Assembly: GCF_010499265.1 (NCBI RefSeq)
Contig: NZ_JAAGSC010000037.1
Coordinates: 62,001 to 126,000 of the forward strand
Source: Wenzhouxiangella limi
GTDB lineage: Bacteria; Pseudomonadota; Gammaproteobacteria; Xanthomonadales; Wenzhouxiangellaceae
DNA: 64,000 bases
Reading direction: 5' to 3'
Within the stretch, counting starts at the first letter, position 1. Each line of letters opens with the position of its first letter. The position numbers and the translations under genes were made by a program. Under the pieces are notes generated by a model. The model searched no databases and was not told the DNA's origin. It saw nothing but the letters and a program-made list of their open reading frames with translations. This document shows, one piece after another, positions 1 through 64,000 of the stretch.

Positions 1-440
1 GGAGGCTCGAGCACTTGCTTTGCTTTAAGCCTTCGCGAGATCAGGCGTGCAGATTGCGACTGGGGGTCGACATTGATCACCAGGTCGTAATTGGCCGGCA
101 AGCCATGGACGAAAGACCGGCGCAACAGCAACTTGAGCGCCGGCTTTGGTGTTTGAATAGATTTTCTGACCGAAGAAAACGTTTTGAAAATATCGTTGAG
201 CCTGCCGCCGCCAACGATATCGATCTGCGCTGCTGGCCAGATTGATTCGATCTCCTGTACCAGCGGCGTGAGCATCAGTATGTTGCCGAGGCGATGGTTC
301 GGACGAATGATCGCGACCCGCTCCGGCGCCGTGTCGATTATTGATCTACCATCAGAAGACCGTTGAGTGAAGCGTCCGGCCAAAAACTCGACGATCTGGC
401 GCCGCCAGGCACGGCGCCTTCTGGAGGTCAGCCACTTCAT
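1..440 (-). CDS. Glycosyltransferase family 9 (heptosyltransferase-like), N-terminal part, runs off window
   Basis: Leftward open frame from an ATG at 440 that continues past base 1, about 146 codons visible. A basic N-terminus (MKWLTSRRRRAWRRQ) leads into the typical GT9 first Rossmann strand near residue 48: VAIIRPNHRLGNILMLTPLV, followed by IWPAAQIDIVGGGRLNDIF. GT9 enzymes such as WaaC, WaaF and WaaQ transfer heptose onto lipid A-core at the inner face of the inner membrane. The usual lGD at the end of the first strand is lGN here. The C-terminal catalytic half is outside the window, so acceptor and sugar cannot be judged. No neighbouring LPS gene is visible on this side; a GT2 and a kinase-like gene lie 10 kb away. 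Confidence 0.75.
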   Translation of the reverse strand, partial: MKWLTSRRRRAWRRQIVEFLAGRFTQRSSDGRSIIDTAPERVAIIRPNHRLGNILMLTPLVQEIESIWPAAQIDIVGGGRLNDIFKTFSSVRKSIQTPKPALKLLLRRSFVHGLPANYDLVINVDPQSQSARLISRRLKAKQVLEP

Positions 441-742
441 ACTCACTCACTCGTCTATCGGCCCCAGACGTACCATTGGCGTACCGTGTTTTACGCAAAA
501 TCAGGGGGCTTTGAAATCTGACCCATCGCCGGGAAACAAACAAGATTAAAGAAACTACCATCAGTTGAACACGTCTTTCAATCGAAAGCTGCGTTCAAGC
601 CAGTCCGGCTTACCTCACCCTTCAATGCGATCGCAGTAGAAGATTCGTCCATTGGAGAACCACCAGGTGCGGTCAATCTGCCGGACAGAACGGGTTGGGG
701 GAGACGCCGGGATCGGCAGACCGACAGGTCGCCCGCAGGGAT
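441..742. other. Intergenic stretch with no gene seen
   Basis: About 300 bases between the GT9 start and the end of the PLP-dehydratase gene. Short open frames exist but none looks like a protein family or has a clear ribosome binding site. No tRNA, repeat or strong terminator hairpin was recognised. It probably holds the GT9 promoter. Confidence 0.5.
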
Positions 743-1717
743 CTAGATTCTGGCAAGCAGCGTGCCCATGGCATCCAGATCGACATTCCCGCCGGTAACG
801 ATAATGCCCACACGCTGACCGGTCACCTCGATCTTGCCTTCAAGAAGTGCTGCCAAAGGCACCGCGCACGAGGGCTCGATGACGATCTTCATGCGCTCCC
901 AGACCTGGCGCATGGCATCGATAATCGCCGTCTCCGACACCGTGACCACATCGTCGACGTGGTCTCGTATGACGGCGAAGGTGAGCTCCCCCAGCGAGGT
1001 GCGCAGGCCGTCGGCGATGGTCGTGGTGCTGGCCACCGGCTCAATTTTTCCGGAACGAAAAGAGCGGGCCGCATCGTCGGCGTTGGCCGGTTCGGCCGCG
1101 ATCACCCGGCAGTCGGGCTTTAAGTGCTTGACCGCGATCGCCGTTCCGCTGATCAGGCCGCCGCCGCCGACCGGGGCGATTACCACATCCAGGCCGGGGC
1201 AGTCCTCGAGCAGTTCCCTGGCCGCCGTGCCCTGGCCGGCGATGACGTCGGAGTGGTCGTAGGGCGGGATGAACACCCCGCCGCGCTCGGCCAGCACGCG
1301 CTCGACCGCAGCGGCGCGCGCCGGGGTGTTGGGTTCGCAGAACACGATCTCGGCGCCGTAGTCGCGCACCGCCTCGATCTTGACCCGGGCGGCATTGTCG
1401 GGCATGACCACGGTGGCCGGATAGCCCTTCAATCGGGCCGCCAGTGCCACCGCCTGACCGTGGTTGCCCGAGGAGTGGGTGACGACGCCGCGCCGTCCCT
1501 GTTGGTCGGTGAGCGCGGCGATGGCGTTGCAGGCGCCGCGAAACTTGAACGCGCCCACCTTCTGGAAGTTCTCGCACTTGAAAAACAGCTCGGCCCCGGT
1601 CCGCTGGTCGAAATAGGCCGAGGTGAGGATGGGCGTGCGGTGGGCCAGGCCCTCGAGTCGGCGGACCGCCTGCTCGATGGCGGCAAAGTCGGGGATTGCG
1701 CGGTCTGAGTCGCTCAT
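743..1717 (-). CDS. Threonine/serine dehydratase-family PLP enzyme (fold type II)
   Basis: 324 aa from ATG at 1717. Fold type II PLP enzymes of this group deaminate L-threonine or L-serine to 2-oxo acids, or act as serine racemase or hydroxyaspartate ammonia-lyase. The PLP lysine is K58 in VGAFKFRGACNA, the substrate loop is THSSGNHGQAVALAA, and the phosphate-binding loop is APVGGGGLISG. The length fits the short catabolic or racemase type, because there is no C-terminal ACT-like regulatory domain as in biosynthetic IlvA. The frame stays open upstream to about 2548, but that part is antisense to the phospholipase D gene and has no homology. Exact substrate cannot be told from sequence. It is divergent from the next gene, sharing a gap of about 105 bp. 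Confidence 0.85.
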   Translation of the reverse strand: MSDSDRAIPDFAAIEQAVRRLEGLAHRTPILTSAYFDQRTGAELFFKCENFQKVGAFKFRGACNAIAALTDQQGRRGVVTHSSGNHGQAVALAARLKGYPATVVMPDNAARVKIEAVRDYGAEIVFCEPNTPARAAAVERVLAERGGVFIPPYDHSDVIAGQGTAARELLEDCPGLDVVIAPVGGGGLISGTAIAVKHLKPDCRVIAAEPANADDAARSFRSGKIEPVASTTTIADGLRTSLGELTFAVIRDHVDDVVTVSETAIIDAMRQVWERMKIVIEPSCAVPLAALLEGKIEVTGQRVGIIVTGGNVDLDAMGTLLARI

Positions 1718-1822
1718 GGCGCCATTATCCACCAGGCGGCGCGCTTGATGTCCTGATGGGGGCCTGGTGGGCCACCCGGCTATACTGGCGACTGCGCCAA
1801 GACCACAAAGACTCGGGGTTGC

Positions 1823-3268
1823 ATGGCTGGACGAACAAAGCTCGACTGGCGCTGGATCTGCACCGCGCTTTTGCTGCTGTGGATCGGCACGGGCGCGTGG
1901 CACGTCTGGAAACCCCTGCCGGAGGGCCTGGATGTGGCCGGGCCGCTGCGCGAGATCGTGGCCGTGGAGTTCCTCGCCGATCTGACCTGGGTCGACCAGA
2001 GCGGTCAGCGCCGCACCGAGCATGAGATTTTCGACCGCAAGCTGGAGTTGATCGATCAGGCCGAAAAGCTGATCGTGGCCGATCTGTTCCTGTTCAACGA
2101 GTTTGCCGGCGATCCCGACGGCAAAGACCTGCGGCCGCTGGCTGATGCCCTGACCGGCGCGCTGATCGAGCGCAAAAACGAGCTTCCGGAGCTGCGCATC
2201 ATCTTTATCACCGACCCGATCAATACCCTCTACGGCGGCGTCGAGTCGCCGCACCTCGAGGCGCTTCGGGCCGCGGGCGTGGACGTCGTCGTCACCGATC
2301 TTAAACCGTTGCGCGACTCCAATCCGCTCTGGTCGGCGACATGGCGGCTGTGCTGCCAGTGGTTCGGCAACGCCAACAGCGGCGGCTGGCTGCCAAACCC
2401 GGTCGGGGAACAGAAAGTGGGGCTGCGCACCTGGCTGCGGGTGGCCAATTTCAAGGCCAATCACCGCAAGACCCTGATCGTCGACCGGGGCCCGGACTGG
2501 ACCGCGCTGGTGACCTCGGCCAACCCGCACGATGCCTCCAGCGCCCACGGCAACAGCGCGCTGGTGGTGACCGGGCCGGCCGCGCTGGACGTGCTCGAAA
2601 CCGAACGCGCCATCGCTGCGTTCTCAAAACCGGGTCTGGAATGGCCGTTGGCAGGATCTTCGGACGCCGCGACCGTCGCCGGGGTGCGCGCACGCGTGCT
2701 GACCGAGGCCGCGATTCGGGACGCGGCGATCGCCGCTCTGGACGAGGCCGGGCCCGGCAGCCAGGTGGATCTGGCAATGTTTTATCTCTCGCATCGCGGC
2801 GTGATCCGCGCCCTGGCCCGCGCCAGCGCCAGAGGGGCCCGGCTTCGACTGCTGCTCGACCCCAACGAGCACGCTTTCGGACGCCGCAAGAACGGCGTGC
2901 CCAATCGACCGGTAGCCGCCGAATTGCGCCGGCACGATATCGAGATTCGCTGGTGCCACACGACCGGCGAGCAATGCCACAGCAAGCAGTTGCTTGTCCG
3001 CTACCGCGACGGCGCGGCCCGCTTGATCAGCGGATCGGCCAACTACACCCGGCGCAACCTCGACAACTTCAACCCCGAAACCGTGCTGGAGTTGGTCGGC
3101 AGCCGCCAGGCCCCGGTCATGCGCGAAGCGGCGGCCTGGTTCGAGCGACGCTGGACCAACGACGACGGGCGCTCGTTCAGCCTCGACTACGAGCGCTACG
3201 CCGACGAGCACTGGATCCGCTACTGGCAGTACCGGATCATGGAAGCCACCGGCCTGTCGACGTTTTAA
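1823..3268 (+). CDS. Phospholipase D-like domain protein, membrane-anchored
   Basis: 481 aa. An N-terminal hydrophobic segment (about residues 9-27, WICTALLLLWIGTGAW) suggests an inner-membrane anchor or uncleaved signal with the rest periplasmic. Two PLD half-sites are present. The first reads NHRKTLIVD with a following TSANPHD. The second reads HSKQLLVR with a following SGSANYTRRN. PLD enzymes use the paired HxK motifs to hydrolyse or transfer phosphodiesters, for example phosphatidyl groups. The second site has Arg where the canonical HxKxxxxD has Asp. Substrate is unknown; cardiolipin synthase or phospholipid hydrolase are possible. The gene stands alone and converges with the short-chain dehydrogenase. 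Confidence 0.8.
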   Translation: MAGRTKLDWRWICTALLLLWIGTGAWHVWKPLPEGLDVAGPLREIVAVEFLADLTWVDQSGQRRTEHEIFDRKLELIDQAEKLIVADLFLFNEFAGDPDGKDLRPLADALTGALIERKNELPELRIIFITDPINTLYGGVESPHLEALRAAGVDVVVTDLKPLRDSNPLWSATWRLCCQWFGNANSGGWLPNPVGEQKVGLRTWLRVANFKANHRKTLIVDRGPDWTALVTSANPHDASSAHGNSALVVTGPAALDVLETERAIAAFSKPGLEWPLAGSSDAATVAGVRARVLTEAAIRDAAIAALDEAGPGSQVDLAMFYLSHRGVIRALARASARGARLRLLLDPNEHAFGRRKNGVPNRPVAAELRRHDIEIRWCHTTGEQCHSKQLLVRYRDGAARLISGSANYTRRNLDNFNPETVLELVGSRQAPVMREAAAWFERRWTNDDGRSFSLDYERYADEHWIRYWQYRIMEATGLSTF

Positions 3269-3299
3269 AACCGCGTCACCACCGGGCGCTGATTGCCAA

Positions 3300-4235
3300 T
3301 CAGTCGGCCTGGCCTCTCAGGTAGGTCACCAGGTCTTCGGCCGAATGCGGTGAGCGGCGGGTCCAGGCAAACTCATGCTCGGGCTGCAGTGATCGATCCA
3401 GCCAGATGCCGCCGGCTGACGGTGGCGACGGACGCTGTTCGGCCAGCCAGAGGACCGTGTCCGCGCCCTGCTCGGGGGTCCGCAACACCCGCTGGAGCGC
3501 GCGCCGAAAAACCGGCAGCGAGGTCCTTACACCCTCGGTGTCGACCCAACCCGGGTGCATTACCTGCACGACCGGCTCGCCCTGCCAGCGATTGTTCCAC
3601 CCGCGCGTCAGCTCCACCATGGCGCGCTTGTGCATGGCGTAGGCGGTCATGCCGTCGAACGCGTCGGGATCCATGCAGTTCATGGGCTCGAGCTTCAGCG
3701 GCGAGCCATACATACCGCCGGAGGAGACGTTGATGACGAGCCCTTGCGGGACCAGATGACCCGCCGCCTTCAATTCTTCGGTCAGCACGAAAGGCCCCAG
3801 CAGGTTGGTCGCGAACGAGGTCTCGAATCCCTCTGTCGTCGTCTGATACTCGTTGAGCAAAACCCCGACGTTGTTAACCAGTACATCGATTGGCCTGGTT
3901 TGCACCGACCGTTTCGAAGGCAGGCGGCGAAGCTCCGACAGCAGCGACAGGTCGGCCATAAGGGGCACCAGCCGACCGGGCTTGTCGGCCTCGCTCTTGA
4001 GTTCTTTCAGCCGGTCCCTGCTGCGGCCGACGGCCAGCACCCGGGCACCAGATCGATTGGCCTGCAGGGCAATGGCCCGGCCGATACCCCCGGTGGCCCC
4101 GGTCACCAGCCAGGTCTGGCCGCTGAAGTCCGGCGCAATTGGCGCCTGGCCGGCGAGCGCCCGACGATAGCCGAGCACGCTGAAGCTGCGGACAAAACGA
4201 GTGTAGAAAAAAAGACTGGCGAGCGATCGAAACAC
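3300..4235 (-). CDS. Short-chain dehydrogenase/reductase, DHRS12-like
   Basis: 311 aa from a GTG at 4235 (no in-frame ATG fits the family). The Rossmann cofactor motif is TGATGGIGRAIAL near residue 46, NNVG follows the central strand, the catalytic serine lies in NVSSGGMYG, and the active-site tyrosine and lysine are in YAMHKRA. The N-terminal extension (FFYTRFVRSFSVLGYRRA) and the C-terminal GGIWLDRSLQPEHEF stretch resemble SDR family member 12 proteins, which are NAD(P)H-dependent oxidoreductases of uncertain substrate. It stands alone, convergent with the phospholipase D gene and divergent from the flavoprotein gene. Confidence 0.85.
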   Translation of the reverse strand: MFRSLASLFFYTRFVRSFSVLGYRRALAGQAPIAPDFSGQTWLVTGATGGIGRAIALQANRSGARVLAVGRSRDRLKELKSEADKPGRLVPLMADLSLLSELRRLPSKRSVQTRPIDVLVNNVGVLLNEYQTTTEGFETSFATNLLGPFVLTEELKAAGHLVPQGLVINVSSGGMYGSPLKLEPMNCMDPDAFDGMTAYAMHKRAMVELTRGWNNRWQGEPVVQVMHPGWVDTEGVRTSLPVFRRALQRVLRTPEQGADTVLWLAEQRPSPPSAGGIWLDRSLQPEHEFAWTRRSPHSAEDLVTYLRGQAD

Positions 4236-4387
4236 GACGGATAGGCGAGTCAGTCAGGCCGGTCCGCATTATCGACGCGGCATCAGATCATCCTGTCAAC
4301 GGCAGCCTCAATGAAAGCCGCTCTGGCCCGCGCCGGTCCGGTTTGGCGTTACTGTTGACTCGTCCCCCTTCTCAAGGAGCAGCCAGC

Positions 4388-5830
4388 ATGCCAGATCGCA
4401 AAGTCGACGTGGCCGTCATCGGCGGTGGCACGGCCGGAATGGTGGCGTATCGCCAGGCCAGGAAACACACCGAAAGCGTGGTCCTGATCGAGGCCGAACA
4501 GTTCGGTACCACCTGTGCCCGGGTCGGCTGCATGCCCAGCAAGCTGCTGATCGCGGCCGCCGAATCGGCCCACTCGGCCCACCACGCCCAGCGCTTCGGC
4601 ATTCATGCCGGCCCGGTGCGGGTCGATGGACAGGCGGTGATGAACCGCGTTCGGCGCCATCGCGATCGCTTTGTCGGCGGCGTGCTCGACGCGATTGAAA
4701 AGATTCCCGAGGACGATCGCATCCTGGGTCGGGCGCGCTTCGTCGATCGCCATACCCTCAAGGTCGGCGAGGATCTGACGGTGCACGCAGGCCGCGTCGT
4801 CATTGCCACGGGCTCGCGCACCAAGGTGCTGCCATTTCTTGAAGAGGCCGGCTCACGGCTGATCACCAGCGACGACATTTTCGACTGGTCCGAGTTGCCC
4901 GAGTCGGTGGTCGTTTTTGGCCCCGGCGTGATCGGTCTGGAGCTCGGCCAGGCGCTGTCGCGGCTGGGGGTGCGGGTGCGCATGTTCGGCGTCGGCGGGC
5001 TGGTCGGCCCGATTCGCGATCCCGAGATTCGTCAGATCGCGCTCGAGACCTTCAACCAGGAGTTCCCGCTGGACGCCGACAGCAAGGTTCGCGAGATTCG
5101 CGAAACCGAGCGCGGCGTCCAGGTCACCTTCGACGACAGCGACGGTGATGAAGCCACCGAGACGTTCGACTACCTGCTCGCCGCCACCGGCCGTCGACCC
5201 AACGTCGACGGGCTCAACCTCGACGCTGCAGAGCTGGAGCTTGATGACGACGGGATGCCACTGTTCGACCCCTACACCACCCAATGCGGCAACAGCCCGG
5301 TGTTCATTGCCGGAGATGCCAACAATCGCCTGCCGCTGCTGCACGAAGCCGCCGACGAAGGCCGCATTGCCGGCGCCAACGCCGGGCGCTGGCCCGACGT
5401 ATGCACCGGCCTGCGGCGCACCCCGCTGACGGTGGTTTTTACCGACCCGCAGATCGCCGCCTGCGGGCGCACCCTCCAGGAGACCGCCGAGCACTGCCGC
5501 GGCTGCTACGCGGTCGGCTCGCTGAACTTCCGCAACCAGGGCCGCAGCCGGGTCATGGGCAAGAGCCGCGGCCTGCTGCGGGTCTATGGCGAGCACGGCA
5601 GCGGCCGGTTCATGGGCGCGGAGATGTTCGGCCCGGCCGCCGAACACATCGCCCACCTGCTGGCCTGGTCGGCGCAGCAGCACATGAGCGTCGACCAGAT
5701 GCTCGACATGCCCTATTACCACCCGGTCATCGAGGAAGGATTGCGAACGGCGCTGCAGGATCTGGCCGCCCAGCTCAAGCGGGGTCCGGAGCGCGCCGGC
5801 GACTGCATGGACTGCGGTCCCGGCGCCTGA
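4388..5830 (+). CDS. Dihydrolipoyl dehydrogenase-like pyridine nucleotide-disulfide oxidoreductase
   Basis: 480 aa. Start at ATG 4388, placed by an AAGGAG ribosome site at 4374-4379; an upstream in-frame ATG at 4343 adds an unrelated tail. FAD site VAVIGGGTAGM, redox-active pair C43/C48 in TTCARVGCMPSKLL, NAD(P) site VVFGPGVIGLELGQAL, second FAD motif FIAGDANN, and the C-terminal dimer-interface base HPVIEE (His...Glu). The family couples FAD, an active disulfide and NAD(P)H: E3 of 2-oxoacid dehydrogenases, or mercuric, glutathione or soluble transhydrogenase-type reductases. No E1/E2 genes are nearby, so an E3 role is unproven. The protein ends in CMDCGPGA, an extra CxxC that is not usual in the family. 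Confidence 0.85.
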   Translation: MPDRKVDVAVIGGGTAGMVAYRQARKHTESVVLIEAEQFGTTCARVGCMPSKLLIAAAESAHSAHHAQRFGIHAGPVRVDGQAVMNRVRRHRDRFVGGVLDAIEKIPEDDRILGRARFVDRHTLKVGEDLTVHAGRVVIATGSRTKVLPFLEEAGSRLITSDDIFDWSELPESVVVFGPGVIGLELGQALSRLGVRVRMFGVGGLVGPIRDPEIRQIALETFNQEFPLDADSKVREIRETERGVQVTFDDSDGDEATETFDYLLAATGRRPNVDGLNLDAAELELDDDGMPLFDPYTTQCGNSPVFIAGDANNRLPLLHEAADEGRIAGANAGRWPDVCTGLRRTPLTVVFTDPQIAACGRTLQETAEHCRGCYAVGSLNFRNQGRSRVMGKSRGLLRVYGEHGSGRFMGAEMFGPAAEHIAHLLAWSAQQHMSVDQMLDMPYYHPVIEEGLRTALQDLAAQLKRGPERAGDCMDCGPGA

Positions 5831-5909
5831 GCGTTGAACAATTGGCCAGCCGAGTCATCTCAATGCGCAACCAGTCGAGATCGAATGTTCGCCGGATTTT
5901 CTCCCGAAA

Positions 5910-6323
5910 TCAGCGCAAGAGAATCAGCCGGGGAACCGCATCCGACCCCGCCCATACGATGGCATTCTGATCAAAAAGCCGACCCAGTTCCCGCGCCGGC
6001 GCCAGCGCCAGACCACCCACGAGAAAGCCCGGCTCGGCCGGCCAGCGGCCCGCGGGGTCCAGACCAAGCGTGGGGCTGTGCGGCCAGTGCGCGCGCCTGA
6101 TTCGGGCCGCGAGTGCTGCAGTGGCGCTTTGATTGACGCGCTCGTCTACACGTTGTCCGGCCGGGTTGCAGGCGGTCAGCAGCGCGCTGCAGTCAACCTT
6201 ATGAGCCAGCTGCCAGGCCGCAAGCTCGGGGCTGGCCTGGTCAATCTTCAAGTCAAAACGATCCGCTATCCGGTAGAGCGCCGCGCGGTAGGCAGCGATC
6301 AAGGCGCCATCCAGCCGGCTCAA
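5910..6323 (-). CDS. DUF3293 domain protein
   Basis: About 137 aa if translation starts at the TTG at 6323, just after the stop of the upstream channel gene; an ATG at 6401 would give 163 aa but overlap that gene by 62 bases. The body carries the DUF3293 pattern: ALLTACNPAGQRVDERVNQSA, then LDPAGRWPAEPGFLVGGLAL. The function of the family is unknown. It is probably co-transcribed with the channel gene. The start is the uncertain part; the family assignment is good. Confidence 0.7.
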   Translation of the reverse strand: MSRLDGALIAAYRAALYRIADRFDLKIDQASPELAAWQLAHKVDCSALLTACNPAGQRVDERVNQSATAALAARIRRAHWPHSPTLGLDPAGRWPAEPGFLVGGLALAPARELGRLFDQNAIVWAGSDAVPRLILLR

Positions 6324-6339
6324 GCTGCCAATCGCCCCG

Positions 6340-8064
6340 TCAACTGCGCGCCGGCCGTTCGCCGACGAGTTTTTTGAGCAGCCAGCCCTGCTGCAGCTCA
6401 TCGCCGGTCAGCGCCCGGTAGGCCGCGGCCTCGTTTTCGAGCAGGCTCTGCATTCGCCTTACCAGCGCCGGCGGACAGGCGACCAGCAAGCGGTCGCCGC
6501 TTTCCAGTCGGGTTGCAGCGTCGGGCAGCAGCTGGTCGTCGTCGCCGCGGGTCAGCATCAACACTTCCACCGGGACCTTTTCCCCGGGTCTGCCGGGGTG
6601 GCGCTGGAAAAGGCTGACGTCGATTCCGAAGCCTTGCTCCTTAAGCCAGTGCAGCGCCGGCGCGCGCTTTTTGCTCAGGCGCACGGTGAACAGCTCGGGC
6701 TGTTCCGGGGTTTCAGCCTGGTCGGGGTCTGGCGCAATGCGTTCGAGAATCCGGGCCGCGACCGCGTCTTCGACCTCGTCGAGGCGCCGGAACAGATGGC
6801 TGAGCAGCGGCGAGCGGATGTGGCTGACGATGGTCCCGGCGATCAGCTCTCCCGGCTGGGCGAGGAAGTCCGGCTCGGCTGCGCGAAACAGCGGTTCGCT
6901 CGACCACTGGTTGGCCAGCACCGCGCTGAACAGCCCGTCGTTGAGCTCGCGCGCGGTGATGACGATGGACAGGTTATCGACATCATCGCGCGTGGTGGCC
7001 AAGATACCGACCGCCTCTTCAATTCCGGCCTCTCTGAGGGTTTCGGCCTGGGTGCCCCGGCCACCGATGGCGCCTTCCGGCAAGCCGGGCAGATCGATGT
7101 TTTCCTCGATCACCTTGACGTCGATCTTGAGCTCCCGCAAAAGTCGGTAGACCGAGCGCCCGAAGCGCCCGAAACCGCACAAGACCCAGCGTCCCGAGGG
7201 CGGGTCCGGCAGCGCCGGGATGGGGCTGCCCGGCGGCGAATGCAGCCACTGATAGAGACGATAGGCGTGCGGTCGCGTCAACAGCAGGCGCAGGCGGCGG
7301 ACAAACTCATCGGTCGGCGTGACGACGTGGGCGGTATCGAAGGAGCGCATGTTGTCGGCGACCGATTTTTCGTCGGCGCGGGCGTAGACCGCCGTGCGCT
7401 GGTTGATCAGCCGCGCGGTCACGGCCACTTTGAGGTTGACCTGGTCATTGGCGGTTGCCGCCAGCACGCCGGCGCACCAGCGACTCTGCAGCCCGGCCGA
7501 AATGAGGTTCTCAGGCAAGCGCGCGTCCATGCAATAGCCGTGGATCGGGAAGCGATGGGTTTCCACCGACAGCGCGTCGATCTTTTCCGGCGCATCGTCG
7601 ATCACGACCACCGGGTGGCGAAGCTCGCTCAGGCTTCGCGCCAGCAGCCGCCCGGTATCGCCGAAGCCGCACAGCAGGTAGAACGGCTGATCGTAGTTGC
7701 GCACGGCGCGCCGAAAGCGGGCCCCGCGCAGCGCCTGAGAAAAGGCCGGGTCCTGCATCAGGGAGATGATGCTGCCGATCGAAAACAGCCACGCAATCAC
7801 GGTCAGGTAGATGCTGACCATGGTCCACAAGCGCTGCGCCTTGCTGAATTCGTAGGGCACCTCGCCAAACCCGATCGTGCTGCCGGTGTAGCTGACCACG
7901 TAAAAAGCCTCGAACACGCTCATGCGCCAGGGGTTGCCGTCGGCATCGGTGCCGGGCATGAGGGTAAAGCCGACGGTGGCGATGGAGTAGGCCGAGATCA
8001 AAACGATCAGCGGCACCCGCATGCGGCGGAAGAACAGCAGGGCGGTGGAACGGCGCATGGCCAC
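6340..8064 (-). CDS. Potassium channel family protein with two RCK (TrkA-N/TrkA-C) modules
   Basis: 574 aa from GTG 8064; ATG 8058 two codons in is equally possible. Two N-terminal membrane helices flank a pore loop with selectivity filter T63-I-G-F-G-E. A TM2 helix (VSIYLTVIAWLFSIGSIISL) leads to two cytoplasmic nucleotide-binding RCK modules with FYLLCGFGDTGRLLARS near residue 130 and WVLCGFGRFGRSVYRLL near 290, and a TrkA-C-like end. RCK channels are gated by ligands such as Ca2+, ATP/ADP or NAD(H). TIGFGE replaces the common TVGYGD, so ion selectivity needs testing. The gene lies 7 bases after the DUF6394 membrane protein gene, probably one operon. Confidence 0.85.
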   Translation of the reverse strand: MAMRRSTALLFFRRMRVPLIVLISAYSIATVGFTLMPGTDADGNPWRMSVFEAFYVVSYTGSTIGFGEVPYEFSKAQRLWTMVSIYLTVIAWLFSIGSIISLMQDPAFSQALRGARFRRAVRNYDQPFYLLCGFGDTGRLLARSLSELRHPVVVIDDAPEKIDALSVETHRFPIHGYCMDARLPENLISAGLQSRWCAGVLAATANDQVNLKVAVTARLINQRTAVYARADEKSVADNMRSFDTAHVVTPTDEFVRRLRLLLTRPHAYRLYQWLHSPPGSPIPALPDPPSGRWVLCGFGRFGRSVYRLLRELKIDVKVIEENIDLPGLPEGAIGGRGTQAETLREAGIEEAVGILATTRDDVDNLSIVITARELNDGLFSAVLANQWSSEPLFRAAEPDFLAQPGELIAGTIVSHIRSPLLSHLFRRLDEVEDAVAARILERIAPDPDQAETPEQPELFTVRLSKKRAPALHWLKEQGFGIDVSLFQRHPGRPGEKVPVEVLMLTRGDDDQLLPDAATRLESGDRLLVACPPALVRRMQSLLENEAAAYRALTGDELQQGWLLKKLVGERPARS

Positions 8065-8071
8065 GGGCGGA

Positions 8072-8455
8072 CTAGCGGCTCAGCCCGGCGGTTTCCATGG
8101 TCAGGAGCACGACCGAGAGCAAATTGGCCAGCAGGGCGCCACCCGACAGCGACACCACGCTGGCCATCACTCCCGGGGTCAAGCCGATGTCGAAGACGTG
8201 CACCGACAGAACCCACACCGAGACCGCGGCCAGCAGCTGCAGATCCACCACCAGACTGGAGGCCAGCAGCATGGCGCTCATCTGCGAGCGCTCACCGAGT
8301 TTCATGATCGTGGCGATCAGACCCACCACCAGGGCGGCAAACAGCTCGTAGACGTTGTGGTGATCGGGATTGTCGATTTCGCCCAGAAAGAATCCAAAAT
8401 TCAGGGTCAGTGCCAGCAGGACAAAAAACCCGAAGATCACCTTGCTCATGTTCAT
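8072..8455 (-). CDS. DUF6394 family small membrane protein
   Basis: 127 aa with four predicted membrane helices: VIFGFFVLLALTLNFGFFLG, VYELFAALVVGLIATIM, SAMLLASSLVVDLQLLAAVSVW and MASVVSLSGGALLANLLSVVLL. I recognise it as DUF6394, a family of unknown function. Start at ATG 8455 (MNMSK); a second ATG two codons in is possible. It sits directly upstream of the RCK potassium channel, and this pairing hints that it is an accessory subunit of that channel. That role is inference only. Confidence 0.7.
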   Translation of the reverse strand: MNMSKVIFGFFVLLALTLNFGFFLGEIDNPDHHNVYELFAALVVGLIATIMKLGERSQMSAMLLASSLVVDLQLLAAVSVWVLSVHVFDIGLTPGVMASVVSLSGGALLANLLSVVLLTMETAGLSR

Positions 8456-8532
8456 GGCGCTATCTCATCGATCGAATTCGGCTCCATTATGCATGGCCGT
8501 GCCGGGCGCAGACTCCGATTTGCCGCCCGGGA

Positions 8533-8561
8533 CTGGCAGCGCCGAGCGCTGTCCCTATAAT
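8533..8561 (+). promoter_or_regulatory. Predicted sigma-70 promoter of the superoxide dismutase gene
   Basis: A perfect TATAAT at 8556-8561 is preceded after 17 bases by CTGGCA at 8533-8538, which matches four of six bases of TTGACA. Transcription would start near 8568, giving a leader of about 64 bases before the ATG at 8632. Confidence 0.5.
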
Positions 8562-8631
8562 GGGTATTGGCGGCGCACTTTTAACAAACCGCTGGAGACA
8601 CTTGGATTCGCACTGCTTCGAGGAGACGAAC

Positions 8632-9171
8632 ATGAACAGAATTCTGGCACTTTCGATAGCCGCGGCACTCGGTCTGGCCGCGGGCTCAGTCCACGCCGAT
8701 GATCACACGCAGGCTTCGGCCAGCTTCATCGACCGCGACGGCAACGATGTCGGCACCGCAAGCCTGGTCGAGGGTCCGAACGGCGTGATCATTGATCTGG
8801 ACCTGCACGACATGCCGGCTGGCCGGCGCGCCATCCATATCCACAGCGTCGGCACCTGCGAGGATCCCGACGAAGGCTTCGTCGCCTCCGGCGGGCACCT
8901 CAACCCCGAGGGCAAGCAGCACGGTCTGATGAACCCGGACGGACCCGACAACGGTGACTTGCCCAACATCATCGTTCTCGAAGACGGTTCGGTCCAGGTC
9001 GAGTTGTTCACCAACCTGGCCTCGATCCATGGCGCCGGAGACCGGCCGGCCATGCTCGACGACGACGGCGCAGCGTTCGTGATTCATCAGAACCGCGACG
9101 ATCACATGACCCAGCCCATCGGCGGGGCCGGGCCGCGTATCGCCTGCGGTGTGATTCAGTCGGCGGATTGA
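8632..9171 (+). CDS. sodC: Periplasmic Cu/Zn superoxide dismutase
   Basis: 179 aa from ATG 8632 with an AGGAG site just upstream. The Sec signal peptide is MNRILALSIAAALGLAAGSVHA, cleaved after about residue 22. The mature part shows the SodC pattern: metal-binding HIHSVGTCE, the GGHLNPEGKQHG zinc loop, and the C-terminal GGAGPRIACGVI, whose Cys pairs with the loop Cys in TCE. It converts superoxide to hydrogen peroxide and oxygen in the periplasm. The C-terminal metal-ligand region reads AFVIHQNRDDHMTQPIGG, with the active-site arginine in GPRIACG. Its stop overlaps the start of the next gene (TGATG), so the two are likely translated together. Confidence 0.9.
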   Translation: MNRILALSIAAALGLAAGSVHADDHTQASASFIDRDGNDVGTASLVEGPNGVIIDLDLHDMPAGRRAIHIHSVGTCEDPDEGFVASGGHLNPEGKQHGLMNPDGPDNGDLPNIIVLEDGSVQVELFTNLASIHGAGDRPAMLDDDGAAFVIHQNRDDHMTQPIGGAGPRIACGVIQSAD

Positions 9172-9761
9172 TGCGCCGGGCTTTGCTTGCGATAGTGGGG
9201 CTGCTCGTCGCCGCAACGGCGGCGGGCGCCCTGTTCCTCAATCCGGGACCGACGCCCGAGAAGGCCTTGGCACTAAACGAAGAAGGGATCGGGCCTCTGC
9301 TGCTGGGTCGTGGCTTCGAGCAAGCGGAACGCCGGGCGTTCCAGACCGCGCCGGACACGGCTTTTTCCGGCGTCGGCTGCGCGGGCCTTGATGAAATCCG
9401 TTACGACGGCTGGCTGGGCGAGCATCCGGTCGGGGTCATGGCCATGGCCGACGAGGGCCGGATTCGGGAAGTGGAGGCCATGCTGTACAGCCCCACACAA
9501 GCACAAGATCGTCAGGCCTGCGTGGCGCTTCGCGATCGATTCGCTGCACCCTTCGTTGATCGTTTCGGTCCGTACAGCGCCAGCTGGCAGGCCGCCAAAC
9601 CGGTCTCCGAGGAACTCATGGCACGCACCGGTCCGGTCGTGGTGGTGGCGCGCTGGTTTTCCATGGGCCGGAGTTGTTACATCAGCGCCCATTACGGTGT
9701 ACTTGAAGGCGGCAGCGTGCGGCTGGGTGATTCGCTGTCTGCGATGAACAATAAGATCTAG
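9171..9761 (+). CDS. Secreted or membrane-anchored protein of unknown function
   Basis: 196 aa from ATG 9171; a TTG one codon earlier also keeps the frame. The N-terminal segment (MRRALLAIVGLLVAATAAGALFL) is a signal peptide or anchor. I do not recognise a domain. Visible features are three cysteines in the exported part (VGCAGLDEI, RQACVAL and GRSCYIS) and an aromatic-rich centre. It starts on the last base of the sodC stop (TGATG), so it is translationally coupled to sodC, which may suggest a role in oxidative stress or metal handling in the periplasm. Its stop overlaps that of the convergent RNA-binding protein gene. Confidence 0.6.
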   Translation: MRRALLAIVGLLVAATAAGALFLNPGPTPEKALALNEEGIGPLLLGRGFEQAERRAFQTAPDTAFSGVGCAGLDEIRYDGWLGEHPVGVMAMADEGRIREVEAMLYSPTQAQDRQACVALRDRFAAPFVDRFGPYSASWQAAKPVSEELMARTGPVVVVARWFSMGRSCYISAHYGVLEGGSVRLGDSLSAMNNKI

Positions 9762-10030
9762 CGCCGGCGTCCGCCCCGCTTTTTCTTGCCGCGCGGACGC
9801 TCTTCCCGAACCTGGATCGACTGGCCGTTGAGCTCGACGCCGTCGAGTTCGGCAATGGCCGCGCGGGCTTCGTGGCCTTCCATGTCGATCATGGCCACGC
9901 CACGGCAGCGACGGGTAAAGATATCCAGCGGCAGGTCCAGCTTGCGCACCGTACCGCAGCGCGAAAACAGTTCGCGCAGCTGGCTTTCACGGGTTTCGGG
10001 ATGGATATTGCGGACAAACAGGGTTTTCAT
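9758..10030 (-). CDS. RRM-type RNA-binding protein
   Basis: 90 aa, a single RNA recognition motif. RNP2 is TLFVRNI (residues 3-9) and RNP1 is RCRGVAMIDM near residue 42. A basic tail follows (RPRGKKKRGGRRR). Bacterial stand-alone RRM proteins bind single-stranded RNA; roles in cold response or RNA chaperoning have been suggested for relatives, but none can be fixed here. In RNP1 the usual aromatic positions are partly replaced (RGVAMID instead of RGFGFVE), which may weaken RNA stacking. Single gene, convergent with the preceding unknown gene. Confidence 0.8.
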   Translation of the reverse strand: MKTLFVRNIHPETRESQLRELFSRCGTVRKLDLPLDIFTRRCRGVAMIDMEGHEARAAIAELDGVELNGQSIQVREERPRGKKKRGGRRR

Positions 10031-10173
10031 CGGGTATCGGCCTCCGGGCCGTCAGCGGCGAAACCAGGCTGGAGGCGATTGTGTATCGCTTCCGGACAAC
10101 CTGGTCGGGGGTAAAACGACCGACAAGGATATCACAGCCGGCCCGGCCGCCGCATTCAGCCGGCACCGCCCGA

Positions 10174-10989
10174 TTACGCATCGCCGCGACAGAAGCGGTC
10201 GAATCGGTCCGGCCGCACGCGCGACCATTTGCCCGTCAAAAGCTTGCGCTTGGTCCAGCCGGCCACAAAGCATAAATCGACATAGGCTTGCTGCCGAGCC
10301 AACTCGGGCACGCCCGGCTGCTGTGCGAGGCGTTCCAAAAAGCGCTGCCGGTCATCATTCAGCCAGTGCAGGCCGCTCTTGGCGATGCCGCTGCCCAGGG
10401 CCACTCCGTTGTGCAGGCTTTCGATATCGATCGCGAACAGACCCTGTTCGTTCATGACGAAATTCTTCAGCACCGGGTCGACGTAGTCGTAGCCCAGCCG
10501 GATCTGTTCGGGCCGCAGCTGCTCCGCGCGATCGCAGAGCTTGTGGTAGCGAGCATCATCGAACACGCCGCTGTCGCGGAGAAAGACAAGATCAATAAGC
10601 AGGCGCGAATGCAGCGCGGTTTCGGCCAGGTCGACGAGCCGGGAATCCCCGGCATAGAGGGCAGCGAAGAAGTCGTTGAGCGCCTCCCAGTCAGAAGCCA
10701 GGCCGGGATCGACCTTGCGCCCCTCGACAAAGCGGACCCAGACCTCCGATTCCTGGAGCAAAACCAGTTCCGGCAGTCCAACGCGGTCGCGACAGGCCTC
10801 CAGCGCCCCGGCCACCTCGGCCGCCTGGACGCTGTCGCCGAACACCACGCGCTTGTAGCGATGGCCGTTGATGGTGACGAAAAATGCCTGCTGGGATTTG
10901 CCCACCCCTTTCCTCAGGCGCGCGCGGAACCAGTTCAGCAGGCGGCGACCGGGACCGTGCACCGGCCGCTGACGAATCCGGCCGATCAC
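10174..10989 (-). CDS. Hypothetical protein, possibly a kinase-like (LPS core kinase) fold
   Basis: 271 aa if started at GTG 10989, which has GGAG eight bases upstream; the frame is open further but has no sensible start. I do not recognise the family for certain. The pattern FFVTINGHRYKRVVFGD (strand-turn-strand with Lys), DYVDPVLKNFVMNEQGLFAIDIESL (a D-x4-N loop followed by IDxE) resembles the catalytic and metal loops of small-molecule or LPS (WaaP/KdkA-like) kinases. It is divergent from a GT2 glycosyltransferase, fitting a surface-glycan role. That assignment is inference; a structure prediction would settle it. Confidence 0.5.
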   Translation of the reverse strand: MIGRIRQRPVHGPGRRLLNWFRARLRKGVGKSQQAFFVTINGHRYKRVVFGDSVQAAEVAGALEACRDRVGLPELVLLQESEVWVRFVEGRKVDPGLASDWEALNDFFAALYAGDSRLVDLAETALHSRLLIDLVFLRDSGVFDDARYHKLCDRAEQLRPEQIRLGYDYVDPVLKNFVMNEQGLFAIDIESLHNGVALGSGIAKSGLHWLNDDRQRFLERLAQQPGVPELARQQAYVDLCFVAGWTKRKLLTGKWSRVRPDRFDRFCRGDA

Positions 10990-11070
10990 CTCGGCCGCTC
11001 CAAACACGATCCGGAGCGAGCCTCTATACTGCGCCGTCGCCCGTAACCAATCCCGAGTCGCAGCCGGGTC

Positions 11071-12150
11071 ATGCGCCAAACTCCCAAGGTCACCGTCTTC
11101 ATTCCGGTCTTCAATCGCGAAGACTACGTCTGCACCGCGATCAACAGCGTGCTGGCCCAGCAGTATACGGACTTCGAGATTCTGATCGTCGACGACGGCT
11201 CCAGTGACCGCACGGTCGAACGGATCGCCGCGTACTCCGATCCGCGCGTGCGTCTGGAGTGCAACCCCTCGAACCTGGGCATCCCGGCGACCCGCAACCG
11301 CGGGCTGGAACTGGCCCGCGGAGACTACATCGCGCTGCTCGACAGCGACGACTATGCCTATCCGGACCGCCTCGGCCGCCAGGTCGAGTTTCTCGACTGC
11401 CACCCCGACATCGTCCAGGTCGGCAGCGGCTGCACCCTGATGGACGCCGAAGGTCGGCGGCTGCCGCGCGTTCGCCGCCACCCGCTAAAGCCCGAAGCCG
11501 TCGACGCCCACCTGCTGTTCCACTGCGCCCTGATCAACCGCACGATCATGGCGCGCACGGACGTGCTGCGCGATTTCGGCTACGACGAGGCCTTCCCCCG
11601 CTGCCAGGACTACCACCTGCACCTGCGCCTGGCCCGCGGCCATCGCATGGCGAACCTGCCGCATCTGCTGGTCTGCGGGCGCGAGCATGCCGGCCGCATC
11701 ACCAAAAACACCACGGGCCTGGGCCGGGATCGCAAGATGGCCATCCAGAGTGAGGGCCTGGCCGATCTTGGCATCGACTACAGCGAGCACGATCTGGCCT
11801 GGCACTACCAGCTGACCCAGAAGCGCGATCCGGCGATCGTCAACGCCGCCGAATACCTGGACTGGGCGGAGGCGTGGTTGAACCGGCTGGCCAGCGCCAA
11901 CCGCCAGGTGGGCCGCTACGATCAGCGCGTTTTTAAGCGCGTGCTGGGCGCGATGTGGGCCGTCGCCTGCTGGAATTTTCGCGGCCAGCCCGGGGCCCGC
12001 TTTCCGGCCCGCCTGCTGTCCTCGCGCCTGAGCCGGGCGGTCCCGGGCAACCTCAACCCGGCCTTGCTGGCCGCGTTTGCCCGCCAGCGGCCGCGGCCGC
12101 CGCGCCTGGATGCTTCACTGCCCGGATGCGGTCAGTCGTCAGAAATGTAG
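11071..12150 (+). CDS. Glycosyltransferase family 2
   Basis: 359 aa. GT-A fold signature from the N-terminus: VTVFIPVFNREDYVCTAINS, DFEILIVDDGSSDRT, NLGIPATRNRGLELARGDYI and LLDSDD (the DxD nucleotide-sugar/metal motif). After residue 230 there is a helical C-terminal region without membrane helices, so the enzyme is probably cytoplasmic or peripheral and acts on surface polysaccharide or LPS. Donor and acceptor unknown. It runs into the convergent methyltransferase gene with a 12-base overlap. Confidence 0.9.
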   Translation: MRQTPKVTVFIPVFNREDYVCTAINSVLAQQYTDFEILIVDDGSSDRTVERIAAYSDPRVRLECNPSNLGIPATRNRGLELARGDYIALLDSDDYAYPDRLGRQVEFLDCHPDIVQVGSGCTLMDAEGRRLPRVRRHPLKPEAVDAHLLFHCALINRTIMARTDVLRDFGYDEAFPRCQDYHLHLRLARGHRMANLPHLLVCGREHAGRITKNTTGLGRDRKMAIQSEGLADLGIDYSEHDLAWHYQLTQKRDPAIVNAAEYLDWAEAWLNRLASANRQVGRYDQRVFKRVLGAMWAVACWNFRGQPGARFPARLLSSRLSRAVPGNLNPALLAAFARQRPRPPRLDASLPGCGQSSEM

Positions 12151-12879
12151 CGCGGCCTGGAATCCTTCGGTCGCGATCACGAACTGGCTGTTGACCGAGC
12201 GGGTCAGATGCCCGCCGTAGCCAATGCCGCGCTGGTCCAGCAGCCGCAGCGCGGCCGAGATCGTGTCGATCTCCCCCGGTCGCTCGGCATCGTCGAACAC
12301 GATCACGAAGTCTTCCTCCAGCCAGCCCTCGATGAACTCCAGCGCGGTCCAGCGCGAACGCCGGCGGCTGCGCCTGGGCCCGTCCACCAGCAGCACGTTG
12401 AAGCGGCTGCCGCTGCTAAGCACGCTGCTGTCATAGACCCGCGCGCTATAGTCCTGAAGGCTGCGCTCGACGAGCGGGGCGTGAACCACGGCGCTGGCGC
12501 CCTGCTTGCGAATGCGTTCCACCCAGTCCTCATCGTGTTCCAGCGAGGTCAGTTCCAGACCGAAGTGCTCGCGCAGACGATCGAGCAGCACGGTGGAAAG
12601 TCCAGCGCCCAGCTCCAGGATCCGCAGCGGACCGGTCTCCTGAACCAGCCGGAGCAACAGATAAAGATAGCTATAGGTCGCCGCGCTGCGAACCGGATAC
12701 AGCGGCAGATCGATGCCGAGACGGTCCAGGTCACGATGGACGATGTTCTGGTAGAGCAATTCCCGGGCCTGCAGCGAGGCGGCCGGCGCCAGCCACAGAG
12801 ACGCTTTTTCCAGGAATGGATTGAACAGGCGCCGCGTCCATAGACGGGTACGCAGGCTGGAATAGCTTGAATTTCGCAT
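12139..12879 (-). CDS. Class I SAM-dependent methyltransferase
   Basis: 246 aa. SAM-binding motif I is LRILELGAGLSTVLL near residue 86, followed by LELTSLEHDEDWVERI (acidic residue for the ribose) and FNVLLVDGPRRSRRR (motif IV with Asp). It resembles FkbM/class 24-like small methyltransferases found beside sugar-transfer genes, though I cannot name the substrate. Basic N-terminal part (RTRLWTRRLFNPFLEKASLWL). It lies between GT2 and a radical SAM gene and is divergent from the latter. Confidence 0.75.
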   Translation of the reverse strand: MRNSSYSSLRTRLWTRRLFNPFLEKASLWLAPAASLQARELLYQNIVHRDLDRLGIDLPLYPVRSAATYSYLYLLLRLVQETGPLRILELGAGLSTVLLDRLREHFGLELTSLEHDEDWVERIRKQGASAVVHAPLVERSLQDYSARVYDSSVLSSGSRFNVLLVDGPRRSRRRSRWTALEFIEGWLEEDFVIVFDDAERPGEIDTISAALRLLDQRGIGYGGHLTRSVNSQFVIATEGFQAALHF

Positions 12880-12967
12880 GATGGCCAGAGGATCTCTTTG
12901 CCGCAGGGTGAGCAGGATCAGTATAGTGTTGGCGAGTCACTTACCGAACATTCAAGCTGAATCAACC

Positions 12968-13867
12968 ATGGCCAGCGCCGTCCCCATTCGCTACGTCGAA
13001 CCCGTGTTCCGCCCGCCCAGTGAAGGCAACTCGCTGATCCTGCCGGTCACCGACGGCTGTTCCTGGAACCAGTGCACGTTCTGCGAGATGTACACCGCGC
13101 CGCAGAAAAGATTCCGCGCCCGCGATGAAGCTGAAGTCCTCGAAAGCATCCGGCGCTCGGGCGAAGCGTTCGGCTACCGCGTCCGGCGCGTGTTCCTGGC
13201 CGACGGCGATGCCCTGGTGCTGCCCAGCCATCGCCTGCTGCGCATTCTTCAGGCGATCCAGGAACACATGCCCTCAGTGGAACGGGTGTCCAGCTACTGC
13301 CTGCCGCGCAACCTCAAGCGCAAGAGCGTGGCCGAGCTGACCGAACTGCGCGAAGCGGGGTTGGCGATGGCCTACGTCGGCGCCGAGTCCGGGGACGATC
13401 TGGTGCTGGAAAAGGTCAACAAATGCGAGACCTTCGAATCCACCGTCGAGGCGCTAGACAAGTTACGCGCAGCCGGTATCACCCGGTCGGTGATGATCCT
13501 CAACGGGCTGGGCGGGCAGGTCTACTCGGACCAGCATGCAGACAACTCGGCCCGGCTGGCCAACGCGACCCAGCCGGAGTTCCTGGCGACCCTGGTGGTC
13601 AGCTTTCCGCAGGGCGAGGAACGCTTTCGGGCTGGCTTCCCGGAATGGGAGCCGCTGGATCAGAGCGGACTGTTTCGCGAAATGGAACGGCTGTTGGCCG
13701 CTCTGGAACTGGAAGACACGGTGTTTCGCTCCGACCACGCCTCCAACTGGCTGGTGCTCAAGGGCCGGCTGGGTGCCGACAAGGAACGACTCCTGGCCCA
13801 GGTCCGTGCAGCCATCGCTCAACCTGAAAGCGCGCCGCTCAGGCCGGCCTGGGCGAGAGGGCTGTAA
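12968..13867 (+). CDS. Radical SAM protein with CX4CX2C iron-sulfur motif
   Basis: 299 aa from ATG 12968; the frame extends upstream to 12878 but the family begins about here. The [4Fe-4S] ligands are C31, C36 and C39 in DGCSWNQCTFCEMY, a CX4CX2C spacing instead of the common CX3CX2C, which is known in one group of COG1032-like radical SAM proteins. The SAM-contact segments are VFLADGDALVLP and YVGAESGDD. The family generates a 5'-deoxyadenosyl radical; the substrate of this clade is not known to me. No partner gene suggests a pathway. Confidence 0.85.
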   Translation: MASAVPIRYVEPVFRPPSEGNSLILPVTDGCSWNQCTFCEMYTAPQKRFRARDEAEVLESIRRSGEAFGYRVRRVFLADGDALVLPSHRLLRILQAIQEHMPSVERVSSYCLPRNLKRKSVAELTELREAGLAMAYVGAESGDDLVLEKVNKCETFESTVEALDKLRAAGITRSVMILNGLGGQVYSDQHADNSARLANATQPEFLATLVVSFPQGEERFRAGFPEWEPLDQSGLFREMERLLAALELEDTVFRSDHASNWLVLKGRLGADKERLLAQVRAAIAQPESAPLRPAWARGL

Positions 13868-13878
13868 AGCCGGTCTCC

Positions 13879-13913
13879 CAAAAAGACAGCGCCCGTCGCG
13901 AGGGACGGGCGCT
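13879..13913 (-). terminator. Intrinsic terminator of the secreted repeat-protein gene
   Basis: On the minus strand a 10-bp perfect stem (AGCGCCCGTC with GACGGGCGCT, loop of six) is followed by a run of five T. It lies just past the stop of the 13936-15576 gene. Confidence 0.75.
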
Positions 13914-13935
13914 GCCGAGCCGATACGGGATACGA

Positions 13936-15576
13936 TCACCTGTTGGGGAAGGTACCACTGAAGATGACGGTGCCACCCTCGAGAATCTCGATCGATTCGC
14001 CGCGAACATTGAAGTTCAGCAGTTCATCGTCAGAGTCCCGGGGATCGGAAAACGTGATTTTCCCTTCGGCATTGAAGCCATCGTCATCATCTTCATCGAC
14101 GACCGCGACGATGTCACCCCGCTCGACACCAGCTACCGTCAAGGTGTAAGTGCCGGCCGGCACGTCGTCGATTTCGACCTCAAACTCGCGGCCGTCTTCA
14201 TCAATCTCGTATTGCGCCTCCGCGGAGGCATCCGGGTAAACCCCTTCATTCGGCAGATCGAAATCGATCTCGAGGTCCGGTCCCGGCCCTTTACCGCCAG
14301 GTCCGCCGTGCCCCGGCCGATCCGAATTGGAATCATCACCGGAGCTCGGGAAGTCAACGAAAAACAGCGTTGTATCTCCCTCGACGATCTCGATCAGCGA
14401 GCCGCGCGGGTCGAAGTCCAGCAACGGATAACCAGCGGTCAACGGAAAACGAAACTCCAGCTCGCCTTCGGTATCGCCGTCGTCGTCAAGCTCGACGCTG
14501 ATCACGCCCACTTCGGTCATGTCGACCCAGACCGGGTATTCACCGACGGGGATGTCTTCAACCTCGATTTCAAAGCTGACCAGGCGTCGTTCGCGTTCCA
14601 GTTCGGCGGACGCTTCGCCATCTGAATAGACTCCGGAATTGGTCATTTCGACTTCGATTTCCTGGCCACCAAAACCCGGACCCTTGCCTTCGCCGACCGG
14701 CGTGCCTTCTTCCGGAGCGTCCGAGGAAAGCACCAGCTCTCCATCGAGAAACACCTCGATACTCTGGCCGCGCGGATCGAAATCCAGCAGCGGCTTGTCG
14801 CCACGCTGCGGCGACCGGAACTCGAGCTCGCCTTCGGCCCAGTCGTCGTCATCGTCATCCATGACGGCAACGAGGGTGCCGCGCTCTTCACCGCCGACGA
14901 CGACGCTATACTCGCCGGGCTGGACGTCCTCGATCTCTATCTCGAACTCGGCGGAACCGGGACGCATCACCCATTCAGCCTCGCCCTGCGCATCCGGATA
15001 GTCCGGCGTCGGATCGAGGTCAATTTCAAACTTTTCAGGCGGCGCGCTGGGCGGGACGTTGTCGCTGACCCCACCGCTGCATTCCATGCCGGGCACCGTG
15101 GTCAAGCGCTGAATCGCGAATCCACCGGCCCCAACCGCCGGCAGCTCTGTGGTGTAGCTCACCTCGCCGCGATCGCAGTTTTCGAACACGATCTCAAAAG
15201 TGCCAATACGCTCTTCGGCATCCGGCCGGGTGCCGCTGGCCTGCATGAAATTGACCCCGCGCACCTGAAACAGGTCGGCCTCGATGGTGTCATCTCGCAG
15301 CGGGCCTTGGGCCAGCAGCCAGGTTGGGCTGCCGCTATCGTTGTAGTGAGCCCAGAACACCACTGCGGTCTGGTCACCCCCGGGAAGCCGGGAGATGGCG
15401 ATGATGAGACCGTGGTTCTGCTCATCGGGCTGATCCCACCAGCCAGTGAAGCTGCCTGTCACCTTGAACGCCGCAGCCGGCGATGCCACGGCAGCCATGA
15501 GGATTAGGCCGAACAGCACAAAACCGGCCCGAAGGCGAAGAGAAGTCACACCAGTTGTCATAAATTTATTATTCAT
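13936..15576 (-). CDS. Secreted acidic protein with three tandem repeats
   Basis: 546 aa. Signal peptide about residues 1-36 (AGFVLFGLILMAAVASPAAA). Residues 38-166 form a domain seen in secreted proteins of this lineage: GSFTGWWDQPDEQNHGLIIAI, AVVFWAHYNDSGSPTWLLAQ, with a Cys pair (FENCDRG, GMECSGG). Residues about 183-286, 305-410 and 434-544 are three repeats of one module, each with a D(V/I)PxGxYxVxV strand, an acidic turn, GELEFRxP and LLDFDPRGxxIEV. Repeat 3 varies to LLNFNVRG. Clusters of Asp (up to six in a row) suggest calcium binding or salt adaptation. Function unknown; likely exported, possibly cell-surface. No Shine-Dalgarno is obvious before the ATG. Confidence 0.7.
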   Translation of the reverse strand: MNNKFMTTGVTSLRLRAGFVLFGLILMAAVASPAAAFKVTGSFTGWWDQPDEQNHGLIIAISRLPGGDQTAVVFWAHYNDSGSPTWLLAQGPLRDDTIEADLFQVRGVNFMQASGTRPDAEERIGTFEIVFENCDRGEVSYTTELPAVGAGGFAIQRLTTVPGMECSGGVSDNVPPSAPPEKFEIDLDPTPDYPDAQGEAEWVMRPGSAEFEIEIEDVQPGEYSVVVGGEERGTLVAVMDDDDDDWAEGELEFRSPQRGDKPLLDFDPRGQSIEVFLDGELVLSSDAPEEGTPVGEGKGPGFGGQEIEVEMTNSGVYSDGEASAELERERRLVSFEIEVEDIPVGEYPVWVDMTEVGVISVELDDDGDTEGELEFRFPLTAGYPLLDFDPRGSLIEIVEGDTTLFFVDFPSSGDDSNSDRPGHGGPGGKGPGPDLEIDFDLPNEGVYPDASAEAQYEIDEDGREFEVEIDDVPAGTYTLTVAGVERGDIVAVVDEDDDDGFNAEGKITFSDPRDSDDELLNFNVRGESIEILEGGTVIFSGTFPNR

Positions 15577-15739
15577 ATCAAAAGTTTAACGCTTCCAAAA
15601 GTTTCTCCCCTGAGTGTAGTCTCCAGGCCTAGGAGGATGCAAGCGCTTAGCGGACAGTGACGTTTGGACTATTGGACGGCGCCAGCGCCCGCGGTATGGT
15701 TGGGCTGATCGAAACCCTTTTACCACCGGAGCTTGCCCA

Positions 15740-18496
15740 ATGACTTCCCGACCTTTCCTGATCGCCGCCTTATTGGCCGGCCTGGCCCTGATGAGCATTC
15801 CGGGGCTTGCCCAGGACGAGCAAACCAGCCCGCTGCCCTACCTGGAGCAGTTGCCGGAACTCGTCGACCGTGACCTGTTTTTCGGCGACCCGGAAATCTC
15901 CGGCGCCCAGCTGTCGCCGGACGGCGACTGGATGACCTTCATGCGCCCCTTCGAAGGCGTGCGCAACATCTGGATCAAGGCCGTTGACGAGCCGTTTTCC
16001 GAAGCCCGTCCGCTGACCCGGGACGATCGCCCGGTGCCCGGCTACTTCTGGAGCCAGGACAGCCGGTTCGTGCTCTACGTCCAGGACCGCGACGGTAACG
16101 AGGACTTTCACGTCTGGGCCGTCGACCCGGCCGGCGAGATCGATCCGGAAACCGGCACGCCGCCGGCGCGCAACCTGACCGACCTGGAAGGCGTTCGCGC
16201 GATGATCATCGCCGTGCCGGAAGACACCCCCGACCGGATGCTGGTCGGCCTCAACGACCGCGACCCGGCCCTGCACGATGTCTACGCCCTGTCCATCAGC
16301 ACCGGGGAGCGCGAGCTGCTGATCGAGAACGACCAGAACGTGGCCGGCTGGACCGCCGACCTGGAGGGTAACGTGCGCCTGGCCTCACGCCAGACCGCGA
16401 ACGGCGGCACCGAAATACTGCGCGTTGAGGACGGCAGCCTCGGCGAGGCCATATTCACCTGCAACTGGCAGGAAACCTGTGGGCCCATGGGTTTCCAGCC
16501 AGACGGGGAGACGGTCTGGTTCATGTCCAATCGCGGTGAAGACGTGGACCTGGTCGGGCTGTATACGATGGACGCCGACAGCGGCGAGGTCACCCTGGTC
16601 GAGCGCGACCCGGAAGGCGAAGTCGACTTCAGTGGTGCGATCTTTTCTCCGGCCACGCGCGAATTGCAGGCCACCGTCTATATCGGTGACAAGCCTCGCA
16701 TCTATCCGCAGACAAAAGCCTTTGCCGAAACCCTGGAGTTCCTGCGCGAGCAGTTGCCCGAAGGCGAGATTGGCATCAGTTCGCAGACCCGCGACGAGTC
16801 CCTGGCCCTGATCAGCCTGTCGCGCGACGTCGACCCGGCCACGGTCTACCTGTTTGACCGCGAGGCCGGCACGGTTGAGGAACTCTACCGCGTCCGCCCG
16901 GAGATCGAGCCGAGCCAGATGGCTGAAATGCAGCCGATTCGCTATACCGCCCGCGACGGTCTTGAGATCCCCGCTTATCTGACCCTGCCCAAAGGCGTGG
17001 AGCCTGAAAACCTGGCGGTCGTGGCCCTGATTCACGGCGGCCCCTGGGCGCGCGATACCTGGGGTTTCCGTTCGCTGGTGCAGTTTCTGGCCAACCGCGG
17101 CTACGCGGTCTTGCAGCCCAACTTCCGCGCCTCCACCGGTTTCGGCAAGGAATTCCTCAACGCCGGCAACGAGGAATGGGGTGACGCCATGCAAGACGAC
17201 ATCACCGACGGCATTCAGTACCTTGTCGATCAGGGCATCGCCGACCCGGATCGGGTGTGCATCATGGGCGGCTCCTACGGCGGCTACGCCACCCTGGCCG
17301 GCATGGTCTTCACCCCCGACCTCTACGCCTGTGGCGTCAACATTGTCGGGGTGTCCAACATCATTACCCTGCTCAACTCCATCCCGGCCTACTGGGGGCC
17401 CATCCGCCAGATGCTGACCCTGCGGGTGGGCGACCCGGAAACCGAGGAAGGGCGCGCCCAGCTGGAGCGCCAGTCCCCGATCAACCATGTCGCCAATATT
17501 CGCAATCCCCTGCTGATCGTTCACGGTGCCAACGATCCCCGCGTCAAGCAGGCCGAAGCCGACCAGATCGTGGTCGCCATGCGCGAGGCGGGCTTGCCGG
17601 TGGAATACATCCTGGCGCCGGACGAAGGCCACGGATTTTCCCAGCGCATCAACCGGATTGCCATGTATGCCCGTATCGAGGAGTTCCTGGCCCAGCACCT
17701 GGGTGGGCGCTATCAGCCGGAGATGCCCGAGGAGATCGCCGAGCGCCTGGCCGCGATCACGGTCGACGTTGCCACCGTCGAAATGCCGGAGCTGGCCGAC
17801 GAGCTGGACACGGCCCGCACGCTGCCGCTGCCGGCCGTCCAGCCGCAACAGCTGGCCCGGGGCGAGTTTGGCTACCAGACCACCGTCAGCATGGGTGACC
17901 AGGAAATGCAGATCAGCGCCCGACGCCAGATCGAGTCCATTGAACGGGACGGCGAATCGCTGCTGCGCATCCGCTCGACGTCGGACACACCGATGGGTGA
18001 GGTCAGCGACGAGCTGATCCTGCAGGCCGACAGCCTGCGGCCGGTCTCGCGCTCTATTGACCAGGCCGGAGCCACCATCGAGGCATCTTTCGGCAGGCGC
18101 GAAGTGAGCGGCGCCATCGAAGCCGGCGGTCAGACCATCCCCGTCCAGATCGAATTCGATGCGCCGATCTTTGCCGGGGAGTCCGGGCTCGAAGCCGTAC
18201 TGGCCTCGCTGCCGCTGGCCGAAGGTTACCGGACCTCGCTGCGCGTGGCCGAAATCGGCGCCCAGCAACGGGTGCGTTACTTTGCCGTGGAGGTCGAGGG
18301 CAGCGAGGTCATCGAAGTTCCGGCCGGCGAGTTCAGTGCCTGGCGCGTCTCGGTCAGCGCCCTCGACGATGAAGGCGGCGACCAGACCGTGTGGCTGGAC
18401 CAGTCGGCTCCGCGCACGACCCTGAAGGCCGAAGGCCGTTTGCCGGCACAGATGGGCGGCGCGGCCTACACCACGGTGCTGACTGAAAGGCCCTGA
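15740..18496 (+). CDS. S9 family prolyl oligopeptidase-like serine peptidase with C-terminal extra domain
   Basis: 918 aa. Signal peptide about 1-25 ([19 protein letters not shown]). Residues about 40-400 form the beta-propeller (repeated [25 protein letters not shown]). The alpha/beta hydrolase domain follows with HGGPW as oxyanion region, nucleophile S512 in [10 protein letters not shown], Asp in HGANDPRVK and His in [10 protein letters not shown]9 enzymes cleave short peptides, often after proline or acyl-amino acids. After residue about 665 there is a further domain of about 250 residues ([22 protein letters not shown] ... [13 protein letters not shown]) resembling DUF3108-like beta-rich lipid- or surface-type domains. 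Total length exceeds the usual 650-700 aa. Probably periplasmic. Confidence 0.9.
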
Positions 18497-18528
18497 AAAA
18501 GCAGCGCCGTAAACTGGCCACCGCTCAG

Positions 18529-18564
18529 CAAAAAAGAACCCGGCGGGAAGACCCCGCCGGGGTT
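18529..18564 (-). terminator. Intrinsic terminator of the glnK-amt operon
   Basis: Minus-strand GC-rich stem (arms 18553-18564 and 18537-18547, CCGGCGGG core) is followed by six T. It sits beyond the end of the ammonium transporter gene in the convergent gap with the S9 peptidase gene. Confidence 0.75.
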
Positions 18565-18634
18565 GGACCAGAAAGCGACCGACGCGACTGCTTCGGGGTA
18601 GAGAGAGGAGGGATTGCGTCAGCCGCTGCCGAGA

Positions 18635-19888
18635 TCAATCAGCCCTGGTCGAAACAAATTCCGGATAGGCCTCCATCCCGCATTCGCCCATGTCCAGGCC
18701 GGAGAACTCTTCTTCTTCACCGACACGGATACCGACCACGGCCTTGAGAATGGCCCAGACGATCAGGCTGGAGACGAAGACAAACACGAAGATCGCGGCG
18801 ATACCTGCCAGCTGGCCGACCAGGGTGGCATCCCCGTTGCTCAGCAGCACCGCCAGGATGCCCCAGACACCAACAACGCCGTGGACGGAAATGGCGCCAA
18901 CGGGGTCGTCGATCTTGAGCCGATCCAGGCCGACGATCGAGAAAACGACGATCAGGCCACCGATCGCGCCAATGACCGCCGACAGCAGTGGTGCGGGCGC
19001 GAGCGGCTCGGCGGTGATCGAGACCAGTCCCGCCAGGGCGCCGTTCAGCGCCATGGTCAGATCCGCCTTGCCGAACATGAAGCGGCCCAGCAGTAAAGCC
19101 GCGACCAGGCCGCCGGCCGCGGCCAGGTTGGTGTTGACGAACACCATGGCGACGTTGTTGGCCGAAGCCACGTTCGACACCATCAGTTCAGACCCGCCGT
19201 TGAAGCCGAACCAGCCCATCCAGAGAATGAACATGCCCAGCGTGGCCAGCGGCAGGTTGCTGCCGGGAATTGCATTGATCTTGCCGTCGGCACCGTACTT
19301 GCCCTTGCGCGGCCCCAGCAGCAAAACGCCGGCCAGCGCGGCGGCAGCCCCCGCCATGTGGACGATACCCGAACCGGCGTAATCGCTGTAGCCGATCTCG
19401 CTCAGGAAACCGCCACCCCAGCTCCAGTAGCCCTGGATCGGATAGATCACGCCGGTCAGGACCACGGCGAAGGCAAGAAAAGCCCATAGCTTCATGCGTT
19501 CGGCAACCGCGCCGGAAACAATGGACATGGCCGTCGCCACGAATACGACCTGGAACATGAAGTCCGACAGGTTGGAGTAATAGATATCGCCGTCGCTGGC
19601 CAGCACCTCTTCCAGCGTGTTGTCTCCGCCCAGGAAAAGGCTGATGCCCGGGATATACATGTTGGCCCCGTCGCCGTACATCAGGTTATAGCCGATGATC
19701 ATGTACATCAGGCACGCGATCGAGTAGAGCGCGACGTTCTTTGTAAGGATCTCCACCGTGTTGCGCGAGCGGACCAGGCCGGATTCCAGCATGGTGAAAC
19801 CGGCCGCCATCCACATGACCAGCACCGCGCAAACGAGGAAATAAAAGGTGTCGAGCGCATACTGGACTTCAGTAATTGTTGATTCCAT
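18635..19888 (-). CDS. amt: Ammonium transporter Amt/AmtB
   Basis: 417 aa with eleven predicted membrane helices, the normal Amt/Mep/Rh length. Family motifs include GAVAERMKLWAF, the signature DYAGSGIVHMAGAAAALAGVLLLGPR with the pore histidine of VHMAGG-type, and SVHGVVGVWGILAV containing the second pore His. It moves ammonium/ammonia across the inner membrane as a trimer and is plugged by GlnK under nitrogen excess. It follows glnK by 30 bases, with a GGGAG site, in a glnK-amt operon driven by the sigma-54 promoter at 20350-20365. Confidence 0.95.
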   Translation of the reverse strand: MESTITEVQYALDTFYFLVCAVLVMWMAAGFTMLESGLVRSRNTVEILTKNVALYSIACLMYMIIGYNLMYGDGANMYIPGISLFLGGDNTLEEVLASDGDIYYSNLSDFMFQVVFVATAMSIVSGAVAERMKLWAFLAFAVVLTGVIYPIQGYWSWGGGFLSEIGYSDYAGSGIVHMAGAAAALAGVLLLGPRKGKYGADGKINAIPGSNLPLATLGMFILWMGWFGFNGGSELMVSNVASANNVAMVFVNTNLAAAGGLVAALLLGRFMFGKADLTMALNGALAGLVSITAEPLAPAPLLSAVIGAIGGLIVVFSIVGLDRLKIDDPVGAISVHGVVGVWGILAVLLSNGDATLVGQLAGIAAIFVFVFVSSLIVWAILKAVVGIRVGEEEEFSGLDMGECGMEAYPEFVSTRAD

Positions 19889-19918
19889 TGGTTTTTCTCC
19901 CTGGCTGGTGGTGGGTGG

Positions 19919-20257
19919 CTACAGTGCGGCTTCGTCGACTTCGCCAGTGCGGATTCGAATCACGCGCTCCAGTGAGGTCACGAAAATCTTGCCGTCGCCG
20001 ACCTTGTCACTGCGGGCACTAGCCAGGATGGCGTCAGCGACCAGCTCGAGATCATCGTCCTTGACGGCAACTTCCAGCTTGACCTTGGGCAGCGCGTCAA
20101 CCTTGTATTCGGCACCTCGATAGAGCTCGGTATGCCCCTTTTGGCGCCCGTAGCCCTTGACTTCGGTGATTGTGAGTCCCTGCACGCCGGCCTGCTCCAG
20201 GGCCGAGCGTACGTCATCGAGCTTGTAGGGCTTGATGATGGCGGTAATCTGCTTCAT
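19919..20257 (-). CDS. glnK: PII nitrogen regulatory protein GlnK/GlnB family
   Basis: 112 aa, full PII length. The T-loop reads GRQKGHTELYRGAEYKVD with Y51 as the uridylylation site, and the C-terminal signature is KIFVTSLERVIRIRTGE. As a trimer it senses 2-oxoglutarate and ATP/ADP and binds Amt, glutamine synthetase adenylyltransferase or NtrB. Linkage to amt favours the GlnK name over GlnB. AAGGAG precedes the ATG. Expression is probably nitrogen-controlled via sigma-54. Nothing unusual in key residues. Confidence 0.95.
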   Translation of the reverse strand: MKQITAIIKPYKLDDVRSALEQAGVQGLTITEVKGYGRQKGHTELYRGAEYKVDALPKVKLEVAVKDDDLELVADAILASARSDKVGDGKIFVTSLERVIRIRTGEVDEAAL

Positions 20258-20349
20258 GCCGCATCTCCTTATTGATGGTTCGGCCTGCGAGGCCGGTGCT
20301 GTTCTTGTTTCCGTGGTCGGGTTCGAATGATCATGCTGCCCACCGTCAT

Positions 20350-20365
20350 CGCAAGTGCCGTGCCA
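20350..20365 (-). promoter_or_regulatory. Sigma-54 promoter of glnK-amt
   Basis: Minus strand reads TGGCACGGCACTTGCG, an essentially perfect -24/-12 element (TGGCACG-N4-TTGC) with correct 10-bp GG-GC spacing. Transcription would start near 20339 and give a leader of about 82 bases to the glnK ATG. Confidence 0.85.
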
Positions 20366-20459
20366 TTCAAGCAGGGCTCTTTAAAGCCCTGATACGATTA
20401 CTTTTCCTGAAAGACAGGCAAAAGACGGTGCCTCGAAATTCAGCAAAATAAGCCGCGGG

Positions 20460-20475
20460 TGCACTGATATTGCGC
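20460..20475. promoter_or_regulatory. Possible NtrC-type enhancer site
   Basis: TGCACTGATATTGCGC fits GCAC-N7-GTGC with one mismatch. It lies about 130 bases from the glnK start point and about 208 from the porin start point, suitable for shared use by two divergent sigma-54 promoters. Weaker GCGC-N7-GC-type pairs occur near 20570. Only moderately convincing from sequence. Confidence 0.35.
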
Positions 20476-20648
20476 GCCGCACAAAAGTGCACGTCGAGTA
20501 ACGAACCTGTCGCCCCTGGCGTAACGGTCCGGGGCGTTGCGCGGAAAAAAAGCAGAAAGACTCGCGATGTGCGCGAAAATTGCTCTCCCGCAGCGGACGG
20601 AAGAGCTCTTCTTCTCATAACCTACTGAAAAATAGAGTGTCTTTTTTA

Positions 20649-20664
20649 TGGCACGTCTTGTGCA
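20649..20664 (+). promoter_or_regulatory. Sigma-54 promoter of the TorF-type porin gene
   Basis: TGGCACGTCTTGTGCA matches TGGCACG-N4-TTGCA with one change (G for the first T of TTGC) and correct GG-GC spacing. Predicted start near 20675, leader about 52 bases. It is divergent from the glnK promoter across the same gap. Confidence 0.75.
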
Positions 20665-20726
20665 ACGCACTAGTCAGCAGCACTCTCGCTGCCCGAGCGT
20701 TCAACTCGCAATGAGGAGCAGGTCAC

Positions 20727-21413
20727 ATGATCAAGACTAGTGGAATACTGACAACATCGGCTGCCCTGGCCACCGCCGGCGCGCTGGCCCTGGGATCGTC
20801 ACAACCCGCGCAAGCCGAGGTCAGCGCCAACATCGGCGTGGTCTCGAGCTACTTTTTCCGCGGCTTTTCCGAAAGCGATGGCGGCGCCGCGGTTCAGGGT
20901 GGTTTGGACTACGAAGCCGAAAGCGGGTTTTATGCCGGCACCTGGGCATCCAACGTGGATTTCGGCGACAGCACCAGCTACGAGCTTGACCTTTATCTCG
21001 GTTTTGGGGGCGAACTCGGGGAAGGTGTGGGTTATGACGTCGGCTATATCTATTACGCCTATCCCGATGCGCCCGGCAGCGCCGATTTCGGCGAGATTTA
21101 CGGTGAGCTGAGCTTCGGCATGTTCTCTGTCGGTGCGGCCTACGTCGTCAACGACAGCAGCGAATCGGCGCTGGTCAACGACGATCTTTACTACTACGCC
21201 GGCCTGGGCTTCGATCTGGTCGACGATTACAGCATGGGGTTTCTTGTCGGCCGAACCGCCTTTGATGACTCCGCACGCGAAGACTACACCCACTACACCG
21301 GTAGCCTGGCCAAGGCCACGGACTCCCTGGGTGAATTCAGCTTCAACCTGGAATACGAAGACACCTTCGACAAGGACCTGAAGGCCTGGGTGGGCTGGAC
21401 GCTGGGATTCTGA
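20727..21413 (+). CDS. TorF family putative porin (Gcw_chp-type outer-membrane protein)
   Basis: 228 aa from ATG 20727 with AGGAG upstream. Signal peptide about 1-29 (ALATAGALALGSSQPAQA). The mature part begins VSANIGVVSSYFFRGFSESDGG, which is the Gcw_chp/TorF hallmark, continues as alternating aromatic/hydrophilic beta strands rich in Asp, Tyr and Gly, and ends in a terminal phenylalanine (GWTLGF), the outer-membrane barrel signal. The substrate of the family is unknown. A sigma-54 promoter and divergence from glnK-amt suggest it lets a nitrogen source cross the outer membrane when nitrogen is scarce. That role is inference. Confidence 0.8.
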   Translation: MIKTSGILTTSAALATAGALALGSSQPAQAEVSANIGVVSSYFFRGFSESDGGAAVQGGLDYEAESGFYAGTWASNVDFGDSTSYELDLYLGFGGELGEGVGYDVGYIYYAYPDAPGSADFGEIYGELSFGMFSVGAAYVVNDSSESALVNDDLYYYAGLGFDLVDDYSMGFLVGRTAFDDSAREDYTHYTGSLAKATDSLGEFSFNLEYEDTFDKDLKAWVGWTLGF

Positions 21414-21423
21414 TTCTGCCGGG

Positions 21424-21465
21424 CAGGCAGCTCGGGCATAATCACATGAATGCCCGAGCTGCCTG
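21424..21465 (+). promoter_or_regulatory. 16-bp perfect hairpin that buries the mutM start codon
   Basis: CAGGCAGCTCGGGCAT at 21424-21439 is the exact reverse complement of ATGCCCGAGCTGCCTG at 21450-21465, with a 10-base loop. The right arm is the first five codons of mutM, including the ATG. No Shine-Dalgarno is seen in the loop. No T run follows, so it is not a standard terminator. Confidence 0.8.
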
Positions 21466-22262
21466 AAGTCGAAACCACCCGTCGCGGTCTCTCACCGCTG
21501 GCCGCTGGTGGCCGCATCCAGTCGGTCACGGTGCGCCAGCCGCAGCTGCGCTGGCCGGTACCGCAAGCCGTCCTGAGCCTGCATGATCAGCCGGTACTCG
21601 CCATAGAACGGCGCGCCAAGTGGCTGATCTGGCGGCTGGAGCGCGGTAGTCTGCTCTGGCACCTGGGCATGTCCGGCTCCTTTCGCGGCTGGCTGGAGGC
21701 GCCAAAGCCGGGCCCGCACGACCATATCGACGTGCAGATCGCGCAAGGCCACCTGATTCGCTACACCGATCCGCGCCGTTTCGGCGCGCTGCTGTGGACC
21801 GAAGCCGACCCGCTCACCCATCCGCGCCTGGCCGGCCTGGGCCCTGAGCCGTTTGACGAGGCTTTCGACGGAGAGTATCTCTGGCGGCTTTCGCGCGGCC
21901 GCCGGGCGCCGGTGAAATCCTTCATCATGGACGGGCGGGTTGTTGTCGGCGTCGGCAACATCTACGCCTGTGAGTCGCTGTTCCTGGCCGGGATTCATCC
22001 GGGCCGGGCCGCCGGACGGATCGGCCGGCAGCGCTACCAGCGCCTGGCTGAGGCGATCCGACGCATCCTTGCCCAGGCCATCGAGGTCGGCGGCACCAGC
22101 CTGCGCGACTTTACCGTCGGCGACGGCACGCCGGGCTATTTCGGCCAATCGCTGCAGGCCTACGGCCGTGAGGGCCTGGCCTGCAGCAACTGCGCGCAGC
22201 CGCTTCGACGCGTGGTGATCGGCCAGCGCAGCACCTTTTTCTGCCCGCGCTGTCAGCACTAG
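21450..22262 (+). CDS. mutM: Formamidopyrimidine-DNA glycosylase
   Basis: 270 aa. It starts MPELPEVETTRRGL, which fixes the start because P2 is the catalytic nucleophile and E3 and the downstream lysine act in beta/delta elimination. The helix-two-turn-helix region reads GVGNIYACESLFLAGIHP, and the C-terminal zinc finger is CSNCAQPLRRVVIGQRSTFFCPRC. It excises 8-oxoguanine and ring-opened purines from DNA. The start codon lies in a strong hairpin (21424-21465) without a visible ribosome site, so translation efficiency may be controlled by RNA structure. It is 36 bases downstream of the porin stop and could be read through from it. Confidence 0.95.
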   Translation: MPELPEVETTRRGLSPLAAGGRIQSVTVRQPQLRWPVPQAVLSLHDQPVLAIERRAKWLIWRLERGSLLWHLGMSGSFRGWLEAPKPGPHDHIDVQIAQGHLIRYTDPRRFGALLWTEADPLTHPRLAGLGPEPFDEAFDGEYLWRLSRGRRAPVKSFIMDGRVVVGVGNIYACESLFLAGIHPGRAAGRIGRQRYQRLAEAIRRILAQAIEVGGTSLRDFTVGDGTPGYFGQSLQAYGREGLACSNCAQPLRRVVIGQRSTFFCPRCQH

Positions 22263-22303
22263 TAAACTGCAAGCCTACCCACGACCGGCAAAGGAACACC
22301 ATC

Positions 22304-22516
22304 ATGAGTATCTGGAGACTGCTGGGCATCGCCCTCTTAATCGTCGGTTGTGGCCTGGTCTACTTTGGCTGGCAGGCCACCGAGGGGCTGGGCGAACAGG
22401 CGCAGGAACTGGTCACCGGCCAGTACAGCGACGAAACCACCTGGCAGCTGATCGGCGGCGCGGCGGCCGCCGTCGTCGGGCTGCTGCTGACCTTGTTCGG
22501 CGGCAAGACCCGATAG
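22304..22516 (+). CDS. DUF3185 family small membrane protein
   Basis: 70 aa with AAGGA upstream. Two membrane helices (LLGIALLIVGCGLVYFGWQA and WQLIGGAAAAVVGLLLTLFG) flank a short loop with TGQYSDETTW. This matches the DUF3185 pattern; function unknown. It sits 41 bases after mutM and 14 before the DsbD-type gene, so it may be part of either transcript. Confidence 0.75.
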   Translation: MSIWRLLGIALLIVGCGLVYFGWQATEGLGEQAQELVTGQYSDETTWQLIGGAAAAVVGLLLTLFGGKTR

Positions 22517-22530
22517 CAAGACGCTTGCGA

Positions 22531-24621
22531 ATGCAGCGCTTGCGCATAATCGCGTCGGTGCAGCGGCTGCTGATGGGCCTGTTACTTCTGCTGCCGATCA
22601 TCGCGGCCGGGAACGGGCCAGAGAAAGGCCCGGTTCAGCGCGATCACATCGAGGTCGAGCTGGTCGCAGAACATCTCGCGGTCCAGCCCGGCAGCACTGT
22701 CCGCGTCGGGTTACGCATGCTGCCCGAGCAGGGCTGGCATACTTACTGGATCAACCCGGGCGACTCCGGCCTGCCGATCGAACTGGAATGGACCGCACCC
22801 CCGGACTCGACGATCTCGACAGTCGACTGGCCCTACCCGGATCGCCTGCCAATCGGTCACCTGGTCAACTTCGGCTATGAAGGCGAGCACCTGCTGCCGG
22901 TCACGGTCGAAGTACCGTCCGATCTGGTTCCGGGGCAGACTTTCGTCCTCGATCTTTACGCCGATTGGCTGGTATGCCGGGTCGAGTGCATTCCCGGAGA
23001 CGCCGACCTCAGGCTGGAACTGCCGATCGTCGCCGCCGCGCCGGCCCCCGACCCGGCGACCCGCGAACTGTTTGCCTGGGCTGACGCGCGTCGACCCGAG
23101 ATCGTCGACTGGCCGGCCCGGTTCAGTACCGAGGGCGGCCAGCTGAGCGTCCAGACCGAAGCGACACGGCCACTCCCAGTCGACGGCTGGGCGTTCTTTC
23201 CGGCCACAGAAAATCTGGTCGACCATGCCGGAGACACCTTCATCACCGTGAGCGACGGCCTGGTCCAGCTCAGCCAGCCCTTGTCGACCTATTTCACCGC
23301 TGCGCCCGACACGCTGCCCTTCGTACTGGTGCACGCGGAAACCGGCACGGCGCTTGCGCTGGAGGCACAAGCCGGGAATCTGGCGAGCACGGCGGCGGCC
23401 ATCCCCGCCACAGCGTCGCCCAACTTCGCCCTGGTGCTGCTAATGGCGCTGGCCGGCGGTGTGTTGCTTAATCTGATGCCGTGCGTGTTTCCGGTGCTTT
23501 CGATCAAGGCCCTGAGCCTGGCCGCAGGCGCCGGGCATGACCAGCGACGTCACGGCCTGGCCTATACCGCCGGTGTGGTCCTGAGCTTCGCCATCCTGGC
23601 CGGCGTCCTGCTGATCCTGCGCGCCGGCGGCGAGGCCCTGGGCTGGGGCTTTCAGCTCCAGTCGCCCTGGTTTGTCGGTGCGCTGGCCTATCTCTTTTTT
23701 GCCATGGGACTGGGTCTGTCCGGGGTGTATACCTTCGGCACGGGTTCGATGGGCGCCGGCGAAAACCTGGCCCGGCGATCAGGCCTGGGCGGCTCGTTTT
23801 TTACCGGCGTGCTGGCTTGCGTGGTGGCCAGCCCGTGCACCGCACCTTTCATGGGCACTGCGCTGGGCGTGGCGATCATTTTGCCGTGGCCGCAGGCGAT
23901 GGGCGTCTTTCTGGTGCTGGGTTTCGGCCTCGCGCTACCGATGCTGGTCTTGAGTTTCTGGCCCGGGCTGGGAGATCGATTGCCCAGACCGGGACTATGG
24001 ATGGAAACGTTCCGCCAGGCGATGGCTTTTCCGCTGTACCTGGCCGCGGTCTGGCTGCTGTGGGTCCTGGCCCGCCAGACCGACGCCAACGGCCTGGCCC
24101 TGGTGCTGGCCGGCATGGTCGCGCTGGCCTTCGCGCTATGGCTGGCCGGCCGCCCGGATCGCGGCCAGACGCTCGCCACGGCCCGGCACGTCGGCGTGGC
24201 GATGAGCCTGTTGTTCGCGCTGGCAGCGCTGGGCAGCGCGGCGCGGCTGGAGCAAGAAGCGACCGACAGCGCAGCGGCCGCGTGGGAACCCTGGTCTCCG
24301 GCGCGCCTGCAGGAGGTGATCGACGACCCGAATTACGCCGTGCTGGTCAACATGACCGCCGACTGGTGCGTCACCTGCCTGGTCAACGAACGAGTCGCTC
24401 TCGACACCGACGACGTGCGCACCGCCCTGGCCGAACACGAGGTCATCTACCTGAAAGGCGACTGGACCCGGCGTGATCCCCTGATCACTGAATACCTGGC
24501 CCGCTTCGAGCGCAACGGTGTACCCCTGTATGTGGTCTATCCACGCAACGGCGGTCAGCCGCAGGTCCTGCCGCAGGTGCTCACCCCCGGACTGGTCGTG
24601 CAGGCGCTCGAATCACTCTGA
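22531..24621 (+). CDS. DsbD-type protein-disulfide reductase (ScsB-like)
   Basis: 696 aa from ATG 22531; the frame is open upstream but overlaps DUF3185. After a signal segment (LLMGLLLLLPIIAAG) comes a periplasmic DsbD-alpha-like domain (WHTYWINPGDSGLPIEL, DWLVCRVECIPG with a Cys pair), then an eight-helix CcdA/DsbD core with LMPCVFPVLSIKAL and VVASPCTAPFMGTALG carrying the membrane cysteines. It ends in a thioredoxin domain with C613-V-T-C616 in TADWCVTCLVNERV. Such proteins carry electrons from cytoplasmic thioredoxin to periplasmic thiols. The next gene, an exported thioredoxin-like protein, is a likely partner. Confidence 0.85.
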   Translation: MQRLRIIASVQRLLMGLLLLLPIIAAGNGPEKGPVQRDHIEVELVAEHLAVQPGSTVRVGLRMLPEQGWHTYWINPGDSGLPIELEWTAPPDSTISTVDWPYPDRLPIGHLVNFGYEGEHLLPVTVEVPSDLVPGQTFVLDLYADWLVCRVECIPGDADLRLELPIVAAAPAPDPATRELFAWADARRPEIVDWPARFSTEGGQLSVQTEATRPLPVDGWAFFPATENLVDHAGDTFITVSDGLVQLSQPLSTYFTAAPDTLPFVLVHAETGTALALEAQAGNLASTAAAIPATASPNFALVLLMALAGGVLLNLMPCVFPVLSIKALSLAAGAGHDQRRHGLAYTAGVVLSFAILAGVLLILRAGGEALGWGFQLQSPWFVGALAYLFFAMGLGLSGVYTFGTGSMGAGENLARRSGLGGSFFTGVLACVVASPCTAPFMGTALGVAIILPWPQAMGVFLVLGFGLALPMLVLSFWPGLGDRLPRPGLWMETFRQAMAFPLYLAAVWLLWVLARQTDANGLALVLAGMVALAFALWLAGRPDRGQTLATARHVGVAMSLLFALAALGSAARLEQEATDSAAAAWEPWSPARLQEVIDDPNYAVLVNMTADWCVTCLVNERVALDTDDVRTALAEHEVIYLKGDWTRRDPLITEYLARFERNGVPLYVVYPRNGGQPQVLPQVLTPGLVVQALESL

Positions 24622-24652
24622 CTTTTCCCTCAACCGCCAAGGAGACATCCCG

Positions 24653-25264
24653 ATGAAATCGCGTTTTTTGCAGTCTTTCACCCTTGTTGTTGCCCTGGGG
24701 CTGGTCAGCCCGCTGACTGCGGCTCCCCAGATCGGCGAACCGGCGCCGGAGTTCAGCGTCGTCGACACCCGGGGCCAGGTCCATTCGCTGGGCGATTTCG
24801 CCGGCCAGCTCGTGGTGCTGGAGTGGACCAACCATGACTGTCCGTTCGTGGTCAAGCACTACAGCGCCGGCAACATGCAGGACCAGCAGCGCCTTGCCCG
24901 CGAGGAGCACGATGCCGTGTGGCTGACGGTCATCTCCTCGCGCGCCGGGGAGCAGGGTCACGTCAGTCCGGAGCAGGCCGATGAATTGACCGCGCGCCGC
25001 GAAGCGAACCCCAGCGCGGTCTTACTGGACGAGTCCGGCGACATGGGCCGCGCCTACGACGCCCGGGTCACCCCGCACATGTACATCATCGACCCCGAAG
25101 GCATCCTGCGCTACATGGGCGGCATCGACTCCAATCCCAGCCGGCACTCGGCCGATATTCCCGAAGCCACGCAGTACGTGGTGACCGCACTCGAAGACCT
25201 GGCGGCTGGCCGCGAGGTCGCTCAGGCCGTCACCCGACCTTATGGCTGCACCATCAAGTACTGA
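24653..25264 (+). CDS. Exported thioredoxin/redoxin-family protein
   Basis: 203 aa from ATG 24653 with AAGGAG upstream. Signal peptide about 1-24 (SFTLVVALGLVSPLTAA). Redoxin fold: IGEPAPEFSVVDTRG, VVLEWTNHDCPFVVKHYS, TPHMYIIDPEGILRYMGGID. Only one Cys stands at the thioredoxin site (DCPFVVKH, no CxxC). A second Cys is in the C-terminal YGCTIKY, a pairing seen in this periplasmic AhpC/TSA-like group. It is probably a thiol peroxidase or thiol-transfer protein reduced by the upstream DsbD-type gene. Confidence 0.8.
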   Translation: MKSRFLQSFTLVVALGLVSPLTAAPQIGEPAPEFSVVDTRGQVHSLGDFAGQLVVLEWTNHDCPFVVKHYSAGNMQDQQRLAREEHDAVWLTVISSRAGEQGHVSPEQADELTARREANPSAVLLDESGDMGRAYDARVTPHMYIIDPEGILRYMGGIDSNPSRHSADIPEATQYVVTALEDLAAGREVAQAVTRPYGCTIKY

Positions 25265-25379
25265 ACGGTACGGCCTTCCGGCGCGGCGGCGAAAGTCACA
25301 CCGCCGCGTCTGCGCCCGGCCGCTCTGCCTGCCAAGGCAGGCGGGGCTGGCATGATCGCCTGACCGTTGGGGAGATCTC

Positions 25380-27224
25380 TTGCGCTTCAGGCAGCTACCG
25401 CTGATTTTCGCCATGGCGCTGCTGGGCTGGGCCCTGCTGGCGAGTCCCACGCTGACCGAAATCGCGGCCGGCATTGCCATCTTCCTGTTCGGGATGCTGA
25501 TTCTTGAGCAGGGTTTTCGAACCTTCACCGGGGGAGTGCTCGAAAATCTGCTCAAGCGCTCCACCGACCGACTCTGGAAAGGCCTGGCGTTCGGCGCACT
25601 GGCTACCACGGCGACCCAATCGAGCTCGCTGGTTTCTGTCATTACCATCAGCTTCCTGAGTGCCGGCCTGCTGGGTCTGGGGCAGGGGATCGGAGTGATC
25701 TTTGGCGCCAACCTGGGCACGACCTCGGGCGCCTGGCTGATGGCCGGCTTTGGCATCCGGGTCAATATCTCTGCCTACGCGATGCCACTGCTGATCTTCG
25801 GCGTGCTGCTGATCTTCAACCGCTCTCGATCGCTGAAGGGAGCCGGCTACGTGCTGGCCGGCATCGGCTTTCTCTTTCTCGGCATCCATTACATGAAAGA
25901 GGGCTTCGAGGCCTATCAGCAGGGTATCGATCTGGCCCGGTATGCCGTCGGCGGCGTGCCCGGGCTGTTTCTCTACATCCTGATCGGCATGGTCGCGACG
26001 GTGGTCATGCAGTCCAGCCACGCCACGCTGATTCTGACCATCACCGCACTGTCTGCCGGCCAGATCGGCTACGAGAACGCGCTTGCCCTTTCGATCGGAG
26101 CAAACGTCGGTACCACCATCACCGCGCTGATTGGTGCAGGGGGCGCCAACATCGCCGGAAGACGACTGGCGGCCGCGCATGTAATCTTCAATGTCACCAC
26201 CGGACTGATCGCGCTTGTCTTCATCCAGGCCTTTCTTGGCGCAGTAGATACGGTCAGTAGCTGGCTGGGGATCGCCTCCGATAATCACACGCTAAAACTT
26301 GCGCTGTTCCACAGCCTGTTCAACCTGACCGGCATCGTCATCATGGTGCCGTTCGTCAATCGGCTGGTTGAGCTCCTTGAAACAAAGATGCAACCTCGGC
26401 CCACTACTCTGGATGAGCCGAAATTCATCAGTGAGACCATGCTCGAAACCCCGGCCGCGGCGCTTGAGGCCACCCGGCGGGAGTTGCTGCGACTGTTCCG
26501 GCGGGCCTTCAGCCTGATTGCCAAGGTACTCAACTACGAAACCGGCCAGCTCAGGCAGCCAACCAGCAACGCCGAGCTGGCCATCGAGCCCAGACGCATT
26601 CGGGTTGTGGATGTGGACGATCGATACCGACAACAGATCAAGCCGCTGCACGGCCTGATCCTTGACTATCTCGCCCGACTGCCGGTCCAGGGGCACCGCG
26701 CTCGACAACTGGTCATGCTGCGGGTCGCCGCCCAGGACCTGATCGAAGCCGTCAAAGACGCCAAACACCTGCAAAAAAACATGATTCCATCGCTGACCGC
26801 GAACAACCGTGACCTGAAGGCTGAATACCTCGCCATTCGCTGCAACCTGGGCTACCTGCTGCACCAGCTCGATCGGATGGCCGCCCGCGCCGAAGCCGGC
26901 GACGAGGACCTGGACCTGGAACTGGAACTGGCCGATCTGGACTCGGAGATCGAGGCCGGCGACATCGTCCACAACGGCCGCCTGGACGACCTCATCCGAC
27001 AGGGCAGAATCAGCGCCGAGCAGGCCACTTCGCTGATGAACGACACCGCCTACGGCTATCGGATCGCCAAGAATCTGCTGGCCATGGCGCGTGCAACCTT
27101 TCTGCCGTTTGAACAAATCGATGCCGAGCTTCGTCAGGCTCTGGAACTTCGCCCCGACGAAGTCCGCGACATCCTCAATGAAATAAACGGTGCGAGCGGC
27201 CGCCAGACCGGAGATTCCCCATGA
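25380..27224 (+). CDS. Na+/phosphate cotransporter family protein (NptA/PNaS type) with PhoU-like tail
   Basis: 614 aa from a TTG at 25380 placed by GGGGAG five bases upstream; an ATG 33 bases later is the main alternative. The membrane part (residues about 1-330) carries the two inverted PNaS repeats: TATQSSSLVSVITISFLSAG with GANLGTTSGAWL, and VVMQSSHATLILTITALSAG with GANVGTTITALIG. The QSS motifs bind sodium and phosphate. Residues about 350-600 are helical, PhoU-like (ETPAAALEATRRELLRLFRRA), and cytoplasmic. It imports or exports phosphate. The next small gene starts on its stop (ATGA). Confidence 0.85.
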   Translation: MRFRQLPLIFAMALLGWALLASPTLTEIAAGIAIFLFGMLILEQGFRTFTGGVLENLLKRSTDRLWKGLAFGALATTATQSSSLVSVITISFLSAGLLGLGQGIGVIFGANLGTTSGAWLMAGFGIRVNISAYAMPLLIFGVLLIFNRSRSLKGAGYVLAGIGFLFLGIHYMKEGFEAYQQGIDLARYAVGGVPGLFLYILIGMVATVVMQSSHATLILTITALSAGQIGYENALALSIGANVGTTITALIGAGGANIAGRRLAAAHVIFNVTTGLIALVFIQAFLGAVDTVSSWLGIASDNHTLKLALFHSLFNLTGIVIMVPFVNRLVELLETKMQPRPTTLDEPKFISETMLETPAAALEATRRELLRLFRRAFSLIAKVLNYETGQLRQPTSNAELAIEPRRIRVVDVDDRYRQQIKPLHGLILDYLARLPVQGHRARQLVMLRVAAQDLIEAVKDAKHLQKNMIPSLTANNRDLKAEYLAIRCNLGYLLHQLDRMAARAEAGDEDLDLELELADLDSEIEAGDIVHNGRLDDLIRQGRISAEQATSLMNDTAYGYRIAKNLLAMARATFLPFEQIDAELRQALELRPDEVRDILNEINGASGRQTGDSP

Positions 27225-27502
27225 GCCAATCCGTGATCGAGAAGTTCCGAAAGTTCCTTTCCAGGGAAGAGCGCGAACGCATCCTCAAGCGCGAGAAGCT
27301 CCACAAAATACTGAAAAAGATGCGCAAAAAGCAAAAGGAGCTGGAAGAGGAACTGGCCGAATGCCACGACGTCGAGACTGCCAGCAAGCTGCGCAAGAAG
27401 ATCCGAATCCTTCAGGAGCAGCGCCGGAAGGGCACTGAAATGCTCGCCGAACTCCGCCGCCTCGCCAGACAGGCAGAGGGTGGTTCTCACCAGTCCCGAT
27501 AG
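27221..27502 (+). CDS. Short coiled-coil protein coupled to the phosphate transporter
   Basis: 93 aa, start overlapping the transporter stop as ATGA, so probably translated by coupling. Nearly the whole chain is charged and heptad-like (REERERILKREKLHKILKKMRKKQKELEEELAECHD ... KLRKKIRILQEQRRKG); no membrane segment. No family recognised. It may be an accessory or regulator of the transporter's cytoplasmic tail. Its end overlaps the convergent CYTH gene by 16 bases. Confidence 0.65.
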   Translation: MSQSVIEKFRKFLSREERERILKREKLHKILKKMRKKQKELEEELAECHDVETASKLRKKIRILQEQRRKGTEMLAELRRLARQAEGGSHQSR

Positions 27503-27954
27503 GGCTTTCGAATCAGGCTGCTGTTGTAGTAGCGAGCATCTCCGGTGACTTCCTGTCCCAGCCAGCCCGGACGCTCGAACGGCTCATCCTCGAACTCAAG
27601 TTCCAGTTCGGCGATCATCAAGCCCTGGTTGTCGCCCCCGAACTCGTCGACCTCAAAGGTCTTGCCGGCGAAATCGACCCGATGACGAACCTTTTCGATC
27701 CGCCCGGGCTCGCACAGTGACAGCAACTCCAGCGCTTCGGTGACAGGCAGCTGATGCTCCCACTCGTAGCGGGTCAGACCGGACGTGCTTGTGCCCCCCT
27801 TGATCGTCAGAAATCCCTGATCTCCGGTCAGCCGGACGCGAACGCACCGCTCAGGGGCTGAACAGAGGTAGCCCTGCTGGATACGGGTGCTGTTGACCAC
27901 GTCCGGCCGAAAATCGCCGCGCACCAGAAATTTTCGCTCGATTTCCAGCGCCAT
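27487..27954 (-). CDS. CYTH domain protein (triphosphatase/adenylate cyclase superfamily)
   Basis: 155 aa. Opens with the CYTH signature EIERKFLV (ExExK, residues 4-8), then CVRVRLTGDQGFLTIKGG (RxR, K), YEWEHQLP, and the acidic strands FEVDEFGG and IAELELEFEDE. CYTH enzymes hydrolyse inorganic triphosphate or cyclise ATP; small stand-alone bacterial ones are usually inorganic triphosphatases. Follows the S9 peptidase gene by 37 bases on the same strand. Confidence 0.9.
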   Translation of the reverse strand: MALEIERKFLVRGDFRPDVVNSTRIQQGYLCSAPERCVRVRLTGDQGFLTIKGGTSTSGLTRYEWEHQLPVTEALELLSLCEPGRIEKVRHRVDFAGKTFEVDEFGGDNQGLMIAELELEFEDEPFERPGWLGQEVTGDARYYNSSLIRKPYRDW

Positions 27955-27991
27955 CGTCGATACCGGAAACGACTACCGAACCACGATCAGA

Positions 27992-30013
27992 TCAGCGCGG
28001 ACCCGGCTCGGCAAACTGCTCCATCCAGCGCTGGACCTCGTTGTACCAGTACACGGAATTGTTGGGCTTGAGAATCCAGTGGTTTTCGTCCGGGTAGTAA
28101 ATCAGGCGCGACTCGATGCCCTTGCTCTGCAGGGTCCGGAACAGCTCGAAGGCCTGGCCCACCGGCACCCGCAGATCGTTCTGGCCGTGAATGATCAGCG
28201 CCGGCGTGTCGAAGTCTTCGGCAAAATAATGCGGCGAGATATCGCGGTAGATCTGCGGTTCGTCCCAGAAATCACCGAAGCGGGCGGAGTGCACGGCAAA
28301 GTCCGCGGCCATTTGCGAGTACATGTTGTAGACCGGCGCGTGAATCAACAAGGCGTTGAAGGGATGTTCCTTGCCCAGCAGGATCGACGCCAGGTAACCG
28401 CCGTAGCTGCCGCCGCCGGCGACCATGCGTTCGTCATCGATCCAGTCCTTGTCGGCAAACCATTCGGCCGCCGCGACGGTGTCGTTGTAGGGCGCGGTGA
28501 TCCAGTCGGGGTTGATGTAGTCGGCAAAATCCTGGCCCCAGCCGGGCGAACCGTGGAAGTTGTGCCAGGCGGTCACGTAGCCCCAGGACGCGAAGGTCTG
28601 GGCGTTCCAGCGGAAGTGGAAACCATCGGTGATCGGACTGTGCGGGCCGCCGTGGATGAGCAGGAACAGCGGGTATTCGCCGTCGGGGTCGAAGCCGGGC
28701 GGATAGTGCACCCACATCTGGATGTCGGCGCCGTTGTGGCCGGTATAGGTCACCGATTCGTAGGTGCCCAGATCTACGTTGGCGAGGACTTCGTCGTTGA
28801 AGGTATCGAGCCGCAGCGCCGCGCCGTTGTCGGCGTTGATGCGAACCACCCGCGGCGGATAGAGAAAGCTCTGGTTGCTGCCGACCAAGGTGCCGTCTTC
28901 GGCGATGCTCAGGCCGCCGAAGTCGGTCTGATCGGTGATGGCGCGCACCCGGCCTTCTTCCAGGGCAATGTGGAACACGCGGGTGGTGCCGTTGTCGGCC
29001 GCGGTGCCGAAAAAGCCGGTGCTGTCGGCCGCCCAGACCAGCCCGCCGGGTGAGCGATCCCAGTCGGCGGTCACGTTGCGGCGCTCGTCGCTGTCAAGAT
29101 CCAGCACCATGATGTTGACGGTGTCGGCGTAGAAGCCGGGGATGGCCTGGCTGCCCCAGGCCAGCATCTGACCATCGGGGCTAAACATCGGGTTACCGTC
29201 GCCGGCCGGGTTATCCGGGGTCAGATTGCGCGCGTCGCCCTGGCCGATCCTGGCCAGGAACAGGTCGATTTCCGGATGGACGCTTTGCTCGCTGCTGTTG
29301 GAGGTAAAGGCGATATGCGTCTCGTCGGGATGGATGTCGTAGCTGCCGGTGCCCTGGGATGAGCGCGGCAGTTCGCGGCCCAGCGGCTGGGTGATCGCTT
29401 CGACATCGCCGCCGGCGGCAGGTATGCGGAACACGTGCGCCTGACGGTCCTCCTCGATCCAGTGATCCCACTGCGAATAGGGCAGCGCGTTCCACTGGTG
29501 GGCCGAGACCTTCGACTCTTCGTCGGCCTTGCGCTGCTCGGCCATCTCTTGCCAGGTCTTGTCTGGCCAGACCCGGCTGATGAAGTAGATGTGTTCGCCC
29601 ACCCACTTGAGCGCAGACACGCCGGTCGGGACTTCGCTCAGGCGGGTGGCCTCGCCCGGGCCGTCCATGGGCAGCAGGTAGATCTGGGCGGCTTCGTCCT
29701 CGTCGCGCCGGGCGGTAAAGGCCAGGGTCTTGCCGTCGGGAGCAAAAACCGGGTTACCGGCCGATGCACCAGACTGGGTCAGCGGGCGCTGGACTTCGCC
29801 TTCGGTCGACAACAGCCACAGCCGCGTCTCGGACTCGTCGGTCTCAGTGTCGTAGCTGGTCACCGGGACCACGACGTCGCCGCCAGCGGGGGAGACCACC
29901 GGCGAGCCGACCCGATCCATTTCCCAGAGAACGTCGACCGACAGCGGTCGGGTGTCTTGCGCTGAGGCCAGCATGGGCACCAGCAAGAGAATCCAGAACA
30001 TTTGCTTGAGCAT
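27992..30013 (-). CDS. S9 family prolyl oligopeptidase-like peptidase
   Basis: 673 aa. Signal peptide about 1-18 (MLKQMFWILLLVPMLASA) with GGAA upstream of the ATG. An N-terminal beta-propeller of WD40/TolB-like blades (FAPDGKTLAFTARRDED, FSPDGQMLAWGSQ) precedes a hydrolase domain with LIHGGPHSP, nucleophile S536 in GGGSYGGYLAS, and His in PDENHWIL; the Asp is in HGQNDLRVPVG. This resembles dipeptidyl or acylaminoacyl peptidases and is probably periplasmic. It follows the DUF3299 gene by 40 bases, so it may be read with the zinc-type operon, though a role in metal uptake is not known. Confidence 0.9.
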   Translation of the reverse strand: MLKQMFWILLLVPMLASAQDTRPLSVDVLWEMDRVGSPVVSPAGGDVVVPVTSYDTETDESETRLWLLSTEGEVQRPLTQSGASAGNPVFAPDGKTLAFTARRDEDEAAQIYLLPMDGPGEATRLSEVPTGVSALKWVGEHIYFISRVWPDKTWQEMAEQRKADEESKVSAHQWNALPYSQWDHWIEEDRQAHVFRIPAAGGDVEAITQPLGRELPRSSQGTGSYDIHPDETHIAFTSNSSEQSVHPEIDLFLARIGQGDARNLTPDNPAGDGNPMFSPDGQMLAWGSQAIPGFYADTVNIMVLDLDSDERRNVTADWDRSPGGLVWAADSTGFFGTAADNGTTRVFHIALEEGRVRAITDQTDFGGLSIAEDGTLVGSNQSFLYPPRVVRINADNGAALRLDTFNDEVLANVDLGTYESVTYTGHNGADIQMWVHYPPGFDPDGEYPLFLLIHGGPHSPITDGFHFRWNAQTFASWGYVTAWHNFHGSPGWGQDFADYINPDWITAPYNDTVAAAEWFADKDWIDDERMVAGGGSYGGYLASILLGKEHPFNALLIHAPVYNMYSQMAADFAVHSARFGDFWDEPQIYRDISPHYFAEDFDTPALIIHGQNDLRVPVGQAFELFRTLQSKGIESRLIYYPDENHWILKPNNSVYWYNEVQRWMEQFAEPGPR

Positions 30014-30053
30014 ACGATTGTTCCTTTTTTATTCGATTTTGTTGTTTTGGCGA

Positions 30054-30536
30054 TTAGTACAGTTCGAGTTTGGTCACGTCCATGGTGTAGGCCGAGGCCG
30101 CGGTATCGTTGGAGATGTCTTCGATGTTGAGCGTGCCCTCCATCCAGAACGCGTCCCAGATGTTGACCATGGGGATGGGCTCTTCCAGCCGGCCGTAGAT
30201 GATCTGGTTGGCCGGCGGCGGCGGCACGTGGATGCAGGCGCCGAAGTACGGGACCAGGAAAAACTCCTTGAGGTTCCCCTCGCCGTCGGTTTCGATCGGC
30301 ACCACGAAACCAGGGATGCGCGCCTCGAGGCCATCGAGTTCGGGCATGGTGCGGAAGGACTGGAACGGCTCGGGCGAGCCGAAACCGGAATGATCGACCT
30401 GCTCGGATTCCTCAAGCCAGGAATTGAACTCCTCTTCCGGCATCAGCTCCAGCCACTCGAGTTCGCGCACTTCGGCCTGCACCAGCAGCGGGGCCACGAC
30501 GGCCGCGGCCAGGACGACCAGGTTTTTGAAATTCAT
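30054..30536 (-). CDS. DUF3299 domain periplasmic protein (ZrgE-like)
   Basis: 160 aa from ATG 30536, seven bases after AAGGAG; an adjacent ATG at 30539 is less well spaced. Signal peptide about 1-19 (FKNLVVLAAAVVAPLLVQA). DUF3299 core: GLEARIPGFVVPIETD, FFLVPYFGACIHVPPPPANQIIYG, with a Cys/His pair. Recalled knowledge: DUF3299 proteins are encoded in zinc-regulated operons with DUF2796 proteins and an ABC transporter (ZrgA-E in Vibrio). The same set is present here, so it likely belongs to the metal uptake system in the periplasm. Not verified by search. Confidence 0.8.
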   Translation of the reverse strand: MNFKNLVVLAAAVVAPLLVQAEVRELEWLELMPEEEFNSWLEESEQVDHSGFGSPEPFQSFRTMPELDGLEARIPGFVVPIETDGEGNLKEFFLVPYFGACIHVPPPPANQIIYGRLEEPIPMVNIWDAFWMEGTLNIEDISNDTAASAYTMDVTKLELY

Positions 30537-30604
30537 CATTTCGCTCCTTGAGCTTCCTGATTGTATGGGCACGATTCTACAGACAAGCGATTCAGGTCAC
30601 GCGT

Positions 30605-31870
30605 TCAAGTCCTGACCTGCATGCCGTCGGCCAGCGTTCGCTGGTAGGCCATCAGGGCCGGCACCAGCGCCACCAGCAGACCGGCCAGGAAAATCAGCCC
30701 GAGGACGCCAAGCTGCCACGGCGCCGGCCAGCTCAGACCGACGTGCAGGCCGAAATTGGCCAACAGCCAGGGTGCGGCTGCGAGTTGGACCAGGATCGCC
30801 AGCAAAACGCCCAGAACGATACCCGCGGCGGCGATCAGACCGGCCTCGAACACCAGCAGGCCGGCGATCTGCCAGGGTCGGGCGCCATTGGCGCGCAGAA
30901 TCGCCATTTCCCGCCGGCGCTCGCCCAGGGTGGCCAACAGAACGGTCAGCATGCCGAGCAGTCCAGCCAGGACGACCAGCCCGGCGACAACGCGCAGCAC
31001 CTGTTCGGCCAGACCGGTAATCCGCCACAGCTGCTGCAGGGTGATGCCGGGCATGATGGCGCTCAAGGCCTCCTCGCGGTATTCGTTGATCCGACGCTGC
31101 AGGCCGAAAACGGCAGCCCGCGTCGTCAGGCCCAGCATGATCGCGGTCACCGAAGTGGGGGTCAGCGCTTCGGCCTCGGCCCGGGCCCGATCGGGGTCGA
31201 TCGCCGAACCCGGCATCTGTACGCCGCGCTCCCAGCCGATGTGGATGGCGCGGTGGGCCGCCAGGCTGACGTAGAGCTGCTGATCGACCGGCGTTCCGGT
31301 CGGTGCGAGAATGCCAGTGATGGTGAATGGATGGTCGTCGTGTCCCTGCAGCGAAACGTTGCCGGTACCGTGGGCCAGGACGATCCGGTCGCCAACTTCA
31401 TATCCAAGCTGACGCGCGACCTGGGCGCCGACGACAACATCGAACAGGTCGTCGAAGACCTGACCGCTGGCCAATGCCAGCGCCTCCCCGTCGCCAAAGC
31501 GATAGTGCCGGAAAAACGCCGTGCTGGTACCCAGCACGCGGAAACTCCGATGAGAATCGCCCAGCGCCATGGGGATCGCCCATTCCACCTCCGGCAGATC
31601 CTCGAGTTCGGTGTAGGTTTGCCAGGAAATGTCGTTGGTTGCATCGCCGATGCCGAACACCGAGTAAAGCAACAGCTGGACCGGTGCCGTGCGCCCGCCC
31701 ACGATCAGGTCCACGCCCGACACGGAGCGGTAAAAACCCTGACGAACCTCGCTTCGAAGCTGCTCGACCAGCACGAGCAGACCGATCGACAGCGCGATAG
31801 TGCACACGGTCAAAATGACGGCAAAGCGGCGATTGACCAGCGATCGCCAGGCCAGACCCAGCAGGTTCAT
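30605..31870 (-). CDS. ABC transporter permease, FtsX/MacB-like
   Basis: 421 aa with an N-terminal helix (FAVILTVCTIALSIGLLVLVEQL), a large periplasmic MacB-PCD-like domain (residues about 50-270) and three C-terminal helices (AGLVVLAGLLGMLTVLL, AGLIAAAGIVLGVLLAILVQL, LGVLGLIFLAGLLVALVPALMAYQ), the usual FtsX topology. The start overlaps the ATPase stop (ATGA). FtsX-type permeases mostly transmit force to periplasmic partners and do not carry bulk solute. It may move zinc or handle the periplasmic DUF2796 protein. Confidence 0.85.
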   Translation of the reverse strand: MNLLGLAWRSLVNRRFAVILTVCTIALSIGLLVLVEQLRSEVRQGFYRSVSGVDLIVGGRTAPVQLLLYSVFGIGDATNDISWQTYTELEDLPEVEWAIPMALGDSHRSFRVLGTSTAFFRHYRFGDGEALALASGQVFDDLFDVVVGAQVARQLGYEVGDRIVLAHGTGNVSLQGHDDHPFTITGILAPTGTPVDQQLYVSLAAHRAIHIGWERGVQMPGSAIDPDRARAEAEALTPTSVTAIMLGLTTRAAVFGLQRRINEYREEALSAIMPGITLQQLWRITGLAEQVLRVVAGLVVLAGLLGMLTVLLATLGERRREMAILRANGARPWQIAGLLVFEAGLIAAAGIVLGVLLAILVQLAAAPWLLANFGLHVGLSWPAPWQLGVLGLIFLAGLLVALVPALMAYQRTLADGMQVRT

Positions 31871-32556
31871 GCCGCCACCCCCGCCTGGTTGAGTTCAGTC
31901 AGATCCACGGCACGATCAAAGCGTCCGGCAAGCTCTCGGTCATGGCTCACGAACAGCAAGGTGCTGCCGGCCGCCTCGACCTGGCCAAACAACAGATCCA
32001 GGAAATCCTGTCGTCGGTCATGGTCGAGCGCCGAGGTCGGCTCATCAGCCAGGATCAGCGCCGGGCGACCAATCAGCGCCCGGGCGGCGGCGACCCGCTG
32101 CTGTTGGCCGACGCTGAGGCGATCAGCGCGTCGGCCCCACAGGACAGGGTCCAGGCCCATGGCCCCCAGCAGGTTCTGCGCTGCCGCCCCCACATCACCG
32201 GCGCGGGCAGCGCGAGCCCGCGAAAAGCGGCACGGCAGCATGACGTTAGCCTTCAGGTCCAACCACGGCAGCAGATTGAACTGCTGGAAGATCACGCCCA
32301 GATGTTCTGCCCGGATGCGATCGCGCCGGGCCCCGCCCAGCGCCGTCAGGTCCTGTGCCTGAAACAAGATCCGCCCGGCCTGTGGACGGACCAGACCGCC
32401 GATCAACGCCAGCAGGGTCGATTTCCCCGACCCACTGGGTCCGAACATGAATACTTTTTCGCCCGCAGTCAGCGCCAGGGAGTCCATCGCCAGCACCGGT
32501 CGGGTGTCCCCCGGCCAGCTAAAACGCAGATCTTCGATGTTTAGCAGCATGCTCAT
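31867..32556 (-). CDS. ABC transporter ATP-binding protein (LolD-like)
   Basis: 229 aa. Walker A is GPSGSGKSTLLAL, Q-loop is VIFQQFNLLPWLD, signature is LSVGQQQRVAAARAL, Walker B is ALILADEPTSALD, and the switch His is in FVSHDREL. Belongs to the LolD/MacB ATPase class that pairs with FtsX-like permeases. It lies between the DUF2796 gene (19 bases) and the permease (overlapping). Confidence 0.9.
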   Translation of the reverse strand: MSMLLNIEDLRFSWPGDTRPVLAMDSLALTAGEKVFMFGPSGSGKSTLLALIGGLVRPQAGRILFQAQDLTALGGARRDRIRAEHLGVIFQQFNLLPWLDLKANVMLPCRFSRARAARAGDVGAAAQNLLGAMGLDPVLWGRRADRLSVGQQQRVAAARALIGRPALILADEPTSALDHDRRQDFLDLLFGQVEAAGSTLLFVSHDRELAGRFDRAVDLTELNQAGVAA

Positions 32557-32575
32557 CGGGGCGCCGAGACTACCA

Positions 32576-33163
32576 CTAATCCAGCCCGATGCGCTCGTTG
32601 CCGGCCGTTAGACGAGCCTGCGTGGCCACGGCGTCGGTCAGCACATTGATGACCATTTCCTCGTTGCCGGGAAAGTTCTCGAACAGCCGCAGATCGATCC
32701 AGCCCAGGCGATCGGGTGTTGCACATTCCATCGTCACCACCAGATGAAATTCGGCGTGCTCAGTTCCGCCGTCATGATGATGGTCGTGACCTTGATCGTG
32801 GTCATGCTCATGGGAATCGGCTTGATTGGCGTCGTCTTCGCCAAAACCGTGGCTGTGCGCACTGATGCTGGCGATTTCACAGCCACCCCGGGAATCAGCA
32901 GCCAGCCAGTCGGCGCTGCGAAGGAATCTCTCAGTTGAATCCAGGGCAGCGGTCTGCTCATCGTTGTTCGGGGCGTGCTCAAAGCCGACAAGGTTGATGC
33001 CGGGAATTTCCAGCTCCAGGCGCAAATCGCCTTGATCAAGAGACAGGTTGCCGGTCGCTGTCCCGTGGCTGTGAGCGTCGTGCTGCCGGTCCAGCTGTGC
33101 GATCACCGCACCGCTCAACAGGACCGTGGGAATAGCCAGGGCCAGCATTTGTCGCTTGATCAT
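32576..33163 (-). CDS. DUF2796 periplasmic histidine-rich protein (ZrgA-like)
   Basis: 195 aa from ATG 33163, with GGAG nine bases upstream; an in-frame start seven codons earlier is less likely. Signal peptide about 1-21 (MLALAIPTVLLSGAVIAQ). The His/Asp-rich stretch from about residue 90 (SHGFGEDDANQADSHEHDHD, then GHDHHHDGG) fits metal binding. The body has LRLELEIPGINLVGFEHAP and EFHLVVTMECATPDR, typical of DUF2796/ZrgA zinc-binding proteins. It heads the operon ATPase-permease-DUF3299 and starts 31 bases from a Zur-like palindrome. Confidence 0.85.
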   Translation of the reverse strand: MIKRQMLALAIPTVLLSGAVIAQLDRQHDAHSHGTATGNLSLDQGDLRLELEIPGINLVGFEHAPNNDEQTAALDSTERFLRSADWLAADSRGGCEIASISAHSHGFGEDDANQADSHEHDHDQGHDHHHDGGTEHAEFHLVVTMECATPDRLGWIDLRLFENFPGNEEMVINVLTDAVATQARLTAGNERIGLD

Positions 33164-33193
33164 GTTCGAAACTCCAATTTGCATCAGGGGAGG

Positions 33194-33215
33194 TGTTACC
33201 TTGTAACAAGGTTAC
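33194..33215. promoter_or_regulatory. Zur-like palindrome between the DUF2796 operon and the MerC-like gene
   Basis: TGTTACCTTGTAACA (33194-33208) is a perfect 6-3-6 dyad with the layout of the Zur core TGTTAT-N3-ATAACA, changed to C/G at the inner positions. It overlaps two further dyads, ACCTTGTAACAAGGT (33198-33212) and GTAACAAGGTTAC (33203-33215). It is about 30 bases from both divergent start codons. Assignment to Zur is by context (zinc-type operon); a MerR-type regulator is an alternative. Confidence 0.5.
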
Positions 33216-33240
33216 CGTAAAAACAAAGTTCCGGGGTTTC

Positions 33241-33666
33241 ATGTTGGATACGCGCTGGGCCGACCGTCTGGGTATGTTCGTCGCTGCCGGTTGTGGCGTG
33301 CATTGCGCCGCGCTATCGCTGCTGTTCATCCTCTACCCGGCTTTGTGGATGAACCGGAAATACTGGGAAATGGGTCTTTGGCAAAAACTGCTGTGGCTGG
33401 AGTGGGGTCTGCTGGTCACCGCCTGGCTGCTGGTGATCGCCGCAATGCTGAGCGGCTGGCTTCGCCATCGACGGGTCGGACCCGCCGTGCTGGCCACGGC
33501 ATCGCTGGTGCTCATGACGCTGGTGGTTGCCACCTCGCTGCATTTCGCCAACCAGTGGATGGGCCTGGTGACCCTGGCTGCCGGCATCCTGCTGGCCGGT
33601 GCCCACTACTGGAACCTCAAGTCGGGCTCTTGCCGGCTGCCGCAAGCCGAAGGTTCCAGCACCTGA
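33241..33666 (+). CDS. MerC domain membrane protein
   Basis: 141 aa from ATG 33241; the frame opens earlier but without a start that spares the operator. The first helix holds AAGCGVHCAALSLLFIL, the MerC-type Cys pair. Four helices in all (LLVTAWLLVIAAMLSGW, AVLATASLVLMTLVVAT, GLVTLAAGILLAGAHYW). MerC-domain proteins are inner-membrane metal-handling proteins. Placed divergent to the ZrgA-type operon across the palindrome, it probably takes part in zinc handling instead of mercury; no merR, merT, merP or merA is in the window. Confidence 0.8.
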   Translation: MLDTRWADRLGMFVAAGCGVHCAALSLLFILYPALWMNRKYWEMGLWQKLLWLEWGLLVTAWLLVIAAMLSGWLRHRRVGPAVLATASLVLMTLVVATSLHFANQWMGLVTLAAGILLAGAHYWNLKSGSCRLPQAEGSST

Positions 33667-33753
33667 TCACCATCGTTTGCGCCATCGGGTCGCTTGAAGC
33701 ACAATGACGGCCTGGTGACAACAACAACGCGGGACCAAACCCCAACGCCCACC

Positions 33754-35115
33754 ATGAAAACCTCTTCCATCCACGGGATGTGGTCATCCCGGCTGGCCTT
33801 CGTGCTGGCAGCGACCGGCTCGGCAGTCGGCCTCGGCAATATCTGGCGCTTTCCCTACATCACTTCTGAAAACGGCGGCGGCGCATTCGTGCTGGTTTAT
33901 CTCATCTGCATCGCCCTGGTCGGTCTGCCGGTGATGTTTTCCGAGATCGTCATCGGGCGGCGCGGGCGAATGAGCCCGGTCAACTCGATGCGCGAGTTGG
34001 CCGACGACGTCGGCGCCTCACGCGCCTGGATGGGGCTGGGCTTTCTCGGCATCCTCGCCGGTTTCCTGATTCTGTCGTTCTATTCGGTGGTTGCCGGCTG
34101 GACGCTGCACTATGGCTTCCTGTATCTCAAGGAGTTGTTCGGTGGGGCGGGGATTACCGACCCGAACGCAACCTTCGGCGCCCTGCTGGCCAACGCCGGG
34201 GAACTGACGTTCTGGCACGGGGTGTTCATGGTCATGACCGTCGGTGTGGTTGCGCTCGGGGTCGAAAAGGGCCTGGAACGGGCGGTGGGTATCCTCATGC
34301 CGGTGCTGTTCGTTCTGCTGCTGATCCTGCTGCTTTACGGCGTCAGTACCGGACACTTCATGGACGCGGTGGCGTTCATGTTCAAACCAGACTGGTCGCA
34401 GGTCTCCGGCGGCATGATCGTGACCGCCATGGGCCAGGCCTTCTTTACACTGAGCCTGGGCATGTGCGCCATCATGACCTACGGAGCCTATCTGCCCTCG
34501 CACGTCCACGTACCCAAGGTCGGCACCGCCGTCGCATTGTCCGATACTGCAGTGGCGCTGATCGCCGGGCTGGCGATCTTTCCGGTCATCATCGCCTTCG
34601 GCATCGACCCAGGCAGCGGCGGCGCCGGACTGATCTTTACCTCGCTGCCGCTGGCCTTTGCCGAGATGCCTTTCGGCATCGCCTACGGCATGGCGTTTTT
34701 CCTGCTGCTTTCTGTAGCCGCCTGGACCAGTGCCATTTCGCTGATGGAACCAGCCGTGGCCTACCTGGTGGAATCCACCAACCTTTCGCGCAAGTCCGCC
34801 GCTCTGACCGTCGCTGTACTGGGCTGGCTGGCGGGGCTGGCGTCGGTCTTCTCGTTCAATATCTGGTCTGAAGTCTCCGTCGGCGGCAAGTCGGTCATGG
34901 ACGCGATCGAATTTCTGGCGGCCGACATCATGCTGCCCATCGGCGGTCTGCTCACTGCGATTTTTGCCGGCTGGGTCCTGTCGAAGACCATCACCCGCGA
35001 GGAGCTCGACGACAAGATGCACGACTGGGCGTTCAAGGGCTGGCTATGGCTGACCCGCATCGTCACGCCGCTGCTCATCCTGGTGGTGATGGCGGGTATT
35101 CTCGGGGTCTTCTAG
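33754..35115 (+). CDS. Sodium-dependent transporter, neurotransmitter:sodium symporter (NSS/SNF) family
   Basis: 453 aa from ATG 33754. Signature in TM1: SRLAFVLAATGSAVGLGNIWRFPYITSENGGGAFVLVYL. It continues as about 11-12 helices with the conserved LPVMFSEIVIGRRGR and, in TM8, the MAFFLLLSVAAWTSAISLMEP region. NSS proteins bring amino acids or related solutes in with sodium. Substrate not predictable. The gene is alone; its end faces the convergent small membrane protein gene. Confidence 0.9.
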   Translation: MKTSSIHGMWSSRLAFVLAATGSAVGLGNIWRFPYITSENGGGAFVLVYLICIALVGLPVMFSEIVIGRRGRMSPVNSMRELADDVGASRAWMGLGFLGILAGFLILSFYSVVAGWTLHYGFLYLKELFGGAGITDPNATFGALLANAGELTFWHGVFMVMTVGVVALGVEKGLERAVGILMPVLFVLLLILLLYGVSTGHFMDAVAFMFKPDWSQVSGGMIVTAMGQAFFTLSLGMCAIMTYGAYLPSHVHVPKVGTAVALSDTAVALIAGLAIFPVIIAFGIDPGSGGAGLIFTSLPLAFAEMPFGIAYGMAFFLLLSVAAWTSAISLMEPAVAYLVESTNLSRKSAALTVAVLGWLAGLASVFSFNIWSEVSVGGKSVMDAIEFLAADIMLPIGGLLTAIFAGWVLSKTITREELDDKMHDWAFKGWLWLTRIVTPLLILVVMAGILGVF

Positions 35116-35128
35116 GCGGCCGGAAAAA

Positions 35129-35503
35129 CTATTCGATCCGCTCGACCCGGTCGCTGGAGGCCAGGGAAACCTGGCGGCCGTCCACGGTACGAAACTCCCG
35201 CTCGCCCAGGTCCTTGCGTCGCACCTGGTAGACCGAGCGGGTGCCCGAGGAGGGTTCGACCACCTCGACCCGAACCACCTCGTTGGCGTGCTGGTAGCGC
35301 AGCCAGGTCACTCCGGCGGTGGACAGAATTACGATACCGGCAAAGATAAATCCGACAATCGCGGTCGTGGACTGATACCACGGCTGTTCATCTGCAGAGG
35401 CGGCATCGCCGCGCTCGCGCGCCTGTTCGCGGCCGCGCTTCATGCGCGCGACAACGATGACGATCACGGCCACCAGCAGGGTAATCAGGGCTTGCTTGAT
35501 CAT
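35129..35503 (-). CDS. Small two-helix membrane protein, unknown function
   Basis: 124 aa. N-terminal helix (ALITLLVAVIVIVVA) followed by a charged loop (RMKRGREQARERGD), a second helix (IVGFIFAGIVILSTAGVTWL) and a soluble C-terminal part of about 60 residues (VEVVEPSSGTRSVYQVRRKDLGEREFRTVDGRQVSLASSDRVE). No family recognised with confidence. It is the last gene of the leftward glyQ-glyS-cmoB run, 15 bases after cmoB. Confidence 0.6.
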   Translation of the reverse strand: MIKQALITLLVAVIVIVVARMKRGREQARERGDAASADEQPWYQSTTAIVGFIFAGIVILSTAGVTWLRYQHANEVVRVEVVEPSSGTRSVYQVRRKDLGEREFRTVDGRQVSLASSDRVERIE

Positions 35504-35518
35504 GGCAGCCGGAGCATA

Positions 35519-36505
35519 TCAGCAAGCGCTGTCCGGCGGTGAGACACTGCGCGCCAGCCAGACCGTGCGCGCCGGGGCGGGCAGACCTTCCACCGTCCAT
35601 CCCGGGCGCGCCGGGTCGAGCGCCTGGGCCAGGGAGTGGTAGGGCATCCAGTCGGTGCTGCGCTGCTCTTCGATCGTGGTCGCGGTGCGATCCACGCAGC
35701 GAACCGTGCTGAAGCCGCTTTGCTCCAGCCACTGGTGCAACAGCGCCACGGTGGGTAATCCGTGCACGTTGCGCATCCCCGCGTAGCGATCCGGCGTGGG
35801 CAGCAGCTGTGCGGCATCACCCGGCGCGACAAGAGTTTCCAGGATCAACGTTCCGCCCTGTTTCAGGCGCTTTCGCAGATCGGTCAGGTGGTCGATCGGG
35901 CGACGTCGATGATAGAGCACGCCCATGGAAAAAACCGCGTCAAAATCCGCCAGCGTTTGCGGCAGGTCTTCCAGCCGCTGAGCGAGCAAATGGTTTGCGG
36001 CCGGCCCGGCAAAGTGGCGAATCACAGCGTGCTGGATCACAAACAGCGGCGTTGGATCGCAGCCGATCACCGCCTCGGCACCCTGATCAAGCATGCGCCA
36101 GCCAAAGTAGCCGTTGCCGGCACCCACGTCCAGGACCCGCTTGGCCGTCAGATCAAGATGGGGGGAAATGCGGTCCCATTTCCAATCCGAGCGCCACTCG
36201 GTATCGATGTTCACGCCGGCCAGCCGTAGCGGACCTTTGCGCCAAGGAATGAACGAACGAAGGTGTTCGATCAGCGCTTCCGCCTTCCCCACGCGTCGCC
36301 CGGCGACCAGGGTGCCGCCATCGATATGCCAGTCACGGTGCACCGGCGGCAATCCGGCCAGGTGATTCTGCCAACGGGAAAAATCGCCGTGCCGGGACAG
36401 ATGATTCGAATGCGCGGCCAGGAGGTCATCGACCGTTTCCGGGTTGCAGGTCTGCGCCAAGGCGGCGCGCAGGGTCTGGGCAAGCTCGGCGTCGGGACCC
36501 GCCAT
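35519..36505 (-). CDS. cmoB: tRNA U34 carboxymethyltransferase CmoB
   Basis: 328 aa, typical length. CmoB pattern: PLRLAGVNIDTEWRSDWKWDRI, SAM/carboxy-SAM motif RVLDVGAGNGYFGWRM, VFSMGVLYHRRRPIDHL, GGTLILETLVAPGD, and the C-terminal DWMPYHSLAQALDP. It uses carboxy-S-adenosylmethionine made by CmoA to turn 5-hydroxyuridine at the tRNA wobble position into 5-carboxymethoxyuridine. Here cmoA lies 4.3 kb away on the other strand with glyQS between, unlike the adjacent cmoAB of Escherichia. Five bases separate it from the upstream HAD-like gene. Confidence 0.95.
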   Translation of the reverse strand: MAGPDAELAQTLRAALAQTCNPETVDDLLAAHSNHLSRHGDFSRWQNHLAGLPPVHRDWHIDGGTLVAGRRVGKAEALIEHLRSFIPWRKGPLRLAGVNIDTEWRSDWKWDRISPHLDLTAKRVLDVGAGNGYFGWRMLDQGAEAVIGCDPTPLFVIQHAVIRHFAGPAANHLLAQRLEDLPQTLADFDAVFSMGVLYHRRRPIDHLTDLRKRLKQGGTLILETLVAPGDAAQLLPTPDRYAGMRNVHGLPTVALLHQWLEQSGFSTVRCVDRTATTIEEQRSTDWMPYHSLAQALDPARPGWTVEGLPAPARTVWLARSVSPPDSAC

Positions 36506-36510
36506 CCCGA

Positions 36511-36984
36511 TCAGTCGAGCGCGAGCAGCGCCGCCTTCAGGTGCCGGTGCCGACTGGCACCGGCGACGCGGACCGAACCCACGTTGAGGGCACGACCACC
36601 GGACTGGACCACGCTGTCGAGTAGCGTATCGTCAGAACCCACGGCGATCAGTTGCCCGGCTTCCACGCCATAGCGGCGCGCGGCCCGGGCCAGCTCTTCG
36701 GTCCGACTCTGGCGCCGGGCAAACAGGCCGGTGGCCAGGTACAAAGTGCCGTCCAGCTCGGCCCCGGCGCGCCGAAAGGCCTGATGCAGCTGCTGCTGCA
36801 GACCCAGGTCGGCATCCATCGAATTTCGCGTGGGTCGCCAACGCTGGGGTTGTCGCGCCAGCAGCAGAACCCGGTGGCCAGAGCGCTGGAAAGCAACCAC
36901 TTCGGCTATACGATCGGGATCAGGCACACGCGCCCGGTCAAGCAGCAGCCCGCGCTGCACCAGAACCGGCCCAGACGCCACCAT
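36511..36984 (-). CDS. Degenerate HAD-like protein related to GmhB (heptose-bisphosphate phosphatase), likely inactive
   Basis: 157 aa, start overlapping the glyS stop (ATGA). Layout follows GmhB-type HAD phosphatases: first strand, VLLLARQPQRW where active members have vvtNQsG, AFRRAGAELDGTLYLATG where they have CPH zinc ligands, and LIAVGSDDTLLDSVVQSGG for the GDxxxD loop. The nucleophile motif DxDG is gone (VQRGLLLD), the zinc cysteines are absent and the C-terminal Asp pattern is altered. gmhB beside glyS is common in related genomes, which supports descent. It is probably a pseudoenzyme or decaying gene kept for coupling; the family call is moderate. Confidence 0.55.
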   Translation of the reverse strand: MVASGPVLVQRGLLLDRARVPDPDRIAEVVAFQRSGHRVLLLARQPQRWRPTRNSMDADLGLQQQLHQAFRRAGAELDGTLYLATGLFARRQSRTEELARAARRYGVEAGQLIAVGSDDTLLDSVVQSGGRALNVGSVRVAGASRHRHLKAALLALD

Positions 36985-39085
36985 CAGCGCCCCAGGCGGG
37001 CCACATCGGCCACTCGCAGAAACTGCTGGCGCAAGCCGGCCAGCAGCGCAAGCCGGTTCTGGCGCAGGTCGTCGTCCTCAGCCATTACCATCACGGCCTC
37101 AAAGAAGCGATCGACCGGATCGCGCAGCTGCGCGAGATTTTCCAGCGCCGCGGTATAGTCGTTTCGGGCCAGAATTTCATCAAGATTCCGTGCGGTTTCG
37201 GTCACGGCCTCGGCCAGCTCCTTCTCGGCGGGCTCGACCAGCGCCTCGCCTGTCACGGTCCCGGATATCGGATCTCCCGCCTGGCGCAGCAGGTTGGCGA
37301 TACGCTTGTTGGCGGCAATCAGGCTGTCGGCATGCGGGTCGGCGGCGAAAGCCTGAACCGCCCGGGCACAGGCCATGAAGTCAACCACAGTGCGCTCACC
37401 GCTTGCGGCCACGGCGTGCACGGTATTGGCTTCGATGCCGGCATCGGCGGCATGGGAACGCAGGCGCTCGGCAACGAAATCGTCAACCTCCGCGATCAGA
37501 GCCTCGTCGATGGTCAGCATGTCGCCCAGGTCGGCCGCCAGTGCTCGGCCGGCGCGTCCGAGCAGATCGCGCACCGGGACCTCGATCGCCGCCGCTTCCA
37601 GAATGCGGACCACGCCCAGCGCAGCCCGGCGCAGGGCGAACGGATCCTTGCCGCCTTTCGGCTTCTGCCCGGCGGCGAAGACGCCGACCAGGGTATCCAG
37701 CCGGTCGGCCAGTGCCAGCGCCCGGCCGGCCGCATCCTGCGGCAGAGTATCCCCCGCGTGGCGCGGCAGGTAGTGGCTTTCCACCGCGGTCGCCACCGTT
37801 TCCGGCTCGCCGTCGGCCAACGCGTAGTAGCGACCCATGATGCCCTGCAGTTCCGGGAATTCGCCGACCATCTCGGTCACCAGGTCACACTTGCTTAACC
37901 GCGCGGCCCGTTTCACGGTTTCGAGCTCGGCGCCGAACAGATTGGCCATGGATGCGGCCAACTCCTGCAGCCGCTTCGTCTTGGCCGCGACCGAACCCAG
38001 TTTTTCCTGAAACTTGATCGATGCCAAGCGATCAAGGCGATCGGCCAGCGGGATCCGCCGATCCTGCTCAAAGAAAAACCGCGCGTCGGCCAGGCGCGGT
38101 CGGATCACACGCTCAAAGCCCGCCGTCATGGCAGCAACATCGGTGCTTTCAATGTTGGCCACGGCAATGAAATGCGGTGCCAGGCGGCCATCAGGATGGC
38201 GCAGCGGGAAACACTTCTGGTGCTGCTGCATGGATGAAATCAGCGCCTCGGCCGGCACCTCCAGAAAGCGCTCATCGAACCCCCCGAGCACGGCCATCGG
38301 CCATTCGGTCAAACCCGCCACCTCATCGAGAAGGCGCTCCTCGATGACCGGCTCAAGGCCTGCTCCGCGCGCCAGCCGCTCAGCCCCGGTGCGAATCCGG
38401 TCTCGGCGCTCGCCGGCATCGGGCTCGACAAAACCGGCCCGGAGAACGGCGCTGTATTGATCGACGTGGTCGACAACCCGTGCTCCGGGCCCATGGATGC
38501 GATGGCCCCGGGTTTCGCGGCCGGCATCCAGGCCGAAAGCCGATACCGGCACCACGCGGTCCCCGTGCAGGATCATCAGCCAGCGAACCGGACGCAGAAA
38601 GCGCTCAGAGCGATCTGACCAGCGCATGCTGCGCGCGCCAGCCATGGCGCGCACCGTGGAATCGAGCATGTCCGGAAGAAGCTCTGTCAGCGATTCACCT
38701 TTCTTGTGAATCCTGGCAAACAGCCAGCGACCCTGTTCGTTTTCGATTCGCTCAAGGTTTTCGACTGCGACATTGACGCTGCGGGCAAAGCCTTCGGCGG
38801 CCCGGGTCGGTTTGCCATCGGCCTCGAATGCCACAGACTCTGCCGGGCCTTTCCGTTCCAGGACCTGGTCGGCCTGGCGAGCGCGAACCGCGTCGAAACG
38901 GACAGCGAGCCGCCGCGGCGTCCCCAGCAATATCGGCGCCGTTCCGGCTTCGACCAAACCGGCTTCTTGCAGACGCGCGTGCAAACCCTCACCGAGCAGT
39001 TTCAGCTGGCTGTCGATCTGGCCCGCGGGCAATTCTTCGCAGCCCAGCTCGATCAGCAGTGGGCAATCCATTTCGCTGGCTGCGT

Positions 39086-39089
<4 letters not shown>
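36984..39089 (-). CDS. glyS: Glycyl-tRNA synthetase beta subunit
   Basis: 701 aa, full length (E. coli about 689). N-terminus [17 protein letters not shown], core [30 protein letters not shown] and [12 protein letters not shown]-like [17 protein letters not shown], then the C-terminal anticodon/tRNA-binding domain ([22 protein letters not shown]). Forms the alpha2beta2 synthetase with GlyQ that charges tRNA-Gly. Start overlaps the glyQ stop (ATGA). Confidence 0.97.
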
Positions 39090-39982
<893 letters not shown>

Positions 39983-40055
39983 GGTGGCGGGCTTCCCGAC
40001 AAGAGCGCTTGAGGTCAACGCGCAGTATAACGGGCAAGGCCGTATCATTGGCCCC

Positions 40056-40790
40056 ATGGGCAAGCGAGTGATGATCATCAAGACCGGCTCCAGCGTGCCG
40101 GCAGCCGGGGAGCGCTTCGGGGACTTCGATGACTGGTTCATCGACAGCATCGGTCGGGATCGATTCGAGTTCACGACGGTCAACGTCTACGAGGGCCAGC
40201 CGCTGCCCGACGAGTGTGCTTTACTCGATGGTGTGATCGTGACCGGTTCGCCGGCCATGGTCTCGCATCGCCACGAGTGGTCGGAGCGCGCGGCAGCGTG
40301 GCTGGCCGAGGCGCAACCCACCGGTATTCCCATGCTCGGCGTTTGCTACGGACACCAGTTGCTCGCCCATGCACTGGGCGGACGGGTCGGTCCCAATCCG
40401 CACGGCCGGCGCATGGGCAGCCTCAAGGTCGATATCGTCGAACCGGCCGATCCGCTGCTGGGCGGCTTCGCGCCATCGCGGCATTTCCAGGCCACGCACG
40501 TTGAAGCCGTGCTGGAGCCGCCGCCGGGCGCGAAGATCATCGCCCGCAGCGAGGGCGACGACCACCACGGCCTGTATTTTGGCCAGGCCAGCTGGGGCCT
40601 GCAGTTCCATCCCGAGTTCAACGTCGAGATCATGGATTGCTACATTCGCTCGCGGGCGGCCGTGCTGAGCGGTGAAGGCATCTACACCGATCGCCTGCTC
40701 GCTTCGCTGCGGCCCACCCCCTCCGGGCAAGAAGTGCTCGGCCGCTTCGCCGAGCTGGTTGAACAAGACCCCGCTCGGCAGACCGACTGA
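40056..40790 (+). CDS. Class I glutamine amidotransferase-like protein
   Basis: 244 aa from ATG 40056; a later ATG (MIIKTG) is possible. Catalytic Cys97 in [17 protein letters not shown], the His/Glu pair in LQFHPEFN, and [10 protein letters not shown]. This is the GuaA-type amidotransferase fold as a stand-alone protein, related to the GMP synthase amidotransferase domain or gamma-glutamyl hydrolases; the acceptor is unknown. The stop is three bases before cmoA, so the two are co-transcribed. Confidence 0.85.
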
Positions 40791-40793
40791 GGC

Positions 40794-45014
<4,221 letters not shown>

Positions 45015-45081
45015 TGAACCGCGCGGCCCCGATCAACGCCCCATCGCGACCCCGATCCGGCGAGCTGGAGTTGAATAGCGG

Positions 45082-46179
45082 TCAGAGCTTGAGCGGCATG
45101 ACGACCTGACGTACCGCTTCGTTGTCGGTCGCCGTCACCAGGCAGGAACTGTTGGCGTCCCGCAGCGCCAGGCGAACTTGATCACCGTCGATGGAACCCA
45201 AGGCGTCCAGCAGGTAATTGACGTTGAAGCCCACCTTGAGGTTTTCGTAGGTGTGCTCTGCCTCGATCTCTTCGGTGGCCTCTTCCTGCTGCGGGTTGTG
45301 CGCGATGATTCGCAATAGCCCGGGCGTCATTTCCAGCCGCACACCCCGATATTTTTCGTTCGACAGGATCGCGGCCCGCTGCAGCGCATGGACGAACGCG
45401 CCGCGATCGGCGACCAGCGACTGGTCGGTCGCGATGGGTACCACCGCCTCGTAATCGGGAAACCGCCCATCGATCAGCTTGGTGGTCAGCACGATACGCT
45501 CTCGATCGACCCGCAAAAAGCCCTGGCCAACCACCAGGCTGAGCGCCTCATCGCTGTCCTCCAGTACCCGATTGAGCTCCATCACCCCTTTTCGCGGGAC
45601 GATCAGGCTGCGTACCTCGCCACTGGTCCCGGCCTCGATCTCGCCCAACGCAAGCCGGTGCCCGTCCGTCGCCACCGCTCGCACCACGCCTTCGCGAAAT
45701 TCAAGCAGGAGGCCATTGAGGTAATGGCGAACATCCTGGTGCGCCATGGCAAAGCCGGTCTTTTCCATCAGCCAGCGCAGCCTGCCCTGCGGAACCGAAT
45801 AGGTTTGCAGGCTCTCTGCCTGATCACTGGATGGAAACTCGCTGGCTGGAAGCGTTGCCAGTGTGAATCGGCTGCGCCCGGCATGCAGCGCCAGCTTGTC
45901 CTGGTTGAGCTGAACGTTGATCTGCACGCCTTCAGGCAAGGCCCGGCAGATATCGACCAGCTTGCGCGCCGGCACCGTAATGCTCCCGGTTTGCGCGACC
46001 TCGGCGCGAGCTCGCGCAACCAGCTCGACCTCCATGTCGGTGCCCGTAATCCGTAAACCGGTATCGACCGCCTCGATCAGGAAATTAGCCAGTACCGGCA
46101 AGGTCTGTCTACGCTCCACCACATTGACCACCTGGGCAATCGGTGCAAGCAATGCTTCGCGCTGGATGGAGAACTTCAT
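45082..46179 (-). CDS. dnaN: DNA polymerase III beta subunit (sliding clamp)
   Basis: 365 aa from ATG 46179 with AAGGAG upstream; a longer frame to 46215 is non-homologous. Starts MKFSIQREALLAPIAQVVNVVERRQTLPVLANFLI and ends VRQVVMPLKL like typical DnaN. Ring clamp that tethers polymerase III and binds MutS, MutL, Hda and others. Lies leftward of dnaA with the presumed origin between them, and 67 bases before recF. Confidence 0.97.
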   Translation of the reverse strand: MKFSIQREALLAPIAQVVNVVERRQTLPVLANFLIEAVDTGLRITGTDMEVELVARARAEVAQTGSITVPARKLVDICRALPEGVQINVQLNQDKLALHAGRSRFTLATLPASEFPSSDQAESLQTYSVPQGRLRWLMEKTGFAMAHQDVRHYLNGLLLEFREGVVRAVATDGHRLALGEIEAGTSGEVRSLIVPRKGVMELNRVLEDSDEALSLVVGQGFLRVDRERIVLTTKLIDGRFPDYEAVVPIATDQSLVADRGAFVHALQRAAILSNEKYRGVRLEMTPGLLRIIAHNPQQEEATEEIEAEHTYENLKVGFNVNYLLDALGSIDGDQVRLALRDANSSCLVTATDNEAVRQVVMPLKL

Positions 46180-46215
46180 GGTGGCTCCTTGCAGGTCCGG
46201 GTCGGATGAAGACAC

Positions 46216-46427
46216 GAGGTCAGAACATCAGTTGGTTAAAGAAAGAAAAGAAAAAGACTGTAGTAATAGGGCTTGTGCATACTGTGGATAGCCTATTTTT
46301 ATTAATAGTTTTAAACCCTTGCGATTTTTTTGCTTGCCGACGACATGGGTGCCAAAGCTGTGAGGGAAATGTGGATAAGTTTGCACTCCTGCATTATCCA
46401 CAGCTTGATCACCGTTTGCTAACCCCA
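46216..46427. other. oriC: Chromosomal replication origin oriC in the dnaA-dnaN gap
   Basis: Two perfect DnaA boxes: TGTGGATAA at 46370-46378 (minus orientation) and TTATCCACA at 46394-46402. A one-mismatch box TGTGGATAG at 46283-46291 directly abuts a weaker TGTGCATAC at 46274-46282. Next come GC-rich GGCT, then TAG-TAA-TAG (46261-46269) and a purine-rich AT tract (46231-46260), the layout of a DnaA-trio unwinding element. A second AT-rich run (46292-46335) lies between the boxes. The dnaA-rpmH gap has no such boxes. Confidence 0.75.
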
Positions 46428-47759
46428 TCAGGAGGACAACTCCCGCGTCAGTCGTGCCCGCTCTTCGCGCAAGCGGCCATCGGTTTCGCACAAACTCTCG
46501 ATTTTACGACAAGCGTGCAACACTGTCGTATGGTCACGTCCGCCGAAGGCGCTGCCGATCTCGGGGAGAGAGTGGTCGGTGAGATTTTTGGCCAGAAACA
46601 TGGCCATTTGCCGTGGGCGAGCGATGGAGCGGGTCCGCCGTTTCGACAGCAAATCGGCGACACGCAACTGGTAAAAGTCAGCGACCGTTTTCTGAATGTT
46701 CTCGATCGTGATCAGGCGATCGTGCACGGCCAGAACGTCGCGGAGGATTTCCTGGGTGTAGTCGAGATCGATACGACGCCCGGAAAAGCGGGCGTTGGCA
46801 ATCAGCGAATTGAGCGCGCCCTCCAGATCTCGCACGTTGGAACGCATGCGCTTGGCGATCAGGCTGGCGACTTCCTCTTCCAGGTCCAGGCCGCGTTCAG
46901 CGGCTTTCTTTTGCAGGATCGCAACCCGAGTCTCGAAATCCGGTGGCTCGATCGAAACAGTCAATCCCCAGCCGAAGCGCGATCGCAGCCTCGATTCAAT
47001 CCCGTCTACCTCTTTCGGATAGCGGTCGCAGGTCAGGATAATCTGTTGTCTGGATTCCAGCAAACTATTAAATGTATGGAAAAATTCCTCCTGAGAACGA
47101 TCTTTTCCGGCAAAGAACTGGATGTCGTCGATAAGCAGGGTTTCCACCGACCGATAGCGGCGCTTGAACTGATCGATACTGTCGCGCCGCAGCGCCTGGA
47201 TCATCTCCGAAACGAACTTCTCGGAATGCAGGTACAGAATCCGCGCCTCGGGATTGGCCTCGACAATGAACTGGCCGGCCGCGTGCAGCAGGTGGGTTTT
47301 GCCCAGCCCGGTCGAGCCGTAGAGTAGCAGCGGGTTGTAGACCGTACCCGGATTCTTGGCCACCTGGCGGGCGGCCGCAAAGGCCAGCTCGTTGGACTTG
47401 CCCAGCACGAAATTATCAAACTGGTAGCGGTCGTCCAGCGCCGGCTTTTCTCCCTTCGGTCGACTGCGATTTCCCGGGGGGCGCGGGCGTGGACCGTCAT
47501 CGACGGCCACCGAAACCGCCTCTCGATCGATCCCCTGGCCGGCCAGAAAGTCGCGGATCATGCCGAGGTAATTGGCTTCCACCTGGTCGCGGACAAAATC
47601 ATTGGGCGCGTTGAGACGGAAGAGCGAAGACCCTTGATGGGTCAGGCGCAGGGGACGCAGCCAGGTGTTGAGTTCGTCCAGCGGCACCTGCCGCTCCAGA
47701 CGCTCCAGGCACTGTTGCCAGAGGACTGAGGCAGATGGGCTGTTGACGGACTTGTTCAT
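46428..47759 (-). CDS. dnaA: Chromosomal replication initiator protein DnaA
   Basis: 443 aa. Domain [27 protein letters not shown], short linker, AAA+ domain with Walker [17 protein letters not shown] and Walker [11 protein letters not shown], and DNA-binding domain IV with the signature [16 protein letters not shown]. Binds DnaA boxes such as those at 46370-46402 and opens the origin. CGGAG site before the ATG. Divergent from rpmH. Confidence 0.97.
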
Positions 47760-47787
47760 ACTGCTCCGATGGGTTCCGTCAAAAGCG

Positions 47788-47817
47788 TTGACTGGGAGGT
47801 CCGGAAAACGCTATCCT
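47788..47817 (+). promoter_or_regulatory. Predicted sigma-70 promoter of rpmH-rnpA-yidC
   Basis: TTGACT at 47788-47793, 18 bases, then TATCCT at 47812-47817. Predicted start near 47824 with a leader of about 94 bases to rpmH. Confidence 0.4.
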
Positions 47818-47917
47818 TGACGTCTTTTGTTGCGGGTTTGTGTCTGCCAGTCAGGCTGGCCGAACGCCGCGCTCCATCTTACATCGTAGAGTTCGGCAGG
47901 ATTCAAGGACAAACGTC

Positions 47918-48064
47918 ATGAAACGTACTTTTCAACCCAGCAGAATCAAGCGAGCCCGCCGGCATGGTTTCCGCGCCCGGATGGCAACCCGTGCCGGCCG
48001 CGCGATCATCAATGCACGCCGGGCCAAGGGCCGCAAGCGACTGGCGGCAAGCAACAGCCGCTAA
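47918..48064 (+). CDS. rpmH: 50S ribosomal protein L34
   Basis: 48 aa from ATG 47918 ([28 protein letters not shown]...). Slightly longer than the usual 44-46 by a short C-terminal tail (LAASNSR). Start is fixed by the invariant MKRTFQPS. Ribosomal large-subunit protein. Ten bases before the rnpA start. Confidence 0.97.
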
Positions 48065-48074
48065 GCCGGCTGGC

Positions 48075-48404
48075 GTGCATGACCTGCCCCGCTCCGCGCG
48101 CCTGCTTTCGGGCCCGGAGTTTCAGCGGGTCTTTGAGAGTCGACGACGACACGGCAACGCCGTTTTTCGGATTCACTTCGCCGAATCGACGCAGGCCCGG
48201 TTGGGCATGGCGGTCTCTCGCCGGGTTTCCGGCCGGGCCGTGGTCCGTAATCGCATCCGGCGACAGATTCGCGAAACCTTCCGCCTGAACCGACCGAGAC
48301 TGGCCCGCATGGATTACGTGGTCCTCGCGCAGCCATCTGCGGCTGAACTCGACCGGGCGGCCCTGCGAACGGCGCTGGAACAACTTTGGCAGCGGTTTAT
48401 CTGA
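48075..48404 (+). CDS. rnpA: Ribonuclease P protein component
   Basis: 109 aa from GTG 48075, giving VHDLPRSARLLSGPEFQRVF; the longer frame overlaps rpmH. RNR motif GRAVVRNRIRRQIRETFR marks the RNA-binding helix. Helps RNase P RNA process tRNA 5' ends. Four bases separate it from yidC; no yidD lies between. Confidence 0.92.
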   Translation: MHDLPRSARLLSGPEFQRVFESRRRHGNAVFRIHFAESTQARLGMAVSRRVSGRAVVRNRIRRQIRETFRLNRPRLARMDYVVLAQPSAAELDRAALRTALEQLWQRFI

Positions 48405-48408
48405 CAGC

Positions 48409-50091
48409 ATGAATACTCGGACTTTCTTCATTCTCGCGCTCGGAATCCTGAGCTTCCTGCTGTTCATGGAATGGCAGCGCGACTATGCTGCCCCGCCGCG
48501 GCCGTCTACCGATACCGCATCGGATTCTTCCCCGTCAGAACCGGAGCCCTCGACCGAGTCGGTAGCCGACCTGCCCGATCTGCCGACGCTGCAAGATGCG
48601 CCGGACAGCGAGGCGGCGACCCCACCGCCCGCCGAAATCAGGGCCAGCCGCCGGATCGAGGTGGTGACCGATGTCTTGAAAGTCGATATCGACGCCAATG
48701 GCGGCACCCTGGTTGACCTGCGCCTCAAAGACTATCCGGTCGCCGTGGATCAGCCCGATGAACCGTTCGTGCTGTTGGTCGAGCAGTTGCCCGAGCTGTT
48801 CGTTGCCCAGGCCGGGCTGCTGGCCGACGGCATGCCGGCGCCCAACCACACCAGCCGCTGGGAATTTGAGCGCGATTACTACGAAATACCCGAGGGCAGT
48901 GATCGGCTGGAAGTGCCTTTGAGCTGGCGCGATGAATCCGGCCTGGAAGTGGTCGCCACCTGGATTTTCTACCGGGGCGATTACGTGGTCGACCTGGAAT
49001 TCGAAGTACGCAACGGTAGCGGTCAGGAATGGCGCGGGGCGCGCTATGTCCAGCTGCAGCGCACGGAACCGGATTTCAGCGACGCCGGCCCGGCCTTCAC
49101 CAACCCCGAACGGTTCAGCTACAACGGCGGTGCCTGGTTCAGTCCCGGGGACGGCATGCGTAAACTGCCTTTCGAGGATATCGAATCGCGTAGCCACAGC
49201 GACACCTTCGAAGGTGGATGGGCGGCCTTTATTCAACACTATTTCCTGGCCGCCTGGATTCCGCCGAAAGACCAGACGCATCGCTACTCAACCCGCTATG
49301 TGTCGGCCGATCGACTGCCGCGCCATGTCATAGCCGCAACTTCCCCGCAGGTGACCGTGGCTGACGGCGACAGCCACAGTTTCGCCGCCCGTCTTTATGC
49401 CGGTCCGAAATTGCAGAACCGGCTCGACGAGATCGCCGACGGTCTGGTGCTGAGCGTCGATTACCGCTGGTTCCGCATCCTTTCGCAGCCGTTGTTCTGG
49501 GCCCTGGACAAGATCCACATCGTCATTGGCCACTGGGGCTGGTCCATCGTGGTGCTGACCCTGCTGATCAAGCTGATCTTCTACAAGCTGACCGAAGCGC
49601 AGTTCCGCTCCATGGGCAAGATGCGCAAACTGCAGCCGCGCATCCAGCAGCTCAAGGAGCGCTATGGCGATGACCGCCAGAAGTTCGGTCAGGCCATGAT
49701 GGACATCTACAAAAAAGAGAAGGTCAACCCGCTCGGCGGCTGTCTGCCCATCCTGGTTCAGATCCCGATCTTCATCTCGCTGTACTGGGTCCTGCTGGAG
49801 TCGGTCGAGCTGCGCCAGACATCGTTCTTGTGGGTGCCAGACCTGAGTCGCCCGGATCCCTATTTCATCCTGCCGATCCTCAACGGCGCGTTCATGATCA
49901 TTACCCAGCGCCTGATGCCGACGGCCGGCATGGACCCGACGCAGCGCAAGATCATGATGTGGCTGCCGGTGGTCTTTGCCTTCATGTTCGCGCTGTTCCC
50001 GGCCGGGCTGGTGCTTTACTGGGCAACCAACGCCGGTGTCTCGCTGGCTCAGCAGTGGTACATCCTCAAGCGGCTTGAACGCGAAGGCTGA
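48409..50091 (+). CDS. yidC: Membrane protein insertase YidC
   Basis: 560 aa. TM1 (FFILALGILSFLLFMEW), the large periplasmic P1 domain (residues about 60-350, with the beta-super-sandwich), then the conserved core: IVVLTLLIKLIFYKLTEAQFRSMGKMRKLQPRIQQLKE, NPLGGCLPILVQIPIFISLYWVL, and AFMFALFPAGLVLYWATNAGVSLAQQ. Inserts membrane proteins alone or with Sec. Charged tail LKRLEREG is short. Overlaps the likely mnmE start. Confidence 0.97.
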   Translation: MNTRTFFILALGILSFLLFMEWQRDYAAPPRPSTDTASDSSPSEPEPSTESVADLPDLPTLQDAPDSEAATPPPAEIRASRRIEVVTDVLKVDIDANGGTLVDLRLKDYPVAVDQPDEPFVLLVEQLPELFVAQAGLLADGMPAPNHTSRWEFERDYYEIPEGSDRLEVPLSWRDESGLEVVATWIFYRGDYVVDLEFEVRNGSGQEWRGARYVQLQRTEPDFSDAGPAFTNPERFSYNGGAWFSPGDGMRKLPFEDIESRSHSDTFEGGWAAFIQHYFLAAWIPPKDQTHRYSTRYVSADRLPRHVIAATSPQVTVADGDSHSFAARLYAGPKLQNRLDEIADGLVLSVDYRWFRILSQPLFWALDKIHIVIGHWGWSIVVLTLLIKLIFYKLTEAQFRSMGKMRKLQPRIQQLKERYGDDRQKFGQAMMDIYKKEKVNPLGGCLPILVQIPIFISLYWVLLESVELRQTSFLWVPDLSRPDPYFILPILNGAFMIITQRLMPTAGMDPTQRKIMMWLPVVFAFMFALFPAGLVLYWATNAGVSLAQQWYILKRLEREG

Positions 50092-51403
50092 CACCATTTG
50101 CGCCATCGCCACCCCGCCCGGTCGCGGGGGGGTCGGCGTGATCCGGCTTTCCGGCCCTGACAGCCTCTCCATCGCCGAGCGCATCAGCGGATCGCTGCCG
50201 CCGGCGCGCACGGCCAGCCTTCGCGCCTTCCGCGACGATGCGGGCCGGGAGATTGATCGGGGACTGGTTTTGCTCTTCCCCGGTCCGGCCTCTTTTACCG
50301 GCGAAGACGTGGTCGAGTTTCAGGCCCACGGTTCGCCGGTGGTCCTGGAACTGCTGACTGCTGCCTGCCTGGCCGCCGGCGCCCGTCGCGCCGGCCCGGG
50401 CGAGTTTTCCCAACGTGCCTTTCTGAACGAGCGCATGGACCTGGCCCAGGCCGAAGCGGTCGCCGACCTGATCGCGGCCAATACCGAAAAGGCCGCACGG
50501 GCCGCCCAGCGCAGTCTGGAAGGGGAGTTCTCCCGCCGCGTCGACGGATTGGCACAAGCACTGACCGAACTGCGGGTGTGGATCGAGGCGGCACTGGATT
50601 TTCCTGACGAGGACGTGGACTTTCTGGCCGATGGTGACGTCCTGTCCCGGGTCGAGGCGCTTCGCGGTCAATTGGCCGAACTGCTCCATCGGGCCGATGG
50701 CGGTCGCCTGCTCAACGATGGCATCCACATTGCCATCATCGGCCCGCCCAATGCCGGCAAGTCCAGCCTGCTCAACGCCCTCAGCCGGCGGGATTCGGCC
50801 ATCGTTACCGAAACGCCCGGCACCACCCGCGACGTTTTGCGTGAAACCATCTCGATCGCCGGACTGAGCATTACCCTGTCCGATACCGCGGGCCTGCGCG
50901 AGACCCGCGATCACATCGAGGCCGAGGGCGTGCGCCGCGCGCGACGTGAAATGCGTTCCGCGGACCTGGTGTTCTGGGTGATCGACGCCAGCGTACCCGA
51001 GCCGCTGCCGCCGCCGGGGTTGCCGACCGATGTACCCCTGATCCGCATCCACAACAAGATTGATCTGGCGGGTCATCCGGCAAAGTCGGAGCAGCGCTCG
51101 GTCTGGCTGTCGGCGGCCACGGGTGACGGACTGGATCTGCTCGAGCAGCTGGTTATAGCGGAGCTGGGCCTGGCGGATTCGGGCGACAGCGAGTTTTCGG
51201 CTCGCCAGCGCCACGTTGACCAGCTTCAGTGCGCGCTTGACCGGGTCGATCACGGCGTGGCGGAACTGACTGCCAGCGGTTCGGGTGAGCTGTTGGCCGA
51301 AGACCTGCGCGAAGCCGCCGAAGCCCTCGGCGAAATCACAGGCAGAATCAGCGCGGACGAGCTTTTGGGGCGGATATTCTCGAGTTTCTGTATCGGCAAG
51401 TAA
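50075..51403 (+). CDS. mnmE: tRNA modification GTPase MnmE
   Basis: 442 aa from TTG 50075 (reading MNAKADTICAIATPPGRGGVGVIRLSGP), overlapping yidC by 17 bases; no ATG fits. Formyl-THF domain, then the G domain with IIGPPNAGKSSLLNAL, DTAGLRET and NKIDL, and the C-terminal FCIGK cysteine motif. With MnmG it makes 5-carboxymethylaminomethyl uridine at tRNA wobble positions. mnmG is not adjacent here. Confidence 0.93.
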   Translation: MNAKADTICAIATPPGRGGVGVIRLSGPDSLSIAERISGSLPPARTASLRAFRDDAGREIDRGLVLLFPGPASFTGEDVVEFQAHGSPVVLELLTAACLAAGARRAGPGEFSQRAFLNERMDLAQAEAVADLIAANTEKAARAAQRSLEGEFSRRVDGLAQALTELRVWIEAALDFPDEDVDFLADGDVLSRVEALRGQLAELLHRADGGRLLNDGIHIAIIGPPNAGKSSLLNALSRRDSAIVTETPGTTRDVLRETISIAGLSITLSDTAGLRETRDHIEAEGVRRARREMRSADLVFWVIDASVPEPLPPPGLPTDVPLIRIHNKIDLAGHPAKSEQRSVWLSAATGDGLDLLEQLVIAELGLADSGDSEFSARQRHVDQLQCALDRVDHGVAELTASGSGELLAEDLREAAEALGEITGRISADELLGRIFSSFCIGK

Positions 51404-51427
51404 GCGCCGAAAAGGACGCATGTTGCG

Positions 51428-52315
51428 ATGGGCATGACCACGGACCAGGCGGCCAGCGTTCTTCGCCGGCTGGGGCTGGCTGACGACAACCCGCGTGTTC
51501 GTGAAGTTGCTGGCGGAGACACCAGCCAGGCCTTCCTGATCAGGGCCGGCGGCAGCTCGGTGTTCATCAAGTGCGAGGCGCCAGCGCGTTCCGGGCTATT
51601 GTCGGCCGAAGCCGACGGTCTGGGCGCGCTGGCCCGGACCGGCACCGTGCGCGTCCCGGCGGTCCTGGGCCACGCGGGCTTCGAGGTCGGCCAGGGGAGT
51701 TGGTTGGCGCTGGAAGCGCTGGACCTGCAACCGCGAAGCCGGTCCGTCGATCAGCGTTTGGGCACGCAGCTGGCCGCACTGCATCGCCATCGCGGGGAGG
51801 CGTTCGGCTGGCATTGCGACAACTATCTGGGTCCCGCGCCTCAGTCCAACACGAGCGTTTCGAGCTGGAGTGAGTTTTTCCATCGGCATCGCCTGGCTCC
51901 GCAGATCGAGCGCTTGCGCCGAGCCTGTCGCCAACGAAACCTGGAAGATTTGACCCAGGCACTGTTGGATTCATGGATGACGCTCAGCGCCGATCATCAT
52001 CCCGAACCGTCTCTGTTGCATGGCGATCTCTGGGCCGGCAATGCATCCGCCCTGCCCGACGGTACGCCCGTGATCTACGATCCGGCCGTCCACTACGGCG
52101 ATCGCGAGTGCGACCTGGCCATGGCCAACCTGTTCGGTGGATACGCCGCTGACTTCTTCGATGCGTACCAGCGGGCCTGGCCCTTGCCCGATGGTTGGCA
52201 GCAGCGGCGCGATTTCTATCAGCTCTATCACCTGCTCAACCACGCCAATCTGTTCGGCGGCGGCTATTTGGCCAGCGTCGAAAACCGCATGCGAGCGCTC
52301 ATTGGCCGCACCTGA
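51428..52315 (+). CDS. Fructosamine kinase family protein
   Basis: 295 aa; a second ATG at 51434 is possible. FN3K/aminoglycoside-kinase fold: GGDTSQAFLIRAGGSSVFIKCE (ATP lysine), FGWHCDNYLGPAPQ, catalytic loop SLLHGDLWAGN, metal Asp in IYDPAVHYGDRECDLAM. Phosphorylates ketosamines so that glycated proteins or ribulosamines fall apart. Follows mnmE by 24 bases. Confidence 0.9.
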   Translation: MGMTTDQAASVLRRLGLADDNPRVREVAGGDTSQAFLIRAGGSSVFIKCEAPARSGLLSAEADGLGALARTGTVRVPAVLGHAGFEVGQGSWLALEALDLQPRSRSVDQRLGTQLAALHRHRGEAFGWHCDNYLGPAPQSNTSVSSWSEFFHRHRLAPQIERLRRACRQRNLEDLTQALLDSWMTLSADHHPEPSLLHGDLWAGNASALPDGTPVIYDPAVHYGDRECDLAMANLFGGYAADFFDAYQRAWPLPDGWQQRRDFYQLYHLLNHANLFGGGYLASVENRMRALIGRT

Positions 52316-52391
52316 TGCTGCCAAGCCCACACGACGCTACCGTGGTGATTGTTACACTTGAAACCAATGATGCAATGACGGAGCCAGACTC

Positions 52392-53381
52392 ATGGGACTG
52401 TTGGTCGACGGCGAGTGGAAGGATCAGTGGTACGACACCGATTCCACCGGCGGGCGTTTCGAGCGCTCGGCGGCCGCATTTCGCAACTGGATTACAGCCG
52501 ACGGCAGCGCCGGACCGGAAGGCGTCGGCGGTTTCAAGGCCGAACCGGATCGCTACCATCTCTACGTAGCCTACGCCTGTCCCTGGGCGCACCGCGCGCT
52601 GGTCTTTCGCAAGCTCAAAAAACTCGAAGGCCTGATCACTGTTTCTGTCGTCAACCCGATCATGCGCGAACACGGCTGGACCTTCCGGGATGGCTACAAG
52701 GTCGTGCCCGATCCCATCCACAACGCGCAGTTTCTGCATCAGGTCTACACAGCAGCCAAGTCCGACTATTCCGGTCGGGTGACAGTGCCGGTGATCTGGG
52801 ACAAGCAGCAAGAGACCATCGTCAGCAACGAATCGGCCGATATCATTCGCATGTTCAATTCGGCCTTCGACGCAGTCGGTGCGGCCGAGGGTGACTTCTA
52901 TCCGCCAGACCTGCGCGAGCCAATCAATGAAATCAACGCGGTGGTCTACGACAACGTCAACAACGGAGTCTACAAAACCGGTTTTGCGACCACCCAGCAG
53001 GCTTACGAAGAAGCTGTCGTCCCGCTGTTCGAAACCCTGGACGCTCTGGAAAAACGGCTCGATACCCAGCGTTATCTATGCGGCGAGCGCCTGACGGAAG
53101 CCGACTGGAGACTCTTTACGACCCTGATTCGTTTCGACGCGGTCTACGTCGGCCACTTCAAGTGCAACATTCGCCGGATCGACGACTACCCCAATCTTTC
53201 AAACTACGTGCGCGAGCTCTACCAGATGCCGGGTATTGCCGAGACCGTGGAACTGCGGGCGATCAAGATGCACTACTACGGCAGTCACGACACCATCAAC
53301 CCGCACTACATCATTCCCATGGGGCCAGCGCTTGATTTTCACCGGCCGCATGATCGCGCGATCCGATTTCCAGCTCGCTGA
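52392..53381 (+). CDS. Glutathionyl-hydroquinone reductase (Xi-class glutathione transferase)
   Basis: 329 aa. Catalytic C63 in YVAYACPWAHRALVFRKLK, NPIMREHGWTF, VPVIWDKQQETIVSNESADIIRMF, and C-terminal helical domain with YLCGERLTEADWRLFTTLIRFD. Reduces glutathionyl-hydroquinones with glutathione. Related to E. coli YqjG and PcpF. Converges with the diguanylate cyclase gene. Confidence 0.93.
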   Translation: MGLLVDGEWKDQWYDTDSTGGRFERSAAAFRNWITADGSAGPEGVGGFKAEPDRYHLYVAYACPWAHRALVFRKLKKLEGLITVSVVNPIMREHGWTFRDGYKVVPDPIHNAQFLHQVYTAAKSDYSGRVTVPVIWDKQQETIVSNESADIIRMFNSAFDAVGAAEGDFYPPDLREPINEINAVVYDNVNNGVYKTGFATTQQAYEEAVVPLFETLDALEKRLDTQRYLCGERLTEADWRLFTTLIRFDAVYVGHFKCNIRRIDDYPNLSNYVRELYQMPGIAETVELRAIKMHYYGSHDTINPHYIIPMGPALDFHRPHDRAIRFPAR

Positions 53382-53388
53382 GTTCGGC

Positions 53389-55224
53389 TCAGCCTGGATC
53401 CGGCGCGCCTCGACCCGCAACCACGATGACGTTACGGCCTTCGTGCTTGCCGCGATACATGGCCTGGTCGGCTCGCTGTATTGCCTGATCCAGTCGGGTG
53501 TCGACCGCCGCGATCCCGCAGGTGACCGTTAAGCGAACGGGATCGCCGGCGGTCTGAATGGGAGCTGCCTCCAGTGCCGACTGGATGCGGTGCGCTGAAT
53601 GTTCGGCCTCTGCCAGATCCGTTTTCGGAAGGATGCAGAGGAACTCCTCTCCGCCCCAGCGTCCGACCAGATCGGTGTCGCGCAGGTTTTCACGCAGCAG
53701 CGCAGCCAGGCTCTGCAGCACTTCGTCACCGACGGCATGGCCGAAGCGGTCATTGATGGATTTGAAGTAGTCGATATCCATGAGCATGACCGACAGCGGT
53801 TCGCCGTGGCGTTGTTGTCGGTTGACCTCGCGTTGCCCCAGTTCTTCCAGTGCGCGCCGATTGAACAAACCGGTCAGGCTATCGTGCCGTGCCAGATCGG
53901 TGATCTCGGCAACCGCTTGTTCCAGTTCGCTGTTTCGCGTTGCCAGATCACGTTTCAAGCGGGTCGTGATCCAGTAACTGCGCACGGCCCCGATGGCGGC
54001 CAGAAGGGTGACGGCGAGCCCGATCAGCAGAGCCATCAGCATCATGTTGCGTTGCTGAAGCTGGGTTTTCTGCAGCGCAGACTGCAGGCGCAGCAGCTCA
54101 AGGTCGGCCTCGCTGCGTTCTACTTCGTACCGGACTTCCAGTTCCTCGACCAGTTCGCGGCGCTCGGATTGGCGCTGCTGGTCGCGCAGTGCCACCCGTT
54201 GACGCGTCAAGGTCAGCGCCTCGGCGGTCTGTCCCAGGTCCTCAAGCGCTTCGCTCAAGGACGCGAGAACCTCGTCCTCGATCGTGGGGACCGAGGCCGA
54301 GGCAATGGCCAGTGCTTCGCGGTACCAGTCAACCGCTTCTTCCAACCGACCCTCATCGCGTCGAAGGTGGCCCAAGGTCAGCCGGATGCCTGCCTGCCAC
54401 CGTGCCTGGTGCATGCGATCGACTTCGTCCAGGGCGGCCAGGCACGTGGTTTCGGCTTCATCATGCTCTTCGAGCTTGACCAGTTGATCGCAGAGGTTGG
54501 CCCGCGCCATCGTCGCCGTGGTTTCGGCACCCGTTTCTTCACTCAGTTGCAGTACTTCCCGCAGCATTGGCAAGGCTGCTCTTGGCCCCTCCAGTTCAGC
54601 AACGGTGAGGGACAGGTTTCCCAGGTAGGTCGCGGCCGCTCCCTCTGCCCCGGCGTCCCGGGCGGCGTCCACGGCGCGCTGGAAGTACTCGCGGGCGCGG
54701 GCCTGGTCGCCGGTGAAGTTGTGGGTGACGCCGATGGCGTTGAAGATTCGTGCCAGTTCGACCGGCCGGTCGATGCCTTCCAGTCGGCGGCGGGCGGCGT
54801 GAAAGCGGTCCAGGGCCGCAGCGAATTGTCCGCGCTCGGCCTCGATGCTGCCCTGCAGGAAAGCCGCGTCGGCCGCCAGGCCGGGCTCGTTACTGCGCTT
54901 GGCCAGCTCACCCAGCCGCTGCGCGTCGGCGCTGGCGGCATCATACTCAGCCCGACCCCGCTGCACGGCTGCCCGCATTTCGAGCAGCCCCGCGACCGTG
55001 GCGAGCTCGCGAGCGCTATATCGATCCGTCTGCTGATCAGCCAGGGCCCGATCCAGCAGCTTCAGCGCCGCCTCGGGATCGTCGTTGCGCAGGCTTTTCG
55101 CCTGTTCCAGCAGCTCGGCGCGGTCGGTTTGACCGATGGCTGCAAACGCCATCAGCGACAGTGCGATCACGGCGGCCAGAACCAGAGTCTTTCGGCAGGG
55201 CGCCGTGACGGAATGAAGATCCAT
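53389..55224 (-). CDS. Diguanylate cyclase with periplasmic TPR-like sensor
   Basis: 611 aa. Signal or anchor (VLAAVIALSLMAFAAIG), then a helical TPR-like region (residues about 30-380: EAALKLLDRALADQQ, ARIFNAIGVTHNFTGDQARAREYFQRAVDAARD), a membrane helix (MLMALLIGLAVTLLAAIG), and GGDEF domain with DIDYFKSINDRFGHAVGDEVL and GRWGGEEFLCILP. GGEEF retains catalytic residues, so it should make c-di-GMP. No RxxD inhibitory site directly upstream (ENLRDTDLV has none). Sensory input unknown, possibly peptide or wall. Confidence 0.9.
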   Translation of the reverse strand: MDLHSVTAPCRKTLVLAAVIALSLMAFAAIGQTDRAELLEQAKSLRNDDPEAALKLLDRALADQQTDRYSARELATVAGLLEMRAAVQRGRAEYDAASADAQRLGELAKRSNEPGLAADAAFLQGSIEAERGQFAAALDRFHAARRRLEGIDRPVELARIFNAIGVTHNFTGDQARAREYFQRAVDAARDAGAEGAAATYLGNLSLTVAELEGPRAALPMLREVLQLSEETGAETTATMARANLCDQLVKLEEHDEAETTCLAALDEVDRMHQARWQAGIRLTLGHLRRDEGRLEEAVDWYREALAIASASVPTIEDEVLASLSEALEDLGQTAEALTLTRQRVALRDQQRQSERRELVEELEVRYEVERSEADLELLRLQSALQKTQLQQRNMMLMALLIGLAVTLLAAIGAVRSYWITTRLKRDLATRNSELEQAVAEITDLARHDSLTGLFNRRALEELGQREVNRQQRHGEPLSVMLMDIDYFKSINDRFGHAVGDEVLQSLAALLRENLRDTDLVGRWGGEEFLCILPKTDLAEAEHSAHRIQSALEAAPIQTAGDPVRLTVTCGIAAVDTRLDQAIQRADQAMYRGKHEGRNVIVVAGRGAPDPG

Positions 55225-55271
55225 GACGACAGTCTGACACAGTCATTCGTCCTTCCGAGAGCGCCGCCAGC

Positions 55272-56768
55272 TCAGGTTCCGCAGAACGTGGTCAGCACCT
55301 GTTGATCGGGTCGCGGCGGTTGCGCCAGGTCGGCGTGTTGCGGCTGATCCTCGTAGGGACGGGACAGCACCGCATGCAGTTCGTGCATTGGCTGGAAGTC
55401 GAGGCGTTCGATGGCCGCGTCCACCGCATGCTGGGCCAGGTGATTGCGCAGGATAAAGGCCGGATTGACCCGATCCATGGCCGCGCGCCGCTCGTCATCG
55501 TCGCGGCCTTCGGCGGCCAGATGCGCTCGCCAGTGCTGCGCCCAGCTGTCGAAAAGCCTCGGGTCCTTGAAGTGCGACCGCACCGGTTGATTTTCTTCCG
55601 GGCCGCTGGCCGGCAACGCGCCCAGGTTACGAAAGACCAGCGTCATGTCGGCTTCTCCTGCGGCCATGGCATCCATCAGATCAAGGGCCAGTTTGGCGTG
55701 CGCTTCAGCGGGCGAGAGCCCGATCTTGGCGGCCAGGCCGCGGTGAAAATGCGCCTCGAAATGTTGCGGGAATTCGCCGAGAATCCGATTGGCTTGTTCC
55801 ATGGCCTGTTGCCGGTCGTCGTCGAGCAAGTCCAGCAGGCACTCGGCCAGGCGGGCCAGGTTCCAGTGAGCAATCGCCGGCTGCTGGTTGTAGGCATAGC
55901 GGCCGCCGCGGTCGATCGCGCTGTAGACCGTGCCTGGATGAAAGCGGTCGATGAAGCCGAAAGGTCCGTAATCGATGGTCTCGCCGATGATCGAGCAGTT
56001 GTCGGTGTTCATCACACCATGGATGAAGCCCACCAGTAGCCAGTCACCCACCAGGCGGGCCTGGCGCTCGATGACGGCGGATAACAAAGCGCGATAGGGG
56101 TGCTCGGCCTCGCGGCAGTCGGGGTAGTGACGGTCGATGACGTAGTCGGCGAGTTGCCGGACTTCCTCCCCGCGACCGCTGCGGGCGAAGAATTCGAAGG
56201 TGCCCACGCGCACGTGGCTGCGTGCTACCCGGCACAGAATGCCGCCGGGCTCAATCTTCTGGCGGACCACATCTTCGCCGGTCGAGATCGCCGCCAGCGC
56301 ACGCGTGGTCGGAATGCCGAGGGCGTGCATGAATTCGCTGGCCAGGTATTCGCGCACTACCGGGCCGATCGAGGACCGGCCATCGCCGCGCCGCGAGTAA
56401 GGCGTGGGGCCAGCGCCCTTGAGCTGGATGTCGCGGCGCTCGCCGCAATTGTCGACCACTTCGCCGAGCAAAATGGCGCGCCCGTCGCCCAGACGCGGCA
56501 CCCACTGGCCGAACTGGTGGCCGGCATAGCCCATGGCGATGGGGTCGGAGCCGCTCGGCAGGGCATTGCCGGAAAGCATCGCCATCCCTTCGTCGCCCGC
56601 CAGCCAGTCCGGATCCAGGCCCAGTTCTTCGGCCAGCGCCCGGTTGAGCATGATGGGTTCCGGACGGGCAACGGGCGTGGGCCGAATGCGGTCATGGAAC
56701 GCATCCGGCAGTCGGACATAGCTGTTGTCGAAGCGGGGTGCCGCGGGCATGTCTGCAGGGAAAGCCAT
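55272..56768 (-). CDS. selO: Protein adenylyltransferase SelO (YdiU/UPF0061)
   Basis: 498 aa. Pseudokinase-type fold with VRLPDAFHDRIRPTPVARPE, MGYAGHQFGQWVPRLGDGRAILLGEVVD, KGAGPTPYSRRGDGRSSIGPVVREYLASE, and HGVMNTDNCSIIGETIDYGPFGFID. SelO transfers AMP to Ser/Thr/Tyr of targets linked to redox homeostasis. Ends in FCGT, so a cysteine stands where some relatives carry selenocysteine. Divergent from the subtilisin gene. Confidence 0.93.
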   Translation of the reverse strand: MAFPADMPAAPRFDNSYVRLPDAFHDRIRPTPVARPEPIMLNRALAEELGLDPDWLAGDEGMAMLSGNALPSGSDPIAMGYAGHQFGQWVPRLGDGRAILLGEVVDNCGERRDIQLKGAGPTPYSRRGDGRSSIGPVVREYLASEFMHALGIPTTRALAAISTGEDVVRQKIEPGGILCRVARSHVRVGTFEFFARSGRGEEVRQLADYVIDRHYPDCREAEHPYRALLSAVIERQARLVGDWLLVGFIHGVMNTDNCSIIGETIDYGPFGFIDRFHPGTVYSAIDRGGRYAYNQQPAIAHWNLARLAECLLDLLDDDRQQAMEQANRILGEFPQHFEAHFHRGLAAKIGLSPAEAHAKLALDLMDAMAAGEADMTLVFRNLGALPASGPEENQPVRSHFKDPRLFDSWAQHWRAHLAAEGRDDDERRAAMDRVNPAFILRNHLAQHAVDAAIERLDFQPMHELHAVLSRPYEDQPQHADLAQPPRPDQQVLTTFCGT

Positions 56769-56965
56769 GGATTTCAGAAGCTTGCTCGTAGCCTAGCAGC
56801 AGTGGCCGCCGCGTGTCGTCACGCTGTACAGACGCCCGCCAAAAGATGCATTTTTCACTTGACTTTCACCCGATGCTCTCGGCACAGTAAAAAGATTGGG
56901 CTGAAAACAGCGTCCGACTGCATTGAATTAAATCCGAATCCAGCAAGAATTCAAAGGGAGATCGC

Positions 56966-59287
56966 ATGAGTGCATCACATCGTTTGCTGCCCGCGCTGAC
57001 CGCCGTCTTCGGCCTGGCCCTGGGCAGCACCGCGGCCCTGGCCGAGGATAACCGCTACATCATCCAGTTCGCGCCGGGCGCGGCCGGCCAGGGCAAGGCC
57101 GCCGTCCAGGCTGCAGGTGGTCGGGTCGAGATCGACCTGACCGATGAATCCATCAACGCCATGGCGATCACGATTCCAAAAGCCGCGCTGGGGGCGCTGG
57201 ATAGAAACCCGAACATCGTCAAGATTGAAGAGGATTCCCGCGTCTACCCGATGGCCGAAACGGTCCCGTTTGGCATCACCATGACCCAGTCCGACCTGGT
57301 CAGCGACGCCGACGCCGGCGCGCTCAACGTCTGCGTCATCGACTCCGGTTACCACATCGGACACTTCGACCTGCAGGACACCAACGTCATCGGCCTGGAG
57401 CTCAGCGGCAGCGGAGACCCGTTCATCGACTCCTGCGGCCACGGCACGCACGTGGCCGGCACGATCGCGGCCCTGAACAACGGCGACGGCGTGATCGGCG
57501 TCCTGCCCGGCGGCAACGTCACGCTGACCATCGCCAAGGTCTTCGGCGACGACAGCTGGACTTCCGGCTCGTGCGGCTACAGCTACACCTCCGGCATCAT
57601 CGAGGCGGCCTTTGCCTGCCGCGACGCCGGCGCCGACGTGATCAACATGAGCCTGGGCGGGGGCGGCGCCTCCAGCACTGCCGAGCAGGGCTTCCAGGAC
57701 CTGCTCGACCAGGGCGTGCTTTCGATCGCCGCGGCCGGCAACGACGGCACCACCACGCTCAGCTACCCGGCCAGCTACCCGGCCGTGGTCTCGGTGGCCG
57801 CGATCGACGAAAACAAGGTGGTCGCCGACTTCTCGCAGAAAAACAGCCAGGTCGAACTGGCCGGACCCGGCGTGGGCGTGCTGAGCACGGTGCCGACGAT
57901 CAGCGCCAACGCCCGGGTAGACGGCACCGATTACACCGTATCGGCGTTCGATCGGGCCGCCAGCACCACCGCCAGTGGCAACCTGGTCGACGGTGGGCTG
58001 TGCGACAGCGCCGGCAACTGGAACGGCAATACCGTGCTGTGCGAACGCGGCGCCATCTCGTTCAGCGACAAGGTCGCGAATGTCGAAGCCGGCGGCGGCG
58101 CCGCGGCGATCGTCTACAACAATGCATCGGGCAGCTTCCTCGGCACGCTCGAGTGCAACGGCCCGTCGTTCCGGGCCTGCTCGGCGATCCCGGCGGTCAG
58201 CATGAGCCAGGCCGATGGCCAATTCCTGGTCGGCAACAAGTTGGGCGCAAGCGCGACGGTTTCCACTGAAACCACGGCGCCGGCCGACGGCTACGAGTTC
58301 TTTGACGGCACCTCTATGGCCACGCCGCACGTGGCCGGCGTGGCCGCGCTGGTGTGGAGCCGCAACCCGGGCGCGAGCGCGGCCGATATCCGCAACGCGC
58401 TGGCCGCAAGCGCCGAAGATCTCGGTGACGCCGGGCGCGACGACAGCTACGGACACGGCCTGGTCCAGGCTGCCGACGCGGTGGCCTTCCTGGGCGGTGA
58501 TGGCGGTGACGGCGGTGGCGACACCAATGCCGAACCGACGGCGTTGTTTACCTTCAGCTGCACCGATCTGTCGTGCGATTTCGACGGCAGCGCCAGCAGC
58601 GACAGCGACGGCACCATTGCCAGCTACGCCTGGGACTTCGGCGACGGCAATTCGGCAACCGGGCAGACCGCCAGCCACACCTACGACGGCGACGGCAGCT
58701 ACACCGTGACCCTGACGGTCACCGACGACGCCGGCGCCACCGGTTCGGACAGCAGCCTGGTGTCGGTCAGCGGCGCCGAGCCGGTCAACGAAGCGCCGAC
58801 CGCGGCGTTCGACTCAAACTGCACTGACCTTTCCTGCAGCTTCGACGGCAGCGCCTCCAGCGACAGCGACGGCACGATTGCCAGCTACGCCTGGGACTTC
58901 GGCGACGGCAGTTCGGCGACCGGGCAGACCGCCAGCCACAGCTACGCGGCCGGCGGCACCTACACGGTCACGCTGACGGTCACCGACGATGACGGCGCGA
59001 CCGACACCGCCAGCCAGGAGGTTACGGTCGAAGAACCGGCCACCGGCGGCATCACGCTGTCGGCGACCGGCTACAAGCAGCGTGGCCGTCACAACGTCGA
59101 CCTGGCCTGGGGCGGCGCATCGTCCGACAACGTCGACATCTACCTCGACGGTGGCGTGCTGACCACGACCCCCAACGATGGCGCCTACACCTGGTCGAGC
59201 AACAACCGCGGCGGCGCCAGCTACACTTTCCAGGTGTGCGAAGCCGGCAGCAACGTGTGCTCCGACACCGTCACGGTCGTTTTCTGA
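56966..59287 (+). CDS. Secreted S8 (subtilisin-like) serine protease with two PKD domains
   Basis: 773 aa, GGGAG before the ATG. Signal peptide about 1-26, inhibitor-I9-like prodomain about 29-96 (RYIIQFAPGAAG, VEEDSR-type end). Catalytic D126 in VIDSGYHIG, H159 in SCGHGTHVAGT, S450 in FDGTSMATPHVAGVAALVW; a PA-like insert lies about residues 310-425 (NVEAGGGAAAIVYNNASG). Two near-identical PKD domains follow (about 522-606 and 611-690, with GSASSDSDGTIASYAWDFGDG), then a C-terminal beta domain ending VCSDTVTVVF. Degrades extracellular protein. Confidence 0.95.
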   Translation: MSASHRLLPALTAVFGLALGSTAALAEDNRYIIQFAPGAAGQGKAAVQAAGGRVEIDLTDESINAMAITIPKAALGALDRNPNIVKIEEDSRVYPMAETVPFGITMTQSDLVSDADAGALNVCVIDSGYHIGHFDLQDTNVIGLELSGSGDPFIDSCGHGTHVAGTIAALNNGDGVIGVLPGGNVTLTIAKVFGDDSWTSGSCGYSYTSGIIEAAFACRDAGADVINMSLGGGGASSTAEQGFQDLLDQGVLSIAAAGNDGTTTLSYPASYPAVVSVAAIDENKVVADFSQKNSQVELAGPGVGVLSTVPTISANARVDGTDYTVSAFDRAASTTASGNLVDGGLCDSAGNWNGNTVLCERGAISFSDKVANVEAGGGAAAIVYNNASGSFLGTLECNGPSFRACSAIPAVSMSQADGQFLVGNKLGASATVSTETTAPADGYEFFDGTSMATPHVAGVAALVWSRNPGASAADIRNALAASAEDLGDAGRDDSYGHGLVQAADAVAFLGGDGGDGGGDTNAEPTALFTFSCTDLSCDFDGSASSDSDGTIASYAWDFGDGNSATGQTASHTYDGDGSYTVTLTVTDDAGATGSDSSLVSVSGAEPVNEAPTAAFDSNCTDLSCSFDGSASSDSDGTIASYAWDFGDGSSATGQTASHSYAAGGTYTVTLTVTDDDGATDTASQEVTVEEPATGGITLSATGYKQRGRHNVDLAWGGASSDNVDIYLDGGVLTTTPNDGAYTWSSNNRGGASYTFQVCEAGSNVCSDTVTVVF

Positions 59288-59322
59288 TCGCCCGACCTGA
59301 CGGTCACAAAGCAAGAGCCAAG

Positions 59323-59353
59323 GCAAAAGGCCCCGTCCCGCGGGGCCTTTTGC
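59323..59353 (+). terminator. Intrinsic terminator after the S8 protease gene
   Basis: Perfect 13-bp stem GCAAAAGGCCCCG / CGGGGCCTTTTGC with a five-base loop. The T run is part of the right arm, so it could act in both directions. Confidence 0.75.
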
Positions 59354-59445
59354 TGTCTACGCAACGGTCACGCTCACTTGACGCCGCCATCACCTGCGGT
59401 AAAACTGCCGCTCTTTTCACCGACACCTTAAGGAGGAAAACCACC

Positions 59446-59916
59446 ATGAACACCCGCATCGCGCTGACCGCGCTGCTTGTCCTGTCACTCGGCATCACCA
59501 CGATGGCGCTGGCCCAGCCCAGCGTCGAAGACCAGATCAAGGCCCGCCAGTCGGCCTATACCTTCATGAGCTGGAACATGGGCCAGATCAAGGCCCAGGT
59601 CGTCGACAAGGAAGTCGAGTTCAACGCCGACCAGGTGCGCGGCTGGGCCAACGCCATTGCCGCGACCGCCAACTCCGGCATGAGCGCGATGTACAGCCCG
59701 GCCTCGGTCGAGGGTACCGGCTGGAAGCCGACCCGCCTGAAGCCCGAGTTCTTCGACGAGCTCGACAAGGTCGGCGAAATCGCCGGTAACTTCGTGCGCG
59801 AGGCCAACGCCCTGGCCGAGGTCGCCGAGGGTGGGGATCCGGACGCCATCGCCGAGCAGTTCAAGGCCACCGGTGAATCCTGCGGGGCCTGCCACAAGAG
59901 CTACCGCGCCGAATAA
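59446..59916 (+). CDS. Cytochrome c' (class II c-type cytochrome)
   Basis: 156 aa from ATG 59446 with a strong AAGGAGG site. Signal peptide about 1-23 (LTALLVLSLGITTMALAQ). Four-helix cytochrome c' pattern with AYTFMSWNMGQIKAQV near the N-terminus and the heme site CGACHKSYR at the C-terminus (C146/C149, proximal H150). Binds NO or serves as a stress heme protein in the periplasm. Flanked by terminators, so likely monocistronic. Confidence 0.92.
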   Translation: MNTRIALTALLVLSLGITTMALAQPSVEDQIKARQSAYTFMSWNMGQIKAQVVDKEVEFNADQVRGWANAIAATANSGMSAMYSPASVEGTGWKPTRLKPEFFDELDKVGEIAGNFVREANALAEVAEGGDPDAIAEQFKATGESCGACHKSYRAE

Positions 59917-59928
59917 GGCGCTGGCGCG

Positions 59929-59963
59929 GGCGGGGCGCGCGTTGCGTGCCCCGCCTTGTCTTT
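59929..59963 (+). terminator. Intrinsic terminator of cytochrome c'
   Basis: Stem GGCGGGGC / GCCCCGCC with an 11-base loop, followed by TTGTCTTT just after the cytochrome stop. Confidence 0.55.
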
Positions 59964-60025
59964 CCTGTCGCGCTCGGGTCGACGGGATTCACGGGCTGTC
60001 GGCCTGGATCCGCTAGGCTCATGAA

Positions 60026-60385
60026 ATGAGTACGGCAAATGCACCGGTGACCGTCTGGTACGACGGCGCCTGCCCTTTGTGCCAGCGCGAGATCGCGCTG
60101 ATGCGCCGCCTTGATCGGCGTGCAAACATCGATTTTGTCGATGTTGCTTCCGAATCCACCCCCTGTCCGCTGGATCGAGACCAGCTGCTGGCGCGTTTTC
60201 ACGCCAGCGAGGACGGTCGCGTCGTCGATGGTGCCGAAGCCTTTGCCGCGATGTGGCGCGCCATCCCCGTGCTGCTTCCGCTGGGTCTGCTCGCGCGTTT
60301 TCCGCCCATCCTGTGGCTGCTGGAGAGAATGTACCGGGTCTTTTTGCGGCTGCGGCCCGCGTTGCAGCGTGTGTTCGCGCGCTGA
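60026..60385 (+). CDS. DCC family thiol-disulfide oxidoreductase-like protein (DUF393)
   Basis: 119 aa. Begins VTVWYDGACPLCQREIALMRRLD with C16/C19 in the DxxCPxC motif that names the family, then FVDVASE and AFAAMWRAIP. Short thioredoxin-like fold; redox role is inferred. Single gene, convergent with the Nudix gene. Confidence 0.9.
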   Translation: MSTANAPVTVWYDGACPLCQREIALMRRLDRRANIDFVDVASESTPCPLDRDQLLARFHASEDGRVVDGAEAFAAMWRAIPVLLPLGLLARFPPILWLLERMYRVFLRLRPALQRVFAR

Positions 60386-60408
60386 AAGAATCCCGACACG
60401 CGGCTCGG

Positions 60409-60948
60409 CTACAGGCCGCCTGCGCCGGCGTCGCTTTGTCCCAGTGGCGCGAAAGTCGGCTGGTCCCTGGTTTGACAAAAGTGGTCCAGCGCCCAGCGCA
60501 CCGAGGGAAACGCCAGTTCGTCCCAGGGAATCTCGTCCCAGGTAAACAACCCCACCTCGCGCGATTCCGGTCCGGCCGAGATCTCGGGCGTGATCAGGCG
60601 GGCGCGGTAGATGAGCTGCACCTGGCTGATGCGCGTGATCGCGTAGGTCGCCAGCAGCTGATCGATTTCGAGCCTTGCACGGGCTTCTTCCCAGGCCTCG
60701 CGCAAGGCGCCGGTTTCCGGGCTCTCATTAAGTTCCAGGTAGCCGGCCGGCAGGGTCCAGTAGCCGTCGCGGGGATCGATGGCACGACGGCACAGCAGAA
60801 TCTTGTCTTTCCAGGTGGCCACCGAACCGACCACGATCTTGGGGTTTTCGTAGTCAACAAAGCCGCAGCGCTCGCAGATCAGGCGTTCGCGGTCATCCTG
60901 TTCGGGCGTGCGGCGGTGAAAGAGAATATCGAGTTTGACGTCGTTCAT
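60409..60948 (-). CDS. Nudix hydrolase with N-terminal zinc ribbon
   Basis: 179 aa from ATG 60948. Zinc-ribbon remnant [17 protein letters not shown], then the Nudix box [26 protein letters not shown] with complete GX5EX7REUXEEXGU pattern apart from Ala at the Gly position. Hydrolyses nucleoside-diphosphate-X compounds, perhaps NADH-type like NudC relatives. Lies 47 bases after the cytochrome b gene on the same strand. Confidence 0.88.
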
Positions 60949-60995
60949 GGCTGAAAGGATAGCGCCGCCGGCGTGACCAGGACGGCGGGCGAGGC

Positions 60996-61679
60996 TTACC
61001 AGCCCAGATCCTGCGGCGGCGGTGGCGGGGGTGAAAGCAGAGCGCCGTTGGCCAACCACACCGCCGCGGCGGCGATCAGCACCGCGATCAAGAACGCCAT
61101 CCAGCCGCCGCCGCGGGCATCCTGCGGGCTGGTGGTCTCGATCTGCTTGCGGCCCGTGATCATGGGCCGGACCAGGCGCTCGCGCTTGATGAACTCATGA
61201 AACGCGATCGCGCCCAGGTGCAGCGCGATCAGGCCGTAGATCACGTACTCCATGCGCATGTGCCAGCCGGTCAGCCAGCTCGAGGTATCGCCGGAGACCG
61301 CTCGCCGCAGCGGCCCGGTATAGGCAATGACGTCGTCGGCGAACAGTCCGCTGCCGGCCTGGAAGGCCAGTACCGCGAGGATGGCAAACACCGACAGCGC
61401 CCCCAGCGGATTGTGGCCCAGGCCTTGCCACCGGCCGCGCAGGTAATCGGCCAGGCTGGAAGGACCCGGCGCAAATGACGCAAAACGTGCGTGGGTCGAA
61501 CCGATGAAGCCCCAGAAGACCCTGAAAACCAGCAGGCCCAACACCGCCAGCCCGAAGCGTCCGTGCCATTCCATGGCCTCCAGCTGCACCGAAATCAGCG
61601 CGCCGGCCACGGCAACCAGTAACAACCAGTGAAACAGCCGTAGCGGCAGATCCCAGACATGGACGGTAATCGGCTTCAA
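60996..61679 (-). CDS. Cytochrome b/b6-type membrane protein
   Basis: 227 aa if started at TTG 61679 ([20 protein letters not shown], the usual start of this family); ATG 61739 would add 20 residues. Four helices with putative heme His in [53 protein letters not shown]. Resembles the cytochrome b subunits of hydrogenase/thiosulfate-reductase type and cytochrome b561. The partner cytochrome or dehydrogenase is not visible; cytochrome c' lies 1 kb away. Ends with a helix and a proline-rich tail ([11 protein letters not shown]). Confidence 0.8.
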
Positions 61680-61833
61680 ATTTCCGTGTTCCGGCGTGAA
61701 GGCCTGCGAAGAATAAACAGTGCGCGTCAACGATGGCAAGGACTCGGCTATGAAACCCGCGCTGACCGGTACCGATAGCGTCGTGCCGCGCTGAGTTATG
61801 ATTCCGCCCTGCTTTTTTTATCCTGGAAACCTT

Positions 61834-64000
61834 ATGTCGATGCGCTCGAAACTTCTTGCCGCCCTGCTGCTCTGGTCCCTGGCCGGATTCCTGGCCGCCG
61901 AACCCACCCACCTGCTGCGCCAGCCCACGGTCTCGGCCGATCACGTGGCCTTCGTCTATGCGGGGGATTTGTGGGTGTCGGATCGCGACGGCGCTGATCC
62001 GCGCCGCCTGACCACCAGCCCGGCCGAGGAGAATAATCCGCACTTCTCGCCCGACGGACGGATGATCGCCTTTGCCGCCGACTACGAGGGCAATACCGAC
62101 GTTTACGTCATCGGCGTCGACGGCGGTAACCCGACCCGTCTGACCTGGCACCCCGGCAGCGATATCCCGGTGGGCTGGTCGGCCGACGGCGAGTCCGTCG
62201 CCTTCGCCTCGCGGCGCGAGACCGACCACGGCCGCTCGGCCCAGCTCTACCACGTCTCGCTCGAAGGCGGCGCGCCGGTCCGGCAGATGGAAGCGCGCTT
62301 TTTCCGCGGCCAGTGGGATACATCTGGCGAGCGCCTGGCCTACATCGATCACGGCCCGGCCTACAACGGCCTGTACGGCGGCACCGCCGGCTGGCGCGGA
62401 TATCGCGGCGGCACCACGCCCTCGATCCGTATTCTCGATCCGTCCAGCGGCGAGGTCGTCGCCATCCCCGGTGAGCGCGTCAACGATCTCAACCCGCTGT
62501 GGTTCGGCGATTACGTGCTGTTTCTATCCGATCGCGACGACAAGGTCTTCAATCTTTTCCTGTTCAACCTGGAGACCGGCCAGCTCGTCCGGCTGACCGA
62601 CCAGGATACCTGGGACATTCGCTGGGCCGCGCTGCGCGGCAACCACGTGGTGTTCGAGGCCGGCGGTCGTCTGCACGAGTTCGATATCGGTACCCAGAGC
62701 CAGCGCACGCTGGAGATTGAACTCAATCCCGATCTGCCGCAGCGCCGTCCCGGATGGAAGGACGTGCGCGGCCAGATTCAGAACGTCGGCCTGTCGCCCA
62801 ACGGCAAGCGCGCGGTGGTCACGGCCCGCGGCGAGGTCTTCACCGTCCCGGTCGAGCATGGCTCGACCCGCAACCTGACCGGGACCGACGGGGTGCGTGA
62901 GTACACCGCGCTGTGGTCCCCGGCCGGCGACCAGGTTGCCTGGATCGTCGAGTCGCTGGAAGGCCAGACCCTGGTCGTGGCCGATCAGTCGGGTCTGAAC
63001 GAAACCCGCGAGTTCGACCTGGGCCCGGACTTCTACAGCCTCGAGGCCTGGGATGCCGAGCAGGGCCGAATCGTGTTCGAGGACAACCGCATGCACCTGC
63101 ACGTGATCGAATTGGCCTCCGGCGAGGTCACCGAAATCGCCCACAGCGAGCGTCAGGGCGGGTTCGATGTCGCTTTTTCGCCGGACGGGCGCTATCTGGC
63201 CTATACCCTGCGCCAGCCCAACTACCTGCGCGATCTGCGCATCCTCGACTTCGAGACCGGCCAGGCCGAGACCGTCAGCGACGGCATGGCTGACGTCGCC
63301 TCGCCCGCCTTCAGCCCCGACGGCGCCTACCTGTATTTTGCCGCTTCCACCAACGCCGGACCGACCCGATTCGGTCTGGACATGACCAGCCAGGAGCGCC
63401 CGTTCCGGGCCGGGCTGTATGCCCTGGTGCTGCAGGCTGACGGTGAATCCCCGCTGGCTCCGCGCACCGGCGACGAGGAAGTCGCGGTCGAGGGCGACGA
63501 GGACAGCAAGAACGACGACAACGGTGAGGACCAGAACGACAAGCCTGCCGCGGTCGCCATCGATTTCGACGGCCTGATCGCGCGCAAGGTGGCGCTGCCG
63601 GTGGCCCTGGGCAACTACGGCGACCTCCAGGTCGCCCACGACGGCGGCCTGTTCTACATGCACCGGGTCCAGCCGGGGGCGACCGTCGAGCAGCCCGGCG
63701 ACAGCGTTGCGCGCAACAACGAGCTCAAGCGTTTCGGCTTCGACAAGCGCGAGGCTGCGACCGTCATGAGCGGCCTCAACGGCTACCAGCTGGCGGCCGC
63801 CGGCAAGCACGTGCTGATCCAGCGCGATTCCGGTGCCCTGGCGGTGGCCGAGGTCGGCGAAACCCTCAAGCCGGAAAACCTCGACCTGTCCGATTTGCGC
63901 ATGTACATCGACCCGGCGCGGGAGTGGGCCCAGATCTTTGATGAAGGCTGGCGCTTCCAGCGCGAATTCTTCTACGCATCCAACCTGCACGGGCTGGACT
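61834..64000 (+). CDS. Tricorn-type (S41) protease, N-terminal part, runs off window
   Basis: At least 722 codons from ATG 61834, cut by the window end. Signal peptide about 1-22 (LLAALLLWSLAGFLAAE). Two tandem beta-propellers of the Tricorn kind are seen: DLWVSDRDGADPRRLTTSPAEENNPHFSPDGRMIAFAADYEGN, and later FDVAFSPDGRYLAYTLRQP and PAFSPDGAYLYFAAST. Tricorn proteases continue with a PDZ and a Ser/Glu S41 catalytic domain, which should lie beyond 64000. A charged Glu/Asp linker (EGDEDSKNDDNGEDQNDK) interrupts the second propeller. Likely exported and cleaving oligopeptides. Confidence 0.85.
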   Translation, partial: MSMRSKLLAALLLWSLAGFLAAEPTHLLRQPTVSADHVAFVYAGDLWVSDRDGADPRRLTTSPAEENNPHFSPDGRMIAFAADYEGNTDVYVIGVDGGNPTRLTWHPGSDIPVGWSADGESVAFASRRETDHGRSAQLYHVSLEGGAPVRQMEARFFRGQWDTSGERLAYIDHGPAYNGLYGGTAGWRGYRGGTTPSIRILDPSSGEVVAIPGERVNDLNPLWFGDYVLFLSDRDDKVFNLFLFNLETGQLVRLTDQDTWDIRWAALRGNHVVFEAGGRLHEFDIGTQSQRTLEIELNPDLPQRRPGWKDVRGQIQNVGLSPNGKRAVVTARGEVFTVPVEHGSTRNLTGTDGVREYTALWSPAGDQVAWIVESLEGQTLVVADQSGLNETREFDLGPDFYSLEAWDAEQGRIVFEDNRMHLHVIELASGEVTEIAHSERQGGFDVAFSPDGRYLAYTLRQPNYLRDLRILDFETGQAETVSDGMADVASPAFSPDGAYLYFAASTNAGPTRFGLDMTSQERPFRAGLYALVLQADGESPLAPRTGDEEVAVEGDEDSKNDDNGEDQNDKPAAVAIDFDGLIARKVALPVALGNYGDLQVAHDGGLFYMHRVQPGATVEQPGDSVARNNELKRFGFDKREAATVMSGLNGYQLAAAGKHVLIQRDSGALAVAEVGETLKPENLDLSDLRMYIDPAREWAQIFDEGWRFQREFFYASNLHGLD

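Follow-up and report, generated by a model that had tools for sequence, protein, structure and literature searches.

The window, by which we mean the whole 64,000-nucleotide stretch of Wenzhouxiangella limi DNA that was analyzed, contains glnK and amt on the minus strand and, pointing away from them, a gene for a putative outer-membrane porin on the plus strand. The genes and the features of the gap between them are as follows (positions are those of the window).

18635 to 19888, minus strand: amt, ammonium transporter of the marine subtype (PF00909; TIGR03644, 675.5 bits, cut-off 514)
19919 to 20257, minus strand: glnK, PII signal protein (PF00543, 106.7 bits), with its ATG at 20257
Between glnK (minus) and the porin gene (plus): divergent gap of 469 bp
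20350 to 20365, minus strand: -24/-12 (sigma-54) element TGGCACGGCACTTGCG, facing glnK-amt, score 16.5
20461 to 20475, no strand: NtrC-type enhancer-like site GCAC-N7-GCGC, one mismatch to GCAC-N7-GTGC
20649 to 20664, plus strand: -24/-12 (sigma-54) element TGGCACGTCTTGTGCA, facing the porin gene, score 16.8
20713 to 20718, plus strand: ribosome-binding-like GAGGAG, 5' of the porin ATG, read from the sequence
20727 to 21413, plus strand: TorF-family putative porin (Gcw_chp; PF09694, TIGR02001), a predicted 12-strand beta-barrel with an acidic lumen, with its ATG at 20727

The preliminary description of this DNA had placed glnK-amt opposite a TorF-type porin, and the family profiles agree (PF00543, TIGR03644, and TIGR02001). 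The porin scores 171.9 bits against TIGR02001 (cut-off 47.15) and 106.6 bits against PF09694 (cut-off 24), the latter being its sole Pfam match at an E-value of 0.001 or better. Downstream of the porin gene sits mutM (formamidopyrimidine-DNA glycosylase). Elsewhere in the window, at positions 13936–15576 of the minus strand, there is a gene for a secreted-looking protein of 546 amino acids with about three internal repeats around an LLDFDPRG-like motif.

The sigma-54 consensus is TGGCACG-N4-TTGCW. The GG and GC dinucleotides of both elements are correctly spaced, and TGGCACGGCACTTGCG and TGGCACGTCTTGTGCA each have one mismatch to the consensus (the -12 part of the porin element is GTGCA instead of TTGCW). 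The claim that a near-perfect -24/-12 element lies on each strand is thus borne out: both are present where they had been placed, with one departure each, and they are the top two of the window. If they act as promoters, transcription would be expected to start near 20339 on the glnK side and near 20675 on the porin side, giving leaders of ~80 nt and ~50 nt, respectively.

A loose pattern search is uninformative here. With up to two mismatches, TGGCACN5TTGCW has 36 matches in the 64-kb window against 32.4 expected, which is not above chance; four of the 36 have a single mismatch, and both elements are among these four. Because the two-mismatch pattern occurs at chance level, we used instead a graded score, shuffles, and presence or absence in relatives. 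The score covers 12 positions with weights set by hand from the consensus, and the threshold of 14 applied below was chosen after the values were seen (for linked torF genes, thresholds from 11 to 16 were all tabulated). On this scale, the porin-facing and glnK-facing elements rank first and second in the 64 kb, the next value being 14.3. When the gap was shuffled 4000 times with dinucleotides kept, a single shuffle reached 16.4 or more on both strands, and none of the 1252 other 469-bp segments of the stretch reached 14 on both. We regard conservation in relatives as a stronger test of the paired elements than these chance statistics.

The family set used for that comparison comprises 43 genomes, the W. 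limi genome included. The porin has a match in 16 of the 43 and this Amt in 27; all 16 porin genomes carry the Amt, no porin match occurs in the 16 genomes without it, and 11 of the 27 Amt genomes have no porin match. Since the genomes are all relatives of one another and in part incomplete, the co-occurrence is not a count of independent events. TorF lies away from glnK in two of the porin genomes (L068 and L069). The divergent layout is found in six genomes of the genus, that of the window included. Conservation of the paired elements in relatives had been proposed as a check in the preliminary description, and both are present in all six, with porin-side scores of 16.8, 14.3, 16.8, 14.6, 14.6, and 14.3 and glnK-side scores of 16.5, 19.0, 16.8, 19.0, 19.0, and 16.5. 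In 19 further genomes of the family, which have no divergent porin, the 600 nt upstream of glnK contain a porin-facing element in no case and the glnK-facing element in 17. In a 20th (L354, in which 279 nt could be examined), the glnK-facing element is present and the opposing one absent. In all these control genomes glnK lies beside Amt; L058 was left out, G007 has no glnK in its stretch, and L367 and L347 come from one genome, as do L368 and L364.

Beyond the family, TorF loci were taken at the levels of family, order, and class, as top-scoring matches plus mostly one per genus or family among the matches listed, so that the counts are not an estimate of frequency. Among the matches listed, glnK is present in 86 of 155 TorF loci and absent from the other 69, and the loci that hold glnK nearly always have an ammonium channel too. 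By layout, the 86 linked loci divide into 71 with torF before glnK on the same strand, seven that are divergent, seven with the order glnK>amt>torF, and one with glnK-amt on both sides. The porin-glnK pairing occurs with two Amt classes, the marine subtype seen in the window and another that is ~32% identical (L084–L098).

Within 300 nt upstream, a sigma-54 score of at least 14 occurs at 47 of the 87 linked torF genes for which 150 nt or more of upstream sequence were available, against 0 of 87 in the reversed sequence and 0.4% in shuffles; at a threshold of 16, the corresponding values are 26 of 87, 0 of 87, and 0.1%. Broken down by family (with one further locus that has a short upstream region), a site is present at 38 of 46 linked torF genes outside families f1, f2, and f11, at seven of 15 in f1, where glnK-first loci bear the site before glnK, at none of 14 in f2, and at three of 13 in f11. 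The linked loci of f2 and f11 (within L084–L117, L134, and L139) keep the gene order and mostly lack the element, and nitrogen control there may therefore differ. A second view comes from a sample collected without regard to the porin, using a pattern based on a glnK primer (from PMC3023670), which gave a mixed sample of at least 118 loci. In this sample, torF precedes glnK>amt in 23 of 51 pairs among the matches listed, and a sigma-54 site was found at 20 of the 21 torF loci that could be scored (24 torF loci in all).

NtrC-type enhancers have the motif GCAC-N7-GTGC. The GCAC-N7-GCGC that had been reported between the two elements was recovered at 20461–20475; the -24 element lies 110 nt downstream of it on the glnK side and 188 nt downstream on the porin side. 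Viewed from glnK, a site with at most one mismatch occurs in four of the six divergent genomes, the window counted, at -110, -112, -112, and -135 relative to the glnK -24 element, and the other two are without one; when the divergent genomes are aligned, the site falls within a conserved block, which those two show less clearly. More broadly, 34 of 48 linked sigma-54 promoters have an exact GCAC-N7-GTGC no more than 250 nt upstream of their -24 element. As a control on spacing, nine spacings other than N7 give no more than two matches each at the same promoters, and inside torF there are no exact NtrC-type sites (0 of 48). Of 41 exact sites, 36 start between -150 and -101, which puts the site in the window at the usual distance for glnK and further off for the porin; one enhancer may serve both promoters. 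Among torF genes that are not linked to glnK, 14 of 67 have a sigma-54 element, and at these 14 there is an exact NtrC-type site in three and one with at most one mismatch in 10 (1 to 4 at other spacings). Nitrogen-type control may thus not require adjacency to glnK.

The history of the divergent layout was examined with a quick tree of 181 TorF proteins (FastTree, with SH-like support only). The porin of the window belongs to a set of 38 rows (support 97) made up of 20 torF>glnK, seven glnK>amt>torF, six divergent, and five unlinked loci. The divergent loci form a clade whose sister (97) is the glnK>amt>torF clade, in which a sigma-54 element and an exact NtrC-type site precede glnK in 7 of 7 loci, and the torF>glnK relatives come next (90). 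Because the divergent clade is nested among linked layouts, it is best read as the common operon rearranged, with a sigma-54 start for each half. An in-frame TGA in the Amt gene of the glnK>amt>torF clade was considered and set aside, as in the seven loci checked it is an ordinary stop near the C-terminus. Elsewhere on the tree, in family f136, is a second divergent amt-glnK / torF locus (L187), with two sigma-54 elements that score 19.0 each.

Genes for the regulators are present in the genome. One ntrC gene lies above the cut-off (contig C32, 301173–302528; TIGR01818, 592.8 bits, cut-off 558.6), the best family of the adjoining kinase gene is NR(II), at 204.1 bits and under the cut-off of 240, and glnA lies beside the two. 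The site upstream of this glnA scores 12.7, and a pattern search for NtrC-type sites in the 300 nt before the gene gave no match. There are two full-length rpoN genes over the TIGR02395 cut-off, both outside the window (C33, 335327–336685, and C36, 418012–419319). The C36 copy adjoins a sigma-54 activator homologue and has several -24/-12 pattern matches within ~25 kb; at a guess, its surroundings are perhaps a flagellar cluster.

The predicted model of the porin is a 12-strand barrel of the outer-membrane type (mean pLDDT 83.8, pTM 0.77). When the model was compared with solved structures using VIA-align, KdgM (4pr7) came first with a Z of 20.7, followed by NanC (2wjq) with 19.4, at ~10% identity, and the top rows from Foldseek were invasin/intimin and OmpG, with TM-scores near 0.5. 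A sequence search for a solved TorF homologue found none that was convincing (there were two matches, at E 0.08–0.09, to a beta/alpha-amylase chain). With strand faces assigned by hydrophobicity, the lumen side of the porin carries 15 acidic residues and one basic residue. Acidic residues exceed basic ones on the lumen side in all 177 TorF rows scored (of 181; in the other four, not enough lumen positions were aligned). Position E86 is acidic in each of the 177 rows and D88 in 175, and D61, D104, and E123 are further conserved acidic residues. In the model, this hints at a cation-preferring pore. We dropped the idea of a lumen specific for ammonium, given that the lumen is also acidic in unlinked TorF proteins, including those beside sulfate genes. 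As a family-wide property, the acidic lumen neither fixes the substrate nor singles out ammonium.

Taken together, we consider a divergent nitrogen-starvation control region, with a porin that feeds Amt, to be the best explanation of the whole, and give it a probability of about 70%. Under nitrogen scarcity, NtrB would phosphorylate NtrC, which would bind the enhancer-like site at 20461–20475 and activate RpoN-polymerase at both -24/-12 elements, so that glnK-amt and the porin gene would be switched on together from the 469-bp gap. The trio would correspond to the known nlmA-glnK-amtB unit of Herbaspirillum seropedicae, with the porin gene turned to point away from glnK-amt. The porin itself, as a small 12-strand outer-membrane barrel, may let small nitrogen solutes through more readily (ammonium and small amines being the likeliest), and Amt would in this way be fed at low outside concentrations. 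The regulatory part is well supported by the sequence and agrees with the regulation published for another genus, and an uptake role for the porin is plausible. What the sequence shows is the paired elements and their conservation, the class of enhancer site, the regulators, the porin family, and the linkage; the firing of the promoters, a shared enhancer, and the transport role are inferred. Several results count against the reading: the mismatch in the NtrC-like site, its distance of 188 nt from the porin element, and its failure to score within one mismatch in two of the six divergent genomes; the GTGCA of the porin element; the low score before glnA; the Amt genomes with no porin match; the position of TorF in L068 and L069; the scarce or missing elements in f11 and f2; the sulfate context; the acidic lumen common to the whole family; and the periplasmic placement of NlmA. 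The preliminary description had suggested that the porin serves nitrogen uptake across the outer membrane. Of this, the co-control with glnK-amt, of the sigma-54/NtrC type judging by sequence and recurring in many families, stands; the nitrogen substrate does not follow, as related TorF genes come after sulfate genes and 11 of the 27 Amt genomes have no porin match.

The first alternative keeps the regulation as described and differs in the cargo: the porin would serve organic nitrogen (amino acids, amines, or TMAO-like solutes), and glnK-amt would simply mark the starvation signal. Since the two readings share the regulation, the odds that we attach to them are not exclusive. Ammonium is small enough to pass through general porins, which favors a different cargo, as do four unlinked sigma-54 TorF genes that adjoin the omega-aminotransferase gene aptA in two families (L109, L131, L156, and L201; L109 additionally has methylmalonate-semialdehyde dehydrogenase). 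These four suggest another nitrogen-scavenging context. The family name, moreover, derives from the porin of a TMAO system (SO4694 of Shewanella oneidensis carries this annotation in PMC5955497). However, the neighbor that recurs is glnK, in the 86 of 155 loci noted above (among the matches listed), and nearly always together with an ammonium channel, from either of two Amt classes. The search for linked units covered glnK, amt, and torF, and an organic-nitrogen transporter could lie further out. We see this alternative as possible, on the unlikely side.

The second alternative, which we find improbable, is that the porin is an envelope component of general starvation, either structural or stress-related, or a small porin shared by several starvation regulons. 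In its favor is family f2 (probably Xanthomonadaceae, although this is a guess), in which 19 TorF genes of a separate TorF lineage follow a close cysA homologue (L070–L083, L089, L099, L100, L137, and L163). In L100, the run is sbp-cysT-cysW-cysA-torF, that is, sulfate-uptake genes and then the porin, and sbp, cysT, cysW, and cysA occur together in six further loci. As in the window, TorF here accompanies a system that takes up a scarce nutrient across the inner membrane, but the nutrient is sulfate instead of ammonium, and none of the 19 cysA-following torF genes has a sigma-54 site of at least 14. A split into nitrogen-type and sulfate-type TorF may exist within single genomes: in G255 and G275, one TorF gene is found by glnK-amt and another near an ABC ATPase, which shares ~50% identity with CysA but may belong to a different transporter. 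General starvation would also fit the 69 of 155 loci without glnK (among the matches listed) and the location suggested for NlmA, "most probably in the periplasm" in the available text of PMC3023670. What argues against it is that the recurrent contexts are inner-membrane uptake systems for scarce nutrients, and that the predicted model, a barrel of the channel type, most resembles KdgM and NanC, both of them uptake porins. A last possibility, that one -24/-12 element is there by chance and that the porin gene needs no RpoN for its expression, is very improbable: the two-mismatch consensus is indeed no commoner than chance in the window, but the gap shuffles (1 of 4000), the other segments (0 of 1252), and the relatives (both elements in 6 of 6 divergent genomes, the porin-facing one in 0 of the 19 that have no divergent porin) all speak against it.

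With its glnK-amt, cysTWA, and AptA contexts, TorF seems to be a porin scaffold that has been joined to several scavenging systems. We put forward, tentatively and at somewhat less than even odds, the generalization that TorF porins are dedicated, regulated outer-membrane partners of inner-membrane scavenging systems, a single scaffold having been recruited to the uptake of ammonium (glnK-amt) and sulfate (sbp-cysTWA), to omega-amino-acid use (aptA), and to TMAO. If this generalization holds, current Amt/GlnK models are missing a specific outer-membrane step, under NtrC control, in the way many Proteobacteria scavenge ammonium. Conserved promoters, sites of the enhancer type, and gene order across many families can link the Gcw_chp/TorF porin family, which is of "unknown function" in Pfam, to nitrogen starvation, and also to the NtrC-dependent NlmA of Herbaspirillum. 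Whether high-affinity ammonium uptake has its own outer-membrane channel thus becomes a testable question.

Published work bears on several of these points. Among the matches listed, no paper connects nitrogen or NlmA with the name of the TorF family. The one paper that came up for the family names, PMC13303613, mentions a TorF porin in its available passages only as a constituent of a nanoparticle shell, and those of PMC2621215 and PMC8222739 contain nothing on a TorF porin. For an ntrC mutant of Burkholderia cenocepacia, altered porins are listed (PMC5491218), and for Paraburkholderia phymatum an RpoN site is described that precedes the gene for PII, itself upstream of amtB (PMC5979394).

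Several known systems invite comparison. KdgM and NanC share with the porin of the window the 12-strand monomeric barrel fold, as far as the predicted model goes; the likeness is one of fold only, with no sequence-family match in the Pfam scan. These two import acidic sugars via basic lumens, in contrast to the acidic lumen of TorF. The TorF of Shewanella oneidensis (SO4694) has the family name of TIGR02001 in common with the porin of the window: in the available part of PMC5955497 it is annotated as "TMAO reductase system outer membrane porin," hence with TMAO respiration, whereas the porin of the window is found with glnK-amt.

The closest parallel is the nlmA(orf1)-glnK-amtB operon of H. 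seropedicae. According to the passages available of PMC3023670, which cites Noindorf 2006 and Huergo 2010 for the first description of orf1/nlmA, this operon is NtrC-dependent, and an amtB::lacZ fusion was 21 times more active under nitrogen limitation. In the congener Herbaspirillum huttiense (L209), the layout is torF>glnK>amt, the TorF protein scores 166.4 bits against TIGR02001, and upstream there is a sigma-54 site of 16.8 together with an exact NtrC-type site. Judging by where the gene lies in this congener, NlmA of H. seropedicae is a TorF-family porin. Compared via H. huttiense, the operon and the window have three gene families in common (TIGR02001 porin, PII, and Amt). They differ in that the Herbaspirillum genes form one operon in the order porin-glnK-amtB, whereas the porin gene of the window is divergent and has its own sigma-54 element, and in that the ammonium transporter of the window is of the marine subtype (TIGR03644), unlike that of the operon. 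As nlmA-glnK-amtB is already established as NtrC-dependent, the regulation that we propose for the window would be known in kind, and its divergent layout would be a variant.
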